From assembly GCA_913043905.1 (NCBI GenBank), contig CAJWNQ010000010.1, forward strand, positions 1 to 60,622: DNA of 60,622 nucleotides. The letters run 5' to 3'. Numbering within the stretch: position 1 is the first letter of the stretch; every line of letters starts with the position of its first letter. This stretch comes from an uncultured Paracoccaceae bacterium (lineage in GTDB: Bacteria > Pseudomonadota > Alphaproteobacteria > Rhodobacterales > Rhodobacteraceae). Below, piece after piece: positions 1 through 60,622 of the stretch. The notes beneath the pieces are model-generated. The model saw only the letters and a list, made by a program, of their open reading frames with translations. It did not search any database and was not told the origin of the DNA. Made by a program: the position numbers and the translations under genes.

Positions 1-77
1 AATATTCATAATAATACAAATTTTCTTGTTTATTGGTGTGATGCATTTAAGATATTTCTTGACTTAGATATCAAAAT

Positions 78-110
78 ACAACATTTGTTTTTGAATTAAA
101 CAAATGTTGT
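78..110. promoter_or_regulatory. Perfect 13-bp inverted repeat before psuK
   Basis: Two perfect 13-base arms (ACAACATTTGTTT and its complement) are separated by 7 bases and end 6 bases before the TTG start of the HTH-containing pseudouridine kinase. The spacing suits a dimeric regulator. Because the downstream protein has its own winged-helix domain, autoregulation is the simplest inference. It could also form an mRNA hairpin that blocks initiation, as no clear Shine-Dalgarno sequence is visible. Confidence 0.6.
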
Positions 111-116
111 GTAATT

Positions 117-1226
117 TTGGCTGAGCTATCAAAAACAGAGAAAGCTATATTGGAATTGATTTCTAATAATCCATTCATTGGGCAGTCGAATATAGCCCAA
201 GAGTTAAATTTAGCGCGTTCTACAATAGCGGTTCATATAACTCAGCTTGTTAGTAAAGGTCTGTTACTTGGTCGTGGCTATATTCTTCCAACATCCCAAA
301 AAGTAACATGCATTGGGGGGGTAGCTTTTAATCGTAAGTATGCGCTGAATGTTGCACCCGTCCTTGGAACATCCAACCCTGGTGTAAGCAGCCAAAGCCA
401 TGGTGGTGTTATACGAAATATTGCTGAAAATTTGGCCCGGTTAGACGTTGACGTGAGCCTTATCTCTATTGTGGGTGAAGACGAGTCCGGTAGAGAATTA
501 CTATCTCAGATGCGTAGCCTTGGTGTTGATATCAGCCAAGTTGTGCTCTCGAATGATAGGCCAACAGCTGAATATGTTGCCATTTTTGATTCAGCTAACG
601 AATTGGTCTTTGGTGTTGCTAGTATGGGAATTCTAGATCAAATTACTCCTGCGCAGATAGAGCGATCGTGGTCGCATATAAGTTCTAGTGATTGGGTGGT
701 TTTGGATTGTAATTTACCCTCAGAGACAATTGAAAAAATACTGTATCTAAAGCAGAAAGCAGATTTTAAGTTAGCGGTTGATACAGTGTCTATTTCAAAA
801 GCTAAACGATTACCAAGAGACCTGTCCATGATTGATATTCTATTTACCAATAGGGACGAAGCCAATTCTATTCTTAATTTTGGGTCGGACATCAGTGGAC
901 TAGATATAAATGAGTTAGCTACTTTATTGCGCAAATTGGGTTCCAAAGGCGTTGTCCTTACAGACGGTGCTAACGGCCATATTATAAATATAGAAGAAGA
1001 GGTTTTTGCAACACCTGCACTTTCCTCTAATGTTATTAACGTATCTGGTGCGGGAGATGCCTTAGTTGCTGGTTTTATTTCTAAAATACGTTCTGGTGCG
1101 TCGGTTTGCGAAGCATCGAAAGTTGGTGCGGCACTGTCTGCTCTAACAATTGAATCTGAGATGGATGTAAGACAAGATTTGAGTGTTGATATTTTAAATG
1201 ACTATATTTTACAAAAAAAAGATTAA
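117..1226 (+). CDS. psuK: Pseudouridine kinase with N-terminal HTH domain (PfkB family)
   Basis: This 369-residue protein has a winged-helix DNA-binding segment at about residues 5-55 (NIAQELNLARSTIAVHITQL) followed by a PfkB/ribokinase domain. The kinase signature is GAGDALVAGF near residue 304, and its Asp is the catalytic base in this family. PfkB kinases beside psuG phosphorylate pseudouridine to pseudouridine 5'-phosphate, so the next gene decides the substrate call. Fusion of HTH to PfkB is known in YeiI-type kinases. The start is TTG without an obvious ribosome site, directly after a 13-bp inverted repeat that suggests autoregulation. psuG follows 15 bases later. Confidence 0.85.
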   Translation: MAELSKTEKAILELISNNPFIGQSNIAQELNLARSTIAVHITQLVSKGLLLGRGYILPTSQKVTCIGGVAFNRKYALNVAPVLGTSNPGVSSQSHGGVIRNIAENLARLDVDVSLISIVGEDESGRELLSQMRSLGVDISQVVLSNDRPTAEYVAIFDSANELVFGVASMGILDQITPAQIERSWSHISSSDWVVLDCNLPSETIEKILYLKQKADFKLAVDTVSISKAKRLPRDLSMIDILFTNRDEANSILNFGSDISGLDINELATLLRKLGSKGVVLTDGANGHIINIEEEVFATPALSSNVINVSGAGDALVAGFISKIRSGASVCEASKVGAALSALTIESEMDVRQDLSVDILNDYILQKKD

Positions 1227-1241
1227 GATTGAGGACTATGT

Positions 1242-2165
1242 ATGCACCTAAATTACCTACCAAGTTTTATTGACATTCAGGAAGATGTTTTGAATGCCCT
1301 CAATAAAAACATACCAGTTGTTGCCCTAGAAAGTACGATAATTACGCATGGTATGCCGTTTCCTAATAATGTGGAAATGGCATTAACTGTCGAATCTTTA
1401 GTTCGTGATCGGGGAGCAGTGCCAGCAACTATTGCTGTTATAGACGGTCGCTTAAAAATCGGTCTGACTGCGCAAGAATTAAATAAATTAGCACAAGTTA
1501 ACGACGCGCTGAAAATTTCACGCGCAGATATTGCCTTTGCTATATCTCAAGACAAAACAGCAGGTACTACAGTTGCTGCGACAATGATAGTGGCGCGGAT
1601 GGCTGGCATCAGAGTATTTGCAACTGGTGGAATCGGGGGGGTTCACATGGGCGCAGAAACCAGCTTTGATATTTCTGCAGATTTGACCGAACTTGGTAAA
1701 ACAGATGTCGTGGTTGTCGCTGCAGGTGCCAAAGCGATCCTTGATGTTCCAAAAACGCTAGAGGTTCTGGAAACCCAAGGCGTTCCTGTAGTTGGTTATC
1801 AAACAGATAGTCTTCCCGCATTCTGGACAAGTGGTTCGAATTTAGAGGTTCCATTACGGCTGGACAGCGCGATACAAATTTCAAAATTTTTAAAGGTACG
1901 TGATGAACTTCAGCTTACTGCTGGTATATTGGTTGCAAACCCAATCCCCAAATCAGATGAAATACCCACTGCTATTATCAGAGCTTACATAAAAACAGCA
2001 CAAGCTGAGATGGAAGCTATGCGTATTTCGGGCAAATTAGTGACTCCCTTCTTGTTGAAGCGGATATTTGAATTATCAGATGGTGAAAGCTTGATTGCAA
2101 ACATTGCACTTGTAAAAAATAATGCGAAACTTGCAGCAGATATTGCTGTGCAATTTCATAAATAG
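1242..2165 (+). CDS. psuG: Pseudouridine-5'-phosphate glycosidase
   Basis: The 307-residue product matches the PsuG family along its whole length. Hallmarks are ALESTIITHGMPFP near the N terminus, ATGGIGGVHMGAE in the middle and AAGAKAILDVPKT, which carries the Schiff-base lysine region. PsuG reversibly cleaves pseudouridine 5'-phosphate to uracil and ribose 5-phosphate, completing the pathway begun by the upstream kinase. The ATG at 1242 is preceded by GAGG at 1231. The ATG at 1238 is in another frame. The pair forms a two-gene operon for salvage of modified nucleosides from RNA turnover. Confidence 0.93.
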   Translation: MHLNYLPSFIDIQEDVLNALNKNIPVVALESTIITHGMPFPNNVEMALTVESLVRDRGAVPATIAVIDGRLKIGLTAQELNKLAQVNDALKISRADIAFAISQDKTAGTTVAATMIVARMAGIRVFATGGIGGVHMGAETSFDISADLTELGKTDVVVVAAGAKAILDVPKTLEVLETQGVPVVGYQTDSLPAFWTSGSNLEVPLRLDSAIQISKFLKVRDELQLTAGILVANPIPKSDEIPTAIIRAYIKTAQAEMEAMRISGKLVTPFLLKRIFELSDGESLIANIALVKNNAKLAADIAVQFHK

Positions 2166-2259
2166 TTAGCTGGTAACTGATTACAAAGGGCAGGGGTATT
2201 TCAGGCTATCACCTGAGAGTACTGTATGAGTGGTGGGAAAAAACCAAATAGCTTTTTAC

Positions 2260-2808
2260 TTAATGATCAATATTTTTCCATTTGATTGGCGTAATGTATA
2301 CCATGCTGTCATCAACGCTGACCATCACTTCGCCATCCTGAATGTTAACTTGTAGCTTCATCGAGCGATTTGCCTGTTTCCCGAGTTCATGGGTATCATT
2401 TTCTGAAAAATTTATGACCTGGAGATTATTAAATCGGGTAGTACTATTTTTAATTTTTTCCCACCATATTTCAGCGGTTTTGCCTCCATAACAATAAATA
2501 AGTACTTCTTTAGATTTGCCACAGGATTGTCGAACAATTTTTTCGCCTGGAAGTCCTAATGCCACCCACAATTCAAGCTCTCCACTCAAACTTTTTTGCC
2601 AAATATCGGGCTCATCATCCGATGAAAGGCCTTTAGAAAACTCTAATTGCTTATGGGCATTTAATGCAAAAGCTAAAATACGCACCATTAAGCGTTCATC
2701 CGTCTCTGAGGGATGTTTGGCAATGGTCAAATTATGGTTTTCGTAATAATGACGATCCATATCTGAAACGGAAAGCTGAACTTTATAAATAGTGGCTTTT
2801 TGTGCCAT
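2260..2808 (-). CDS. yaeQ: YaeQ family protein
   Basis: The frame is open further upstream, but the ATG at 2808 has AGGAA about 6 bases before it and gives a 182-residue protein starting MAQKATIYKVQLSVSDMDRH, the usual YaeQ N terminus and length. Conserved pieces include HPSETDERLMVRILAFAL and LWVALGLPGEKIVRQS. YaeQ has a PD-(D/E)XK nuclease-like fold. It was once proposed as an RfaH suppressor, but its biochemical role is unclear. It stands alone, with 272 bases of upstream DNA containing an AT-rich quasi-palindrome. Confidence 0.9.
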   Translation of the reverse strand: MAQKATIYKVQLSVSDMDRHYYENHNLTIAKHPSETDERLMVRILAFALNAHKQLEFSKGLSSDDEPDIWQKSLSGELELWVALGLPGEKIVRQSCGKSKEVLIYCYGGKTAEIWWEKIKNSTTRFNNLQVINFSENDTHELGKQANRSMKLQVNIQDGEVMVSVDDSMVYITPIKWKNIDH

Positions 2809-2944
2809 GATTTGTTCCTGAATAGTGACAATATGGATGTTTAATGTGTCTGATGACTTTGTTAAAGCAGATAAAAAATATCCTGAATTAAAATGAACCA
2901 AATAGTATTCTGGTCAGTTATCAGTTTTATAAATAAAATCCATA

Positions 2945-2974
2945 AACTAAAATAATAATAATTATCATTTAGTT
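2945..2974. promoter_or_regulatory. AT-rich quasi-palindrome upstream of yaeQ
   Basis: Arms AACTAAA and TTTAGTT flank a core of TAA/TAT repeats. A 19-base stretch (AAACTAAAATAATAATAAT) recurs upstream of tspO near 39100, and a related form occurs before the GMC oxidoreductase gene near 17290. The pattern resembles loose Fur-type boxes, but low-complexity AT sequence can match by chance. Confidence 0.3.
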
Positions 2975-3080
2975 ATATATAAATTCCTATTTACATTAAG
3001 GTTGTAAGTGCTCCACGCACCGCAAGATTTTTCTGTTTTACGGAGCCCTAATTCAGTCCACACAAGATTTTATGGTAATA

Positions 3081-5516
3081 TTAAGCACGCATTCGTTCAT
3101 AGCTTGGATCATAAGGGCTGCTTATAACCACTTGTGCAGGTTGAATTTTGCCAAGTATATCAATGGAAAGTATCGTACCGACTTCTGCAATGTCTTGCTC
3201 AATAAACGCATAGGCAAGATTCATATTCACTCGATGCCCCCAGTCACCAGATGTTACAGTACCTACAACACGGTTTTCTATCATAACAGATGCCCCTCCG
3301 TGTGCTGGAGCGCTATTGCTGTCGATATGTAGCGTGACAAGTTTAAACTTTGGGCCTTTTTTTGAACGTTCTTTTAGTGCACCTTTACCAATAAAATATT
3401 CTTTATCCATTTTTACAAATCGACTTAGCCCAGTCTCGAAGGGGTCAAACTCTGTTAGGAGTTCGGTCTTCCAATGCAAAAAACCTTTTTCAATCCGCAT
3501 AGATTCCACCGCCCGAGCACCAAATAGCTTTAGTCCATAAGCATCACCAGCGGTGCGTAAGGCTTTATAAGCTGCATAAAGCGAGGCGTTTGGTAGATGT
3601 ATTTCATAAGCTAATTCGCCCGAAAAGCTCACACCCATTACAGTTGCTGGTGCAAAACCAATAAAACACTCTCGAACTGACAACCAAGGAAATGCTGCTT
3701 GAGACCAGTCACTCCGGGAGCACGATGATAATACATCGCGCGCACGTGGCCCAGCCAAAACTAAAATAGTCTGATCATTGGTTAAGCTATTAATTTGAAC
3801 GTCTTCATGGACATCCATATGAGCACACAGCCAGTCCATATCATGAAATTCTGATGCCGCAGCAGATCCATACCAAATGCGATTGGGTCCACGATCAGAA
3901 GCAGCAATATTGGCAATTGTTGCTTCACCTTTCATCATGCCGTAATGATTTAGTAGATACCCCAATCCAACACGACCAGGCTTCTTTGTCACGTTACCAC
4001 AAAACATTCGGTCTAGAAATTTATGGGCATCGCTACCAGTGATTTCGAAACGATTAAAACCGCTGACTTCGCACAAGCCTACATTTTCTTCCACATTTTT
4101 CACCTCTCTGCCAATAATTTCAAATGTCTCATTAAAATGAAAACCAAGATTGGGGTGAAAGTTTTGTGATGGTTTAATATAATCAACACGTTCCCAACCA
4201 TTTACAACGGTAAATTCTGCACCTTCAGCTTCCAAAGTAGAGGTTAATGATGTTGTTTTTGCTCCACGCCCGATGGCACGATCTTCGTGGGGAAAATGGA
4301 ACCTAAATTCATTCTGATAATCCTCAATGGCTTTCAGCGCAGTGAGTTCAACATTTGCATGACTGGTAAATCGGCGAGGATCGATGCACCAAGTGTCATA
4401 ACATGCCTCTCCGTTTACTATTTGCTGTGCCAGCAACCAACCGTGGCCACCACCCTCACCAAGCCCAGCTCGCAAGCCAATAATGCAAAAAGCGTTTACT
4501 TTTCCAGGAATTGGCCCGACAAGTGGTGCCCCGTCTATGGTGTAAGTAATAGGGCCGTTGACAATATTCTTTATGCCAACCTCCATAAGTGCTGGCATAC
4601 GATTAAACGCTCCTTCTAAAACATCTGTAATTCTATCTAGATCATCAGGGCAGAGCGCGTTCACAAAGTGAGGATCAATTCCATCCATGCCCCAAGTCTT
4701 ACAATCTTGTTCGTAAAAACCTATGAGTAGTCCATTTTTCTCCTGGCGACAGTAGTAATCGCTTATGGGGCAACGTAGTAGGGGCATCCGATGGCCTGCT
4801 TCTATGATGCCTTGGATGTCTTCAGTTACAAAATATTGATGTTCCATTGATATTACGGGATGTTGAACATCCATCATGGCGCCAACTTCATTTACTCGAT
4901 AACCACAAGCATTTACCACAATATCACAGTCAATATCACCCTGTTCGGTATGCACAGTCCATGTGTCATCCTTGTGCTGAGTTAGTGCCGTGGCAGGCGT
5001 ATTCCGATAAATTTCGGCGCCAGCTTTACGGGCGCGCTTTGCTAGCGCCTGACAAAGTGAAGCAGGGTCAATATCGCCATCTTCACCGTCCCAAAGCCCA
5101 CCAACAAGGCCATCAGTTGAAATTAGCGGATGGCGGCGTGCACATTCATCAGGAGTAATAACCTCGAATTCAACACCCATACCTCGTGCCATTGAGGAAA
5201 AGTGCCGATAACCATCCATTTGAGCATGAGTATTGGCTAAGCGAATGCCACCATCGCCATGATTATAACTAACTGGGTAGTCTGGATCGTCACGTAGCTC
5301 TTTGTACAGATTTATAGAATATTTTTTCAAACCAACCATCGTTTGATTCATTCCAAAGTTTGTGACTTGAGCCGCTGAATGCCATGTTGTGCCAGATGTC
5401 AGTTCATTGCGTTCAATCAGAACCACATCTGTCCAGCCTTCTTGCGTAAGGTGATATAAAGTAGAACAGCCAGCAATTCCACCGCCGATGACTACAGCTT
5501 TTGTACGTGTTTTCAT
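3081..5516 (-). CDS. Dimethylglycine/sarcosine dehydrogenase-like protein (DAO + GcvT domains)
   Basis: This 811-residue protein has the two-part layout of dimethylglycine and sarcosine dehydrogenases. The N-terminal half (about 1-400) is an FAD-binding DAO domain with GGGIAG at residues 12-17 and TSGTTWHSA, whose His is the covalent flavin attachment site in characterised homologues. The C-terminal half (about 440-800) is a GcvT-like folate-binding domain, seen in GFNRFEITGSDAHKFLDR and AYEIHLPNASLYAAYKALR. Such enzymes oxidise an N-methyl group and pass the C1 unit to tetrahydrofolate as 5,10-methylene-THF. No exact substrate is shown. It is a single gene, with AAGG about 14 bases before its ATG. 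Confidence 0.85.
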   Translation of the reverse strand: MKTRTKAVVIGGGIAGCSTLYHLTQEGWTDVVLIERNELTSGTTWHSAAQVTNFGMNQTMVGLKKYSINLYKELRDDPDYPVSYNHGDGGIRLANTHAQMDGYRHFSSMARGMGVEFEVITPDECARRHPLISTDGLVGGLWDGEDGDIDPASLCQALAKRARKAGAEIYRNTPATALTQHKDDTWTVHTEQGDIDCDIVVNACGYRVNEVGAMMDVQHPVISMEHQYFVTEDIQGIIEAGHRMPLLRCPISDYYCRQEKNGLLIGFYEQDCKTWGMDGIDPHFVNALCPDDLDRITDVLEGAFNRMPALMEVGIKNIVNGPITYTIDGAPLVGPIPGKVNAFCIIGLRAGLGEGGGHGWLLAQQIVNGEACYDTWCIDPRRFTSHANVELTALKAIEDYQNEFRFHFPHEDRAIGRGAKTTSLTSTLEAEGAEFTVVNGWERVDYIKPSQNFHPNLGFHFNETFEIIGREVKNVEENVGLCEVSGFNRFEITGSDAHKFLDRMFCGNVTKKPGRVGLGYLLNHYGMMKGEATIANIAASDRGPNRIWYGSAAASEFHDMDWLCAHMDVHEDVQINSLTNDQTILVLAGPRARDVLSSCSRSDWSQAAFPWLSVRECFIGFAPATVMGVSFSGELAYEIHLPNASLYAAYKALRTAGDAYGLKLFGARAVESMRIEKGFLHWKTELLTEFDPFETGLSRFVKMDKEYFIGKGALKERSKKGPKFKLVTLHIDSNSAPAHGGASVMIENRVVGTVTSGDWGHRVNMNLAYAFIEQDIAEVGTILSIDILGKIQPAQVVISSPYDPSYERMRA

Positions 5517-5604
5517 TAAATTATTTTACCTTATGAAGATTGGAATAATTATTATTAAATCATAGTATAAGGTCAATAAGACAAATTAGAGTTCGATTTT
5601 TTTC

Positions 5605-5619
5605 GTAATCCTAGATTAC
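5605..5619. promoter_or_regulatory. Short inverted repeat, possible operator
   Basis: Two perfect 6-base arms (GTAATC/GATTAC) surround a 3-base centre about 90 bases upstream of the demethylase start. The size fits a small dimeric repressor, but a repeat this short in AT-rich DNA is weak evidence. Confidence 0.3.
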
Positions 5620-5837
5620 TTTTATTCAGGTCAATTAACAAATATTGATGCCTCTTTTTTGAGAGTGCCACGCTTTCTTTTTATCTCAGAATCAGAAGAG
5701 CTAAGTTATAATTATTTAGATAAAATCAAATAATTTTTTTTAATACTAAATAATTAAAAAAATTTAAATTATTGATTTTTAAGCATAAAAGAAGATTAAA
5801 AATTTTTCTTGCGCGAAATTAAATTGCCTGTTAGCGT

Positions 5838-5851
5838 TGGAAACGTTTCCA
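5838..5851. promoter_or_regulatory. LacI-family operator
   Basis: TGGAAACGTTTCCA is a perfect 14-bp palindrome with the central CG typical of LacI/GalR-family operators. It lies immediately before a strong Shine-Dalgarno sequence (AGGGAGGG, 5853-5860) and the proposed TTG start of the LacI-type gene. Binding there would block expression of the regulator and the overlapping ABC transporter operon, so autoregulation is inferred. Confidence 0.8.
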
Positions 5852-5865
5852 TAGGGAGGGAAATT

Positions 5866-6969
5866 TTGCGCCAAACGATTACGATCAAAGATGTTGCATT
5901 ACGTGCTGGTTGTGGAGTGGCAACTGTTAGTCGTGTTTTGAATAATTCTGGATCGACCAGTGTTGACATGCAACAGCGCGTGCAAGCAGCGGCTGATATG
6001 CTTGGATTTGAATTTAGCGAGGTTGGGCGTTCTTTACAAAGCAGTACCACTCGGACAATCGGTTGTGTGGTGCCGTCATTAGCAAATCCGGTCTACGCTG
6101 ACGCCGTTCAGGGTGCTCAGGAATATTTTCAAGCGGCAGGATATCAAACACTGCTTGTGTGTACTAATTACGACACTGAATTCGAAACGCAGGCCATTCG
6201 AACATTAACAGCCAAACAGGTCGATGGATTTGTTTTAACTGTTAGTGACACGATTTTCAGTGAAGGATTGAAATCAATTAAAAGCCGTGGAATACCGCAC
6301 TGTTTATTGTTTAGTATGGCATCTGATGATGAGCAAAGTTGGTCGGTTGATGATCTTTCTGCGGCATCAAGGGTTTCAGATGCGTTTGTTGAAAAGGGAC
6401 ACATTGATGTTGGGTTTTTGGCACTTAAATTTAAAAGCTCCGATCGTGCGCGACAACGTTATCAGGGTTTTGTGCTAGGATGCCACCGAAACGGCATGAA
6501 AAAACCTGCCTTGTTGGAGATCAATGAAGATAGTCAAGAATTAACGAGCTTTCTTAAAGATTTTTTACAAAAAAATCCTACCCTCACAGGAATTTTTGCA
6601 TCCAACGATTTTTTAGCACTTGCCACAATCCGTAGTGCCCGAGCATTAGGGTTAAATGTGCCTGGAGATTTGTCGATTGTTGGCTTTGATGGCATCGAAG
6701 TGGGCACCATGGTAGAGCCAAGTCTTGCAACGATTGTGACTGATCCAAAAATGATGGGCAGGGGAGCAGCCAGAACTGTTTTGTCGGTTATTAATGGCAC
6801 TTCAGCACCTGTCCTGCCTGATCCCAAACTTACATTTAGTTTCCGCGCTGGAGGCAGTCTTGCCTTTCCAGCAGCAGAAAGAGCAGACGACGAAAAGGCT
6901 GCAACCCTTTCGCCGTCAAACAATCCAACCAATAAGAACGATAAAATTCAACAGGAGAGATTAAAATGA
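5866..6969 (+). CDS. LacI-family transcriptional regulator
   Basis: The protein begins with a LacI HTH (TIKDVALRAGCGVATVSRVL) followed by a periplasmic-binding-protein-like effector domain (GCVVPSLANPVYADAVQGA, FASNDFLALATIRSARALG, VPGDLSIVGFDG). I choose the TTG at 5866, giving 367 residues. It has AGGGAGGG five bases upstream and puts the HTH at the extreme N terminus, as is normal for the family. A longer reading from 5809 would place the operator palindrome inside the coding region. The stop overlaps the next ATG, so regulator and transporter are translationally coupled. It probably senses the imported compound or a breakdown product. Confidence 0.9.
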   Translation: MRQTITIKDVALRAGCGVATVSRVLNNSGSTSVDMQQRVQAAADMLGFEFSEVGRSLQSSTTRTIGCVVPSLANPVYADAVQGAQEYFQAAGYQTLLVCTNYDTEFETQAIRTLTAKQVDGFVLTVSDTIFSEGLKSIKSRGIPHCLLFSMASDDEQSWSVDDLSAASRVSDAFVEKGHIDVGFLALKFKSSDRARQRYQGFVLGCHRNGMKKPALLEINEDSQELTSFLKDFLQKNPTLTGIFASNDFLALATIRSARALGLNVPGDLSIVGFDGIEVGTMVEPSLATIVTDPKMMGRGAARTVLSVINGTSAPVLPDPKLTFSFRAGGSLAFPAAERADDEKAATLSPSNNPTNKNDKIQQERLK

Positions 6970-7961
6970 GATATAAACTAGCTGCTACATTAATGGCAAT
7001 GACTTTAGCATCACCAGTATTTGCTGAAGATGCCGTGTGTTACAATTGCCCACCACAATGGGCTGACTGGGCATCCATGTTAGAAGCAATCGACAAAGAA
7101 ATCGATATTCAGATGCCGCATGATAACAAAAATTCTGGCCAAACACTTAGTCAACTTTTGGCAGAGAGAAAAAATCCCATCGCAGATGTTGCATATTATG
7201 GGGTTACAACAGGTATCAAATCTGGCAATGAAGGCGTTGCAACTGCCTACAAGCCGGCTAAATTTGACGAAATTCCAGACGGCTTAAAAGATCCAGACGG
7301 AAAATGGTTTGCAATACACTATGGTACTTTGGGATTCTTTGTAAATGTTGATGCACTTGGTGGTGCGGAGGTCCCTCAATGCTTTGCTGACCTGAAAAAA
7401 CCAGAATATCGCGGCATGGTAGGTTATCTTGACCCGTCCTCTGCATTCGTTGGCTATGCTGGTGCAGTAGCAGCAAATATAGCATTTGGTGGTGATTTGG
7501 ACAATTTTGATCCTGCTATCAATTATTTTAACGAATTAGCCAAAAATTCGCCTATCGTGCCAAAGCAAACTTCATATGCCCGAGTTGTTTCTGGTGAAAT
7601 TCCAATCTTGTTTGACTATGATTTCAATGCCTATCGTGGTAAATATGAAGAGGATGGAAATTTTGAATTTGTCCTACCATGTGAAGGATCTGTACGAGTG
7701 CCTTATGTGATGAGCCTCGTCGCTAATGGGCCACACCCAGAGCTTGGAAAACGTGTTCTGGACTTCATCTTATCTGATAAGGGTCAAGCGATCTGGACTA
7801 ATGCCTATTTACAACCTGCTCGACCAGTTGAACTTCCAGCAGATGTAGCAGCTAAATTTTTGCCAGCCAGTGATTACGAACGTGCTATTGCAGTGGACTA
7901 TGCAAAAATGGAAAAAGCGCAAGCCGGATTTGGTGAACGCTACCTGTCTGAAGTTAAGTAA
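6966..7961 (+). CDS. ABC transporter periplasmic substrate-binding protein
   Basis: The 331-residue product has a clear Sec signal peptide (MRYKLAATLMAMTLASPVFA, then EDAV). Its extracellular solute-binding fold is of the iron/polyamine/phosphonate type (FFVNVDALGG, YRGMVGYLDPSSAFVGYAG, VLDFILSDKGQAIWTNAYLQPARP). AGGAGAG precedes the ATG, which overlaps the lacI stop. Two cysteines near the mature N terminus (VCYNC) are notable. Ligand identity cannot be read from the sequence. The terminal phosphodiesterase gene of the operon suggests a phosphorylated organic compound such as a phosphodiester. Confidence 0.85.
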   Translation: MRYKLAATLMAMTLASPVFAEDAVCYNCPPQWADWASMLEAIDKEIDIQMPHDNKNSGQTLSQLLAERKNPIADVAYYGVTTGIKSGNEGVATAYKPAKFDEIPDGLKDPDGKWFAIHYGTLGFFVNVDALGGAEVPQCFADLKKPEYRGMVGYLDPSSAFVGYAGAVAANIAFGGDLDNFDPAINYFNELAKNSPIVPKQTSYARVVSGEIPILFDYDFNAYRGKYEEDGNFEFVLPCEGSVRVPYVMSLVANGPHPELGKRVLDFILSDKGQAIWTNAYLQPARPVELPADVAAKFLPASDYERAIAVDYAKMEKAQAGFGERYLSEVK

Positions 7962-7976
7962 CTTTTATTTAGAAGG

Positions 7977-8002
7977 AAGAGCCGGACATTTGTTCGGCTC
8001 TT
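7977..8002 (+). terminator. Intra-operon hairpin after the binding-protein gene
   Basis: AAGAGCCGGAC and GTTCGGCTCTT form an 11-bp stem (one G-U pair) with a 4-base ATTT loop, just after the binding-protein stop codon. No U-run follows, so it is more likely an mRNA-stabilising or attenuating element than a full terminator. This would keep binding-protein transcript in excess over the permease genes, as in other ABC operons. Confidence 0.7.
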
Positions 8003-8012
8003 GCAAAAATCT

Positions 8013-8816
8013 ATGACAAATCGAACCTTTGTAATAGCGTGCTTAATGCCACTATTAATTTTTTCTATAGCTTTTCTTGCTTTGCCACTTGTGCGCTTAT
8101 TTCTTGCATCTGGTGAAAGTGAGGCAGGCTGGACAATTTATCTTGATATCTTACGTAAACCGCGTTACCTAAATACATTAATTTTGACTGTATTAGTATC
8201 ACTTGCAACGACTTTTGCTGCTTTAGCAGTATCTACAACAGCAGGTATGTTTCTATCGCGTAACCGTTTTAAGGGACGAGGTATATTACTGTCAATAATG
8301 ACGCTTCCACTTGCTTTTCCGGGGGTAGTTATTGGCTTTTTAATTATTTTGTTAGGTGGTCGTCAGGGGTTGATTAACCAGATTACACCAGGACATGTTG
8401 TTTTTGCTTACTCAGTAATTGGGTTATTTTTAGGATACCTCTACTTTTCAATTCCGCGTGTATTATTAACAGTAATGGCTGCCGCTGAAAAACTCGACCC
8501 AGTGCTAGAGGAAGCTGCAAGAACTTTGGGTGCTTCTCCCTTTCGCGTTGTAATTGATGTGATCTTGCCGGGCTTAATGCCTTCGTTGGTTGCGGCAGGG
8601 GCGATTGCCTTTGCAACAGCAATGGGTGCATTTGGAACGGCTTTCACGTTAGCAACTAACATAGATGTTATCCCTATGGTGATTTATACAGAATTTACCT
8701 TATCAGCCAACATAGCCATGGCGGCGGCCCTATCGATTGTATTGGGTATTGTCACTTGGGCTTTATTGCTAATCGCCCGAAGTCTTTCGGGCACAACTGT
8801 CGCGGCAGGAGGCTGA
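8013..8816 (+). CDS. ABC transporter permease (binding-protein-dependent, component 1)
   Basis: A strongly hydrophobic protein with several membrane segments and the permease EAA loop, EEAARTLGASPFRVVIDVILPGLMPSLVAAG, near residue 170. It forms half of the membrane channel of the importer. I prefer the ATG at 8013 (267 residues) over the TTG at 8001 because the latter lies inside the stable hairpin at 7977-8002. Neither has a good ribosome site. The next permease follows after one base. Confidence 0.88.
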   Translation: MTNRTFVIACLMPLLIFSIAFLALPLVRLFLASGESEAGWTIYLDILRKPRYLNTLILTVLVSLATTFAALAVSTTAGMFLSRNRFKGRGILLSIMTLPLAFPGVVIGFLIILLGGRQGLINQITPGHVVFAYSVIGLFLGYLYFSIPRVLLTVMAAAEKLDPVLEEAARTLGASPFRVVIDVILPGLMPSLVAAGAIAFATAMGAFGTAFTLATNIDVIPMVIYTEFTLSANIAMAAALSIVLGIVTWALLLIARSLSGTTVAAGG

Positions 8817-8817
8817 G

Positions 8818-9609
8818 ATGATCAAATCAAAAACTAAAATACTACAACTGACTGTTACTCTTACTGCATGTGCCTTCCTATTTGTGCCCATTATTCTGTC
8901 GGTATTGGCAGGTGTCACTGCAAATTACTTTCAGGGTATTTCTTCGGGGTTCACTCTGAAGTGGGTGTTTCGCGTTTGGGAGCTTTATGCTGATAGTATT
9001 TTCTTATCGATGAGGCTGGCTTTCTCATGCCTGATTATGACACTAATAATTGGTTTGCCAGCTGCCTATGGTTTGGCGCGAAATCCTGGTTGGTTGTCTC
9101 GTCTGCTTGAAGAGTTCATATCGCTTCCACTCGCGGTACCAGGATTGGCTCTAGCGTTAGCGCTGTTGCAGCTTTACGGTTCCATGAAAGGATTTCGGAC
9201 CTCTTGGACGTTTATCCTTGTTGGTCATGTTCTCTACACAATGCCATTTATGGTGCGCTCTATTCTTGCAGTGTTAGCCTCCATAGATCTCAAAACGCTA
9301 GAAGAAGGTGCTGCTACGCTTGGTGCTTCACCATGGCAAAGGTTTCGTGACATTGTTGTGCCAAATGCAATGCCTGGCATCCTCGCCGGCGCACTAACAG
9401 TAGTTACACTTTCTATTGGTGAATTTAATCTGACATGGATGCTACACACGCCGTATCTCAAGACGCTGCCTGTTGGATTAGCTGATAGCTATGCATCCAT
9501 GCGGCTTGAAGTAGCGTCTGCATATACTCTCGTCTTCTTCGTACTTATCGTACCGCTTCTGATGGCCATGCAATGGGCATCAGCGCGTGCACAAAGGATA
9601 TCTCAATGA
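8818..9609 (+). CDS. ABC transporter permease (component 2)
   Basis: This 263-residue hydrophobic protein is the second membrane subunit. Its EAA loop reads LEEGAATLGASPWQRFRDIV around residues 161-180, the contact point with the ATPase. GGAGG lies about five bases before the ATG. Its TGA stop overlaps the ATG of the ATPase gene. It presumably pairs with the preceding permease as a heterodimer in the inner membrane. Confidence 0.88.
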   Translation: MIKSKTKILQLTVTLTACAFLFVPIILSVLAGVTANYFQGISSGFTLKWVFRVWELYADSIFLSMRLAFSCLIMTLIIGLPAAYGLARNPGWLSRLLEEFISLPLAVPGLALALALLQLYGSMKGFRTSWTFILVGHVLYTMPFMVRSILAVLASIDLKTLEEGAATLGASPWQRFRDIVVPNAMPGILAGALTVVTLSIGEFNLTWMLHTPYLKTLPVGLADSYASMRLEVASAYTLVFFVLIVPLLMAMQWASARAQRISQ

Positions 9610-10634
9610 CTTTTAGACTAACTAATACTGCCAAAACTTATCCAGATGGAACTCGTGCGCTTCTATCGACAAAACTGACTGTAAAAAATGGCGAAATTGT
9701 CTCTCTACTTGGACCGTCGGGGTGTGGGAAGACCACTTTGCTTAGGATTATTGCGGGCCTTGAGACACCTGATTTAGGCAGTGATATTTGGTTTGATGAA
9801 GATAACGTTACATCTCTACCGGTTGAACGCCGTAATGTTGGTATGGTCTTCCAGTCTTATGCACTGTTTCCAAATATGTCGGTACGCGCTAATATCGGCT
9901 ATGGGCTGAAAATGCAAAAACTTTCCAAACCAGAGATTGAGACGCGTGTGTCAGAAGTTCTGGAAATGTGCCAACTTCAGAAATTTTCAGCTCGGGCCGT
10001 TAATGCGCTTTCGGGTGGCCAGCGCCAACGTGTTGCTCTCGCTCGAGCAATTGCGCCACGCCCTAGGTTGCTATTGCTGGATGAACCTCTTTCTGCCCTT
10101 GACGCATCACTGCGGGAATCATTACGTGATGAATTAGCGGTACTATTACGTGAATTTAATATCACGGCAATTTTTGTGACCCACGACCAAGACGAAGCCA
10201 TGGCAATTGCAGACCGTGTAGCAGTTATGTCCAATGGACGTATTGTCCAAAGTGGGACACCAGAAGAACTATATCGCCATCCTAACTCTGCTTTTGTTGC
10301 CGGCTTTGTTGGCAATGCAATGCGCCTTGATGGAAAATGCACAGGTAGTGTTCTAACACTTGAAGGTGGTGGGCTAAGATTGCCAGGCGAAGGCTCAGGC
10401 AATAATGTTTTTGTTAGGGCTGAGGATGTTAGAATTGATGACAATGGTTCGCTATGTGGTCAGGTCGAAACTATAACCTTTCTGGGCACACATTATCGAA
10501 TTGGGATCAAGGGCATTACGCCGAACTTATTAACATCAATTTTCGCTGGCCAAAGCGCTCCAAAGGTTGGTCAGTCTGTTAAGGTAGCAATTAAACCTGA
10601 AGCTTTAATTCTTTTACCGGCAGGAGAAATATAA
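9606..10634 (+). CDS. ABC transporter ATP-binding protein (PotA/FbpC type)
   Basis: The 342-residue ATPase shows Walker A GPSGCGKTT, the Q-loop region MVFQSYALFPNMSV, the ABC signature [15 protein letters not shown], Walker [14 protein letters not shown] and the switch His in FVTHDQDEAM. A C-terminal TOBE-like regulatory region follows (about 240-342). The ATG at 9606 overlaps the upstream stop and has AAGGAT before it; the frame is open 33 bases further up inside the permease gene. It powers the importer built from the two preceding permeases. Confidence 0.92.
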   Translation: MTFRLTNTAKTYPDGTRALLSTKLTVKNGEIVSLLGPSGCGKTTLLRIIAGLETPDLGSDIWFDEDNVTSLPVERRNVGMVFQSYALFPNMSVRANIGYGLKMQKLSKPEIETRVSEVLEMCQLQKFSARAVNALSGGQRQRVALARAIAPRPRLLLLDEPLSALDASLRESLRDELAVLLREFNITAIFVTHDQDEAMAIADRVAVMSNGRIVQSGTPEELYRHPNSAFVAGFVGNAMRLDGKCTGSVLTLEGGGLRLPGEGSGNNVFVRAEDVRIDDNGSLCGQVETITFLGTHYRIGIKGITPNLLTSIFAGQSAPKVGQSVKVAIKPEALILLPAGEI

Positions 10635-10636
10635 AC

Positions 10637-11449
10637 GTGGCCAAAATTATTCAAATTTCGGACCCGCATATTGTACCAAAAGGCGAACTTGCCTATGGGC
10701 GGGTTGATACTGAAGCTGCACTCAAATCTTGCGTGGAAACCATTAATCGAATTTTGCCGGATATTGGGCCTGTTGATATGGCGATTGTGGCTGGAGATCT
10801 GACTGATTTTGGTACAGCAGAAGAGTATCAACGTTTCCGTAAAATTATGAAATCGCTTGCTATTCCTTACCGCGCTATCCCTGGAAACCATGACGATGTG
10901 ATTAAAATGCGTGCTAGTTTTGCTGATCAGGACTGGATGCCAAGATCTGGCGCTATTAACTGGGATGTTGAGTTTTCTGATCTTGCGCTGATTGGTTTGG
11001 ATACGAATGTTAAAGGTGCTGCACACGGGCACTTGACCGATACAACGCTTGATTATTTGAAAGATACGTTGGCTACTTTAAGTAAGAAACCAGTTATCGT
11101 GGCAATTCACCATCCTCCTATTCTGACGGGTATTGAAAAAATGGATATTCAAAACCTGCGCGATAGTAGAAAACTGCAGATAATATTATCAGAATACCGG
11201 GGTGAATTAAAACTTGTTTGTGGACATGTTCATCGGAACATTACTGCAGTTTTTGGCAGTGTTATCTGCCAAATTGCACCTGGAACGTCTCATGCTGTAG
11301 CAATGGATCTGCGCGAAGGAGCTCAAAACTGCCTATCAAAAGAACCTAGCGCCTTTTTATTACATGAAATGCGTAACGGAATTTTGACGCACAGCATTCC
11401 TATTGGCCAATTTGATGGCCCACATTTATTTTACCCTGACAATCACTAG
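10637..11449 (+). CDS. Metallophosphoesterase / class III phosphodiesterase (GpdQ/CpdA-like)
   Basis: The 270-residue product carries the full dinuclear metallophosphoesterase motif set in order: SDPHI (residues 8-12), VAGDLTDFG, PGNHDD, the His in AIHHPPIL, and CGHVHRN. These residues bind the two metals in GpdQ, Rv0805 and CpdA-type phosphodiesterases. Start is GTG with AGGAGA nine bases upstream and two bases after the ATPase stop. Its place at the end of the ABC operon suggests that it hydrolyses the imported substrate in the cytoplasm, perhaps a glycerophosphodiester. A cyclic-nucleotide role is the alternative. Confidence 0.85.
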   Translation: MAKIIQISDPHIVPKGELAYGRVDTEAALKSCVETINRILPDIGPVDMAIVAGDLTDFGTAEEYQRFRKIMKSLAIPYRAIPGNHDDVIKMRASFADQDWMPRSGAINWDVEFSDLALIGLDTNVKGAAHGHLTDTTLDYLKDTLATLSKKPVIVAIHHPPILTGIEKMDIQNLRDSRKLQIILSEYRGELKLVCGHVHRNITAVFGSVICQIAPGTSHAVAMDLREGAQNCLSKEPSAFLLHEMRNGILTHSIPIGQFDGPHLFYPDNH

Positions 11450-11613
11450 CCACGTAAAAAGTTATTAAAGTAGTTAAATATACTTATAATTATAGCTTTG
11501 TGGCAGGGTGGCGCGCACTATTGGCTCTTTTGGACTAATCGCAATAGTGAGATTTTAAAATTTATTATGCTATCTGCCTTGTTCCCAAACACATTGTATC
11601 CTATGCCAAGCTG

Positions 11614-12399
11614 ATGAAATTAAAAAATCCTTTCCGCCGTGAACACAAATCTGTCTCAATTGTACGTTTGAATGGCATGATAGCCTCTGGTCGTGGTTTA
11701 AATGACGCAAGTCTCGCACCTGTGCTTGAAAAAGCCTTTGCAAAAAAAACAAATGCCGTAGCATTAGTGATTAACTCACCTGGTGGGAGCCCAGTTCAGT
11801 CCTCTTTGATTGGTGCACGCATAAGGCGTTTAGCTGAAGAAAAGAAGATACCAGTCTATGCATTTGTAGAAGATGTTGCCGCTTCAGGTGGGTATTGGTT
11901 GGCAGCGAGTGCTGATGAAATCTACGTTGATTCTTCCTCCATAGTTGGATCAATTGGAGTAATTTCTACAGGATTTGGTCTAGATCAGTTAATTGGAAAA
12001 TATGGAATAGAACGGCGTGTGCATACAGCTGGTAACTCAAAGTCTATGCTTGATCCATTTCAGCCGCAAAAAGATGAGGACGTTGAACGTCTAACAGTTC
12101 TGCTGGAAGATGTGCATCAAACTTTTAAAGATCACATTTTTGCCCGTCGTGGCACAAAGTTGGCAGATAGAGATTTATTCACTGGAGAGATTTGGGTTGG
12201 CCAAAAAGCTATACAAGATGGTCTTGTTGATGGCATTGGTCACGTTGTTCCATTTTTCAAGCAAAAGTTTGGTGAAAAAGTGCGCTTTCGTATATTTGGT
12301 CAAAAAAAATCAATTTTATCTCGATTTAGTACTCAGGTTTTTGGTGACATGAGCTATAGTATTGAAGAGCGTGCTGCTTTTGCACGTTTTGGAATGTAA
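11614..12399 (+). CDS. S49 family peptidase (short SppA/SohB type)
   Basis: A 261-residue single-domain member of the signal peptide peptidase A family. The catalytic Ser is in DVAASGGYWLAASADEIY and the likely general-base Lys is in HTAGNSKSMLDPF. The oxyanion region INSPGGSP is also present. It lacks the duplicated N-terminal half of E. coli SppA, as is usual for the short alphaproteobacterial form. I see no strong N-terminal membrane anchor. Such enzymes degrade cleaved signal peptides. It appears to be a single-gene unit, and the 164 bases upstream show no strong motif. Confidence 0.88.
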   Translation: MKLKNPFRREHKSVSIVRLNGMIASGRGLNDASLAPVLEKAFAKKTNAVALVINSPGGSPVQSSLIGARIRRLAEEKKIPVYAFVEDVAASGGYWLAASADEIYVDSSSIVGSIGVISTGFGLDQLIGKYGIERRVHTAGNSKSMLDPFQPQKDEDVERLTVLLEDVHQTFKDHIFARRGTKLADRDLFTGEIWVGQKAIQDGLVDGIGHVVPFFKQKFGEKVRFRIFGQKKSILSRFSTQVFGDMSYSIEERAAFARFGM

Positions 12400-12460
12400 C
12401 TAAATTAAATATATGACTTTGTATGTTAAGCTTGGCATAATTATTATTATCAAATGATTG

Positions 12461-12485
12461 CCTATCATATATTTTATTGGATAGG
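12461..12485. terminator. Weak bidirectional hairpin between convergent genes
   Basis: CCTATC and GATAGG form a perfect 6-bp stem with a 13-base AT-rich loop between the peptidase gene and the convergent CMD gene. The position suits a terminator, but the stem is short and no proper U-run follows. Confidence 0.3.
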
Positions 12486-12517
12486 GTGCTAGATAACTCG
12501 AACAAGCCAGTTAATTT

Positions 12518-13069
12518 CTAATTAAATGGCTGATCTATCATTTCAGCTACGATATTATCATCTAAAGGCGTATTGAAGGAGTTTAGCATAAAACCAAGCG
12601 TAGAATAAAACCCAACTGTAGCAATAATATCTAAAACGCCTTTTTTACCAACTAGTGCAATTACACTTTCTAAGGTATTAGGCAGCATTCTTTTTTGATC
12701 CATTAGTTCATCAACTGATTTAGCAAATATTGCATCTTCATTCGTCATCTCTTCAATGTGGTATCTAATTGAACTTATACGAAGGTCGCTCATTCCGCAG
12801 GCTCGCGCACGTGAAACATGATGTTTCCATTCATAATCTGCTTCAAGATTTATACCTACTCGTAAAATGACGACTTCGCTTTGTTGTTGTTTAAGAGCAG
12901 AATTAACAACAACATGGTCGCGTAAATTTGCCCATGCGCGTAATAAATTAGGATGATGCGCCATTGTGCGATAAATATTTAATTTAGTAGCAAACGTATC
13001 TTTCATATCGCCAAGCTCATCTGGCCATTTTTCTTCCGTCAATGGTGCAAAGGTTTTATCTGGGGTCAT
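12518..13069 (-). CDS. Carboxymuconolactone decarboxylase (CMD) family protein
   Basis: The 183-residue protein has the CMD/AhpD-like helical core with the motif EADYEWKHHVSRARACGM (Glu, two His and Gly at the family positions). The peroxidase CxxC pair of true AhpD is absent, so an antioxidant role is unlikely. The ATG at 13069 has GAGGT just upstream; a TTG at 13090 would add seven residues. It lies at the 3' end of the minus-strand catabolic series headed by the DMSP lyase. Its reaction there is unknown. Many such proteins handle lactones or carbonyl intermediates. Confidence 0.8.
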   Translation of the reverse strand: MTPDKTFAPLTEEKWPDELGDMKDTFATKLNIYRTMAHHPNLLRAWANLRDHVVVNSALKQQQSEVVILRVGINLEADYEWKHHVSRARACGMSDLRISSIRYHIEEMTNEDAIFAKSVDELMDQKRMLPNTLESVIALVGKKGVLDIIATVGFYSTLGFMLNSFNTPLDDNIVAEMIDQPFN

Positions 13070-13101
13070 TTTTACCTCGAAAAAGTTCAACTAAATATGA
13101 A

Positions 13102-14427
13102 TTATATATTTTCTAGACATAAAAGTGAAATGGTCACCTTTTCTACAAGCTCTGTGATTTGACTTTCATTTATTATGAATGGCGGAGCTAGAAGTATATG
13201 GTCCCCCCATTTTCCATCTCGTGTACCGCCCATAGGGTAACATATAAGGCCTGCCTCAAATGCTTTACGTTTGATGTTAGCTGCAACCTTTAAAGAAGGA
13301 TCAAAAGGTTTTTTTGTTGTACGATCTTTAACAAGTTCTAAGCCAATAAAAAGGCCTCTGCCACGAATGTCACCAATGTTTGGGTGTGCGCCTAATTGTA
13401 TTTTCAAGGCATCGAACAATTGATCTGACCTATGTTTGACTGATTTGAGAAGGTTTCGGTCAAGAATTGCGCGTAAAACTGCTAATCCGGCTGCACAAGC
13501 TACTGGGTGTCCTATATAAGTATGTCCATGCTGAAAAAAACCTGAGCCATTGCCGATTGTATCATAAATATTTTTTGAGCAAAGCATTGCGCCAATGGGT
13601 TGATATCCAGCGCCAAGGCCTTTTGCAATGCATAGGATGTCAGGTGAAATATCGTCAACTTCGGATGCGAAAAGATGACCAGTTCTACCCATCCCACACA
13701 TTACTTCATCTAATATAAGTAGCACGCCATATTTGTTGCAAATTTCTCGCACTCTTTTAAAGTATCCTGGAACTGCTGGAACTGCGCCCATAGTGGCTCC
13801 GACTACAGGTTCTACAATGAAAGCCATGACTGTATCTGAGCCTAATCTTAAGATTTCATCTTCAAGTTCTTGAGCAACACGTTGTCCATATTCAAACGAG
13901 TTTTCTTGTTTGGTTTTGTCTACATATTCATAGCAAGGAGCTATGTGAGAGACATCAATAAGAATAGGTTCAAATTGATTGCGGCGCCATTTGTTTCCAC
14001 CGGCAGCAAGAGCTCCAAGTGTGTTTCCATGATAACTTTGTTTGCGTGCAATCATATGTCGACGCTCTGGCTCACCATTTTCGATATGAAATTGGCGCGC
14101 TAACTTTAAAGCGGCTTCAACAGCTTCAGAGCCTCCTGATACAAAATAAACACGATCTAATTCTCCTGGTGCATGTTGAACTAAAAGTTCAGCTAATTCT
14201 TCAGCAGGATCGCTAGAAAAGAACCCCGTATGAGCAAAAGCCATTTTTGAGGATTGGTCTTGAATAGCTTTAATAACATCATGATCTCCATGTCCAAGAC
14301 AAGATACTGCAGCACCCCCAGATCCATCAAAATAACGTTTTCCATTTTCATCAATTATATAGCATCCATTACTTGCTACAGCCCTGAGAGGTGGTGCAGT
14401 AATTTGCCTAGGAAATACGTTACTCAT
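13102..14427 (-). CDS. Class III aminotransferase (PLP-dependent)
   Basis: A 441-residue fold-type I aminotransferase of the omega-amino-acid group. Visible are YFVSGGSEAVEAALKLAR (phosphate binding), SYHGNTLGALA, the PLP-binding Asp in LLILDEVMCGMGRTG and the Schiff-base Lys in DILCIAKGLGAGYQP. The start at 14427 is supported by GAGGT upstream; eight extra residues are possible from 14451. The gene follows the enolase-superfamily gene by 10 bases and precedes the CMD gene, so it is likely co-transcribed. Probable substrates are amines or omega-amino acids imported by the nearby PotDABC-like system; this is inference. Confidence 0.87.
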   Translation of the reverse strand: MSNVFPRQITAPPLRAVASNGCYIIDENGKRYFDGSGGAAVSCLGHGDHDVIKAIQDQSSKMAFAHTGFFSSDPAEELAELLVQHAPGELDRVYFVSGGSEAVEAALKLARQFHIENGEPERRHMIARKQSYHGNTLGALAAGGNKWRRNQFEPILIDVSHIAPCYEYVDKTKQENSFEYGQRVAQELEDEILRLGSDTVMAFIVEPVVGATMGAVPAVPGYFKRVREICNKYGVLLILDEVMCGMGRTGHLFASEVDDISPDILCIAKGLGAGYQPIGAMLCSKNIYDTIGNGSGFFQHGHTYIGHPVACAAGLAVLRAILDRNLLKSVKHRSDQLFDALKIQLGAHPNIGDIRGRGLFIGLELVKDRTTKKPFDPSLKVAANIKRKAFEAGLICYPMGGTRDGKWGDHILLAPPFIINESQITELVEKVTISLLCLENI

Positions 14428-14437
14428 TACTAATACC

Positions 14438-15541
14438 TCATTCCACTTCACTAATTTGATATTTTGAACGTGCTAACCATTCGGGGTTTATCTCAACACC
14501 CCAGCCGGGGGCGTCGGTTACACGTGCTTGGCCGTCCTCTATTTTGTATGGTGAACTTGTAAAGAGGCCATCCTGCCATGGGTAATAATCTGCGCCTTCG
14601 ATAGAAAATTCTAGATACTTTCCGGCGTTGGGAATAGCTCGTAAGAGATGCATCGTAAAAAGTGTAACCAGAGACATATTTGCACAATGAGGAGTGACAG
14701 GTAATCCTGCGGATTGGGCCATTTCCACTACTCTTAGAGTGCGGCTGATACCGCCAAGATATAGAATATCAGGCTGCACAATATTAACTGCGCGCATTTC
14801 AATCATTCGTTTCCAGGTGGATAAATCACAATCTTGTTCCCCCCCTGTCACATCAATTTTTAGTGCGTCAGTTACTTTTTTTGTTTGTTCAAGCTCCCAA
14901 TAGGGGCAAGGCTCTTCATAGTGACAAAATCCATTGTCCTGAAGAATATGACCTACCTCAATAGCTCGATCCGGGGAGTAACAGCTGTTAGCGTCGATCA
15001 GAAGATCTACTTCATCGCCCAACTCGCGTCGCATGGTAGGAATTATTTCCTCGGTTCTTCCCGGCCATTCATCGTTGTTACGCCCCACTTCAGCTCCAGC
15101 ACGGACCTTAAATGCGTCAAAACCTTGCGTATCACGTAACTTTTTAAGGCGGGTAGCTTCATCTTTGGGTGTGATGTCGCGCTTCATTGAAGAAGCATAG
15201 GCGCGGATCAAGCCAGGCGTGCCTCCAAGAAGTTCAGTTACAGATTTCTCTGCTTGTTTGCCTCGCATGTCCCAGATTGCCGTATCCAGTCCTGCCATAG
15301 CACGGCGTAGGTAAGAGCCAGGAAATTTATGTTCACGCTCGGCTACAATGTCTAAAAGGTCATCTAAATTGGTTGTTTCTTGCCCTAGTGTCCAAGGTGC
15401 AACCTGCCGATGTAATACTTGAGATGTAATGTCAGAGTGATATGTGGAGACTTGTCCCCAACCCTGAGCGCCGTCCTCGGCAGTAACACGTACAAAACCA
15501 ACATCGTGATTGGTAAAAGTTTCAATTTTTTTTAGTTTCAT
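14438..15541 (-). CDS. Enolase-superfamily enzyme (mandelate racemase/muconate lactonizing type)
   Basis: The 367-residue protein has the N-terminal capping domain and a C-terminal barrel. Metal ligands are the Asp in DLLIDANSCYSPD, the Glu in CHYEEPCPYWE and the Glu in VTGGEQDCD. Candidate acid/base residues are the Lys in FKVRAGAEVG and the His in PVTPHCANMSL. The His arrangement suggests the mandelate racemase or sugar-acid dehydratase subgroup, but function in this superfamily cannot be fixed by motif alone. It lies between GMC oxidoreductase and aminotransferase genes in one direction. Confidence 0.85.
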   Translation of the reverse strand: MKLKKIETFTNHDVGFVRVTAEDGAQGWGQVSTYHSDITSQVLHRQVAPWTLGQETTNLDDLLDIVAEREHKFPGSYLRRAMAGLDTAIWDMRGKQAEKSVTELLGGTPGLIRAYASSMKRDITPKDEATRLKKLRDTQGFDAFKVRAGAEVGRNNDEWPGRTEEIIPTMRRELGDEVDLLIDANSCYSPDRAIEVGHILQDNGFCHYEEPCPYWELEQTKKVTDALKIDVTGGEQDCDLSTWKRMIEMRAVNIVQPDILYLGGISRTLRVVEMAQSAGLPVTPHCANMSLVTLFTMHLLRAIPNAGKYLEFSIEGADYYPWQDGLFTSSPYKIEDGQARVTDAPGWGVEINPEWLARSKYQISEVE

Positions 15542-15552
15542 GAAATGCCCTT

Positions 15553-17169
15553 TTAGTTTTTGGCGTCTTGAAGAATAATATCTGAGGCGCGTTCTCCGAC
15601 CATAATCGAAGGTGCATTAATATTGCCGGTGGGGATAGTGGGGAAAATAGAAGCATCAACTACGCGCAGTCCATCTACTCCATAAACTCGTAAACGTGGA
15701 TCTACCACCGACATATTGGGGTCACTTCCCATTCGACAGGTAGAGCATGGGTGAAAAACGGACCATGACTTTTGGCTGATGTATTTAGCGATTTCGGTAT
15801 CACTTTTGACATCAGAACCTGGCGTTAGCTCAGTTTCGATAATTGATTGCAGAGCTGGGGCATTCGCAATACGACGAATTAGATGAACGCCTTTTAGCAT
15901 CATTTTTTTATCATATTCTGTATCAAGATAATTTGAATATATTTTGGGTGGTTCCATTGGGTCATCTGAACAGATTTGTAGATGGCCAGTACTTGTTGGC
16001 TTGCATGGGTTAAAGCCCATCAAGAAGCCAGGAAAAGGATCTGGGTTCATTAAGGGGCGCACGCCAACGGGTGCCCGAGTGTAGCTCACTGGTGAAAAAT
16101 AAAGTTGCAGGTCGGGTCCGCTTGCATCAGGATCAAGCTGCACAAAGCCGCCGCCTTGATTTAAACTGAGCGATAGTGGGCCTTTGCGTGTAAGAATATA
16201 TTGCAACCCGGCTTTTAACTTGCCCAACATTGGCTGCAGTTCCTGGTTAAGGGTAGGTACTCGGGCACGGTAATGGTTATCGCTGCCTAAGTGATCTTGC
16301 AAATTTTTGCCAACATGATTGGACTCGTGGACTACATCGATATTATGGTGCTGTAATAATGCACCTTGTCCTATGCCTGATAATTGTAGGAGTTGTGGCG
16401 AATTGATTGCCCCACCTGATAGTATTACTTCGCCCCGTGCACGCGCAGTTTTAGTCTGGCCATTCTGAAGGTATTCTACTCCCACTGCTCGCTTACCTTC
16501 AAAGAGGATGCGAGTGGCGTGGGCTTTTGTCTGAATGTTTAGATTACGACGTTTTTTTAATGGCCACAGATAACTTCTGGCAGCTGAGGCTCGGATACCG
16601 CCTTTTGTTGAAATTTGATAGCAAGTAGCTCCTTCCATATTTGAGCCGTTGTAATCAAGATTAGTTTTGATACCTACCTCAGTTGCAGCTTTTAGATAGG
16701 AACGGGTTAAAGGATGAACATCATGACTTACATCATGCACAGCTTGTGGGCCGTTGGTGCCACGTATTACATTCGTAGGGCCGTCCCAACTTTCCATTCT
16801 TTGAAAAATTTTTTGAACAGCATCCCAATTCCAACCGGGTGCGACAGAGCCCCATTCATCATAGTCGCGTTTATGGCCACGAACCCATACCATAGCGTTA
16901 ATCGAACTTGACCCACCTAGTACTTTACCTCTCGGCCAGTAAATAGATTGATTATTAAGATTGGGTTCCGCCTCTGTCATATAGCGCCAGTTAACGGAGG
17001 GATCATGAAAAACCTTACCGTAGCCTAAGGGCATTTGAATCCAAAACTTTTTGTCTGAACCACCAGCTTCAAGTAATAAAACTGTAAACTGGCCACTTTC
17101 AGACAGACGATTGGCTAGTGCAGATCCAGCTGAACCAGCGCCAACAATAACATAATCAAATTGCTGCAA
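15553..17169 (-). CDS. GMC-family FAD oxidoreductase (choline dehydrogenase-like)
   Basis: The 538-residue product has the FAD-binding VIVGAGSAGSALANRLSE at the N terminus, the GMC signature around WPRGKVLGGSSSINAMVWVRG, and the C-terminal active-site His in VFHPCSTCRMG with the Asn in GNINAPS. GMC enzymes of this branch oxidise alcohols such as choline to aldehydes. The start is TTG with a strong GGGAGGG seven bases upstream; no nearby ATG fits better. Eleven bases separate it from the enolase-superfamily gene. The substrate here may be a hydroxylated osmolyte or aminoalcohol. Confidence 0.88.
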   Translation of the reverse strand: MQQFDYVIVGAGSAGSALANRLSESGQFTVLLLEAGGSDKKFWIQMPLGYGKVFHDPSVNWRYMTEAEPNLNNQSIYWPRGKVLGGSSSINAMVWVRGHKRDYDEWGSVAPGWNWDAVQKIFQRMESWDGPTNVIRGTNGPQAVHDVSHDVHPLTRSYLKAATEVGIKTNLDYNGSNMEGATCYQISTKGGIRASAARSYLWPLKKRRNLNIQTKAHATRILFEGKRAVGVEYLQNGQTKTARARGEVILSGGAINSPQLLQLSGIGQGALLQHHNIDVVHESNHVGKNLQDHLGSDNHYRARVPTLNQELQPMLGKLKAGLQYILTRKGPLSLSLNQGGGFVQLDPDASGPDLQLYFSPVSYTRAPVGVRPLMNPDPFPGFLMGFNPCKPTSTGHLQICSDDPMEPPKIYSNYLDTEYDKKMMLKGVHLIRRIANAPALQSIIETELTPGSDVKSDTEIAKYISQKSWSVFHPCSTCRMGSDPNMSVVDPRLRVYGVDGLRVVDASIFPTIPTGNINAPSIMVGERASDIILQDAKN

Positions 17170-17285
17170 TTTTATTCCCTCCCGGGCTACGTCCGAGCAA
17201 GGGCGCCGATATCAATGATTTTAACATAATAGTCACAAAAAAATTGTCAAATACCCTTTTAGTAATTCATATACATATCATTATT

Positions 17286-17312
17286 TAGCTAAAATGATAA
17301 TAATTAACAATT
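17286..17312. promoter_or_regulatory. AT-rich element upstream of the GMC gene
   Basis: GCTAAAATGATAATAATTAA resembles the elements upstream of yaeQ and tspO (shared CTAAAAT followed by ATAATAAT). It lies in the 154-base gap between the cupin and GMC genes. Evidence is resemblance only. Confidence 0.22.
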
Positions 17313-17323
17313 ATATACCATTT

Positions 17324-17683
17324 TTAATTGGAAGCTTGCAGGATATATAATTTTCTGATGTGTTCATGAATTGTCCAATTCCCCTTCCAACCAATGGGTA
17401 ATACTAACAAATCTCCAGGACCTAAATTGCGTGCGTTACTTCCATCGTGATTTTCAACAGATGCTGAACCTGAGATGATGTGACAGTATTCACCAGCAGT
17501 GGATCGATCTGCAGTAAATTCACCTGGAGTACACTCCCAAACACCTATTTTGGTAAGTCCGTCTTCTGATGCCCAAAGCTGGACGGCAGCTTCCTCTTGT
17601 CCTTTGGTAAGAGTGGTCGGTTTGGGGTTAAAGTTTTTAACTTCAACAGCATCAAGGTTTTTGAAGGTCTGTAAATCTATCAT
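17324..17683 (-). CDS. Small cupin-domain protein (DUF861/ureidoglycine-aminohydrolase-like)
   Basis: This 119-residue single-cupin protein has the compact EutQ/DUF861-like motif set: KIGVWECTPGEFTADRSTAGEYCHIISGSASVENHDG, followed by NLGPGDLLVLPIGWKGNW. It lies 42 bases downstream of the DMSP lyase gene and in the same direction. The family includes metal-binding isomerases and small-molecule sensors of unknown function. A detoxifying, isomerising or sensory role in the same pathway is possible. I do not assign a reaction. Confidence 0.75.
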   Translation of the reverse strand: MIDLQTFKNLDAVEVKNFNPKPTTLTKGQEEAAVQLWASEDGLTKIGVWECTPGEFTADRSTAGEYCHIISGSASVENHDGSNARNLGPGDLLVLPIGWKGNWTIHEHIRKLYILQASN

Positions 17684-17725
17684 TGGATTGCTTTCTGTTA
17701 TGGTTATAAATTTTAATATATTTGT

Positions 17726-18310
17726 CTAAATTGAATATGATGATCCGTCTATATCGCCGGTCCAACCCCAAAGCGCTAATAGCGGCTCTTCACCTGTGGT
17801 AATACAATGTGATTGGTTTGAATTGTGATGAACAAAACTTTTGGGTGGTTTGGGTTTTAATGTTTCATGATCAACCGCCCAGTAAGCGTTTCCGCTAAGA
17901 ATAAAATATAATTCTTCGGCTGCGTGCTGATGCATTGGGTAAATTGTTTCTGGCCTCTGCAATAAAAGGCCAATTCTTATGTCAGAGTGTTTAAAGAATC
18001 CAGCGGGACCAATTAATTCGGTTACACAAATTTGGTGTGAAATTTCTTTGGGCATTTTCCCAAAGCCAGCTTCTCTCCATCTTAGATGATGAATGCAGTT
18101 TGCTAAAAGATTAATTAAATTATTCGGCTTAATTTGTAATAAGTCGTTTAAGCTCGAGCAAACTGGAGCAACTGTTAGCGCGTGTTTACTTTGTACAGTT
18201 AGTGAGCCAAGTAGTGCTTTAGCAATGCTATTAGCGATTTCACTTTTGTGGTTTTTCACATTTTTTCCTAATGTATTTAAGAAATTGGTGAGGTTGTCGT
18301 GATCTGCCAT
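17726..18310 (-). CDS. dddQ: Cupin DMSP lyase (DddQ/DddL-like)
   Basis: The 194-residue protein has a cupin core of the dimethylsulfoniopropionate lyase family. In YPMHQHAAEELYFILSG the key residues are Tyr124, His127, His129, Glu133 and Tyr135. His168 lies in HHNSNQSHCITTGEEP. Spacing of Tyr124, His129, Glu133, Tyr135 and His168 matches the metal and catalytic set described for DddQ (Tyr120, His125, Glu129, Tyr131, His163) and DddK. These enzymes cleave DMSP to dimethylsulfide and acrylate. The helical N-terminal region of about 100 residues also fits DddQ/DddL length. DddQ versus DddL is not decided. It heads the minus-strand series. Confidence 0.82.
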   Translation of the reverse strand: MADHDNLTNFLNTLGKNVKNHKSEIANSIAKALLGSLTVQSKHALTVAPVCSSLNDLLQIKPNNLINLLANCIHHLRWREAGFGKMPKEISHQICVTELIGPAGFFKHSDIRIGLLLQRPETIYPMHQHAAEELYFILSGNAYWAVDHETLKPKPPKSFVHHNSNQSHCITTGEEPLLALWGWTGDIDGSSYSI

Positions 18311-18805
18311 GCTAACGGTCTTTCTTTAATTCTTTAATTAGAAAATTTATTTAATCAACAAATGATCTATTTGTTGGGCCCATTCGTCAATCACTCAATC
18401 TAGTAAATATATTTTGTTTTTTTAATCAAAATGGATAATGCCAAAATTTATTACATAGCAAATAATATTTGATATGTGTCAGGAAGATACTTTTAAATTT
18501 TTACTAAGAAATAAACAATTTGTGTGAAGTATTGTTTATTTGTAGGGTAGGTACTCTCAAATGAAATGAGAAGGGCCATGGGTTAAAATTATTTTCTAGT
18601 AAAATATTCACTTAATTTAAACAAAAGTAGAAAATATGATCCCTATTTTTAAGTAACATATCTGTTAAATCTTATTTTGATTAATAAAAGTTTAATATTT
18701 ACGTTACGTTATTAAGATTATTCGTTTGCTAAATTCAATTTCGTTTTCTAGTGTTTAAATTCTAAAATTAATAAAAGTCGTAACAAGGGATGTCTCTATG
18801 AGACA
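18311..18805. other. Divergent intergenic region at the DMSP lyase island
   Basis: This roughly 495-base AT-rich region lies between the divergently transcribed DMSP lyase and DAO-type flavoenzyme genes. It should contain promoters for both arms of the island. The one outstanding element is an 11-bp inverted repeat at 18509-18541. I see no gene in it. Confidence 0.65.
18509..18541. promoter_or_regulatory. Perfect 11-bp inverted repeat, candidate operator
   Basis: Arms AAATAAACAAT and ATTGTTTATTT are perfect and 11 bases apart, so their centres are 22 bases apart, two helical turns. The site lies in the divergent region, about 200 bases from the lyase start and 265 from the flavoenzyme start. 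A regulator controlling both directions is a reasonable inference. No regulator gene is adjacent. Confidence 0.5.
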
Positions 18806-20161
18806 ATGGTTTATCATTTTATGAATAAAAATAAACAATTTGATAAATTAATCTGGTCTGAGAATCGTAAAGAAACATCCTATTGGCTTGAGGGTCTCCC
18901 TGAATTTAATAATATTAGCGCACAACCGCCGCGTCAGGTTGATGTAGCGATTGTTGGCTCAGGATATACAGGTTTAAATGCAGCTCTTCAAACAGTGCGA
19001 GGTGGGAGATCCACAGTTGTGCTTGAAGCTGGTGAGCCTGGGCGCGGGTGTAGCACTAAAAATGGTGGGCAGGTTAGCACTAGTATTAAGCCGACATTAG
19101 AAAAACTGTCAGCAAAGTTTGGTGCCGAGAAGGGGCTCGCAATTAGACGAGAGGGTGAAAATGCTCTTAATTGGATTGAAGATCTTGTTGAATCTGAGGA
19201 AATTGATTGCAATTTTTTTCGAGGGGGACGCTATCATGCAGCACACACCCAAAAACATTATGAATTAATTTCGCGGAACGCAGAAAAAATTAGCCGATCT
19301 GAAGGGATTGAAGCCTATGCCGTTCCTCGTAATGAACAGTTAAAAGAGCTCGGTTCAGAAGTTTATCATGGGGGAGTTGTTTTCCCACGCCATGCATCTC
19401 TTGATCCCGGTAAGTATCATCGAGGACTGCTTCAGCGAGTGATTGAAGCTGGGGCTGATGTAGTGGGCCAATGTGCTGTGCTCGATATAGAGCAAAATTC
19501 TGATGGATTTATTATTTCAACGCAAAAAGGAAAAGTGAAGGCTCGTGATGTGATCGTTGCCACTAATGGTTATACGACTAATTTAACACCTTGGTTACAA
19601 AGACGGGTCATTCCCATTGGTAGTTATATTATTGCAACAGAAGAATTAGATCCTTCCTTGGTGGATACTTTATTTCCAACTAACCGGATTGCCAGTGATA
19701 CATGCAAAGTTGTTTATTATTATCGAACGTCCCCAGACCGCAAGCGGATCTTATTCGGTGGCCGAGTTTCTGCAACAGAAACTAACCCAATATTGAGTGG
19801 TCCAAAATTGCTGAAAGATATGTGTCGAATTTTTCCTCAACTTGAGGGCACTAAAATTTCGCATTCTTGGACAGGTACGGTTGCTTATACCTTTGATGAA
19901 TTAGCACACACTGGACAACATAACGGAATTCATTATTCTATGGGTTATTGTGGATCTGGCGTCTCCATGGCAAGCTACCTGGGTATGCGGCTTGGACAAA
20001 AAGTACTAGGGTTAGCTGAAGGTACAACGGCGTTTGAAGGCCTACCTTTTCCAACACGCCCATTATACACAGGTAGGCCGTGGTTTTTACCTGCTGCTGT
20101 GTCATGGTACCGTATGCAAGATAGAATGCAATATCAACGAGCTGCAAGGAGAGTAGCTTAG
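18806..20161 (+). CDS. DAO-type FAD-dependent oxidoreductase (PuuB-like)
   Basis: The 451-residue protein has an FAD-binding motif VAIVGSGYTGLNAA near residue 48, CSTKNGGQVSTS, ATNGYTTNLTPWLQRRVIP and the C-terminal GYCGSGVSMASYLG. This pattern is shared with gamma-glutamylputrescine oxidase and related amine oxidases associated with Pot-type transporters. It would oxidise an amine or N-substituted amino acid in the cytoplasm. The ATG at 18806 is used; an in-frame ATG at 18821 is an alternative, and neither has an ideal ribosome site. It leads directly to the PotDABC-like genes. Confidence 0.82.
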   Translation: MVYHFMNKNKQFDKLIWSENRKETSYWLEGLPEFNNISAQPPRQVDVAIVGSGYTGLNAALQTVRGGRSTVVLEAGEPGRGCSTKNGGQVSTSIKPTLEKLSAKFGAEKGLAIRREGENALNWIEDLVESEEIDCNFFRGGRYHAAHTQKHYELISRNAEKISRSEGIEAYAVPRNEQLKELGSEVYHGGVVFPRHASLDPGKYHRGLLQRVIEAGADVVGQCAVLDIEQNSDGFIISTQKGKVKARDVIVATNGYTTNLTPWLQRRVIPIGSYIIATEELDPSLVDTLFPTNRIASDTCKVVYYYRTSPDRKRILFGGRVSATETNPILSGPKLLKDMCRIFPQLEGTKISHSWTGTVAYTFDELAHTGQHNGIHYSMGYCGSGVSMASYLGMRLGQKVLGLAEGTTAFEGLPFPTRPLYTGRPWFLPAAVSWYRMQDRMQYQRAARRVA

Positions 20162-20170
20162 AACGAAAAA

Positions 20171-20196
20171 CCAATTCAGTTTATGCCATGAATTGG
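20171..20196 (+). terminator. Hairpin between flavoenzyme and binding-protein genes
   Basis: CCAATTCA and TGAATTGG form a perfect 8-bp stem with a 10-base loop, starting 10 bases after the flavoenzyme stop. No U-run follows. TATAAT occurs at 20203-20208 just downstream, so the site may separate two transcription units or act in mRNA processing. Confidence 0.5.
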
Positions 20197-20257
20197 AAAG
20201 AATATAATAGGCATAAAAATAGTTATCTAAAGACTAAAAATCAAAAGGGAGTATATA

Positions 20258-21316
20258 ATGAAAACTACAAAAAACTATAAAAATATAGCTTTGACTGCTG
20301 TTATCGCTGGAGCACTATCTGTATCGTCTATGGCGGTTGCTAAAGATCTTCGTATTGTTTCATGGGGTGGAGCCTACCAAAATGCACAATCAATTGGTAT
20401 TTTTCAACCTGCTGGTAAAGCGATGGACATCACAATAAATGAAGATACTTATGGTGGAATTTCAGACGTTAAGTTGATGGTTAAGTCTGGTGCAGATAAG
20501 TTTGACATTTTCTCTAGTGGATCTGGAAGTTGTGCTTCTGGGGGTGCTGAAGGTGTTCTTGAAAAATTGGATTATTCTGTAATTGATGTAAGTAATCACT
20601 TACCTGGTATGTTCAGTGATTATTGTGCTGGAGCAGATATTTTCTCAGTTGTTGCAGCTTGGAACACTGAAACATATGGTGAAAATGGTCCAAGATCTTG
20701 GGCAGATTTCTATGATACAGACAAATTCCCTGGTACTCGTGCAATGCGATCAAAGGTAGATGGACAATTAGAAACTGCATTGCTTGCAGACGGTGTTGCT
20801 ATTGCAGATGTTTATACAGTCCTTGATAGTGAAGAAGGTATCACACGTGCTTTGGATAAAATTAGATCAATCAAAGATCATATTGATGTTTGGTGGACGT
20901 CTGGTGCTATGCATGCGCAGTTAATGAAAGACGGCGAAGTGGACATGACAACAGGTTGGAATGGTCGTTTTGACGTTGCTAAAAAAGATGGTGCCAAAGT
21001 ATCTTATGATTATAAGACTGGCATAATGGATTGGGAAGGTTATGGAATTCCAAAGGGTATAGCGAATAAAGATTTAGCTATGGAATTTATTAACGAAATG
21101 ATGAAGCCAGAATATATGGCGGAGTTTGCCAAGTACATCACTTATGGTCCAACTAATGCACAGACCTATGAACTTGGTCTGATACCTGATGAGCTTGCTA
21201 AAGCTTTACCAAGTCATCCAGATAATGCTAAGCATCAGCTTACAATTAGCCAAGATTGGTATGCTAAGTGGCGCACAGTTGCTGCTGAAATGTATACTGA
21301 AATGATGACTGAATAA
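20258..21316 (+). CDS. PotD-like periplasmic solute-binding protein
   Basis: A 352-residue exported protein with a Sec signal peptide ending near SSMAVA (cleavage before KDLRIV). It belongs to the spermidine/putrescine-type solute-binding family. It begins the mature domain with RIVSWGGAYQNAQSIGIFQP and contains WWTSGAMHAQLMKDGEVDM and GWNGRFDVAKK. Ligands in this family include polyamines, betaines and other amines. The neighbouring amine oxidase and aminotransferase favour an amine or betaine. GGGAG lies about 10 bases before the ATG. A terminator-like hairpin follows the gene. Confidence 0.85.
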   Translation: MKTTKNYKNIALTAVIAGALSVSSMAVAKDLRIVSWGGAYQNAQSIGIFQPAGKAMDITINEDTYGGISDVKLMVKSGADKFDIFSSGSGSCASGGAEGVLEKLDYSVIDVSNHLPGMFSDYCAGADIFSVVAAWNTETYGENGPRSWADFYDTDKFPGTRAMRSKVDGQLETALLADGVAIADVYTVLDSEEGITRALDKIRSIKDHIDVWWTSGAMHAQLMKDGEVDMTTGWNGRFDVAKKDGAKVSYDYKTGIMDWEGYGIPKGIANKDLAMEFINEMMKPEYMAEFAKYITYGPTNAQTYELGLIPDELAKALPSHPDNAKHQLTISQDWYAKWRTVAAEMYTEMMTE

Positions 21317-21328
21317 AAAAATATTATG

Positions 21329-21356
21329 AGGGAGGGTATTCATCCTCCCTTTTTTA
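21329..21356 (+). terminator. Intrinsic terminator/attenuator after the PotD-like gene
   Basis: AGGGAGG and CCTCCCT form a 7-bp GC-rich stem with an 8-base loop, followed by six more T residues. This is a proper intrinsic terminator inside the transporter operon, 17 bases before the ATPase start. Partial readthrough would give more binding protein than membrane subunits. Confidence 0.82.
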
Positions 21357-21372
21357 AAAGAAAGATAAATTT

Positions 21373-22449
21373 ATGAAGTCTGATGCGCTTAATATATCAA
21401 TCAAAGATATTACAAAAACATATGGTGAATTTTTTGCACTTAAAGATGTAAGTCTTGAAGTAAAGTCAGGAGAGTTTCTGACACTTTTAGGTCCTTCTGG
21501 ATCGGGCAAGACTACTCTTTTAATGGTATTGGCGGGATTTACACGACCAGATTATGGAAGTGTTAAATTTGGAACAGAAGAGGTAGTCTTAAAGCCACCT
21601 CACCTTCGTGATATTGGAATGGTATTTCAAAATTATGCACTTTTTCCTCACATGAATGTAGAGCAAAATGTTGGCTATCCACAGAAACTAAGAGGCGTTT
21701 CTAAAGAAAAAATTAAAGAAACTGTCGATGAAGCATTAAAAACAGTTAAGCTAGATGGTTTGGGCCATCGGGGTGTGGCTGAATTATCTGGAGGCCAAAG
21801 ACAACGAGTGGCTTTGGCAAGAGCAATTGTTTTTCAGCCTAAGATACTTTTAATGGATGAACCGTTATCGGCACTGGACAAGAAGTTGCGTGAGGAAATG
21901 CAAATTGAACTGCGCCAGCTTCATGACAGTTTAAACATGACAACTGTTTATGTGACCCATGATCAAAAAGAAGCTTTAACAATGTCTGACCGTATAGCCG
22001 TAATAAACGATGGGAGGCTTATGCAACTTGATACACCTAGCGCAATTTACAAAAAACCTAACAACGCGTTTATTGCTGATTTCATTGGTGAATCTAGCCT
22101 ACTTTCTGTCAAAGTAAGCAAAAAAAATGTATATTTGGGTAACACAAAAATTCTTGTAGAACACTCAGTTAAAAAAGATGGTGATTTTTTATTAGTTGTA
22201 CGCCCTGAAAAACTCTTTTTGATAAGTGACAATCTAACAGATTGTAATACTTTTACTGGAAATGTTGTGGAATCAATTTATCAGGGTGAAAGTCAGTTAT
22301 TAATGATTAAGCTTGATCCAGATTCCCATGGTGATCAAATACTCCGCATGCGTATTCCCAATGGTACGGCTTCTCTTCAGGAATTGCCATCTATAGGTAA
22401 TAAAATAACTGTTGGACTTAAAAAATCCGATAGTTTTTTGGTGGAATGA
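21373..22449 (+). CDS. PotA-like ABC transporter ATPase
   Basis: The 358-residue ATPase has Walker [10 protein letters not shown], the Q-loop region [14 protein letters not shown], the signature [15 protein letters not shown], Walker [14 protein letters not shown] and the switch His in [12 protein letters not shown]-terminal TOBE-type domain of about 110 residues follows. It energises the polyamine-type importer formed with the next two permeases. The gene lies just after the hairpin that separates it from the binding-protein gene, so its transcription may depend on readthrough. Confidence 0.9.
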
Positions 22450-22453
22450 ATTG

Positions 22454-23353
22454 ATGACTTCAACACAGAGAATTAATCAAGAAGGTATTAATAAAACTGA
22501 ACTTGATCAGTTGGATAGAAAAGAGCGCTATACTCTTTTTGGACTTACTGTACCTTATTTGGCATTGGTATTTGGACTAATTATTATTCCAATTGGGTGG
22601 CTGTTTTATATGTCTTTTATTGGGCGTGATGAAACTTTGTCATTGGAAAATTATCAAAGAATCTGGAACAGTAAAGCTTACTTACGAATTTTTAAGACAA
22701 CTTTTCAAATTAGCCTTTTGACTACTTTATTTTGTGTTTTGTTCGGTTACCCGCTGACCTACTTCATGTCTCAGCTCTCTAACCGGTGGGCAAACATCTG
22801 TATGATCGGGGTGCTTATTCCGTTTTGGACAAGCCTTTTAGTGCGAACTTATGCTTGGTTAGTGCTTCTTCAGAAAAAAGGCTTAATTAATACGCTGGCA
22901 GTTGATTGGGGTCTTTGGGCTGAACCTATTAAGTTTGTCCATAATACTTCTGGAACCCTTATTGGTATGGTGCATATTATGTTGCCATTCTTAATTTTGC
23001 CGCTTTATGCGAATATGCGAACAATAGATAAAGATTGTTTGAAAGCAGCAGCGAATCTTGGAGCAACTCCAACACGTGCGTTTTGGACAGTTTTCTTTCC
23101 ACTATCACTTCCTGGTTTATTTGCAGGGCTGCTAATTGTTTTCGTTCTTTGTTTAGGCTTTTATGTTACTCCTGCGTTATTGGGTGGTGGTAAAGTTATC
23201 ATGGTAGCTATGAAAATATCAGATAATATTGAATTGTATTATAGTTGGGGTGCGGCCAGTGCACTTGGCGTAGTGCTTCTAGGCGTGACGATGATTATTT
23301 TGTTTATTGCCTCTAAGCTTGTTTCTATTGATCAACTAGGCAACAGGAGCTGA
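22454..23353 (+). CDS. PotB-like ABC transporter permease
   Basis: A 299-residue hydrophobic permease with the ABC EAA loop at LKAAANLGATPTRAFWTVFFP. I use the ATG at 22454 because it lies five bases after the ATPase stop; an upstream in-frame ATG at 22412 would run into the ATPase gene. The soluble N-terminal tail (about 30 residues, many charged) is longer than in many PotB proteins. It forms the importer channel with the following permease. Confidence 0.87.
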   Translation: MTSTQRINQEGINKTELDQLDRKERYTLFGLTVPYLALVFGLIIIPIGWLFYMSFIGRDETLSLENYQRIWNSKAYLRIFKTTFQISLLTTLFCVLFGYPLTYFMSQLSNRWANICMIGVLIPFWTSLLVRTYAWLVLLQKKGLINTLAVDWGLWAEPIKFVHNTSGTLIGMVHIMLPFLILPLYANMRTIDKDCLKAAANLGATPTRAFWTVFFPLSLPGLFAGLLIVFVLCLGFYVTPALLGGGKVIMVAMKISDNIELYYSWGAASALGVVLLGVTMIILFIASKLVSIDQLGNRS

Positions 23354-23356
23354 GTT

Positions 23357-24172
23357 ATGGGTATTTGGAATAGTAGCGTCTCTGAAACACAAATTAAGTT
23401 TAAAAATAGGTTATGGTTATATATTATAGCTATGATCATCCTATTTTTACTAATTGTACCATCCTTAGTGGTCATTCCGATGTCATTTTCCGATAGCCAA
23501 TATTTAGAGTTTCCACCTGAGAGTTATTCAACACGGTGGTACGAAAACTACTTTTACTCCATTGATTGGCTTCAAGCGACTTGGACTTCAGTTAAAGTTG
23601 GGGTACTTACGATTTTCTTGGCAACCCCCTTGGGCATTATGGCAGCCTATGGATTAGTTAACAGTAATGCTAAAATACGAAGTATTTTATTTCCAATTAT
23701 GATTTCACCAATGATGGTTCCTGTTATCCTGGTTGCTATTGGTTTATTTTATTTTTATGTCCAATTTAATATGGTTAATAGCATTTTGGGACTAGTTTTA
23801 GGACATTCTTTAATTGCCATGCCTTTAGTCTTGATTATTGTACTATCTGCTTTGAGTAATTATGATATGAATCAGGAAAAAGTAGCGCGTTCGCTTGGTG
23901 CAAGCAGATTGCGTGCCTTCTTTGAAATAACACTGCCACAAATTAAATTTTCGATTGTGTCTGCATCTTTAATTTCGTTTTTAACATCATTTGATGAGGT
24001 GATTATCTCTTTGTTTGTTTCTGGAGGTGATAACTCAACTATTACTCGTAGTATGTTTTTGGCTTTGAGGGATCAGATAGACCCAACGATTGCAGCAATT
24101 TCAACAATTCTAATTATTATATCATCGGTCTTTCTAATATTAACACAAACGTTTGGTAGCCCAAAAGACTAA
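23357..24172 (+). CDS. PotC-like ABC transporter permease
   Basis: The 271-residue hydrophobic product is the second permease of the importer. Its EAA loop reads EKVARSLGASRLRAFFEITLP near residue 175. PotC features include VVIPMSFSDSQYLEFPPESYSTRWYENYF near the N terminus. It starts three bases after the PotB-like gene and is the last gene of the operon. About 410 bases of AT-rich DNA follow without a visible intrinsic terminator. Confidence 0.88.
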   Translation: MGIWNSSVSETQIKFKNRLWLYIIAMIILFLLIVPSLVVIPMSFSDSQYLEFPPESYSTRWYENYFYSIDWLQATWTSVKVGVLTIFLATPLGIMAAYGLVNSNAKIRSILFPIMISPMMVPVILVAIGLFYFYVQFNMVNSILGLVLGHSLIAMPLVLIIVLSALSNYDMNQEKVARSLGASRLRAFFEITLPQIKFSIVSASLISFLTSFDEVIISLFVSGGDNSTITRSMFLALRDQIDPTIAAISTILIIISSVFLILTQTFGSPKD

Positions 24173-24582
24173 TTTATTAATTTGAATATGGGCTTAAGAC
24201 GTTTTTTGAATTGTAATTTATGATACACAGAGCAAAGTAATTAATTATTATAAATATTTTTACTTTAATAAAAATTTTAGATTTTAGGTTGATTTCAATG
24301 ATATTGAGAATTTCATCTGAAAATATTTGATATTTATTATGATTTATTTATTTTTTGTAATGCTTAATCGCTCTATTTCAAATATTATTTTTATGAGTTT
24401 AAAAATTGCTTGAATAGAAATTTAAAAAGTGTGGATCATAATTCTTTTTTGTAAATATTTTCTACATATTTATATTTTTATAAGATTTAATCCCGATAAA
24501 TAATGTATATTCAATATATTTAGGATTAATTTCTACAGTAATATGGTATAAATTTGTTATTAATTTGACAAGGAAATACACA
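24173..24582. other. AT-rich intergenic region
   Basis: About 410 bases separate the PotC-like gene from the small DUF6356-like gene. The only structure I can support is the first copy of a 62-bp repeat (24505-24566) just before the small gene. No coding signal or terminator is apparent in the rest. Confidence 0.6.
24505..24566 (+). repeat. 62-bp duplicated upstream region, copy 1
   Basis: This segment aligns without gaps to 25250-25311 with 54 of 62 bases identical. It starts GTATATTCAATATATTTAGG and contains TATGGTATAAATTT. It ends 16 bases before the small gene's ATG, so it probably includes the promoter; TATAAA or TATGGT may serve as the -10 region. Confidence 0.85.
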
Positions 24583-24822
24583 ATGCAGACTCGCAAAAAA
24601 AGTAATCAAAGAAATGTTAGTATATTACAAAAATTTCTTGAGCATCCGGCAAGTGTAAATGAAACTTACTTGCAGCATGCTTGTTTTGCTTTAAGCTTTT
24701 CTGTTGCGTTATTTCTAGGTGCTTTTGCTGCATTGATCCATGCAATACTCCCGCCTCTTTTTCAAACTACAACGAGGCGAATTATTTATAAGCTTCATGA
24801 ACGAATTAATAATAGAAGTTAA
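24583..24822 (+). CDS. Small membrane-associated protein (DUF6356-like)
   Basis: The 79-residue protein matches my recollection of the DUF6356 pattern: FLEHPASVNETYLQHACFALSFSVALFLGAFAALIHAILPPLFQTTTRRIIYKLHER in pieces. It has one long hydrophobic stretch around residues 30-55 and a basic C terminus. AAGGAAA lies about seven bases before the ATG at 24583; six more residues are possible from 24565. Function is unknown. The notable context is its upstream region, nearly duplicated before the TRAP transporter operon. Confidence 0.75.
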   Translation: MQTRKKSNQRNVSILQKFLEHPASVNETYLQHACFALSFSVALFLGAFAALIHAILPPLFQTTTRRIIYKLHERINNRS

Positions 24823-25329
24823 TTATATATGCAGCCTTTTTATTTTAATTAAAGTTCCTGCTTGCGAGTTTGCAACATCTGCTAAATCGTTAAAAAAACT
24901 GATCAAAGTCCAATGAAGTTATTTCATAAAGAGCAGTTTCAATTTGCTTTATTAATAGTGATTTTTGCAGCTTTTTATTGATGGAGTTAGACATCATGAA
25001 AAAATTCATAGATATTTCATTCATTGTTAAATTAGAATGGTTTTTTACTTTGAAATAACTAAAGTAATCTATGCCTTAAAAGAGTTCCTATAGTAAGGTT
25101 GTAATTTCTATTTAGAGTAATAATTGCGAATAAAATTTTTGTTTATACTAATATAAGTTATCTATTTCCCTTTAACATGCTAATTTCATACTTATTATAG
25201 AATTATGTTTTACAATTAGGAAATAAAAGATAATATCCCAATATATATAGTATATTGAATATATTTAGGATAAATTTCTATGATACTATGGTATAAATTT
25301 ATTATTAACTTATTATAGGAGGACTAATC
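24823..25329. other. AT-rich intergenic region before the TRAP operon
   Basis: About 500 bases with no supportable gene. A 20-codon frame (ATG near 24996) has a weak GGAG upstream, but nothing else supports it. The second copy of the 62-bp repeat (25250-25311) lies at the right end, followed by the ribosome site AGGAGG for dctP. Confidence 0.6.
25250..25311 (+). repeat. 62-bp duplicated upstream region, copy 2
   Basis: Second copy of the repeat at 24505-24566 (54/62 identical, no gaps), ending 18 bases before the dctP ATG. The longest fully conserved block, TATGGTATAAATTT, is a likely promoter core. Both copies lie in the same orientation relative to their genes. Confidence 0.85.
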
Positions 25330-26340
25330 ATGAATTTTTTTCTAAAATTTTTTTCAATGGGGCTGCTTGGACTTGGCCTAACAATCTCAACTGTTGTGGC
25401 GGAAGAGTGGCGGTTTAACAATTTTTTGCCAGAAACCCGCCCAGAGTCAGCTGAGCTAGAACAATTTGTTGTCGATGTAAATCTGGCTTTGGGTGGCGAT
25501 ACTACGTTGAAAATGTATAGTGGTGGCTCTTTAGGTCTTCCCAATACGGATACGCTTAGGTTTTTGCCTAAAGGAGCCGTTGAAATGAGCCTAATGTGGG
25601 CAAATTATTTAGGCCGAGATGCACCCGCGCTAAGCTCAGTAGTTGTTCAGGGAACAATTGGATCTATTGAAGAGTTTGAAAAAGCCATTTCTACAGTTCG
25701 TGAGATATATGAAGAAGAGTTTGAAGAGTGGGGTGTTTCTTCAGTCGGATATGTTGCAATACCAATGCTATCTGTCTCAGTATTTTGCCGTGATGGACCA
25801 GTTCGTTCAATTGAGGCACTTAAGTCAAAGAAACTTCGAGTTTGGGCACGAGATCAGGTAGAAACGTTTACTGGCCTTGGTGTTGCAGCACAAATCATTC
25901 CGCAAGCGGAAATGTATGTTGCTTTGAAGTCTGGTGTGGTTGACTGCGCTCTATATCCTGCACTTTACGCACACACGGTTTCTCTGCAGGAAGTCGCTCC
26001 ATATGCTTCGTTCTTATATCCGATGGCATCTGGTCCATATGTAATAGGTGTTGCGACGGATCGCTGGGAGAAAACTGAGAACAATATTAAACAAGCTATT
26101 GTAAATGCTGCAGAAGATCTTTGGAATCGTACGAACCATTATGAAGATGACTTTGAACGCGAATTAGCCGCCAGAAAAAGCTTAGTTGAAGGTGGTGTTA
26201 CTTGGGGTGAAGACTTCTCGCAGGAGGATCGTAATCTTTTTGTTGGGTCAGTTACTGAAATTTGGAAAACACTTGCAGACGAAGCAGGAGGTAATGCACC
26301 CGCTTATCGTCAACGTGTTTTAGATGCTTTAGGCCGCTAA
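25330..26340 (+). CDS. dctP: TRAP transporter substrate-binding protein (DctP family)
   Basis: The 336-residue protein has a signal peptide (MNFFLKFFSMGLLGLGLTIS, cleavage near VVAEEW) and a DctP fold. Family features include KMYSGGSLGLPNTDTLRFLPKGAVEM and the RVWARDQVETFTGLGVAAQIIP region, whose Arg binds carboxylates in many DctP proteins. AGGAGG lies upstream of the ATG. It delivers a small, probably anionic or zwitterionic, organic compound to the DctQM pair. The ligand is not known. The following P450 suggests a compound that needs oxidation. Confidence 0.85.
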   Translation: MNFFLKFFSMGLLGLGLTISTVVAEEWRFNNFLPETRPESAELEQFVVDVNLALGGDTTLKMYSGGSLGLPNTDTLRFLPKGAVEMSLMWANYLGRDAPALSSVVVQGTIGSIEEFEKAISTVREIYEEEFEEWGVSSVGYVAIPMLSVSVFCRDGPVRSIEALKSKKLRVWARDQVETFTGLGVAAQIIPQAEMYVALKSGVVDCALYPALYAHTVSLQEVAPYASFLYPMASGPYVIGVATDRWEKTENNIKQAIVNAAEDLWNRTNHYEDDFERELAARKSLVEGGVTWGEDFSQEDRNLFVGSVTEIWKTLADEAGGNAPAYRQRVLDALGR

Positions 26341-26343
26341 GGT

Positions 26344-26886
26344 GTGATCAAAAAGTTCAATAAAATTGTTGCACAAGGACTGGAAAAGCTGGTCCTTGTG
26401 AGTGCTGGAGCTGCTATGTTGAGCATGATATCAATTGTTGGTATTATATTTACCAGTGTTTTGATGCGTAAACTTTTTAATGCACCATTGCACATAACAG
26501 AAGAAGTTGTTGGCTTGTTATTGAGTCTATCACTCTTCCTTGGTTTGCCTATGGTTACAATGAGATCAAAGCATGTCCGGGTTTCTCTTCTAGCTGATCA
26601 ATTGAATAAACAGTGGCATGTGGGAATTCAAATTATGGCTTTGTTATTTGGCATAGCTTTTTTTACATGGCTGATTATAGAAACGGTTCCTTGGTTTGAA
26701 TTTGCTTTTAACAGAAATATCAAAACTGAGACATCGCGTATTCTGTTATACCCGTGGATGGCAGTTATGCCTTTTTCACTTATTCTAACCTGTTCTGTAT
26801 TAATTGCACGATTGTTTGGCGTTATTGATCGTTTTGAATCTAATGACATTAAACCAAAATTTTCAAAAATTACTGGTAAAATCTGA
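26344..26886 (+). CDS. dctQ: TRAP transporter small permease (DctQ)
   Basis: A 180-residue protein with four evident hydrophobic segments and the DctQ core LHITEEVVGLLLSLSLFLGLPMVTMRSKHVRVSLLADQL (in pieces). The start is GTG, three bases after the dctP stop. Its TGA overlaps the ATG of dctM, giving translational coupling. It bridges the binding protein and the large membrane subunit. Confidence 0.85.
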   Translation: MIKKFNKIVAQGLEKLVLVSAGAAMLSMISIVGIIFTSVLMRKLFNAPLHITEEVVGLLLSLSLFLGLPMVTMRSKHVRVSLLADQLNKQWHVGIQIMALLFGIAFFTWLIIETVPWFEFAFNRNIKTETSRILLYPWMAVMPFSLILTCSVLIARLFGVIDRFESNDIKPKFSKITGKI

Positions 26887-28178
26887 TGTTATTATGGATT
26901 ACTCTTATCGGTGGTCTGCTAGTTGCAGCTGGCACAGGCGTAGCGCTTGGTGCGGCACTGGGCCTGACTGGGTTACTCGTACTGTATTTTTTCTCTAATG
27001 GAGCAACATCGCTTGCTATTGATGCCATTTGGAGTGTTTTTAACTCTTTTATACTTAGTGCAGTTCCAATGTTCATTTTATTAGGGGAAGTACTTTTACG
27101 AAGTGGGATTAGCGAAAAAGCATATTCAGCCTTTTCACCTCTCTTTCGTAAAGTTCCTGGCGGATTACTTCATACAAACATTGCAGTTTGTACACTATTT
27201 GGAGCTGTTAGTGGATCCAGTTTGTCGACAGCTGCTGCTGTGGGTTCTGTTGCTTACCCCGAAATGTCTAAACGGGGTTATGATAAAAGTGTAGTGGTTG
27301 GAAGTCTTGCTGGTGGTGGAACGCTTGGTCTACTTATTCCACCAAGTCTTTCATTTCTTATTTTTGGAGCATTAACAGAAACTTCTATTGGGCGTCTTTT
27401 TGCAGCGGGTATTATTCCTGGGATCATGGTTGGCAGTATGTTTATGATATATATTTTAATAAAATGTATTAGAAATCCAGATCTCGCACCGCTTGATAAG
27501 GCGCCGAGCTCTTTGTTTGAGACGATTATTGGTTTCAAGCAGATATGGCCTCTGCTTGTATTAATATTTTCAATTATTGGTAGTATAATGTTTGGTTTGG
27601 CTACTCCCACAGAAGCTGCGGGGGTCGGGGTTGTACTAGCAGTTTTTATTTCTTCTATTTGGGGTGAACTGACATTCCAGAAATTAGTTGAATCAGTTTA
27701 CCAATCTGTAATTTTGTTTTCTACGGTTGGTTTTTTAGTGCTTGGAGCTACAATTCTTGCGCAATCAGTCAGTGTCCTTGGTGTACCTCAACAAATTCTT
27801 GAGTCTGTGGCTGAAAGTGGGCTGGGTACATACACAATATTACTTATAGTTGTGCTTATCTATTTGATGCTTGGGTGTTTTTTCGATGGTTTGTCGCTTA
27901 TGATTATGACATTACCTGTAGTTTTTCCTTTGTTAACAGGTCTTGGGTTTGATCCTATCTGGATAGGTGTTTTAATAACGATCGTTATTGAAATTGGTCA
28001 AGTGACACCGCCGGTTGGACTGAATTTATCTGTATTGACCGCATTAACTAATAATGAAGTTAGTTTAGGGCGTGTTGCCGCGGCAACTGTTCCTTATTGG
28101 TTAATCCACCTCTTTGCTATTTTAATTCTTACCCTCTTTCCAGCAATAGCACTATTTTTGCCTGGGCTTCTTTTTTGA
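26886..28178 (+). CDS. dctM: TRAP transporter large permease (DctM)
   Basis: The 430-residue polytopic protein carries DctM hallmarks: AVPMFILLGEVLLRSGISEKAYSAF, TLFGAVSGSSLSTAAAVGSVAYPEM, GGTLGLLIPPSLSFLIFGALTETSIGRLFAAGIIPG and EIGQVTPPVGLNLSVL. It is the sodium-driven translocation subunit in the inner membrane. The ATG overlaps the dctQ stop. The OsmC-family gene follows 14 bases later, suggesting that the operon continues. Confidence 0.92.
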   Translation: MLLWITLIGGLLVAAGTGVALGAALGLTGLLVLYFFSNGATSLAIDAIWSVFNSFILSAVPMFILLGEVLLRSGISEKAYSAFSPLFRKVPGGLLHTNIAVCTLFGAVSGSSLSTAAAVGSVAYPEMSKRGYDKSVVVGSLAGGGTLGLLIPPSLSFLIFGALTETSIGRLFAAGIIPGIMVGSMFMIYILIKCIRNPDLAPLDKAPSSLFETIIGFKQIWPLLVLIFSIIGSIMFGLATPTEAAGVGVVLAVFISSIWGELTFQKLVESVYQSVILFSTVGFLVLGATILAQSVSVLGVPQQILESVAESGLGTYTILLIVVLIYLMLGCFFDGLSLMIMTLPVVFPLLTGLGFDPIWIGVLITIVIEIGQVTPPVGLNLSVLTALTNNEVSLGRVAAATVPYWLIHLFAILILTLFPAIALFLPGLLF

Positions 28179-28192
28179 ATAGGAATATTTAG

Positions 28193-28600
28193 ATGACAAC
28201 AGAATTAAAGCCTAAAGTCTTTGGGCCAATATTTGTTTTTTTTAATAGAAGTAATACTCTTAAATATGCCCATATTGATCCATCTAATGCAAGTGCATAC
28301 CCGCCAATTCAAGCACCTGTTGATACGTTTTTGGCTTCTCTTGGGGCCTGTATTGTAATGTCCATTAAATGGTCTACGGATCAGCGCAAAATTGCTTTAA
28401 ATCCATTTATAGTTGAGGTTGTGGGAATAAAGGCTTTCGACATACCAAACCGAATTGAGCGAATTAATATTGAAATCATTGGAAACTTAATCGACAATGA
28501 AAGCATAATACCTCGAATTATGAGGCAAGCAAAATCAATCTGCACAGTTAGCAATTCTTTAAATTGCGAAGTTAATTTTACTGCAAGAAACTTATTATGA
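28193..28600 (+). CDS. OsmC-family protein
   Basis: This 135-residue protein has the OsmC/Ohr layout, with the two redox cysteines at Cys53 (SLGACIVMSIKWSTDQRK) and Cys117 (AKSICTVSNSLNC). Typical members reduce organic hydroperoxides with thiol cofactors. It follows dctM by 14 bases and precedes the P450 gene by 43 bases, in the same direction. Beside a P450 it could remove peroxides or act on an oxidised product. It lacks the longer N-terminal strand region of classical Ohr. Confidence 0.75.
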   Translation: MTTELKPKVFGPIFVFFNRSNTLKYAHIDPSNASAYPPIQAPVDTFLASLGACIVMSIKWSTDQRKIALNPFIVEVVGIKAFDIPNRIERINIEIIGNLIDNESIIPRIMRQAKSICTVSNSLNCEVNFTARNLL

Positions 28601-28643
28601 TTTATACAAGTTATTATTTAGATCTAATAATACGGTCAAACCC

Positions 28644-29834
28644 ATGAGCAAAAAGACTTTCATAGGTTCTGATATTCCAATTGACGAAGATACCACTATG
28701 TCCATGTTGAATTCTGATCCTGCTGCAGTATACCGTAGGCTTCGTAAGAAAACACCAATTGTTCGTTTGAAAGCAATTGGTCGAATTGTTTTTACAAAAG
28801 CTGATGATGTCCGTCGAGTAAAGATGGATACTGAACATTTTGGCTCAAATGATGTAACTACACCAATGCAACGTGCATTTGGTGGTCACACATTAATGCG
28901 TAAAGATGGGTGTGAACACCTACGAGAACGTGAAGCCATGAAGAGAACCTTTGAGCCATCATGCCTATCAAGCTATTGGAAATCAGAATTTGAGTATTTA
29001 ACTGATGAATTGCTAGATGAACTTGCTCTTAATAAAACTGTAGATCTTTTAACAGCATTTGCTCAGCCTCTAAGTGCAAGATACCTTAAGATAGTCTTAG
29101 GAATTCAAGATGTAAGTGATGAGCAATTATTTAGTTGGGCTACTGCTCTAATTACTGGGGCTATGAATACAAGCCTTAATAAAGAAATATTTGATATATC
29201 TGATAAAAAAAATAAAGAAATGAATGACTGTTTTGATCAGTTGATAGCAAATAAAAATATGGATTATTCTGTTCTCGCATCCATGCTTTCTCATACTCAT
29301 CCAATTGAAGTGAGTCAGATCAGAACTAATATGAAAATTTGTATTGGTGGTGCTGTTATCGAAACAAGAGATGCATTACTTTCAACATTGTTTGGTCTGT
29401 TAACTCAACCCAAACAAATACAATATTGCATAGATCAAAATGATTGGACTGGGGCCTGTACAGAAGGTTTACGTTGGGTTGCTCCGATTCAGGCTAGCCC
29501 AAGAATTGTTAGAAAATCTTTAATTATGCGTGGCATGTTTATACCCAAAGGAGAAACAGTCATGGCCATTCAAGCATCTGCTAATTACGATGAACAAATA
29601 TGGAAAAATCCACATCTATTTGATGTTCGGCGAAAGCCTAAAGACAATCAGACCTTTGGAGATGGGTCGCATAAATGTCTTGGAGGTGATATGTATCGTA
29701 TGCTTATTGGAAAGGTAGTAATTCCAAAGTTGTTTGCTCGTTTTCCAGGATTATCGTTGAAAAATAAAGGTTTAGTTGAGTTTAGGGGCTTTGCTTTTCG
29801 TGGTCCAACATCACTCCTAGTGTCTTTGGTTTAA
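28644..29834 (+). CDS. Cytochrome P450
   Basis: A 396-residue soluble bacterial P450. The heme-ligand loop is FGDGSHKCLGG with Cys345. The K-helix ExxR is Glu274-Gly-Leu-Arg277. The I-helix segment GGAVIETRDALLS contains the Glu-Thr pair used in oxygen activation. No reductase domain or ferredoxin gene is adjacent, so electron partners must be encoded elsewhere. It lies downstream of TRAP and OsmC genes and upstream of a FolD paralogue. Hydroxylation or O-/N-demethylation of the imported compound, with release of formaldehyde, is a testable inference. Confidence 0.9.
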   Translation: MSKKTFIGSDIPIDEDTTMSMLNSDPAAVYRRLRKKTPIVRLKAIGRIVFTKADDVRRVKMDTEHFGSNDVTTPMQRAFGGHTLMRKDGCEHLREREAMKRTFEPSCLSSYWKSEFEYLTDELLDELALNKTVDLLTAFAQPLSARYLKIVLGIQDVSDEQLFSWATALITGAMNTSLNKEIFDISDKKNKEMNDCFDQLIANKNMDYSVLASMLSHTHPIEVSQIRTNMKICIGGAVIETRDALLSTLFGLLTQPKQIQYCIDQNDWTGACTEGLRWVAPIQASPRIVRKSLIMRGMFIPKGETVMAIQASANYDEQIWKNPHLFDVRRKPKDNQTFGDGSHKCLGGDMYRMLIGKVVIPKLFARFPGLSLKNKGLVEFRGFAFRGPTSLLVSLV

Positions 29835-30133
29835 AGCCTATAATATTAGGAATTGCACTATTTATTCTAAACTCATTTGAGATACTTTCTATTATGGAAA
29901 ATCCTAAGCCAAGATATACGCACATTTAAAAATATACTTTTATTTTAAGCTGGCTGTCGTTTAAGTAGAATATTTAAAGTTTGTTGTTGTCAGGTGCAGA
30001 ATTAGCAGATAGCAACTTTTTATTACATTGAGCTATGCCTGAAAAATCTACATTTATTATAATTCTGCTTATTTAAGTAATCATATTATTTCGATAACTT
30101 GGCTTTTGAACGTTGTAATAGCAAGGAACACTA
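29835..30133. other. Intergenic region between P450 and folD-like genes
   Basis: About 300 AT-rich bases with no supportable gene, terminator or repeat. The gap means that the folD-like gene may have its own promoter. AAGGAA lies a few bases before the folD-like ATG. Confidence 0.5.
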
Positions 30134-31009
30134 ATGAATAGTCCAAAAGACAATAGATTAATTGATGGTGTTGCTGTTAAAAAGCGAATTATCTTAGACG
30201 TCAAGGCTTATGCTGATCAATATCCAGATATGCCTAGACTTGTCTCTATCCTAATTGGAGATGTTCCCGAAGCTTCAGTATATGTCCGTAATCAAGCACG
30301 CGGCGCTCAGCAAGCGGGAATGCCTTTTGAGCAGGTTAGCTGGCCATCTGATATTACTCAAGATGCGTGTAAATCTAAACTGCTTGCACTTAATGATGAT
30401 CCAACTGTCCTTGGCATTATTTTACAACGGCCCGTGCCTTCTCACATTAACGTAAGGTCACTACAATCGGCTATTCATCCACTTAAAGATGTTGAGGGTA
30501 TGAGCCCTGCATCAATTGGTAATATTGTTTACTCTGACGTAGCACTCGCGCCTTGTACTGCGGCAGCAAGTGTAGCTTTGATAAAAGAGACAGGCCTTAC
30601 GATGGAGGGGCTTGAAGTTGTTATGATTGGCCATTCAGAAATTGTAGGGAAGCCAGCTGCTATGATGTTAATGGCTGAAGGTTGTACTGTAACTGTTTGC
30701 CATCACATGACCCGTTCTGTTGCTATGCACTCAAGGCGTGCAGATGTAGTTGTAGTAGCTGTTGGTAAGGCACATTTAATTGGTTCAGATATGATAAAGC
30801 CAGGTGCTGTTGTTATTGATATTGGCATAAATCAAATTGATACCCCGGATGGAACTAAGATAGTTGGGGATGTTGATACTGATGCAGTTATTGAGATTGC
30901 AGGATGGATTACCCCTGTGCCGGGTGGAGTTGGTCCAGTCACAGTGGCAATTTTAATGCGTAATGCGATGGTTGCCCATCAGCGCCAGATGTCAGCAGGA
31001 TGGTTGTAA
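30134..31009 (+). CDS. FolD-like methylene-THF dehydrogenase, divergent active site
   Basis: The 291-residue protein is a full-length FolD homologue: ILQRPVPSHI (Gln98 kept), GHSEIVGKPAAMMLM for NADP binding and the C-terminal WITPVPGGVGPVTVAIL. However, the position of E. coli Lys54, needed for cyclohydrolase activity, is Gln54 (SVYVRNQARGA). The conserved second Asp of KDVDG is Glu121 (KDVEGM), and CTP is CTA. Mutation of the human equivalent Lys56 is reported to remove cyclohydrolase activity while leaving dehydrogenase activity. This copy may therefore be a dehydrogenase-only or altered enzyme, and a normal folD may exist elsewhere. Confidence 0.85.
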   Translation: MNSPKDNRLIDGVAVKKRIILDVKAYADQYPDMPRLVSILIGDVPEASVYVRNQARGAQQAGMPFEQVSWPSDITQDACKSKLLALNDDPTVLGIILQRPVPSHINVRSLQSAIHPLKDVEGMSPASIGNIVYSDVALAPCTAAASVALIKETGLTMEGLEVVMIGHSEIVGKPAAMMLMAEGCTVTVCHHMTRSVAMHSRRADVVVVAVGKAHLIGSDMIKPGAVVIDIGINQIDTPDGTKIVGDVDTDAVIEIAGWITPVPGGVGPVTVAILMRNAMVAHQRQMSAGWL

Positions 31010-31151
31010 ATAAATTTGATTATTAGGCTTTAACTAATGAAAAAACTATGATTTTTAAAATTTTAAGAATGGTTATAGGCAAAGTCATATTAAGTCAAAT
31101 TTAGGTGGTTGGGAGATCATTTAAAAAATTATAAAAAATAGGTGTAGCAGA

Positions 31152-32369
31152 ATGTCTAATTTACTTCCAACTAGAGCAGCTGGATTGTTAGCATTGCAGG
31201 AATTTATTCCTTATATGGGTGCTCATTATGAAAATAAACGAAATTATGATTATGGACCGAATAAACATAAAGCTGTGTCCACCTTATCGTTTTATATTTG
31301 TCGTAGATTGATAACAGAAAAGGAAGTGATTTGTGCATCAGTCACGGCACATGGGCCGGAAGCTTCTAAAAAGTTTATTGAAGAGGTCATTTGGCGGGGC
31401 TACTTTAAAGGCTGGCTTGAACGGCGCCCTCAGGTTTGGGATAGTTACGTGACTGGACTGCATAATGATTTTGTTTCCTTAGAAAATAATCATTTTTTAC
31501 GACAAAAAATTGAACGTGCTGAATCTGCTCAAACTGGATTAGTTTACTTTAATGAATGGGCCCAAGAGTTATTAGATACTGGCTATCTTCATAATCATGC
31601 AAGAATGTGGTTTGCCTCAATTTGGATTTTTACACTCGGTTTGCCATGGCGATTGGGGGCAGATTTTTTCTACCGGCATTTACTCGATGGCGATGCAGCA
31701 TCTAATACACTTAGTTGGCGTTGGGTTGCAGGACTTCATACCCGTGGTAAACCCTATATTGCTCGTGCAGAAAACATCTTTATGTTTACCAATGGTCGCT
31801 TTAATCCACTTGATGGTGAATTAGTAAATGTAAGTCATGGTTTAGAACGGACTGAGCCAGAGGGATTACCAGCATTATTGGACATACGCGATGTTCAAAA
31901 AACAGCGTCTGGTATTCCGACTGCAGTTTTGATTACTGATGAAGATTGCCAGATTGAAGATTTTGATATTTCTAGATTTGATATAAAGAGTACGGCGATA
32001 CTTTCTTCTAGTCATCTGCGTTCTTCGAAACCTATTTCCAACTCTGTTCTCTCTTTTGAAAATGGAGCACTAATTGATACTGCAATGCGTTTAAATAAAA
32101 ATCCAATACATTTAAAAGCAAATCATCCTAAAATTCTTGCAAATTGGGCACAAGAAGTAGGGGCTAAACAAATTTTTACACCTTTTGTTACATGTGGCCC
32201 GCTTCGGGATTGGTTAAAACAAACAGAACCATTTCTCAAAGATCTAAATATTAAGTTGTGTGAACAGCGCAGAGAATGGGATGATGCGATCTGGCCTTAT
32301 GCTACAGCTGGATTCTTTAAAGTAAAAAAACAAATTCCTATTATTTTGGAGAAAGCATTAATGCTATGA
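31152..32369 (+). CDS. Photolyase-family protein with rearranged domains
   Basis: The 405-residue protein starts directly with the photolyase FAD-binding helical domain (about 1-235): RNYDYGPNKHKAVSTLSFYI, VIWRGYFKGWLERRP, LLDTGYLHNHARMWFASIW and SNTLSWRWVAGLHTRGKPYIAR. The usual N-terminal antenna domain is missing. A C-terminal alpha/beta region (about 245-400) with strands such as TAVLITDEDCQ and KQIFTPFVTCGPLRDWL may be its relocated counterpart. It presumably repairs UV photoproducts or acts as a photosensor. Its stop overlaps the start of the next flavoprotein gene, and a similar arrangement is, as I recall, seen in Rhodobacter-type genomes. Confidence 0.82.
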   Translation: MSNLLPTRAAGLLALQEFIPYMGAHYENKRNYDYGPNKHKAVSTLSFYICRRLITEKEVICASVTAHGPEASKKFIEEVIWRGYFKGWLERRPQVWDSYVTGLHNDFVSLENNHFLRQKIERAESAQTGLVYFNEWAQELLDTGYLHNHARMWFASIWIFTLGLPWRLGADFFYRHLLDGDAASNTLSWRWVAGLHTRGKPYIARAENIFMFTNGRFNPLDGELVNVSHGLERTEPEGLPALLDIRDVQKTASGIPTAVLITDEDCQIEDFDISRFDIKSTAILSSSHLRSSKPISNSVLSFENGALIDTAMRLNKNPIHLKANHPKILANWAQEVGAKQIFTPFVTCGPLRDWLKQTEPFLKDLNIKLCEQRREWDDAIWPYATAGFFKVKKQIPIILEKALML

Positions 32370-33301
32370 CACGTATTGCAATTATAGGAGCCGGTATTAC
32401 TGGTTTAGCTTGTGCAAAAACTCTTAAAGAGGCTGGTTTTCAACCTGTTTTATTTGACAAGGGGCGTGGAATCGGCGGACGTGTTGCCACTCGTCGTGCT
32501 GATAATCTTCATTTTGACCATGGCGCGCCATACATTCATACAAATGATGATAACTTTTCCTATGTATTACGTGGATTAATCGACACAGGAAATGCTGATA
32601 TTTGGGATGATGGGACTGGAAGGGAGCTAATAGTTGGAACTCCAGGAATGTCATCAATTCCCAAGGGCTTGGCTGCTGGTTTAGATGTGCGTCTTGGAAC
32701 GCAAATTATAGCTTTGCGACCTAATGGGTCGGGTTGGCGTTTATTTTATGATGATGTTCACTACGATGCTACACATGTTGTGTTGACCATACCAGCTCCT
32801 CAGATTAAGGGTTTCCTCGGAGAAAATCACTCGTTAGTGAAGCTGGTGTCCGATGTTCAAATGTCACCGGATTTGACATTGATGGTTGCGATTTCTGGAA
32901 ATCCTTTGAATACTCGTCCAATGCCAGAAGGCTATTCTTTGGTATCTATTTTGCAAGAGTGCCAAAAGCCATTTAGGCCTCAATCTAATACTACTGCGTG
33001 GGTCGCGCATGCAAATAAAAGTTTTACTCAGGCACACCTTGAGGGGGACTTACCTAGCATTGCATCAAAAATGCTGCCTTTTCTGTGTGATCATCTGAAT
33101 ATTAGTAATGATTGTGTCACCCATTCTGTTGCGCATCGATGGCTGTATTCTCGTGTCGTCAAACCATTGGGTGAACCTTTTGTTCGAACACCTAATGCAA
33201 AGCTATATCTGGGTGGTGATTGGTGTATTGGGTCACAAGTTGAAGATGCTTGGAACAGTGGTGCTGCGATTGCAACTGATCTTATTGAGCAGGGGCTATA
33301 A
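32366..33301 (+). CDS. Renalase-like FAD-dependent oxidoreductase
   Basis: A 311-residue flavoprotein with the dinucleotide-binding motif IAIIGAGITGLACAKTLKEAG, the second motif KGRGIGGRVATRR and C-terminal YLGGDWCIGSQVEDAWNSG. This layout fits the renalase/NAD(P)-binding amine-oxidase-like group. Its ATG overlaps the photolyase stop (ATGA), so the two are translationally coupled and probably work together. It might supply or recycle reduced flavin or a nicotinamide cofactor for the photolyase. This is inference from coupling. Confidence 0.82.
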   Translation: MTRIAIIGAGITGLACAKTLKEAGFQPVLFDKGRGIGGRVATRRADNLHFDHGAPYIHTNDDNFSYVLRGLIDTGNADIWDDGTGRELIVGTPGMSSIPKGLAAGLDVRLGTQIIALRPNGSGWRLFYDDVHYDATHVVLTIPAPQIKGFLGENHSLVKLVSDVQMSPDLTLMVAISGNPLNTRPMPEGYSLVSILQECQKPFRPQSNTTAWVAHANKSFTQAHLEGDLPSIASKMLPFLCDHLNISNDCVTHSVAHRWLYSRVVKPLGEPFVRTPNAKLYLGGDWCIGSQVEDAWNSGAAIATDLIEQGL

Positions 33302-33357
33302 TGGTGATCTCAAAGGTTGCCCTGCCATTAAATTAATTTTTTGATCAATCTAGATAT

Positions 33358-33399
33358 ATTTTTGCTTGCATTTATAATATTTTTGCTTGCTTTTATAAT
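33358..33399. repeat. Tandem 21-bp direct repeat
   Basis: Two abutting 21-base copies, ATTTTTGCTTGC[A/T]TTTATAAT, differ at one position. The 21-base period is two helical turns, so regulators on both copies would sit on one face of the DNA. It lies 57 bases after the renalase-like gene and 113 bases before the aconitase X gene. Confidence 0.85.
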
Positions 33400-33511
33400 A
33401 ATTTAGATGGCAATTTAGTGAAATTGATAAGAGTTAGATTATGTTGTTGGTGCAATCATAAATATATGGAGTTTAATTTTTTTGAGAAGACTTCATGAAT
33501 TTGTTATGTGA

Positions 33512-35236
33512 ATGTCAGTAATGACTACAGATATACCAACAAAAGCTATGCTGTTTGTGCAAAATGATGCCAAGGGCCAAGTTCTTACTTGCGCAGAGGG
33601 TTTGAGCTTTTGGGGTGGCGTTGACCCAGATACTGGAACAATCATTGATGTACATCACCCTAATCATGGTGAAAAACTTACTAGTAAGATTGTTTTAATG
33701 CCTACGTCCAGAGGTTCTTGCAGTGGCAGTGGCGTTTTACTGCAGTTGGCCCGTAACGGGTTGGCTCCAGCAGCACTTATTTTTCGAGAAGAAGAGGATA
33801 TTTTGACGCTTGGTGCGATTATTGCATCTAAATTGTTTGAAAAACCTGTAGCAATTTTGCGCCTTCCTGCATCCACCTATGACGCTTTGTCTAAAGCAAA
33901 AGTAGCAGAGATTAATAATGATAATCTGTCTTTTCTGGATCAGTCTATTTTGCTTTTAAAGCCAAATACTCAAAGCCTTCAACTTGTTGAATCTGATCTA
34001 AATATAATTAAAGGTCATGACGGGCCGGCTCGTAAAATTGCTATGGAAGTCATCTGTCTTATGGCATCTGTACAAGGTGCAACTGAGTTAATTGATGTAT
34101 CCCGTGGTCATATTGATGGTTGCATTTTAGCTCATAATGCCAACTTAGATTTTGCTGAAAAGATGCATGATATGGGAGCAAAAACCTGTATTCCAACCAC
34201 GATCAATGCAATTTCTGTGGATAGAAAAAACTTTCAGTCTCAAGGGTTTACACCTGATTTTGGCATGAAAGCTAGTCGACTTGCCGATGCTTATGTGAAT
34301 ATGGGCGCACGTCCAACTTTTACTTGTGCACCATATTTGCTTGATGACATTCCTATTGAAAACGAAGCAATTGGATGGTCAGAATCTAATGCAGTTATTT
34401 TTGCAAACTCGGTACTTGGTGCGCGTACTCAAAAACACCCAGATTATTTCGATCTGTTTATTGCTATGACGGGACGAGCACCAAATACTGGTGTGTATTT
34501 AGCTGAAAATCGTGTGCCTACCTGTGAACTACACATAGAAATTCCTAAAGATTTTGATGATGCTTTTTGGCCAATGTTGGGTTGGTTGGCGGGAGCTAAG
34601 TCTCCAAACGGTATTCCAGTATTATGTGGTCTTGAAGCACTTTCTCCAACAATAGATGACCTTAAGTCCCTCTGCGCAGCTTTTGGAACTACTTCAGCCG
34701 CGCCATTGATACATGTGCGTGGCCATACACCAGAAGGACATCTGCCGATATCTTCTGATGCGAAACATCTTAATATTTCAATAACTGATTTGGTTGATTT
34801 GTGGCAGGAATTTAATGATGGGGAAAACAAAATTGATCTTGTGGCAATAGGTAGTCCGCATGCTTCAATCATGGAATGCAGAAAATTCGCTGATTTTTTT
34901 AATGATCAACAGTGTTTTGCTTTAACAAAGACTATTGTAACGGTTGGTCGCCAAACTCTTTCACAAATGAAAGCTGAAGGTATTTTTGACCGACTTGAAG
35001 GTGCAGGCATAGAAGTTATTCCTGACATCTGCTGGTGTTCAATTACTGAGCCTGTATTTCCAGTTGACACTTTGGTTTTGATGACAAATTCAGGGAAATA
35101 TGCACATTATGGAAAGGGCCTTACAGGCCGAGATGTGCGATTTGGGAGTTTGAAAGATTGTGCACGAGCCTCTTTAAGTGGCCAAGCGCCAGCAAGTCTT
35201 CCTGAATGGCTTTTATTAAATAAACACGATATTTAA
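33512..35236 (+). CDS. Aconitase X, single-chain (AcnX; hydroxyproline dehydratase-like)
   Basis: The 574-residue protein fuses an AcnX swivel domain (about 10-135; MPTSRGSCSGSGVLLQLARNG) to the catalytic domain (about 150-570; HDGPARKIAMEVICLMASVQGATELIDVSRGHIDGC). Fused AcnX proteins studied in bacteria include cis-3-hydroxy-L-proline dehydratases, which form delta1-pyrroline-2-carboxylate and use an iron-sulfur centre. The start at 33512 has no good ribosome site; the ATG at 33521 is possible. The DadA-like gene about 1.3 kb downstream is compatible with imino-acid metabolism. The exact substrate is not proven. Confidence 0.82.
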   Translation: MSVMTTDIPTKAMLFVQNDAKGQVLTCAEGLSFWGGVDPDTGTIIDVHHPNHGEKLTSKIVLMPTSRGSCSGSGVLLQLARNGLAPAALIFREEEDILTLGAIIASKLFEKPVAILRLPASTYDALSKAKVAEINNDNLSFLDQSILLLKPNTQSLQLVESDLNIIKGHDGPARKIAMEVICLMASVQGATELIDVSRGHIDGCILAHNANLDFAEKMHDMGAKTCIPTTINAISVDRKNFQSQGFTPDFGMKASRLADAYVNMGARPTFTCAPYLLDDIPIENEAIGWSESNAVIFANSVLGARTQKHPDYFDLFIAMTGRAPNTGVYLAENRVPTCELHIEIPKDFDDAFWPMLGWLAGAKSPNGIPVLCGLEALSPTIDDLKSLCAAFGTTSAAPLIHVRGHTPEGHLPISSDAKHLNISITDLVDLWQEFNDGENKIDLVAIGSPHASIMECRKFADFFNDQQCFALTKTIVTVGRQTLSQMKAEGIFDRLEGAGIEVIPDICWCSITEPVFPVDTLVLMTNSGKYAHYGKGLTGRDVRFGSLKDCARASLSGQAPASLPEWLLLNKHDI

Positions 35237-35356
35237 AGTCTTAGCCTTAAGTTTATTTTTGTTAAATATTTAACATTATCTTGATCTCATAACACACTGT
35301 AAAAAATCATATTTTTGATATAAAGGTATGTGTATACATGATAGGTTGATAAGAAA

Positions 35357-35378
35357 TTTACGACTAAAAAGTCGTAAA
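35357..35378. promoter_or_regulatory. Perfect 9-bp inverted repeat upstream of an EamA gene
   Basis: TTTACGACT and AGTCGTAAA are perfect 9-base arms around AAAA, ending 40 bases before the EamA-type gene at 35419. This could be a compact operator or a hairpin. A T-rich stretch begins about 10 bases after it, so weak termination of the aconitase X transcript is also possible. Confidence 0.5.
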
Positions 35379-35418
35379 CAAGCATGCATTTTTATATACT
35401 TTAAACTAATTCATAAAT

Positions 35419-36363
35419 ATGAAATTAGGCTCTTCCCCTTTAACCTTTTTAGGCGTCTTTTGCGCGTTAATTGCTTCTACAGCATTTTCATTAAATGACG
35501 CAGGAATAAAGTTCTTAAGTGGTGATTATCCATTACATCAAGTTGTTCTTATTCGTGCCTTAGTGGGGTTAACTATAAACCTAATAATAATAATTCCACT
35601 GGAGGGAGGACTTAAGTTACTTAAAACAAAGCATCTTAAGATGCATATAATACGTGGTACTTTTCTTGTTGCTGCAAATGTACTTTTTTTCATGGGGCTA
35701 GCTGAAATTCCACTATCAGAAGCAATTGCAATATTTTTTGTATCACCACTTATTATAACTATATTTTCTGTATTATTTTTATCAGAAAAGGTTGGTCCAT
35801 GGCGCTGGTTTGCCGTTGGAATGGGGCTGGTGGGTGCCTTGGTCATGTTACGGCCCATGCCTAGTAGCTTTCAATTAGCGGGGCTTTTACCTGTTGGGGC
35901 AGCATTTTGTTATGCTGGTTTGCATATAATGACGCGCAAAATGGGATCAACTGAAAGGGCATCAACCATGTCTTTTTATCTTCAATTAAGTTTTGTAATA
36001 ATATCTGCTTTGATGGGACTCATTTTCGGAGATGGGGCATACGGTAACAGTGAAAGCGGCGCATTACAATTTCTTTTGAGGCCATGGGTTTGGCCAATAA
36101 GTTTTGATTTTCGTATTATGGCAGGCGTGGGTGTAGCCAGCGCTATAGGTGGATATTGTATCTCTCAAGCTTACCGAATAAGTGAAGCTGCCTTGATTGC
36201 CCCCATTGAATACTTTGCACTAATTTTAACAGTTTTATGGGGTATTTTTATCTTTAATGAATGGCCGGATTTTGTAGCTTGGACTGGAATGGCATTAATA
36301 TTTAGTGGAGGCATTTTGATGCTTTGGCGGGAAGCGGTTCTACGTAATAAAATGAAAAAATGA
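35419..36363 (+). CDS. EamA/DMT-superfamily transporter
   Basis: The 314-residue polytopic protein has two EamA repeats, starting with FLGVFCALIASTAFSLNDAGIKFL and closing with ISEAALIAPIEYFALILTVLWGIFIFNEWPD. It ends with a basic tail. Such proteins export or exchange amino acids, bases or other metabolites in the inner membrane. It lies between the aconitase X and DadA-like genes in the same direction, but the gaps (182 and 189 bases) leave operon membership open. No Shine-Dalgarno sequence is evident. A perfect inverted repeat lies just upstream. Confidence 0.87.
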   Translation: MKLGSSPLTFLGVFCALIASTAFSLNDAGIKFLSGDYPLHQVVLIRALVGLTINLIIIIPLEGGLKLLKTKHLKMHIIRGTFLVAANVLFFMGLAEIPLSEAIAIFFVSPLIITIFSVLFLSEKVGPWRWFAVGMGLVGALVMLRPMPSSFQLAGLLPVGAAFCYAGLHIMTRKMGSTERASTMSFYLQLSFVIISALMGLIFGDGAYGNSESGALQFLLRPWVWPISFDFRIMAGVGVASAIGGYCISQAYRISEAALIAPIEYFALILTVLWGIFIFNEWPDFVAWTGMALIFSGGILMLWREAVLRNKMKK

Positions 36364-36552
36364 GTTTATTACCTTTTTATTGATAATTTTGAGGTTAATT
36401 AAGGAAGTAAATACTATATTTTTCAGTTCATATAAGATTTGGGGACCAAAATCATTTATTCATATTATGTAAGGTTTCCTAATATTTGAAGTTGATTTGA
36501 AAGTGCATATCTAGTTTAATTCTCATTAATCTATTAAGTCTGGGATTTCACA

Positions 36553-37914
36553 ATGCAACCAATTAAGTTTGATGAATCAAAACTCACAGATGAAACAATG
36601 ACAGCTGTCATAAGTGCTTCTGCTGAAGTGAGTGAAGATGATACTTATGATGTTAATGAAGAAACAAATAAAACCACAAAGAATATAATTGTAATTGGAG
36701 CTGGTATTGTCGGTATATCCACTGCCTTGTGGTTGCAGCGTGATGGCCATAGTGTAACTTTAATTGATAAAAAAGGTCCTGCAGCTGGTGCGTCATTTGG
36801 TAATGCAGGGGTTTTAGCGTCTGGTGCAGTTGTGCCGGTGACAGTTCCTGGTCTACTGCGTAAAGCCCCCAAAATGTTGTTTAGTCCAAATCAACCTTTA
36901 TTTTTAAAGTGGTCTTATCTTCCTAAATTGATCCCATTTTTACGTAAGTACATAAAGCACGCTAATGCTGTCTCAGTTGAGAAAATTTCTCACGGTCTTA
37001 GCCAACTTTTGCATGATGCGCCAGATCAGCATTTTGCTTTGGCAAATGGTACTGAAGCAGAAAAATACATAGACTTAGCTGATTACATGTATGGCTATAA
37101 AGATGAAGCAGCTTTTTTATCTGATCACTTTGGTTGGGATGTGCGTAAACGACGTGGTGTAAACTTTGTCAAAATGAATGCAGAAAGTTTAGGTAATTAT
37201 GATCTTAATTTAAAGGGACGTTTTGGATATGGAATTCAATGCAAAAACCATGGTAGAATAAAGGATCCTGGTGCTTATATTTTAAATCTTTCCAAGCATT
37301 TTGTTGCAAAAGGTGGAACTATACTAATAAAAGATGTGACTGACTTTGAGATTGAGGATGGCCATTGTAAGTCTGTAATTACTTTAAAAGAAAAGCTTAT
37401 CGCAGATTCATATGTACTGACAGCAGGGGCTTGGAGTGGCACATGGGCAGCCGCTTTGGGGGTTAAGGTTCCAATGGAAGCTGAGCGTGGATACCATATT
37501 GAATTTATAAACCCATCAATTACTCTGCGATCACCCTTGATGGTGGTTGGAGGAAAATTTGTTGTTAACTCAATGAATGGGCGTATGCGCTGTGCGGGTG
37601 TGATTGAATTTGGTGGTTTGGATAGCCCGCCAGCTAAAGCACCATTTAAGTTATTAAAAAAACAGATGGCAGAACTTTTTCCTGATCTTACTTATGATAG
37701 CATTGATGAATGGATGGGGCATCGACCAGCTACGGCTGATAGCCTTCCCATTATTGGAGTAAGTCCAAACGCAGATAATATTTTTATGGGCTATGGGCAT
37801 CACCATATTGGTCTGTCGGGTGGGCCGAAAACTGGGCGTTGGCTAGCAAAGCTTGCAACTGGCGCTCCATTGAATGTTGATTTGTCTGCATATGCTGCAG
37901 ATCGACAAATATAA
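36553..37914 (+). CDS. DadA-like D-amino acid dehydrogenase
   Basis: A 453-residue DAO-family flavoprotein. The FAD motif GAGIVG is at residues 49-54, followed by LIDKKGPAAGASFGNAGVLASGAVVPVT, as in DadA. The C terminus has EWMGHRPATADSLPIIGVS and GYGHHHIGLSGGPKTGRWLA. DadA enzymes oxidise D-amino acids, including D-hydroxyproline in some pathways, to imino acids. The N terminus is unusual: about 43 acidic residues precede the FAD motif. Either the true start is later or this is a genuine extension; no ribosome site decides it. Proximity to aconitase X hints at hydroxyproline-type catabolism. Confidence 0.83.
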   Translation: MQPIKFDESKLTDETMTAVISASAEVSEDDTYDVNEETNKTTKNIIVIGAGIVGISTALWLQRDGHSVTLIDKKGPAAGASFGNAGVLASGAVVPVTVPGLLRKAPKMLFSPNQPLFLKWSYLPKLIPFLRKYIKHANAVSVEKISHGLSQLLHDAPDQHFALANGTEAEKYIDLADYMYGYKDEAAFLSDHFGWDVRKRRGVNFVKMNAESLGNYDLNLKGRFGYGIQCKNHGRIKDPGAYILNLSKHFVAKGGTILIKDVTDFEIEDGHCKSVITLKEKLIADSYVLTAGAWSGTWAAALGVKVPMEAERGYHIEFINPSITLRSPLMVVGGKFVVNSMNGRMRCAGVIEFGGLDSPPAKAPFKLLKKQMAELFPDLTYDSIDEWMGHRPATADSLPIIGVSPNADNIFMGYGHHHIGLSGGPKTGRWLAKLATGAPLNVDLSAYAADRQI

Positions 37915-38102
37915 ATAACATAATATTTCTGTCTTTTTAGAAATTACAAACTTATAGCTTCATAAGAAAGCAATAGAGTGAGATATTGCTATCCTGCTTA
38001 TCTAATCCTTAATATCGCAAAAGTTTAAGAATTACTTTGTCAGACACATGTAATTTTATGTGTATTTTAACTAATTTTTACATTTTTTTATCATGCTATT
38101 TA

Positions 38103-38150
38103 AAGTGCTTTAAGATGAGGTTAACTTTTCTGGAAGTTAGTTAAGCACTT
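38103..38150. terminator. Possible structured 3' region after the DadA-like gene
   Basis: AAGTGCTT pairs with AAGCACTT (8 bp), enclosing an inner TAACTT/AAGTTA stem. An alternative AGATGA/TCATCT pairing overlaps the outer arm. It lies between converging genes, about 190 bases after the plus-strand stop. No U-run follows, so termination is uncertain. Confidence 0.35.
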
Positions 38151-38200
38151 CATCTAAAACATCTGAGGTTATTTTAGCCACCTCACATATGCTAATATGA

Positions 38201-38305
38201 TTAACAATGGTATTCAATTCCTTCTAATACAGACGATTCAGATTCCAAAAAATCTTCAACCCAATCTCTACCTGTGCGACCATTACTAAATGTTACGTCT
38301 TTCAT
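38201..38305 (-). CDS. Possible 34-residue small protein
   Basis: A short frame encodes MKDVTFSNGRTGRDWVEDFL and a further 14 residues ending in Cys. The composition is soluble and acidic and looks protein-like rather than random AT-rich translation. AAGAG lies about eight bases before the ATG. It is the only candidate gene in this gap. I recognise no family, and it may be spurious. Confidence 0.35.
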   Translation of the reverse strand: MKDVTFSNGRTGRDWVEDFLESESSVLEGIEYHC

Positions 38306-38378
38306 TTCATATACTCTTGTTCTCCGAAGTAAATACTAGCTGCAACTCGAGCTAATGGGATCATTGTGATCATATATT

Positions 38379-38576
38379 TTAACCTCGCTTTAGCTTTAAT
38401 CTTACTAACAGTAGTGCTATTTTTTTGTGTTTAACTGTATTGATTGCCGCCTCAGCACTCATTTTTGCTACTGTAGCAGTAGTTTGAAGTACCCATGTAT
38501 AAAACCCAATGGATAAGGATGCTAATGCTTCAATTAACCATATTATAAATATTGTATTTTTAAAAAGTGATAACAT
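38379..38576 (-). CDS. Small single-span membrane protein, unknown
   Basis: A 65-residue product with a hydrophobic N-terminal half (LFKNTIFIIWLIEALASLSIGFYTWVL in pieces) and a basic C terminus (KHKKIALLLVRLKLKRG). AGAGGG precedes the ATG by about 10 bases. It starts 24 bases after the tspO stop in the same direction, so the two may be co-transcribed. I recognise no family. The positive tail would be cytoplasmic by the positive-inside rule. Confidence 0.5.
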   Translation of the reverse strand: MLSLFKNTIFIIWLIEALASLSIGFYTWVLQTTATVAKMSAEAAINTVKHKKIALLLVRLKLKRG

Positions 38577-38600
38577 CAGAAATAATCCCTCTAAAAGAAT

Positions 38601-39071
38601 TTAATTTATCGGATTGATCACAAAATAACTATAATTAAGAATAGTAGCGAATGATACCCATGCCCAATAAGGCATAAACAAATAGCTGGCTGTTCTATCA
38701 ACTTTAAAGCTAACAGCCACAAAGGCAGCAATCGCAAGCCATAAAATTACTATTATGATTAATGCACCAGTTAAGTCATATGCGCCAAAAAAGACAGGCG
38801 TCCACAAAGTATTAAGGCACATTTGAATAGCCCAAAAACCAATTGCAAGCTCTTTAAGTTTGTGTGGCTTGGAATATAGAATACGATAACCACTAGTTGC
38901 TATAAGCACATATAGAATAGTCCAAACTGGGCCAAAAACCCATGCAGGAGGAGCAATGGCTGGTCTGATCCAGTTGTTAGCATTTATATCACCAACGAAC
39001 CAAATAGCTCCAGCTGCAGCGGTTATTGTGCAAGAGTACAGGATTAGCCATACTATAAAATTTTTTGCCAT
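38601..39071 (-). CDS. tspO: TspO/MBR family tryptophan-rich sensory protein
   Basis: The 156-residue protein has five hydrophobic segments and the TspO signature WIRPAIAPPAWVFGPVWTILYVLIATSGYR, then QMCLNTLWTPVFFG and PYWAWVSFATILNYSYFVIN. TspO proteins bind porphyrins, and in alphaproteobacteria they modulate responses to oxygen and light. AGGA lies nine bases before the ATG. About 30 bases upstream is the AT-rich element also found before yaeQ. A small membrane protein gene follows. Confidence 0.92.
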   Translation of the reverse strand: MAKNFIVWLILYSCTITAAAGAIWFVGDINANNWIRPAIAPPAWVFGPVWTILYVLIATSGYRILYSKPHKLKELAIGFWAIQMCLNTLWTPVFFGAYDLTGALIIIVILWLAIAAFVAVSFKVDRTASYLFMPYWAWVSFATILNYSYFVINPIN

Positions 39072-39100
39072 TTAAAATTCCTAACTTTTGATTTTGACCA

Positions 39101-39127
39101 AACTAAAATAATAATAATCAATGATAC
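39101..39127. promoter_or_regulatory. AT-rich element upstream of tspO
   Basis: AACTAAAATAATAATAAT, followed by CAATGATA, begins 30 bases before the tspO start. Nineteen bases, including the preceding A, are identical to the element upstream of yaeQ at about 2944-2962. It may be a metal- or redox-responsive operator or just the AT-rich promoter. Confidence 0.3.
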
Positions 39128-39345
39128 CCAATTCATATATTTTTTGGTTTTTTTAAATTGTTATCATCTTTAAATATGGATTTAATAATTAAGTAACGCA
39201 GTCATATCTTTTTCTATTCAAAATATACTCACTGAATTTGAATTAGAAAATTTTGATATTTTAGATAATAACACTAGGGGTTACATTTTCTTTGAGTTAT
39301 GTTTATAGTAAAAGTATATTCTATTTATTTGGAGAAATTGAAGCA

Positions 39346-39987
39346 ATGGCTACAGTACTATACACGCGAGTATCTACAGCAGAGCAAACAATTGATCACC
39401 AAACGACTCAAGCAGTAGATGCAGGCTTCTCAATTGATACTGTAGTTGCGGATCATGCTGTTAGTGGTGTTTCCACGAAACTTGAAGATAGAACTGAAGG
39501 TAAGCGACTATTTGACATTTTAAGAGATGGTGACACTTTAGTTGTTCGTTGGATCGATCGCCTCGGGCATAACTATGAAGATGTTACAGCTAATATTCAG
39601 TGGTTTATGAACCATGGTATAACTATTTGTACAGTTATAAACGAAATGACTTTTGATGCTCGGCCCACGGATGATGTGTCTAAAGCTGTACGTGATGCAC
39701 TGATTGCATTCATGGCTGCCAGTGCAACTGCACAGGCAGAAACTTCTAAAGAGGCTCAGATAGCTGGAATTGCTTATAAAAAATATAATAATCCAGATGC
39801 TTACAGGGGGCGCAAGCCTACCTACAATAAAGAACAGGTCGATCAGATTATCATGATGATTGATTATGGAAACGGTGTGAATGCGACGGCTAGAGAATTG
39901 GGGCTACCCGCAATGACAGTATCACGCATAAACAAAGACAGAATGAAAGCTTATGCAGTTTTAGAAAAATGGCATGCTAACAAATAA
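39346..39987 (+). CDS. Serine recombinase (resolvase/invertase family)
   Basis: The 213-residue protein has an N-terminal resolvase catalytic domain with YTRVS (Arg8 and nucleophile Ser10 by resolvase numbering) and a C-terminal HTH (GVNATARELGLPAMTVSRI). The motif DRLGR carries His in place of the usual second Arg (DRLGHNYEDV), and the helix-E AERxRI pattern is altered to AETSKEAQIAGI. The latter change is typical of a branch I recall from alphaproteobacterial mobile DNA. GGAG lies 11 bases before the chosen ATG. No flanking terminal repeats, transposase or phage genes are visible, so it looks like an orphan. Confidence 0.85.
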   Translation: MATVLYTRVSTAEQTIDHQTTQAVDAGFSIDTVVADHAVSGVSTKLEDRTEGKRLFDILRDGDTLVVRWIDRLGHNYEDVTANIQWFMNHGITICTVINEMTFDARPTDDVSKAVRDALIAFMAASATAQAETSKEAQIAGIAYKKYNNPDAYRGRKPTYNKEQVDQIIMMIDYGNGVNATARELGLPAMTVSRINKDRMKAYAVLEKWHANK

Positions 39988-40104
39988 TAAATAAGTTTTA
40001 AGTATATTTGTAATCAAATACTTTGAACATTATTACTCCTTTTGTATTTCAATCAAAAAGCAGTATTTTAAAATTTAATTAGGTCCAGATATATCTAGAT
40101 AATT

Positions 40105-40293
40105 TTATGCTCTTCTATATCCTAAAGCCAAATCATGATCTGTCGCACAGGTATCGCCTGAACAACATTCGAATATATTAGATTTACAAATATTACATTG
40201 TTCATGTCCATGCACTACTACTGTGTTAAGAACTGACTGACATCTTGGGCAGCGTCGAAGGTTTGCGTTCACTGGTATCTGGTGGTTATCCAT
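40105..40293 (-). CDS. Small zinc-ribbon-like protein
   Basis: A 62-residue cysteine-rich product: RRCPRCQSVLNTVV, then EQCNICKSN, then ECCSGDTC. The paired CxxC motifs would bind one zinc, and the extra cysteines could bind a second metal. The acidic/aromatic tail follows. It begins 35 bases after the metA stop in the same direction and may be co-transcribed with it. I recognise no named family. Its stop is followed by about 115 AT-rich bases. Confidence 0.6.
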   Translation of the reverse strand: MDNHQIPVNANLRRCPRCQSVLNTVVVHGHEQCNICKSNIFECCSGDTCATDHDLALGYRRA

Positions 40294-40328
40294 TATATTT
40301 CATACTTTGTCTCTTTGATGGTTATACC

Positions 40329-41243
40329 TTAACTTCCGACATCATTAATATCAAAGGGTGTACTTTGATAAATTTGGTTGATCCAATTTGCATAAAGTAA
40401 ATGTGCATGACTTCGCCATTTATTTAAAGGCTTTTCTGAGGGATCGTCATTAGGGTAATAGTTCATAGGAACATTAATTGGTGTATTGTTTTCAATATCA
40501 CGATCATATTCCTGTTTTAGTGTATCTCGGTCATATTCAAAATGATTAAATATGTATAACGCGCGATGTCTAGCGTCTTCCACCAAACAAGGGCCTGAAG
40601 TTTTGCTATCGATCAATATATCAAGGCCAACCTTGCGAATTTCTTCAGCCCGATTTTCAGTCCATCGGCTTACTGGAATTACCAAGTCATCTGAAAATCC
40701 AGTTAAAAATCTTGATGATGGGGTGGTAACTTGACATCGGTGACAACCAAAAACTTTTTTATCTAAAATATGTTTTTCTACCCCGTGAAAATGATTAATC
40801 ATCGCCATTCCACCCCAGCATACACCAAAGGTTGAATGGACATTTGTTTGTGTCCAATCAAAGACTTTTTTTAATTCATTCCAATAAGTGACATCACTAA
40901 ATGGAAGGTGCTCAATTGGAGCACCTGTTATGATGAGCCCATCAAATTTTTGATTTTTTATCTCTTCAAAGCTTTTATAAAAAGATTCCATATGTTCAGG
41001 TTTCGTATGACGACTTTTGTGCTCTGTCATACGAACTAGAGTAAGCTCAATTTGCAAAGGTGTAGAGCCAATTAAACGTGAGAATTGAGTTTCAGTTTGA
41101 ATTTTTAGTGGCATCAGGTTTAATAATCCAATGCGTAATGGTCTGATGTCTTGGCGATTAGCATCGGCATTAGACATGACGTCTACACCTTCTGACTTTA
41201 AAACATCGAATGCTGGTAACTTTGATGGAATACGAATTGGCAT
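40329..41243 (-). CDS. metA: Homoserine O-acetyltransferase, MetA family
   Basis: The 304-residue protein matches MetA throughout. Catalytic residues are Cys142 ([11 protein letters not shown]) and His234/Glu236 (IFNHFEYD). Residue 111 is Glu ([11 protein letters not shown]). In this family Glu at that position favours acetyl-CoA, while Gly favours succinyl-CoA, so homoserine O-acetyltransferase is predicted despite the MetA fold. This is the committed step of methionine synthesis. It starts three bases after a P-loop protein gene. No SAM riboswitch is visible ahead of the pair. Confidence 0.92.
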
Positions 41244-41246
41244 TTT

Positions 41247-42104
41247 TTATCTTTTCAAATTTTTTGCTATTAAAGCATTAAAGCCTTCTGCAGATTTTAC
41301 TTTAGCCACATCATTAGCTTTGAGAGTTATACCCCACTTTTCTGCTATCTTACGATACCTTGGGAGACGATTTTCTAAGAGTTGACGATACCCCCACACA
41401 ATAAAATCGTCTGGGTTTACATTTTCTTCCAAAACGCTTTTTTCTTTAAGGTACTTTTCCCAACAATCCATCAAAAAAGTTTCTTGATAGTACATAGGTT
41501 TGGGTGCTGCTGCAAAGCGTCGAACTAATTCTTCAGTGTGATCGGATGATCCTTCAATCCAAACGGGTAATACATGTTCGGATAAAGTTTTTAACACATA
41601 ATCGTTTGGGTCATCACAATCTACCACTTCGACGACTGAACCGGATGTATCACAAACGAAGTTATCATAATTATATATTGATTTGGCGCGATTAATAAAG
41701 TGAACAGTATCTATCATTGAGTTAATTTCTGCATCACGGTGTAATCGCTGACGGCGCAGGTATTCTGCAAACGGAATACCACCGTTTTTAAGATTTCCAG
41801 GTTTTCCTAGGTAAGTCGATAGTGGTGATAAATCACTAAATTTCATATTTGCAGCAATGTAGATTGCATCAGATTGCAAAAGTTCTGCTAGAAATGGAGT
41901 GCGCATTGCTTCTTTTTTAAAGTTATCAGCAATGTGTTCATCCATGTAGCGAGTGCCAATTCGATAATCGATGCTGTAATGAAACCAGTCACCATTATTT
42001 CTTAATATTTCAGAAATATAGGTTTTGCCCAAGCCTGACATACCAAAAAGCATAACGCGTTTGGATTTTGAAGTTTCCCAGTCCGATGCTGAATTATAAA
42101 GCAT
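41247..42104 (-). CDS. P-loop NTPase/kinase-like protein, unknown role
   Basis: The 285-residue protein has Walker A GMSGLGKTY at residues 20-28 and SIDYRIGTRYM soon after, reminiscent of small-molecule kinases such as shikimate kinase. The rest is conserved-looking but not assignable (PFAEYLRRQRLHRDAEINS, DNFVCDTSGSVVEVVD, FIVWGYRQLLENRLPRYRK). GAGGA lies about 10 bases before the ATG. It is tightly linked to metA, which starts three bases after its stop, so a role connected with methionine or homoserine is possible. Confidence 0.7.
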   Translation of the reverse strand: MLYNSASDWETSKSKRVMLFGMSGLGKTYISEILRNNGDWFHYSIDYRIGTRYMDEHIADNFKKEAMRTPFLAELLQSDAIYIAANMKFSDLSPLSTYLGKPGNLKNGGIPFAEYLRRQRLHRDAEINSMIDTVHFINRAKSIYNYDNFVCDTSGSVVEVVDCDDPNDYVLKTLSEHVLPVWIEGSSDHTEELVRRFAAAPKPMYYQETFLMDCWEKYLKEKSVLEENVNPDDFIVWGYRQLLENRLPRYRKIAEKWGITLKANDVAKVKSAEGFNALIAKNLKR

Positions 42105-42154
42105 ATTCTCTGTATCCTCGTTTATGTAGGGTAAATCAAAAAATTACGTTAAAT

Positions 42155-43055
42155 TCAACGCTTTTCGCGTTTTAGTAAGCGCCCATCAATAATGGTCATT
42201 CCTAACGCAATTAAAACAAACCCAATGTAGGCTGTAGAGTGCAGCCTTTCTCCCAAAACTAGTGCACCCCAAATAACAGCCATTGGGGGTACTAATAATG
42301 TGACTAGTGACAGGTTCGCGCTCCCAGCTTGACGTAGTCCGCGGTAATATAAAAAGATATGCAATGGCTGTTGCTGGAAAGGATAAAAAAGCCATAGCAC
42401 CGAGTGTTGTAACCGAAAGACTATAATTTGGAGCTCCATCAACAAATAAAGCTAATGGAACCATAATTATGGAGGCACTTGATAACATGCCTGTAGCAGC
42501 CATTATTGGGTGAATATCTTTTATATTAGTGCGCGCCCAAACAGCTGCCGTTGCGTATGACATACACGCTATTATCAATGATAGTTGAGCTAAAGACCTA
42601 ATGTTAAAGTCACGCATAGCATCTAATCCTATGACAACGCATACGCCAATAAAAGAGATTGCTACTCCAAGACCTTTTTTGCGTGATAGACGTTCATCAT
42701 TAAAAAGCATAGCAGCCAAGACAAAGGTAAAAATAGCAGTTTTACCATTGAGTATTGAGGCAAGACCACTTTCAATATGGGTTTGTCCCCATGCAATCAT
42801 AGAAAATGGTATGACATTGTTTAGTATGCCCATGACAAATAGTGAGCCCCATTCTTTTAGGTTTGGAAGAGGAACTTTTAGCGCAAATATGATAACCCAA
42901 AGTATTAAACTCGCCCATAAAACGCGATTTGCAACCATTGTAAAAATGGGAACTTCTCTAATAATTAATGAGTACGCCAAAAAGCTTCCACCCCAAATTA
43001 TAGCAAGAATAGATAAGGTTATTCATGCAGATAGAAAAAGTGTTTGCTGTTTCAT
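42155..43055 (-). pseudogene. EamA-family transporter pseudogene (nonsense + frameshift)
   Basis: Reading from the ATG at 43055, the sequence encodes MKQQTLFLSA, then an in-frame TGA (43025-43023), then ITLSILAIIWGGSFLAYSLI and a normal EamA body. Near 42345-42360 the frame shifts: after AIAYLF the expected YYRGLRQAGSANLSLVTLL appears in another frame and continues to GERLHSTAYIGFVLIALGMT. Two independent lesions argue for a real pseudogene rather than one sequencing error. The original ATG overlaps the stop of the GGCT-like gene, showing former translational coupling. TGA is an ordinary stop elsewhere in the window. Confidence 0.85.
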
Positions 43056-43561
43056 AATTGTGCTAAGTGATAATCTACCAGATCCTGTTCAAATTGCTTT
43101 AAAGTTATGGCACGAGGATATTGTGGTAAATTACGGTCATTAAAAATTGGGTAATCCCAGTTAAATGTTGTGGCAAAAAAATCAATCACACCTTGCTCTC
43201 CAAAGTGTTCATGATATCCTTGGATCACACAATCAAGATAGCTAAGCAAAATGGGTTGTTTAACATGATTATTTATTGTCTTTGGGTCACCAATATACAT
43301 CTGCATGTCTAAGTTAAGTAGTTTGTGCCGGTAATATCCAGTTTCACGTATATCTAATGCTTTCCAGCCAATATTTTTTGTACTTGCACTCATTCCCTGT
43401 AATGTTATTTTTTTGCTGGGTTTAACACTTAAAAATGCTACATCTCGAATGGTTGAACTTACCCATTCACGTTGCCACCCAATAACTTGAGTTGGTTTAG
43501 GATTTTGGTAGTTGTGTGTGCGTAAGTTAACCAGTGACCCGTATCCAAAGAAATTAGCCAT
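43052..43561 (-). CDS. Gamma-glutamylcyclotransferase-like protein
   Basis: A 169-residue protein with the GGCT-fold signature FFGYGSLVN at the N terminus and the likely base Glu in LDIRETGYYRHKL. Known members cleave gamma-glutamyl compounds to 5-oxoproline. The ATG at 43561 places the signature at the N terminus as expected; the frame is open 36 bases further up. Its stop overlaps the former start of the damaged EamA gene, and an intact EamA gene lies immediately upstream. Confidence 0.8.
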   Translation of the reverse strand: MANFFGYGSLVNLRTHNYQNPKPTQVIGWQREWVSSTIRDVAFLSVKPSKKITLQGMSASTKNIGWKALDIRETGYYRHKLLNLDMQMYIGDPKTINNHVKQPILLSYLDCVIQGYHEHFGEQGVIDFFATTFNWDYPIFNDRNLPQYPRAITLKQFEQDLVDYHLAQL

Positions 43562-43566
43562 ATTTA

Positions 43567-44445
43567 CTATACCACTTTTTTGCGGATTTCCGCCCAAATG
43601 TTAATGTAATTTGCAATAAAAATAAGAACAGCACCACCAATAATAAATACATCTAATAGTTCATTATAGAAAATATATCCAATTGCCGCGATGATTGGTA
43701 ATCGACAGAAATCAATGGGTGTGACAACTGTTGCAGGAGCAAGTTGAAGTGCCTTTGTTATACAGAAATGTGCGAGTAGTCCGCCTATGCCTATTACAAT
43801 AATCCAAGGCAAACTAGACTTAGAAGGTAGAGCTATATCACCGTCATAGCCCGCACAAACTATACCTAGACCTAATTGCATTAAGGTTAACCAAAACAAA
43901 ATGCATGTAATTGTGGTTGTTTTTGTGAGTTGTTTTGTAAAAATAACACTACAAGCAAAACCAACGGCACAAAGGGCTGCAGGGATAATGCCGGGAGCTA
44001 AGCCTGCAAGCCATGGGCGGGTAACAATTAAGATACCAATAAAACCAACTAATATAGAAATAACTCTAACTTTTGTTAATTTCTCTCCTAATAAAAATGG
44101 TGAGGCTAACATAACCCAAAGTGGTACGGAAAATTCAAACGCAAAAAGTTGTGCAAATGGAATTAGTGTTAACGCGTAAAACCACAAGTTTTGTCCCATG
44201 AAGTGAGATACGTTTCGGGCAAAATGAAGACCAAATCTATTTGTATTAATTTGGCTACGGGTGTTTAAAAATGTTGATAATAGCAATACTATAATAAGCC
44301 CAATTAACGAGCGGTACATCATTATTTCAAATGTATCGAGTTCGAATGATATTTCACGCCCTGAGACAGCCATTGCAGAAAAAGATATTACTGTGCCGGT
44401 CATCCAGATAACGGCCTGCAATGTATTGGAAAAAGATTTAAACAC
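43567..44445 (-). CDS. EamA/DMT-superfamily transporter
   Basis: The 292-residue polytopic protein has two EamA repeats (MTGTVISFSAMAVSGREISF near the start; LQLAPATVVTPIDFCRLPIIAAIGYIFYNELLD near the end). The start is GTG at 44445. It ends five bases before the GGCT-like ATG, so these two and the pseudogene formed one operon. It may still provide the transport function lost with the broken paralogue. Substrate is unknown. Confidence 0.85.
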   Translation of the reverse strand: MFKSFSNTLQAVIWMTGTVISFSAMAVSGREISFELDTFEIMMYRSLIGLIIVLLLSTFLNTRSQINTNRFGLHFARNVSHFMGQNLWFYALTLIPFAQLFAFEFSVPLWVMLASPFLLGEKLTKVRVISILVGFIGILIVTRPWLAGLAPGIIPAALCAVGFACSVIFTKQLTKTTTITCILFWLTLMQLGLGIVCAGYDGDIALPSKSSLPWIIVIGIGGLLAHFCITKALQLAPATVVTPIDFCRLPIIAAIGYIFYNELLDVFIIGGAVLIFIANYINIWAEIRKKVV

Positions 44446-44524
44446 TTAATTTGCCTATTTTTAATAAATGTATCGAGTTTGGATTACTTGGCAACCCTTT
44501 CATTTAGACATTTTTCTATAAATA

Positions 44525-46084
44525 CTATTCCCACTCAATTGTGCCAGGAGGCTTTGATGTAATGTCATAAGTAACACGATTAATGCCTTCAACCTCATTT
44601 ATGATACGAGTTGCCGTTTCGCCTAAGAATTCATGTGTAAAAGGATAATAATCAGCCGTCATACCATCAACTGAAGTAACTGCCCGTAACGCGCATGCAA
44701 AATCATAAGTGCGACCATCACCCATTACGCCAACTGTGCGGACCGGTAAAATAGCTACAAAGGCTTGCCAGATTTCATCATATAAATTGTGTTTACGTAT
44801 TTGATCAATATATACAGCATCTGCTTTACGTAAAATTTCTAATTTTTCACGAGTAATTTCGCCAGGACATCGGATAGCAAGTCCAGGGCCAGGGAAGGGG
44901 TGACGACCAACAAAACTTGCGGGCAATCCCAACTCAACACCTAAAGCACGAACTTCGTCTTTAAATAACTCTCGTAAGGGTTCCACTAAAGCCATATCCA
45001 TTTTTTTGGGCAAACCACCAACATTGTGATGAGATTTTATAGTCACTGATGGCCCACCAGAAAAAGATACACTTTCTATTACATCAGGATATAGGGTGCC
45101 TTGAGCTAAAAATTTAGCTCCAATAGGTTTTGCATATTTATCAAAAACATCAATAAACAATTTGCCTATAATCTTACGTTTAGTCTCAGGATCTGATTGA
45201 CCGTCTAATTCGCCAAGAAATAATTCACGTTCATCTGCATGTAGTAGCTTCATATTATAATGATCACGGAACATTTTTATTACTTCTTCGGCTTCGTCCA
45301 TACGAAGTAAGCCATGGTCGACAAAGACACATGTCAGTTGATCCCCAATTGCTTCGTGTAACAACATAGCCGTTACAGAACTATCAACGCCCCCGGAGAG
45401 GCCACATATTACCTGTTGATCACCCACTTGATCTTTTATGGCTGCAATGGCTTGTTCGCGGTATGCGCCCATAGTCCAATCGCCTGTAAAACCTGCTAAT
45501 TTAACAAAATTTTCATATAGCTTTGCTCCGTTTGGCGTGTGGTGTACTTCCGGGTGGAACTGAACAGCATAAAAGTCTCTCTGAAGATCTGCTATAATAG
45601 CGTATGGAGCATTTGGGGAAGTTCCATAAACTCGAAATCCTTCTGCAATCTTTGATACGTGATCTCCGTGGCTCATCCAAACCTGTTCATCTTCATTTGC
45701 AAACCAGCCATCAAGTATATTTAATTTTTCCGACCCTGGGCTGACATAGGCACGACCAAACTCTGCTGTACCATGACCTGATTCAACCTTGCCGCCAAGC
45801 TGATGCATCATCACTTGCTGGCCATAGCAAATGCCTAGCAAAGGCACACCCATTTTAAACAAAGCTTCCGGAGCTCGTGGACTGCCTTTTGTAGTTACGG
45901 AGGAAGGCCCCCCAGATAGTATAACAGCCTTTGGGCTGAACTCATTTAAAAATGCCTCATCTACTTTATTAAAAGGATGGATTTCACAGTAAACATTCAG
46001 TTCACGCAAGCGACGCGCTATTAATTGAGTTACTTGGCTACCGAAATCGATAATGAGGAGGCGGTCATGCGATATATCTGTCAT
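44525..46084 (-). CDS. guaA: GMP synthase (glutamine-hydrolysing)
   Basis: The 519-residue enzyme has an N-terminal class I glutaminase domain with the nucleophile Cys in [14 protein letters not shown] and the His/Glu pair in [12 protein letters not shown]. The ATP-pyrophosphatase domain shows the P-loop [11 protein letters not shown], and the C-terminal dimerisation domain ends with the usual KPPGTIEWE. It converts XMP to GMP. It appears as a single-gene unit facing away from the MttB homologue. No clear ribosome site is visible. Confidence 0.97.
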
Positions 46085-46167
46085 TAGGGCGGTTTATTCT
46101 CATGGCAGTTCTGGTGCAAGAGAGATTGTTACCCACATTAATTAAAATAAAATTTTGAAAACTTATA

Positions 46168-46185
46168 AAATGAATATGTTCATTT
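46168..46185. promoter_or_regulatory. 18-bp palindrome between guaA and mttB-like gene
   Basis: AAATGAA and TTCATTT are perfect 7-base arms around TATG in the divergent region, 84 bases from guaA and 123 bases before the MttB homologue. It is a possible operator for either gene. AT-rich composition lowers confidence. Confidence 0.35.
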
Positions 46186-46308
46186 GATATTTTTGTTTTA
46201 AAGAAAAAATAAAACTAAATGTCGCCATCGACACACAATAGCCGAATTTGTAACGATGTGCTTTTTTATCCAATCGTAAGATAAGTTAAATTATTAAGGA
46301 TTTTAATC

Positions 46309-47865
46309 ATGTCAGATACAGTCGAGCAAGCCCCTGTAAGTCGTCGAACTCGTGGTGGAGGTGGTGCTGCACGTCGTGCAGAGCGAACGGCTGTGGTAAT
46401 CGAGACGGCAAGATTTATCGAGCGAAATATCCCAAATTTTGAAGTTTTAAATGATGAAGCTTTAGAAATCATAGAATATAATGCTGAAACGATATTAGAG
46501 GAAATTGGTGTAAATTTTCTGGATAATCCTGCTGCCATTAAGCGCTGGAAAGAAGCCGGTGCCAGTATAGATGGTGACAGAGTTAGAATTCCTCGTGGAT
46601 TGGCTCGTAAACTAATTAAAACAGCGCCAGAAAAGTTTACGCAGCATGCGCGTAATCCAGAAAAGAATGTTGAAATCGGTGGTAAGACAATGGTTCTTGC
46701 CCCAGTTTATGGCCCTCCTTTTATTCGTGATTTAGAAGGTGGACGTCGTTATGCAACTATGGCTGATTTCCATAAAATAGTTAAATTAACCTACATGTCT
46801 AAATACTTACACCATTCAGGTGGTACAGTTTGTGAACCAACTGATGTAGCAGTTAATAAACGCCATTTAGATATGCTTTATGCTCACATGACACTTACAG
46901 ACAAACCGTTTATGGGATCTGTTACTGCACCACAGAATGCGCAAGACAGTGTAAATATGTGTAACATTCTATTTGGTGAAGAGTTTGTGCAAAATAACAC
47001 AGTCATGACTTCATTGATTAATATTAACTCTCCAATGGTTTTTGACGATATTATGATGGGTGCTATGGAGGTTTATGCACAAAATAATCAAGCTTGTATC
47101 GTATCACCATTTATCGTGGGTGGAGCGATGGCGCCTGTTTCTGTTGCTGGTACATTAACACAAGTATTAGCAGAAGCCTTGGCTGGTGTTGCTTATAATC
47201 AATTATGTCGACCAGGTGCACCTGTAATTATGGGTGCCTTTGTAGCTTCAATTGATATGAATTCAGGTGCACCTACATTTGGTACGCCAGAAGCGTCAAA
47301 AATTCTTTACGGCGCTGGGCAACTAGCACGACGCCTAAAGCTGCCATTTCGTTCAGGAGGGGCTTTATGTGGGTCTAAACTTCCAGATGCTCAAGCGGCT
47401 TATGAAACATCGAATACATTAAATGCAGCATTATTGGGAGGTGTTAACTTCTGTTTACACGCTGCAGGTTGGCTAGAGGGTGGATTGGTTTCTAGCCTTG
47501 AGAAATTGGTAATGGATGCAGATCAATTGGGAGTTCTACATTCAATTGCTGAGGGTATAGATATGTCTGATAATGGACAGGCAATGGGTGCCATACGGGA
47601 AGTTGGCCCTGGTGGGCATTATTTGGGCTGTGATCATACACAAAATAACTTTAAAAGTAGTTTTTGGCGTTCAGGCGTTTTAGATTATAAACCTTTTGAA
47701 ACATGGACTGAAGACGGTGAAAAAGACACTGTTACATTAGCAAATGAAAAGGTTCATAAAATGTTGGGAGATTATATTCAGCCACCAATTGATCCTAGAA
47801 TTGATGAAGCTTTAAAGCAGTATATCAAGAATCGTAAAGATAGCGAACCAGATGCTTTTGGTTAA
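46309..47865 (+). CDS. MttB-family methyltransferase (non-pyrrolysine)
   Basis: This 518-residue protein belongs to the trimethylamine methyltransferase (MttB) superfamily. Features are ILEEIGVNFLDNPAAIKRWKEAGA, GPPFIRDLEGGRRYATMADF, GAPTFGTPEASKILYGAGQLARRLKLPFRSGGALCGSK and EGIDMSDNGQAMGAIREVGPGGHYLG. There is no in-frame TAG, so no pyrrolysine; the protein resembles glycine betaine methyltransferases (MtgB type). These transfer a methyl group to a corrinoid protein. No corrinoid protein or methyl-THF transferase gene is nearby. The N terminus is Arg/Gly-rich (RRTRGGGGAARRAER). AAGGA precedes the ATG. Confidence 0.88.
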   Translation: MSDTVEQAPVSRRTRGGGGAARRAERTAVVIETARFIERNIPNFEVLNDEALEIIEYNAETILEEIGVNFLDNPAAIKRWKEAGASIDGDRVRIPRGLARKLIKTAPEKFTQHARNPEKNVEIGGKTMVLAPVYGPPFIRDLEGGRRYATMADFHKIVKLTYMSKYLHHSGGTVCEPTDVAVNKRHLDMLYAHMTLTDKPFMGSVTAPQNAQDSVNMCNILFGEEFVQNNTVMTSLININSPMVFDDIMMGAMEVYAQNNQACIVSPFIVGGAMAPVSVAGTLTQVLAEALAGVAYNQLCRPGAPVIMGAFVASIDMNSGAPTFGTPEASKILYGAGQLARRLKLPFRSGGALCGSKLPDAQAAYETSNTLNAALLGGVNFCLHAAGWLEGGLVSSLEKLVMDADQLGVLHSIAEGIDMSDNGQAMGAIREVGPGGHYLGCDHTQNNFKSSFWRSGVLDYKPFETWTEDGEKDTVTLANEKVHKMLGDYIQPPIDPRIDEALKQYIKNRKDSEPDAFG

Positions 47866-47890
47866 TCCAAAAAAAAGAGATTAACCAAAA
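47856..47890. terminator. Long hairpin at the 3' ends of mttB-like and tpiA genes
   Basis: TTTTGGTTAATC and GATTAACCAAAA form a perfect 12-bp stem with an 11-base loop. It includes the stop codon of the MttB homologue and lies 15 bases from the tpiA stop. It could serve both convergent genes. On the minus strand the loop is U-rich, but no U-run follows either stem. Confidence 0.65.
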
Positions 47891-47905
47891 TTGAACACCA
47901 TGTAT

Positions 47906-48643
47906 TTACCCTATAGATTCTATTATAGGTGTGAAGTCTTTCGCTTTTAAGGATGCACCACCAACCAAGCCTCCATCTACGTCAGGAATAGCTGAAATTT
48001 CTGCCACATTTTTACCATTCATAGATCCACCGTATAAAATATTGATAGAATGCCCTATTTGATCACCAAAACGATGCTCTAAGCTAACACGGATAAAATT
48101 ATGAACCTCTGAAATTTGATCAGTAGTGGGTGTTAATCCTGTCCCAATAGCCCAAATAGGCTCATAAGCTATTACTAATTTTTCACTAGGAACACTATCT
48201 GGAATAGAATTCAATAACTGTTTGCCTATAATATCCAATGTAATTTTACTGTTACGTTGATCTAAATTTTCACCAATACATACTATAGCATTTAGTCCAA
48301 ACTGCCACGCCATCAGAACTTTCTGTTGTATAGATTTATCTGTTTCAGCATGGTCAATACGACGCTCTGAGTGTCCTAAAATTACATATTGTGCACCTGA
48401 ATCTTGTAACATTTCTGCAGAAATATCACCAGTATGTGCTCCTGATGTTTCATTATGACAAGTTTGGCCTCCAATAAAAATACTTTTTGTTTTTAAGGCT
48501 AATTGTAAGATCAAAGTTGCTGGAACACATAAAATAACATCACAATTAGCTTTGGCTGCTGCTTGATCTATTGCCGCAACTTCCGCAAGGTTTGCTCTCA
48601 AGCCATTCATTTTCCAATTTCCAGCAACCATAGGTTTGCGCAT
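47906..48643 (-). CDS. tpiA: Triose-phosphate isomerase
   Basis: The 245-residue enzyme has all three catalytic positions: Lys in AGNWKMNG, His in VILGHSERR and Glu in VIAYEPIWAIGTG. The phosphate-binding GGSMNGKN and GLVGGASLK loops close the barrel. It interconverts dihydroxyacetone phosphate and glyceraldehyde 3-phosphate. The length is normal for bacteria. It is separated by 156 bases from the upstream sufA-like gene and is probably transcribed alone. Confidence 0.97.
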   Translation of the reverse strand: MRKPMVAGNWKMNGLRANLAEVAAIDQAAAKANCDVILCVPATLILQLALKTKSIFIGGQTCHNETSGAHTGDISAEMLQDSGAQYVILGHSERRIDHAETDKSIQQKVLMAWQFGLNAIVCIGENLDQRNSKITLDIIGKQLLNSIPDSVPSEKLVIAYEPIWAIGTGLTPTTDQISEVHNFIRVSLEHRFGDQIGHSINILYGGSMNGKNVAEISAIPDVDGGLVGGASLKAKDFTPIIESIG

Positions 48644-48799
48644 AATATATTCCTTTGTATTAAGCTTTATTACTTATCCGGACTGATGCTATTAAAATAT
48701 TTTATTGAATGTTATATTTCAATACTCACAATTGCTTCAATAATTTTTTAAGCTATGATTTATTTGGGAGTATCTAGCGTCAAACCATATTAGGCAAGA

Positions 48800-49150
48800 T
48801 TACATACCTTCAAATTTAATACTTTCACCACATCCACATGCTTCTGAAACGTTTGGATTATTAAATTTGAAACCTGCTTCAAGTAAGGACACTTCGTAAT
48901 CAATTTGGGTGCCAAACAAAAACATTTGTGCCATTGGTGCAATCATAACTGTAGCACCATCTTGAGAAATGACTTCATCATTTGGATCTATGTCATCGAC
49001 ATAATCCATAGTATACTCCATCCCGGCGCAGCCACCTTTCTTAACTCCAACGCGTAAACCCTTTTTGTCACCTTGGCTCATAAGTTTACGGATTTGGTTT
49101 GCTGCTTTTTCAGTTATAGTAACTGCTTGTTTTCCCGGTATATTAAACAT
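48800..49150 (-). CDS. A-type iron-sulfur carrier (SufA/IscA/ErpA family)
   Basis: The 116-residue protein has the A-type carrier pattern: ITEKAANQIRKLM, then the first cysteine in KKGGCAGMEYTMDYVDD and the C-terminal pair in EACGCGESIKFEGM. It carries Fe-S clusters to apoproteins. Its ATG directly abuts the stop of the sufT-like gene, so the two are co-translated. This pair commonly ends suf operons in alphaproteobacteria; other suf genes are not in the window. Confidence 0.9.
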   Translation of the reverse strand: MFNIPGKQAVTITEKAANQIRKLMSQGDKKGLRVGVKKGGCAGMEYTMDYVDDIDPNDEVISQDGATVMIAPMAQMFLFGTQIDYEVSLLEAGFKFNNPNVSEACGCGESIKFEGM

Positions 49151-49516
49151 TTACATAAAGCCCAATTCTAAACGAGCCTCATCCGACATCATATCCATGC
49201 CCCATTGTGGCTCCCATATTAGCTCTACGTTGACAGACTGCACCCCTGGTACCGGTTCTATTGCATCTTGTACCCAACCTGGCATTTCACCGGCAACTGG
49301 GCATCCAGGTGCTGTTAATGACATTTTGACATCGACAACGCCAGAATCGGAAATTTCAATAGTATAAATTAATCCAAGGTCAAATATGTTTACAGGGATT
49401 TCTGGATCATGCACGGTTCTGCATGCCTCACAGATTGGCTCATACAAAGCATGGTCTGTACTTGATGGCACAATTAACGGCGTGCCTTCCATTGGTGCAT
49501 CATTTGAAGCGTTCAT
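49151..49516 (-). CDS. SufT/MIP18-type Fe-S assembly factor (DUF59)
   Basis: A DUF59-domain protein of 121 residues from the ATG at 49516. Visible are HDPEIPVNIFDLGLIYTIEI, MSLTAPGCPVAGEMPGWVQDAI with the conserved Cys, and VELIWEPQWGMDMMSDEAR. SufT-type proteins aid Fe-S cluster maturation. GAGAAAA lies upstream of this ATG; an ATG at 49576 would add 20 residues. It is followed without a gap by the A-type carrier gene. Confidence 0.88.
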   Translation of the reverse strand: MNASNDAPMEGTPLIVPSSTDHALYEPICEACRTVHDPEIPVNIFDLGLIYTIEISDSGVVDVKMSLTAPGCPVAGEMPGWVQDAIEPVPGVQSVNVELIWEPQWGMDMMSDEARLELGFM

Positions 49517-49660
49517 TATTTTTCTCGCTTGGAATTCCTGACTAAACTTATAGGGAATACTAAGTGAGACGTCCATCTGTATTTAAATTGTATATTTTTC
49601 TTCTTGCTTGGAATTTTTGACTAAACATATATGAATTAGAAAAACAAACCTTTAAGGTAA

Positions 49661-50797
49661 ATGGGCATGACAAATCGTTTTCAATTTAATATTAAAGCTA
49701 CTGATGGGCGTGCCCGTACAGGAGTTATATCAACTCCTAAAGGTGATATTCGTACGCCTGCATTTATGCCAGTAGGTACGGCTGCCACTGTTAAAGCAAT
49801 GCTGCCTGAGAGTGTACGTTCGACTGGGGCAGATATTTTATTAGGAAATACATATCATTTAATGCTGAGGCCAGGGGCTGAACGTATTCATAATTTGGGT
49901 GGCTTGCACAAATTTATGAATTGGCAAGGCCCTATTTTAACAGATTCGGGTGGATATCAAGTCATGAGTTTGACTGATTTACGTAAGCTGACCGAAGAGG
50001 GCGTTAAATTTAAAAGCCATATTGATGGGTCTGTTCATAATTTGACCCCAGAATACTCTATGGAAATCCAGCGGTTATTGGGTTCTGATATAGTAATGTC
50101 ATTCGATGAGTGCACACCGTACCCAGCTACTGATAAACAAGCAAAGTCTAGCATGGATTTATCCATGCGATGGGCTCAAAGATCTCGGGATGCTTTTGGT
50201 GACCGCCCAGGTTACGCACTATTTGGAATTCAACAAGGTTCTACATTTAAAGATATGCGTGAGGAAAGTGCTGAAAAACTTACTAATATTGGATTTGATG
50301 GTTATGCTGTTGGTGGTTTAGCGGTTGGTGAGGGGCAGGATTTAATGTTTGATGTGCTTGAATATGCACCCAACCAATTGCCACAAGACAAACCGCGGTA
50401 TTTAATGGGGGTAGGTAAACCAGATGATATTGTAGGTGCTGTTCAGCGTGGAATTGATATGTTTGATTGCGTTTTACCAAGTAGATCGGGTCGAACGGGC
50501 CAAGCTTTAACTAGAATGGGTCCTATCAATTTACGCAATGCAAGACATAGAGATGACCCTCGACCTTTGGATGTAACATGTGAATGTCCATGCTGTAAAA
50601 ACTATAGCCGTGCTTATTTACATCATGTGCATCGAGCTGGAGAAATTATTAGTTCAATGTTAATTACTTGGCACAATTTACATTATTACCAGGTACTAAT
50701 GGAGGGCTTACGAGGAGCAATTGCTTCAAGCTCTCTAGATACATTTGTTTCAAATTTTCATAACCTACGTAAACAAGGTGATATTGAGCCGATTTAA
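49661..50797 (+). CDS. tgt: Queuine tRNA-ribosyltransferase
   Basis: The 378-residue enzyme shows the Tgt active site: the general acid/base Asp in [13 protein letters not shown], the nucleophile Asp in [19 protein letters not shown], and the zinc site [22 protein letters not shown]. It exchanges guanine for a queuine precursor at the wobble position of certain tRNAs. AAGG lies five bases before the ATG; an in-frame ATG at 49667 is also possible. It is divergent from the sufT-like gene. Confidence 0.97.
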
Positions 50798-50857
50798 GTT
50801 ATTATAAAAAAATAATTAAAAATATTAACTTTTTCATAAAAATTGAGGTGCTATTCC

Positions 50858-50887
50858 TTGACTTCTTGCAATCAATAAACACATTAT
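50858..50887 (+). promoter_or_regulatory. Likely lon promoter
   Basis: TTGACT (50858-50863) and CATTAT (50882-50887) are 18 bases apart, about 80 bases before the lon ATG. A CTTG immediately overlapping the -35 region also allows a heat-shock sigma factor reading, but the -10 does not match that consensus well. Confidence 0.45.
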
Positions 50888-50968
50888 AAATAGCTAAACT
50901 TACAGGAGAGATTTTGCGTTGCTACAAATGTGGGACTATTAATCTCTTGCTAAATTAAAGGAATTACC

Positions 50969-53371
50969 ATGACTGATGCTAAAAGTGCCTCCTTCCCCGT
51001 CTTACCATTGAGAGACATCGTTGTTTTCCCAAATATGATTGTTCCATTGTTTGTTGGTCGCGAAAAATCTGTTCGCGCCTTAGAAGCGGTGATGGAAGAA
51101 AGTAAGGAAATTATTCTTGCTTCCCAAATTGACCCATCCGAGGATAATCCATCAACTGAAACTATTTATCAAAATGGTGTTTTAGCTACTGTTATGCAGT
51201 TATTAAAGCTACCTGATGGAACAGTAAAAGTTTTAGTTGAAGGTCAAGAGCGAGTGCAAATTACTGAATACTTAGATAATGATGAATATTTTGAAGCAAC
51301 CGCTGATGTATTAAAAGTAACGCGAAAAGATGAAGCCGTTATTGAAGCATTAACGCGTACAGTCTCAAAAGAATTCGAACGTTATGCTAAAATGAATAAG
51401 AATGTTCCTGAGGAGGCTTTGTCGACAGCTCTTGAGAGTGAAAATGCTGATGCTTTAGCGGATACAGTTGCCGGCCACTTAGCGATTCGAGTTGACCAAA
51501 AGCAAGAACTTTTAGAGATGCTAGATTTAGGCGAGCGACTAGAAGCAATTTATGGCCTTATGCAGGGTGAAATGTCTGTTCTTAAAGTTGAGCGAAAAAT
51601 TAAATCACGCGTAAAGAATCAAATGGAACGTACGCAACGTGATTACTACCTAAATGAACAAATGAAAGCTATTCAAAAGGAACTTGGCGATAGTGAAGGT
51701 GGTGAAGATGAAACCTCTGAGTTGGAAGCATTAGTTAAAAATACTAAATTCTCAAAAGAAGCCCGTGAAAAAGCAGAGGGTGAATTAAAGAAATTACGTA
51801 ACATGTCACCAATGTCTGCAGAAGCAACTGTTGTGCGAAATTACCTTGATTGGATGACGTCCATTCCTTGGAATAAGAAATCACGAGTGAAAAAAGATTT
51901 AAATGCTGCACAACAGGTTTTAGATAAAGATCATTATGGCTTAGATAAAGTTAAAGAAAGAATTATTGAATATTTAGCAGTTCAACAACGTTCTACAAAA
52001 ATAAAAGGTCCAATTCTATGTCTTGTTGGTCCTCCTGGTGTTGGCAAAACATCACTTGGTAAATCAGTTGCGAAGGCTACTGGACGAGAGTTTATCCGAA
52101 TTTCATTAGGTGGAGTTCGTGACGAAAGTGAAATTCGCGGTCACCGTAGGACATATATTGGATCTATGCCCGGAAAAATTATTCAAGCAATGAAAAAAGC
52201 TAAAACTAATAACCCATTAATATTGTTAGATGAAATAGATAAAATGGGACAAGATTTCCGTGGTGATCCAGCGTCTGCAATGCTAGAGGTTTTAGATCCT
52301 GAACAAAATAGCACGTTTACAGATCATTATATGGAAGTGGAATATGATCTCTCAAATGTAATGTTTTTAACAACTGCAAATACTTACAATATGCCTAGCC
52401 CTTTATTAGATAGAATGGAAATTATTCCATTGTCAGGTTATACTGAAGATGAAAAATATGAGATAGCTAAGCAACATTTATTAAGTAAACAAATTAAAAA
52501 CCATGGTCTTAAAGTAGATGAGTTTTCGTTAACTGACGACGGTTTAAAAGAAATGATCCGCCGTTATACCCGTGAAGCTGGAGTAAGAAGTTTAGAGCGA
52601 GAATTAGGAAAGCTATGCCGAAAATCATTAACTGCTATAGTTAAAGGCACGACTAAGTCTGTTGCCGTTACAAAAGATACATTAAGCGAATACTTAGGGG
52701 TTAAGAAATTTAAATACGGCCTCGCAGAAGAAACTGATCAAGTTGGTGTAGTGACAGGTTTAGCGTATACATCTGTTGGGGGTGAATTACTACATATTGA
52801 AGCTTTAAGATTACCAGGTAAAGGCCGGATGAAGACTACTGGAACATTGGGCGATGTAATGAAAGAAAGCATTGATGCAGCGTCTTCTTTTGTACGTTCA
52901 ATTGCACCTGAAATAGGAGTTAAACCCACGCAATTTGATAAATTAGACATTCACGTTCACGTCCCTGAGGGAGCGACACCAAAAGATGGACCTTCTGCAG
53001 GCGTTGGTATGGTGACATCAATAGTTTCTGTTTTGACTTCTATTCCTGTTCGTAAAGATATAGCAATGACAGGGGAAGTTACTTTGCGCGGCAATGTTTT
53101 GCCTATCGGTGGCCTCAAGGAAAAGTTGTTGGCGGCGCTACGTGGTGGAATAAAAGTTGTTTTAATTCCAGCAGATAATGAAAAAGATTTGCCAGAAATT
53201 CCAGATAATGTTAAAGCTGGTTTGGAAATAATTTCAGTTACTCATGTAACTGAAGTTCTTAAACATGCACTAATTTCTACTCCTGTTTCTATTGAATGGG
53301 ATGAGGCAGCAGAAGAAGCTGCAGCGACAAAACGTGCTGAAAATGCCCATGGAGTCCAATTATCTCATTAA
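50969..53371 (+). CDS. lon: ATP-dependent protease Lon
   Basis: The 800-residue protein has an N-terminal LON substrate-binding domain (FPVLPLRDIVVFPNMIVPLF), a coiled-coil linker, an AAA+ module with Walker A GPPGVGKTSLGKS and Walker B NPLILLDEIDKMG, and a C-terminal protease domain. The catalytic Ser is in TPKDGPSAGVGM and the Lys in IGGLKEKLLAAL. It degrades misfolded and regulatory proteins. AAAGGAA precedes the ATG. A strong intrinsic terminator follows the gene. Confidence 0.98.
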   Translation: MTDAKSASFPVLPLRDIVVFPNMIVPLFVGREKSVRALEAVMEESKEIILASQIDPSEDNPSTETIYQNGVLATVMQLLKLPDGTVKVLVEGQERVQITEYLDNDEYFEATADVLKVTRKDEAVIEALTRTVSKEFERYAKMNKNVPEEALSTALESENADALADTVAGHLAIRVDQKQELLEMLDLGERLEAIYGLMQGEMSVLKVERKIKSRVKNQMERTQRDYYLNEQMKAIQKELGDSEGGEDETSELEALVKNTKFSKEAREKAEGELKKLRNMSPMSAEATVVRNYLDWMTSIPWNKKSRVKKDLNAAQQVLDKDHYGLDKVKERIIEYLAVQQRSTKIKGPILCLVGPPGVGKTSLGKSVAKATGREFIRISLGGVRDESEIRGHRRTYIGSMPGKIIQAMKKAKTNNPLILLDEIDKMGQDFRGDPASAMLEVLDPEQNSTFTDHYMEVEYDLSNVMFLTTANTYNMPSPLLDRMEIIPLSGYTEDEKYEIAKQHLLSKQIKNHGLKVDEFSLTDDGLKEMIRRYTREAGVRSLERELGKLCRKSLTAIVKGTTKSVAVTKDTLSEYLGVKKFKYGLAEETDQVGVVTGLAYTSVGGELLHIEALRLPGKGRMKTTGTLGDVMKESIDAASSFVRSIAPEIGVKPTQFDKLDIHVHVPEGATPKDGPSAGVGMVTSIVSVLTSIPVRKDIAMTGEVTLRGNVLPIGGLKEKLLAALRGGIKVVLIPADNEKDLPEIPDNVKAGLEIISVTHVTEVLKHALISTPVSIEWDEAAEEAAATKRAENAHGVQLSH

Positions 53372-53393
53372 GTATGTAATCTATCATAAAATT

Positions 53394-53428
53394 AGGCCGT
53401 GCAGTTTGTTGTACGGCCTTTTTTTTTA
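53394..53428 (+). terminator. Intrinsic terminator after lon
   Basis: AGGCCGTGCA pairs with TGTACGGCCT in a 10-bp stem (one G-U) with a 6-base loop, followed by a run of about nine T. This is a textbook rho-independent terminator 22 bases after the lon stop. Confidence 0.95.
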
Positions 53429-53505
53429 CTTGAGCAGAAAAAATTAAAATAGATGTTAAAAGGTACTTGAAGCTAGATCAAACCTTGGGTAGACCACAAC
53501 TTGTA

Positions 53506-53581
53506 GGGTGATTAGCTCAGTTGGTAGAGCGCTTCGTTTACACCGAAGATGTCAGGAGTTCGAGTCTCTTATCACCCACCA
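53506..53581 (+). tRNA. tRNA-Val (anticodon TAC)
   Basis: The acceptor arms GGGTGAT/ATCACCC, D-loop AGCTCAGTTGGTAGAGC, anticodon stem CTTCG/CGAAG and T-loop GTTCGAGTC are all present. The loop TTTACAC gives anticodon TAC, reading GUA valine codons. The 3' CCA is encoded. No integrated element is visible at its 3' end. Confidence 0.97.
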
Positions 53582-53775
53582 TTAAATCTCTTTATTTATA
53601 TATAAACCCCTGCTTTTATAGACAGTATGATTACTTTAGGATTTATATGCCTATTTTAGGTTGGAAAAATTATTAGAAGCTTCGTCTAATTATAAACCAA
53701 GACTAAATAGCACTTTAACGTTCTACCTAATAATATGACTTTATGAGTAAAATATTTTGATTAAGGATTCTAGCT

Positions 53776-54144
53776 ATGCCTTTTGCTTTTATGATAATTT
53801 TGATATGTCAATTAATAGGAGAAATCATATCAAGAACCTTAAATCTTTCTTTACCTGGGCCAGTCTGGGGCATGATTACGTTACTAATCGCATTTCATTT
53901 TTACACTCCATTACAAAAGAAAATACGCCCATTAACTGATGGAATACTAAGCCATTTGTCTCTTCTATTTGTACCTGCAGGTGTTGGTATAATTGGACAT
54001 TTTAATGTTTTAGGTGAGCAAGGGCTTGGGCTTGTCTTTGCATTAATAGGTTCTACAGTTTTAACTATAACTGTCACAGCCTATGTGTTTGTTGGTGTTG
54101 CAAAGTTACTTAACAATAATCCAAGCTTTGAGGATCTTAAATGA
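53776..54144 (+). CDS. lrgA: LrgA/CidA family membrane protein
   Basis: A 122-residue, four-segment membrane protein with the family core ICQLIGEIISRTLNLSLPGPVWGMITLL and HLSLLFVPAGVGIIGHF. It was first described as holin-like. Related LrgAB/PLGG1 systems move pyruvate or glycolate. Its TGA overlaps the ATG of lrgB, so the two are made together. Confidence 0.9.
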   Translation: MPFAFMIILICQLIGEIISRTLNLSLPGPVWGMITLLIAFHFYTPLQKKIRPLTDGILSHLSLLFVPAGVGIIGHFNVLGEQGLGLVFALIGSTVLTITVTAYVFVGVAKLLNNNPSFEDLK

Positions 54145-54857
54145 AAGATTTTATTGAAATTTGGGGTTATCTGAACCAAGAACCGTTATTTTGGTTAACA
54201 GCAACACTTTGTGCTTATTCTGCAGGTGACGCTGCATTTCGTTATTTTAATCGGCGACATTACGTAAATCCTGTAATGATAGCAGTATCAGTTCTAGCCA
54301 TTCTTCTTTGGTTGACAGATACTAAATATGAAACCTACTTTGAGGGTGCACAATTTATTCATTTTTTACTGGGCCCAGCAACCGTAGCGCTTGCAATGCC
54401 TTTATTCGAAAATATATCACAGGTAAAGCGTGCAACTTTACCTATATTAGCTGCCTTAACTGCAGGATCTCTTACGGCTATTCTCTCTGCTTTAGGAATT
54501 GCGTATATTTTTGGAATTCGTGACTTTGCTTTAATATCTTTGCTCCCTAAATCAGCAACTGCTCCCGTAGCTATAGGAATTTCTGATCAATTAGGTGGTT
54601 CGCCTACATTGACAGCAGTTTTAGTAATAATGACAGGAATTATTGGCGCAATTATAGCCGCGCCATTGCTTAATGCTCTTGGTATTAAGGATTGGCGAGC
54701 GCGTGGACTGGCTGTAGGAGTGGCTGCTCATGGTATCGGCACAGCAAGGGCTTTTCAAGTACACCCAACTGCTGGTGCGTTTGCTGGCTTAGGCATGGGT
54801 TTAAATGCTATTTTAACAGCTTTTATTGTACCAGTGATATTAAAAATATTTTTATGA
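54141..54857 (+). CDS. lrgB: LrgB family membrane protein
   Basis: The 238-residue partner of LrgA. Hallmarks are FLLGPATVALAMPLFENISQVKR, LLPKSATAPVAIGISDQLGG and AAHGIGTARAFQVHPTAGAFAGLGMGLN. It overlaps lrgA by four bases (ATGA). Export or uptake of a small organic acid fits the rest of the gene content, but a role in lysis control cannot be excluded. Confidence 0.92.
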   Translation: MKDFIEIWGYLNQEPLFWLTATLCAYSAGDAAFRYFNRRHYVNPVMIAVSVLAILLWLTDTKYETYFEGAQFIHFLLGPATVALAMPLFENISQVKRATLPILAALTAGSLTAILSALGIAYIFGIRDFALISLLPKSATAPVAIGISDQLGGSPTLTAVLVIMTGIIGAIIAAPLLNALGIKDWRARGLAVGVAAHGIGTARAFQVHPTAGAFAGLGMGLNAILTAFIVPVILKIFL

Positions 54858-54895
54858 ATATGAAAATAAATTTACAATTATTAAAATAAAACCAC

Positions 54896-55102
54896 TTATT
54901 TATCCTTAATCCACAAAGTTGTTTTATTATAACCTAACCAATTCAGAGCTAATACACATAATACGGGTTGTATGATATTTATAAAAAATTTCGTTAATTC
55001 ATAACTGTGAGACGATCGATCGGCAAATCCAATGATTACCCATAAAACTGCTATGATTGATGCCATTCTACAGATACGGTATTTAATCTCGTTAAATCTC
55101 AT
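54896..55102 (-). CDS. Small two-span membrane protein, unknown
   Basis: A 68-residue product with two hydrophobic segments (MASIIAVLWVIIGFAD and NIIQPVLCVLALNWLGY) separated by a short polar loop. AAAGGA precedes the ATG by about nine bases, supporting translation. It lies tail to tail with lrgB, 38 bases apart. No family is recognised. Confidence 0.55.
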   Translation of the reverse strand: MRFNEIKYRICRMASIIAVLWVIIGFADRSSHSYELTKFFINIIQPVLCVLALNWLGYNKTTLWIKDK

Positions 55103-55215
55103 CTGGGTAATCCTTTTGAATTAATTCAAGGCGCCAAAGTGATAATGAGGCCAGAGTTTTTGGTACTCCAGCCATAATTATACATTATTTAGTGTGCCTA
55201 GATTTTCAAAATAAG

Positions 55216-55449
55216 TTATTCTTCTTTAGGTAATTCTGCGGTAGATTCATCTGATGATAAAAAGTCAATAACCATTCCTGATATTTCTTCTTTAGTCCAA
55301 CCACAATGTTCCATCAGATTTGCTGCTTCCACTAGCATTACAAAAGCTACATCTGGTAATTCGCATTCTGTATCTTCTAATTTATTTATGGTATCATCAA
55401 TTGCATCATGGATTTTGTCGAAATCTTTATCAAAATTATCATCTGCCAT
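55216..55449 (-). CDS. Small acidic protein, unknown
   Basis: A 77-residue, very acidic protein (MADDNFDKDFDKIHDAIDDT...; C terminus LSSDESTAELPKEE), probably mostly helical. AAAGGAAA lies about five bases before the ATG, a good initiation signal. It has two cysteines and no membrane segment. The family is not recognised. A 13-bp hairpin lies about 220 bases upstream in the preceding gap. Confidence 0.65.
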   Translation of the reverse strand: MADDNFDKDFDKIHDAIDDTINKLEDTECELPDVAFVMLVEAANLMEHCGWTKEEISGMVIDFLSSDESTAELPKEE

Positions 55450-55751
55450 TTTATTTCCTTTAGTTTTTATAATTTATTTTAGTGATCAAAATTTTTGTCG
55501 CTTTATTTTATTTATACAGCTTATTATTCAGATTTTTCAATTTATTATATTGAAATTATATAAGAAATTTGGTGCTTAAAGCTTATGAATAATAATAATA
55601 TTTGAGGTTCAATAAAATATAAGACTTAAATTTGAATTTTTTTCGAAGAAACCTATATATCAATCAACGCATCTGTGTATGTTCCCCGACCTCTACATAG
55701 ATGCGTACTCAATCTTAGTTCTGGATATTTTTTTCATAGCCTAAAAATTGA
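55450..55751. other. Intergenic region with a strong hairpin
   Basis: About 300 AT-rich bases between the small acidic protein gene and the Tat-exported protein gene, both on the minus strand. The only strong structure is the hairpin at 55667-55705. No gene is supported. Confidence 0.6.
55667..55705. other. 13-bp hairpin with a C-rich 14-base loop
   Basis: ACGCATCTGTGTA and TACATAGATGCGT pair over 13 positions, 12 Watson-Crick plus one G-T/G-U, around the loop TGTTCCCCGACCTC. The loop is far more C-rich than its surroundings. No U-run follows on either strand. It lies 47 bases past the stop of the Tat-exported protein gene. It may be a 3'-end stabilising element, a small RNA stem or a protein-binding site. 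Confidence 0.7.
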
Positions 55752-56396
55752 TCAACTCACTGTTTGTTTGCCAAAAACAATAAGCACAGCATATTTTTCA
55801 CGATTACATCCCATGACAAGAGGTGGGGCTTCGCCTGGTGAGAGTGGGAAAGCTGTGCGGTCAGCATATTCAGGCGAGCAGGTACCTTTTTCACCATCCG
55901 GCCTGTAACGAGCCGAGCGGCAAGGGCCATGAGTGACATCTGCGATGGTTTTACTATCAGACAGGGACCATGTTTGTTTTCCCATACTGTCCGGCTTGCC
56001 TATCATTAATAATGAAATATTTTTTTCTCCATTTGTAACATAATATCCTCCAGGAGGCATTGGAAACTGTGGGGCTTTCATAATTAAGCCATTTTCATCA
56101 AGCCACCAATCATCAATATTAAAACGCCATCCAGAAGGAGCAATATTTCCAGCTTTTTGCAAAGCTTGATAAAACTTTAGCCAAACTCCAATAGGCCCAG
56201 GATCAACCTTCCAGATTCCCCACGTTTCTGCACCAGTTCCAAAACTTTTATCACTTGGAGCCTGAGTTGCAATATATTGGGTTTTAATGCGACGGAATTT
56301 GGTTTGTGCAGTTATAGGGCTAGAAATTGTAGTCGCTAAAAATCCAATTGCAGAGGTGAGCCATTGGCGACGTGTGAACTTAAACGGATGTTTCAT
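55752..56396 (-). CDS. Tat-exported protein of unknown function
   Basis: The 214-residue protein begins with a twin-arginine signal (FTRRQWLTSAIGFLATTISS, cleavage near ITAQTK). The mature part is rich in Trp, Gly and Pro (GTGAETWGIWKVDPGPIGVWL, WRFNIDDWWLDENGLIM, FPMPPGGYYVTNGEKN) and has two Cys residues in HGPCRSARYRPDGEKGTCSPEYADR that could form a disulfide or bind a metal. Export in folded form suggests a cofactor or early folding. I recognise no family. It appears to be a single-gene unit. Confidence 0.75.
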   Translation of the reverse strand: MKHPFKFTRRQWLTSAIGFLATTISSPITAQTKFRRIKTQYIATQAPSDKSFGTGAETWGIWKVDPGPIGVWLKFYQALQKAGNIAPSGWRFNIDDWWLDENGLIMKAPQFPMPPGGYYVTNGEKNISLLMIGKPDSMGKQTWSLSDSKTIADVTHGPCRSARYRPDGEKGTCSPEYADRTAFPLSPGEAPPLVMGCNREKYAVLIVFGKQTVS

Positions 56397-56525
56397 AATA
56401 GCCTTAAAATTGTTTCTTAGTTTAAATATAATAAGTGTAATTATGATATTTTACAAATTTAAATACGATAAAAAATCATTGGGTATCAGTATATCGACAT
56501 AATAATTTTATTTGTAGTAGCATAA

Positions 56526-57389
56526 TTAATATTTTATGAATTTTTTTAGAGAAAGCATAATAACGGCGCATAAAACCATCAATCCACCAAATATTTCTTG
56601 GGTTTCCATTGGGTACCCCAAAAACACCCAGACCCATACTGGTGCCATTACACTTTCTAGTAAAACTAAGACACCGACATTTGCTGCTGGCAAATAGGGA
56701 GCACCCCAAGCCACTAAAGCTATACCAAGTCCTATAGTGAATGCGCCCAAAATAAATGATAACCACATATCTGACGTACTTATTATAAGACCATCCCCAA
56801 TGGTAAAGGCAAGAATTACCATTAAAATTATAGCAAACCCACTTCCAAGAAAATTTCCGGTTAATACATCTGTTTTTTTAGACTTTCGAGCTACTACCAA
56901 CATAAGAGCAAAGCTACATGCAGAAATTATCGCAAAAAAATTACCGAGCATTCGCCCTTGAGATAAGCCAGCTCCAACCATAATAGCTACACCAATTAAT
57001 GCTAAAAAAATTGCTGCCCAGGTACGGTTTGAAGGCTTTTCGCCAATTAACAACCAAGAAAGTAATGCCGCTACTACAGGGGCTATTGATAAAATAAATA
57101 ATGCTGATGCGACTGATGTATTTAATAGTGCAAAAATATAAAATGAAAAGGCACTACACATTGTGATGCCCAATAATACATCAGTACGGTCAATTGAAGT
57201 GAAAAAATTACGTATACTCATGCCTCGTGCGATACATGCAATTAAAATTACAATACCACATTGTGGAAAGCCACGATAAAACAGGATTTGATAGCCATCA
57301 GCATTTTGAATTAATCGAACAAATAATGCGGCAAAGCTCATGCACAAAGCGCCCATTAAAATCGAGATAGTTGCAGATTTTGGGGCCAC
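56526..57389 (-). CDS. EamA/DMT-superfamily transporter
   Basis: A 287-residue polytopic protein with two EamA repeats (ILMGALCMSFAALFVRLIQNAD near the start; LPAANVGVLVLLESVMAPVWVWVFLGYPME near the end). The start is GTG with GGAAA upstream. Two intact EamA genes and one broken copy lie elsewhere in the window. Substrate is unknown. It is probably transcribed alone. Confidence 0.87.
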   Translation of the reverse strand: MAPKSATISILMGALCMSFAALFVRLIQNADGYQILFYRGFPQCGIVILIACIARGMSIRNFFTSIDRTDVLLGITMCSAFSFYIFALLNTSVASALFILSIAPVVAALLSWLLIGEKPSNRTWAAIFLALIGVAIMVGAGLSQGRMLGNFFAIISACSFALMLVVARKSKKTDVLTGNFLGSGFAIILMVILAFTIGDGLIISTSDMWLSFILGAFTIGLGIALVAWGAPYLPAANVGVLVLLESVMAPVWVWVFLGYPMETQEIFGGLMVLCAVIMLSLKKFIKY

Positions 57390-57723
57390 TTCAAATTTCC
57401 ATATATTTTGCGCTGACTTAGCCTGACAAAAACTTTTATGCCAATAGGAATAATGAAGGTTTAACTATCTGAATTAAGAAAATAAATACTTTTAATATTG
57501 TAATAATATTGCAAAATTACTCGTTTAGATTGTGTGTAACAATTATTATTTAAAGAATTAAGAATTAAGAATTAGATGATATACATGTGAATTAAGTATA
57601 ATTTTCAAGTTGAAAACTATAAAAATAGGAATAGAAAATTAAATCAGGTATTTTTCATCTTTCTATAAATACATGCTTGACCCATAAGGCTTCGCGTCCT
57701 AATAAGCCGCTACTCAATGAGTG
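57390..57723. other. Intergenic region upstream of tRNA-Asp
   Basis: About 330 bases without a supportable gene. It contains three perfect AAGAATT units at 57553-57573 and, at its right end, a 5' leader able to pair with the first bases of the tRNA (57707-57727). Confidence 0.6.
57553..57573. repeat. (AAGAATT)x3 short tandem repeat
   Basis: Three perfect consecutive 7-base units in non-coding DNA about 160 bases before the EamA-type gene start on the minus strand. It is probably a slippage product, with no obvious regulatory spacing. Confidence 0.8.
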
Positions 57724-57727
57724 GCGG
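57707..57727 (+). promoter_or_regulatory. Leader hairpin overlapping the tRNA-Asp 5' end
   Basis: CCGCTACTC pairs with GAGTGGCGG (one T-G pair) around a 3-base AAT loop. The last four bases, GCGG, are the first four of the tRNA acceptor stem, so the leader can compete with the mature fold before RNase P cleavage. Confidence 0.5.
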
Positions 57728-57800
57728 TTGTAGCTCAGTTGGTTAGAGTGCCGGCCTGTCACGCCGGAGGTCGCGGGTTCGAGTCCCGTCAACCGCGCCA
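57724..57800 (+). tRNA. tRNA-Asp (anticodon GTC)
   Basis: Acceptor arms GCGGTTG/CAACCGC, D-loop AGCTCAGTTGGTTAGAGT, anticodon stem CCGGC/GCCGG and T-loop GGTTCGAGTCC are intact. The anticodon loop CTGTCAC gives GTC for aspartate. The CCA end is encoded. A terminator follows within 10 bases. Confidence 0.97.
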
Positions 57801-57808
57801 TTGAGTTT

Positions 57809-57838
57809 AAAAGCCTACGTTAATAGCGTGGGCTTTTT
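57809..57838 (+). terminator. Intrinsic terminator after tRNA-Asp
   Basis: AAAAGCCTACG pairs with CGTGGGCTTTT in an 11-bp stem (one G-U) around a 7-base loop and ends in a T-run. It lies nine bases after the tRNA and can also act on the opposite strand for maoC. Confidence 0.9.
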
Positions 57839-57859
57839 AATTTTAAATAAAAGCTAATA

Positions 57860-58333
57860 TCACACGGTATCTTTAACTAATAAAGTTACCCAAGTACCCA
57901 ACATAGCGGGTTTTTCGCCACCCTCAATTTCAACAATGATTTTATTTTCTGTCAAGATCTGACTTGATCCGCGTGTCTCTACTTTACCAAGAGTAATGCG
58001 ACCACGAATTCTAGCACCACTTAGTACTGGTGATAAGAACCGTATACGATTGAGCCCGTAATTTATGACTAACTCATGTCCAGAAATTATAGGTGTTGTA
58101 TCTTTATACATTTTTGTAATTAATGATAAAGTTAAAAAACCATGCGCAATTGATCCACCAAAAGGCGTTTGAGATGCTGCACGTTCTGGGTCATTATGAA
58201 TGAATTGATAATCTCCTGTAATATCACAAAATTCATCAATCATTTTTTGTGAAACAGTAATCCACTCAGATACTCCAATTTCAGAACCAATCAGATATGT
58301 ATAATCAGTTATGTTGATTTTAGATTTTGTCAT
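57860..58333 (-). CDS. MaoC-family dehydratase
   Basis: The 157-residue hot-dog-fold protein has the hydratase-2 motif DITGDYQFIHNDPERAASQTPFGGSIAHGFLTLSLI, containing the catalytic Asp and His. It resembles R-specific enoyl-CoA hydratases. Its ATG overlaps the stop of the upstream LysR-type gene, an unusual order in which the regulator is translated first. The divergent mmsA suggests a role in short- or branched-chain acyl-CoA metabolism. Confidence 0.88.
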   Translation of the reverse strand: MTKSKINITDYTYLIGSEIGVSEWITVSQKMIDEFCDITGDYQFIHNDPERAASQTPFGGSIAHGFLTLSLITKMYKDTTPIISGHELVINYGLNRIRFLSPVLSGARIRGRITLGKVETRGSSQILTENKIIVEIEGGEKPAMLGTWVTLLVKDTV

Positions 58334-59247
58334 TTTTTATCCTTGATTTTATAAGCTAGAGTTTCGAGACGTTTTACTTCTATTTTTATACCTTGATCCA
58401 GAAGAGAAGCTATTAAGTTTGATTGCTCGGACGCACGATCGTCACGATCACGTACCATATAAAATGCACGCTCTTGGTGAATTATTGTTTTTAACACAGG
58501 AGTAATCCCTGGAAAATGAGCTAATGCAAAATCGTGTGCAAATCCTATGCCCGCTCCTAAATTTAATATTTGCATTTGAACTGCAACAGAATTTGAAGAT
58601 AAATCTGGAATTCGATCTGGTGTTACCTCAGACATATAATCTAAAGTAGGATCAAAAATTAAATCAGGAATATATCCAATTATTGTATGATTTTTTAAAT
58701 CAGCTTTTGACAGTATTGGTGCAGATTTTTTAAGATAGTCAACGTGAGCTGCTAAATGTAAGTGGTAATTAACAATCTTTTTTATAAGAAATCGCCCAGT
58801 CTTTGGAGGGGTTACCATGATTGCTAGGTCAGCTTCTCGTCTTGATAGGTTAAATACTCTTGGTAAAGATAATATTTGAATATCTAAATTTGGATGCTGT
58901 TTTTGGATGTTTGCAATCACAATGGGTAACACGTAATTAGATAAGCCGTCTGGTGCACCAATGCGAAAGCTGCCAGAAATTGTTGCGGACGCTTTTTGAA
59001 GTGCTCCACGTGCTTTCTTTTCAGTACGTTCAATATGCTCGATATGTTCTTGCAGGTCACTGCCTGCTTGTGTGAGCTGATATCCACGTGGTAATTTATT
59101 AAATAATTTTGAGCCTAAAGATTTCTCGAGACGAGTGATACGTCGCCCAACTGTAGCTGGATCGATTTTTAACGTTGCGGATGCAGCAGATAAGCTGCCA
59201 GATCGTGCAACATCGAGAAAAATTCTATAGTCATCCCAGTTAAGCAT
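58330..59247 (-). CDS. LysR-family transcriptional regulator
   Basis: A 305-residue LysR-type protein with an N-terminal HTH (WDDYRIFLDVARSGSLSAAS ... TVGRRITRLEKSLGSKLF) and an effector domain beginning about residue 90 (SFRIGAPDGLSNYVLPIVI). AAGG lies eight bases before the ATG at 59247; the frame is open 24 bases further up. It is divergent from mmsA with 105 bases between and overlaps maoC downstream. It probably controls both directions. Confidence 0.92.
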   Translation of the reverse strand: MLNWDDYRIFLDVARSGSLSAASATLKIDPATVGRRITRLEKSLGSKLFNKLPRGYQLTQAGSDLQEHIEHIERTEKKARGALQKASATISGSFRIGAPDGLSNYVLPIVIANIQKQHPNLDIQILSLPRVFNLSRREADLAIMVTPPKTGRFLIKKIVNYHLHLAAHVDYLKKSAPILSKADLKNHTIIGYIPDLIFDPTLDYMSEVTPDRIPDLSSNSVAVQMQILNLGAGIGFAHDFALAHFPGITPVLKTIIHQERAFYMVRDRDDRASEQSNLIASLLDQGIKIEVKRLETLAYKIKDKK

Positions 59248-59352
59248 AAAGCAACCTTTGCATTTTTGCATGTGAACTATGTAATATTTACTCTTTATAT
59301 TGTAATTTTGCAGTTTAAAAGGGATTAAAGAAATATTTAACAGGAGATTTTA

Positions 59353-60622
59353 ATGCAAAATTTAACGCATTTCGTAAATGGTGAACATATAGAAGGCACA
59401 TCAGGTCGCTTTTCTGATGTTTTTAACCCAGCTACAGGTGAAGTACAGGCGCAATGCCCTCTTGCCTCAACAGAAGAAGTTAATGCTATTATTGCTAAAG
59501 CTGCAGAAGCCCAGCCAGCTTGGGCAGCCGTTAATCCACAGCGTCGTGCACGTGTTATGATGAAATTTGTTGGGCTATTAAATCGTGATATGGATAAGTT
59601 AGCTGAAGCGTTAAGTCGTGAACATGGAAAAACATTGCCAGATGCTGCTGGTGACGTTCAACGTGGCCTAGAAGTCGTTGAATATTGCATTGGTGCGCCA
59701 CAGATGCTCAAAGGTGATTTTACTGATAGTGCTGGACCAGGCATTGATATGTATTCAATGCGCCAAGCATTAGGTGTAACTGCAGGAATAACACCATTTA
59801 ATTTTCCCGCAATGATACCAATGTGGATGTTTGCTCCTGCAATTGCATGTGGAAATGCATTTATTTTGAAACCATCAGAACGTGATCCTTCAGTACCGTT
59901 AATGTTAGCTGAATTGCTAAAAGAAGCTGGCCTGCCTGATGGCATATTACAGGTCGTAAATGGTGATAAAGAAGCTGTAGATGCTCTCTTGCATTCAGAA
60001 ACTGTGCAATCAATTGGTTTTGTTGGATCAACTCCAATTGCTGAATACATTTACGCAACTGGCTGTGCTAATGGCAAACGTGTACAATGCTTTGGTGGTG
60101 CTAAAAATCATATGATTATTATGCCAGATGCAGATCTTGATCAGGCTGCTGATGCGTTGCTTGGTGCTGGTTATGGTGCTGCTGGTGAGCGTTGTATGGC
60201 CATTTCGGTAGCCGTGCCAGTTGGTGAAGAAACAGCAGATCTTTTGATTGAAAAACTAACATCACGCATAGAAACACTTAAGGTTGGTCCTTACACTGCG
60301 GGAAATGATGTTGATTATGGTCCTGTTATAACAGCAGCAGCTAAAGAAAATATTTTGAAACTAGTTCAATCTGGTATTGATCAGGGTGCTAAATTGGTTG
60401 TGGACGGCCGTAACTTCAACCTTCAGGGTTATGAAGATGGTTTCTTTGTTGGGCCACATTTGTTTGATAATGTAACCTCTGACATGGACATATATACTAA
60501 AGAAATCTTTGGACCAGTATTGTCCACAATACGTGCTAAAACTTATGAAGAAGCTATAGGTTATGCGATGGATCACGAGTATGGAAATGGCACTGCGATC
60601 TACACTCGTGATGGTGATACTG
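59353..60622 (+). CDS. mmsA: Methylmalonate-semialdehyde dehydrogenase (CoA-acylating), 3' end missing
   Basis: The reading frame is open to the window edge, covering 423 codons of an expected ~500. Features are LTHFVNGEHIEGTSGRFSDV, GVTAGITPFNFPAMIPMWM with the active-site Asn, FGGAKNHMIIMPDAD and the nucleophile Cys in GYGAAGERCMAISVAV, the MmsA-type pattern. It converts malonate or methylmalonate semialdehyde to acetyl-CoA or propionyl-CoA. CAGGAGAT lies upstream of the ATG. In some bacteria the close relative DddC takes part in DMSP-derived 3-hydroxypropionate breakdown, which fits the DMSP lyase in this window. Confidence 0.95.
   Translation, partial: MQNLTHFVNGEHIEGTSGRFSDVFNPATGEVQAQCPLASTEEVNAIIAKAAEAQPAWAAVNPQRRARVMMKFVGLLNRDMDKLAEALSREHGKTLPDAAGDVQRGLEVVEYCIGAPQMLKGDFTDSAGPGIDMYSMRQALGVTAGITPFNFPAMIPMWMFAPAIACGNAFILKPSERDPSVPLMLAELLKEAGLPDGILQVVNGDKEAVDALLHSETVQSIGFVGSTPIAEYIYATGCANGKRVQCFGGAKNHMIIMPDADLDQAADALLGAGYGAAGERCMAISVAVPVGEETADLLIEKLTSRIETLKVGPYTAGNDVDYGPVITAAAKENILKLVQSGIDQGAKLVVDGRNFNLQGYEDGFFVGPHLFDNVTSDMDIYTKEIFGPVLSTIRAKTYEEAIGYAMDHEYGNGTAIYTRDGDT

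Follow-up and report, generated by a model that had tools for sequence, protein, structure and literature searches.

A conserved dctPQM-osmC-P450 gene unit and a separable FolD paralogue lie side by side in an uncultured Paracoccaceae bacterium

The DNA analyzed here (60,622 nucleotides, hereafter the window) comes from an uncultured Paracoccaceae bacterium, in whose 2.0-Mb genome (G000; 92.65% complete) it makes up a single contig. Between positions 24,479 and 31,009 it carries a true conserved unit of five genes, dctPQM-osmC-P450, which encode a TRAP importer, an OsmC-family protein and a cytochrome P450. Behind this unit stands a gene for a FolD paralogue (FolD2), which is most likely an unrelated neighbor from a different gene family. 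We give about an even chance to the explanation that the region consists of two adjacent but independent units, namely a TRAP-OsmC-P450 unit that is most likely O-demethylating and a FolD2 dehydrogenase. The initial annotation had joined all of these genes in one candidate oxidative demethylation system. Its importer-OsmC-P450 part is supported and demethylation is plausible, while the link to FolD is refuted as a conserved trait since FolD2 and the P450 unit are not co-conserved. The five-gene unit offers a concrete, testable set for a marine substrate, because assays can address DctP, the P450 and the comparison of its pocket with GcoA at the same time, and showing that FolD2 is separate keeps a false pathway out of annotations.

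All genes of the region are located on the forward strand. A small DUF6356 protein of 79 aa (24583..24822; PF19883, 85.8 bits; frame scanned from 24565, with the ATG at 24583) is followed after 507 bp by dctP, encoding the TRAP solute-binding protein (25330..26340; PF03480, with NF037995 above cut-off), dctQ, encoding the small permease (26344..26886; PF04290), and dctM, encoding the large permease (26886..28178; PF06808 and TIGR00786 above cut-off), the three components of a TRAP transporter thus being present together. The OsmC-family protein (28193..28600; PF02566, 45.3 bits) has both cysteines of an OsmC peroxidase, as do all ten correctly read sequences in an alignment of 11 rows (the eleventh, from G039, was misread in the wrong frame). 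The P450 gene (28644..29834; PF00067, 53.5 bits) is the one P450 gene found in the window genome, and PDB matches, Foldseek matches and a tree place its product in the branch of CYP1232A24, GcoA and the Ti-plasmid enzymes. The gaps within the five-gene unit measure 3, -1, 14 and 43 bp, and 299 bp separate the P450 gene from the gene of FolD2 (30134..31009; PF00763 and PF02882), in which the catalytic Lys is replaced by Gln and which we judge to lie outside the P450 unit. Every gene named in the initial annotation was an open reading frame scoring above the curated Pfam cut-off in a profile search, and both its coordinates and its order (dctP-dctQ-dctM-osmC-P450, then FolD) agree with our results.

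The five-gene order is not peculiar to the window. A P450 alignment was scanned against one genome per species (84,980 species) and returned 22 loci, 20 of which have dctP, dctQ, dctM, osmC and the P450 gene in identical order and strand; the remaining two (L120 and L121) represent one copy split across two contig ends. Locus L107 contains only a partial DctP, and the P450 of L118 is truncated at the contig end. Some loci are near-copies (L104 and L116), so the 22 loci do not represent independent events. They come from Amylibacter, Neptunicoccus, Octadecabacter, Tateyamaria, Sulfitobacter, Pseudorhodobacter, Boseongicola, and Maritalea, and in the collection the window genome has an Amylibacter MAG and further Rhodobacteraceae as its near relatives. 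A complete, annotated copy is found on a plasmid of Ruegeria conchae, with dctP, the small permease, the large permease, OsmC and the P450, followed by a class-V PLP enzyme. That the five genes form one unit, as initially proposed, is therefore borne out by the 20 scan loci, by genome G414 and by the R. conchae plasmid. An operon of OsmC, a TRAP transporter and a P450 was not found in the open-access full-text literature that was searched.

Within the family, a DctP at E 1e-60 or better occurs in 14 out of 394 genomes, the window genome included. Three of the other 13 have the full five-gene unit (G224, G312 and G414; we inferred that scan locus L100 corresponds to G224 and L106 to G312, which was read as L106). 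Two more (G039 and G343) encode dctPQM together with an osmC that is divergent, but their stretches as read contain no P450, so OsmC is linked to the importer more tightly than the P450 is. Expressed by similarity, the P450 is present in three of the five other family-sample genomes whose DctP is at least 74% identical, and the eight genomes with a DctP of 50–64% identity show neither OsmC nor P450.

FolD2, the last gene of the initially proposed order, does not share in this conservation. Behind the P450 gene, FolD2 was seen only in the window and in its close relative G002 (locus L101), and not in 19 out of 20 complete scan loci, two of which (L103 and L118) are on contigs that stop within 300 bp of the P450. 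Genome G224 (97% complete), whose P450 and DctP are 90 and 95% identical to those of the window, has the unit, followed by a rhodanese gene, but no FolD2; the sole FolD found in this assembly is an ordinary one, 37% identical to FolD2. Among 148 genomes, the P450 unit occurs in six and FolD2 in 16, with only the window genome and G002 having both (hypergeometric P 0.13). Besides the window genome, 13 genomes encode a related DctP; FolD2 was not found in the 12 that were searched for it, and the thirteenth (G088) has it together with a P450-free importer. Seen from the other side, 32 FolD2 loci in 31 other genomes contain no related P450 (E 1e-15) within the stretches read. In eight of them, fhs and an ordinary folD lie immediately beside FolD2, and one further locus has a folD fragment at the contig edge. 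In the window genome, the ordinary folD adjoins fhs elsewhere. Lack of co-conservation, which the initial annotation had itself held to count against its proposal, is thus what we found for the P450-FolD pair, and FolD2 is not counted as a conserved member of the P450 unit.

Two copies of an 88-bp element (24479..24566 and 25224..25311, both forward; 72/88 bases identical) end 16 and 18 bp ahead of the start codons of DUF6356 and dctP, respectively. The second copy is kept ahead of dctP in both G002 and G224 (L100), and in G002 the element stands ahead of both genes. With three mismatches or fewer allowed, the window contains its 22-base core twice, compared to no occurrence in 100 shuffles, and a search of the whole genome yielded one extra match with three mismatches; a third good copy of the full element was not found in the window genome. 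The 299-bp gap before FolD2 contains no copy either (local score of 19 versus 96 for the pair). This duplication suggests common control of DUF6356 and the five-gene unit. The initial annotation had called it a twin promoter, of which the duplication is confirmed but not the promoter signal, as sigma-70-like matches in the region are at chance level (29 versus 24.1 expected, sd 4.7). Terminator-like matches exceed chance (11 versus 3.7, sd 2.0), yet all are intragenic. None is listed within the P450-FolD2 gap, and read-through into FolD2 is therefore possible in the window genome. The DUF6356 protein, initially suggested as a possible accessory, is possibly co-regulated with dctP given the common element, but the window and G002 (L101) are the only places where its gene was seen to adjoin the unit, several other loci, such as G224, having short upstream DNA.

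The P450 has the residues and the fold of its family: C345, E274 and R277 are invariant in 19 sequences, and the predicted structure (mean pLDDT 82.9) matches the P450 fold. The best sequence matches in the PDB are 6g71 (188.3 bits), 9ia1 (142.5 bits), the GcoA entries (134.9–138.4 bits) and SyoA 8u09 (134.1 bits), and the top Foldseek matches are CYP1232A24 (TM 0.90), GcoA (0.86–0.87) and SyoA (0.84–0.87). The nearest plasmid-borne relatives are found in R. conchae (52.6%) and on Agrobacterium Ti plasmids (44.8%). A tree of 41 rows places the 20 unit P450s in one group and the 14 P450s of the 41–45% identity class, together with the Ti-plasmid enzyme, in another. GcoA is on a long branch in this tree, and row L031, a wrong-strand translation (end branch 10) outside both groups, is to be ignored. 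The I helix differs between the two groups, with Thr or Ser in 18 out of 20 unit P450s (Met in the other two) versus Pro in all 14 sister P450s.

In GcoA, three Phe residues surround the aryl ring, according to PMC6021390. Two of the three are conserved in the window P450, where Phe75 and Phe395 of GcoA match F79 and F385, whereas the third, Phe169, matches Ala173; Thr296 of GcoA matches Ser285. These positions were counted along the alignment with the F169A/T296S mutant of GcoA, and the fold search shows that a structure of this double mutant with p-vanillin exists. According to PMC9219061, GcoA gains syringol activity through the F169A exchange. An Arg-Lys-Asp stretch at positions 86–88 is identical in 19/19 sequences and in CYP1232A24 but not in GcoA, and it could bind a carboxylate. 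The kinship to the aryl-O-demethylase P450s (GcoA, SyoA, CYP1232 and VirH2-like enzymes) is evident both by sequence and by fold. With CYP1232A24, GcoA and SyoA as its nearest relatives and 45% identity to a P450 encoded on a Ti plasmid, O-demethylation is plausible for it. A kinship of 25–45% does not fix a P450 reaction, though, and the initially proposed oxidative demethylation with release of formaldehyde stands as a fair guess that draws on the aryl-O-demethylases being the nearest solved P450s; as a single guess, demethylation is the best one.

FolD2 homologs in other genomes are 54–97% identical to the window protein, whereas ordinary FolDs reach at most 43.5%. The family was found in the 16 of 148 relatives mentioned above and, at E 1e-80, in 21 out of 385 genomes of the class. 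According to PMC11064299, most bacteria have a single FolD. A residue table of 48 loci compiled by tblastn (34 FolD2 and 14 ordinary copies) confirms that the FolD is altered, as initially noted: the catalytic lysine of the YxxxK motif, expected of a bifunctional FolD, is Gln in 34/34 FolD2 sequences and Lys in 14/14 ordinary copies. Also in 34/34 FolD2 sequences, Leu101 is replaced by Arg, the Arg of the G(R)S motif by His, and Asp125, which is kept in 14/14 ordinary copies, by Glu. PMC3368264 lists Tyr52, Lys56, Gln100, Leu101, Asp125, Gly273 and Gly276 as key residues of the human enzyme, and it has Lys56 supporting the dehydrogenase step and perhaps proton transfer in the cyclohydrolase step. 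As Lys56 is said there to aid the dehydrogenase too, its loss may cost FolD2 both activities. FolD2 may accordingly be dehydrogenase-only, act on a different substrate or have lost more of its function. The open-access literature search returned no paper title that names this family, which offers a clean natural test of how far the residues of a central folate enzyme are replaceable.

The two-unit explanation would work as follows. The TRAP system (DctPQM) would take up a small carboxylated compound, which the P450 would oxidize, drawing electrons from a ferredoxin system whose genes would lie outside the unit; the five-gene unit contains no redox partner gene, and the genome encodes a standalone [2Fe-2S] ferredoxin-like protein of 110 residues at another site. 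Most likely the P450 would strip an ether methyl group by O-demethylation, releasing formaldehyde that could enter the glutathione route, as an S-formylglutathione hydrolase is present in the window genome (405 bits versus a cut-off of 281.7). OsmC, which its family marks as a two-cysteine thiol peroxidase, would clear peroxide from P450 uncoupling or act on a peroxidized product. FolD2 is probably a folate dehydrogenase without normal cyclohydrolase activity, serving the fhs-folD C1 pathway. Several candidates for the substrate and for additional players were set aside. The ligand of DctP was not deduced from solved relatives, as the nearest ones score at most 50 bits and are too distant, and the predicted DctP structure (mean pLDDT 38.1) was not used. 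Growth from vanillate to protocatechuate was rejected as an unlikely general role because the intradiol ring-cleaving dioxygenase family PF00775, the family covered by the search, was not found in four of nine unit-bearing genomes (G000, which is 92.65% complete, G002, G414 and G312), the other five having it. A gene at 38.6 kb, with a homolog near dctP in G007, turned out to encode a TspO protein and was discarded as a regulator.

Four other explanations were weighed against this one. The single pathway as first proposed, with TRAP uptake, demethylation by the P450, protection by OsmC and C1 oxidation by FolD2, would fit the same-strand adjacency of the genes in both the window and G002, the O-demethylases within the P450 branch and the terminator-free gap, but is very improbable given the loci without FolD2 behind the P450, the FolD2-free unit of G224, the gap without the common element and the association of FolD2 with fhs and folD elsewhere. 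It is refuted as a conserved system, which leaves at most a lineage-specific link in the window genome and G002. It is unlikely, though conceivable, that the two units are chance neighbors of a more novel kind, in which a new marine TRAP-OsmC-P450 route would demethylate an imported non-lignin acid for C1 alone, as no ring-cleaving enzyme of family PF00775 was found in the window genome, and a FolD-like family with the catalytic Lys and the pterin-binding Asp replaced would catalyze a new or one-way folate reaction.

The remaining two explanations concern the unit itself. The P450 might oxidize or hydroxylate the imported acid without demethylation, the acid being, for example, sulfur-containing or amino acid-like and being passed on to a PLP enzyme and OsmC. 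We regard this as possible but on the unlikely side. A SufS-like PLP enzyme, for which a simple demethylation offers no role, adjoins the unit together with an Lrp/AsnC regulator in 8 of the 22 loci and in G414 (in two arrangements, with enzymes of about 53% identity), and the class-V PLP gene of R. conchae, the thiol chemistry of the OsmC family, the four genomes without PF00775 and the I-helix difference from the sister P450s point in the same direction. Against it stand the nearest named solved relatives, which are O-demethylases, and the other loci, near which no PLP gene was seen, although the flanks of some are short. It is quite improbable, in turn, that the system is defined by its importer, with the P450 as an optional, detoxifying addition. 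Importers whose DctP is 50–64% identical often have an M24 peptidase-like gene instead (in five of the eight loci without OsmC and P450), from which an amide-like ligand would follow, and G039 and G343 have the importer and OsmC without P450. None of the five M24 proteins scores above an NCBIfam cut-off, those of DddP and DoeA included. However, the window has no M24 relative, nor do those fetched stretches that contain OsmC or P450, and the P450 does accompany the importer in three of the five other genomes with the closest DctP.

We thus retain the explanation of two independent units, each of which can be compared to known systems. The window P450 resembles the Ti-plasmid enzyme WP_040132288.1, which we take to be VirH2, the O-demethylase of methoxylated phenolics, with 45% identity (386 residues) and agreement at 10 of 11 compared sites; it differs in the I helix (Thr instead of Pro) and in its setting, since the Ti-plasmid gene follows a second P450 gene (within the 1.6 kb read). 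GcoA and SyoA, the guaiacol and syringol O-demethylases, share its fold (TM 0.84–0.87), a C-terminal GFxFRGP-like motif and the equivalents of Phe75 and Phe395, but they are only 25–28% identical, have Phe169 and Thr296 where the window P450 has Ala and Ser, and the unit described here contains no reductase gene. CYP1232A24 of Arthrobacter (6g71) is the best match by both sequence and fold and has the Arg-Lys-Asp stretch in common, yet identity is 30% and 4 of 11 compared sites differ. Marine bacteria also use P450s for the demethylation of 6-O-methyl-galactose, a removal of a methyl ether in catabolism that is alike by description, the only level at which it was compared; those P450s are located in polysaccharide loci rather than with a TRAP importer and OsmC. 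FolD2, finally, resembles the canonical bifunctional FolD in having both Pfam domains and in retaining the Tyr, the Gln and the three checked Gly sites, but all 34 of its sequences have Gln for Lys56, Arg for Leu101, Glu for Asp125 and His for the Arg of the G(R)S motif; the monofunctional enzyme of yeast is a parallel.

The importer-OsmC-P450 unit is adjoined by a gene pair encoding a SufS-like PLP enzyme and an Lrp/AsnC regulator in eight of the 22 loci found by the P450 scan, for example in L104 (2422-3867 and 3906-4418) and L119 (9268-10734 and 10737-11237). The position of this pair varies, lying upstream of the unit in some loci and downstream in others. Relatives of the importer that lack OsmC and P450 were found at eight loci, five of which (L153, L155, L156, L159, and L160) contain an M24 peptidase-like gene. 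In the window, the importer is located about 7 kb downstream of a cupin gene (17726-18310, minus strand) matching PF16867 (DMSP lyase) with 93.7 bits, above the Pfam cut-off.

FolD2, the FolD paralogue with a Lys-to-Gln replacement, also occurs in other genomes. In L090, it is adjoined by a fusion protein (4784-7153) in which a domain scan identified DUF1989 and GcvT, and an 80% identical relative of this protein flanks FolD2 in L088 (4598-6979). Homologues of the genes at 40-44 kb of the window are found near FolD2 (87%) in three relatives (L084, L085, and L086), which suggests a local rearrangement.

Downstream of FolD2, the window encodes a 405-residue protein (31152-32369, plus strand) with a photolyase-type FAD-binding domain as its sole Pfam match, followed by an amine-oxidase-like gene. 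Both genes are retained in the close relative G002. The window also encodes a single-chain aconitase X with a swivel domain (33512-35236, plus strand), a family that includes hydroxyproline dehydratases among its members.
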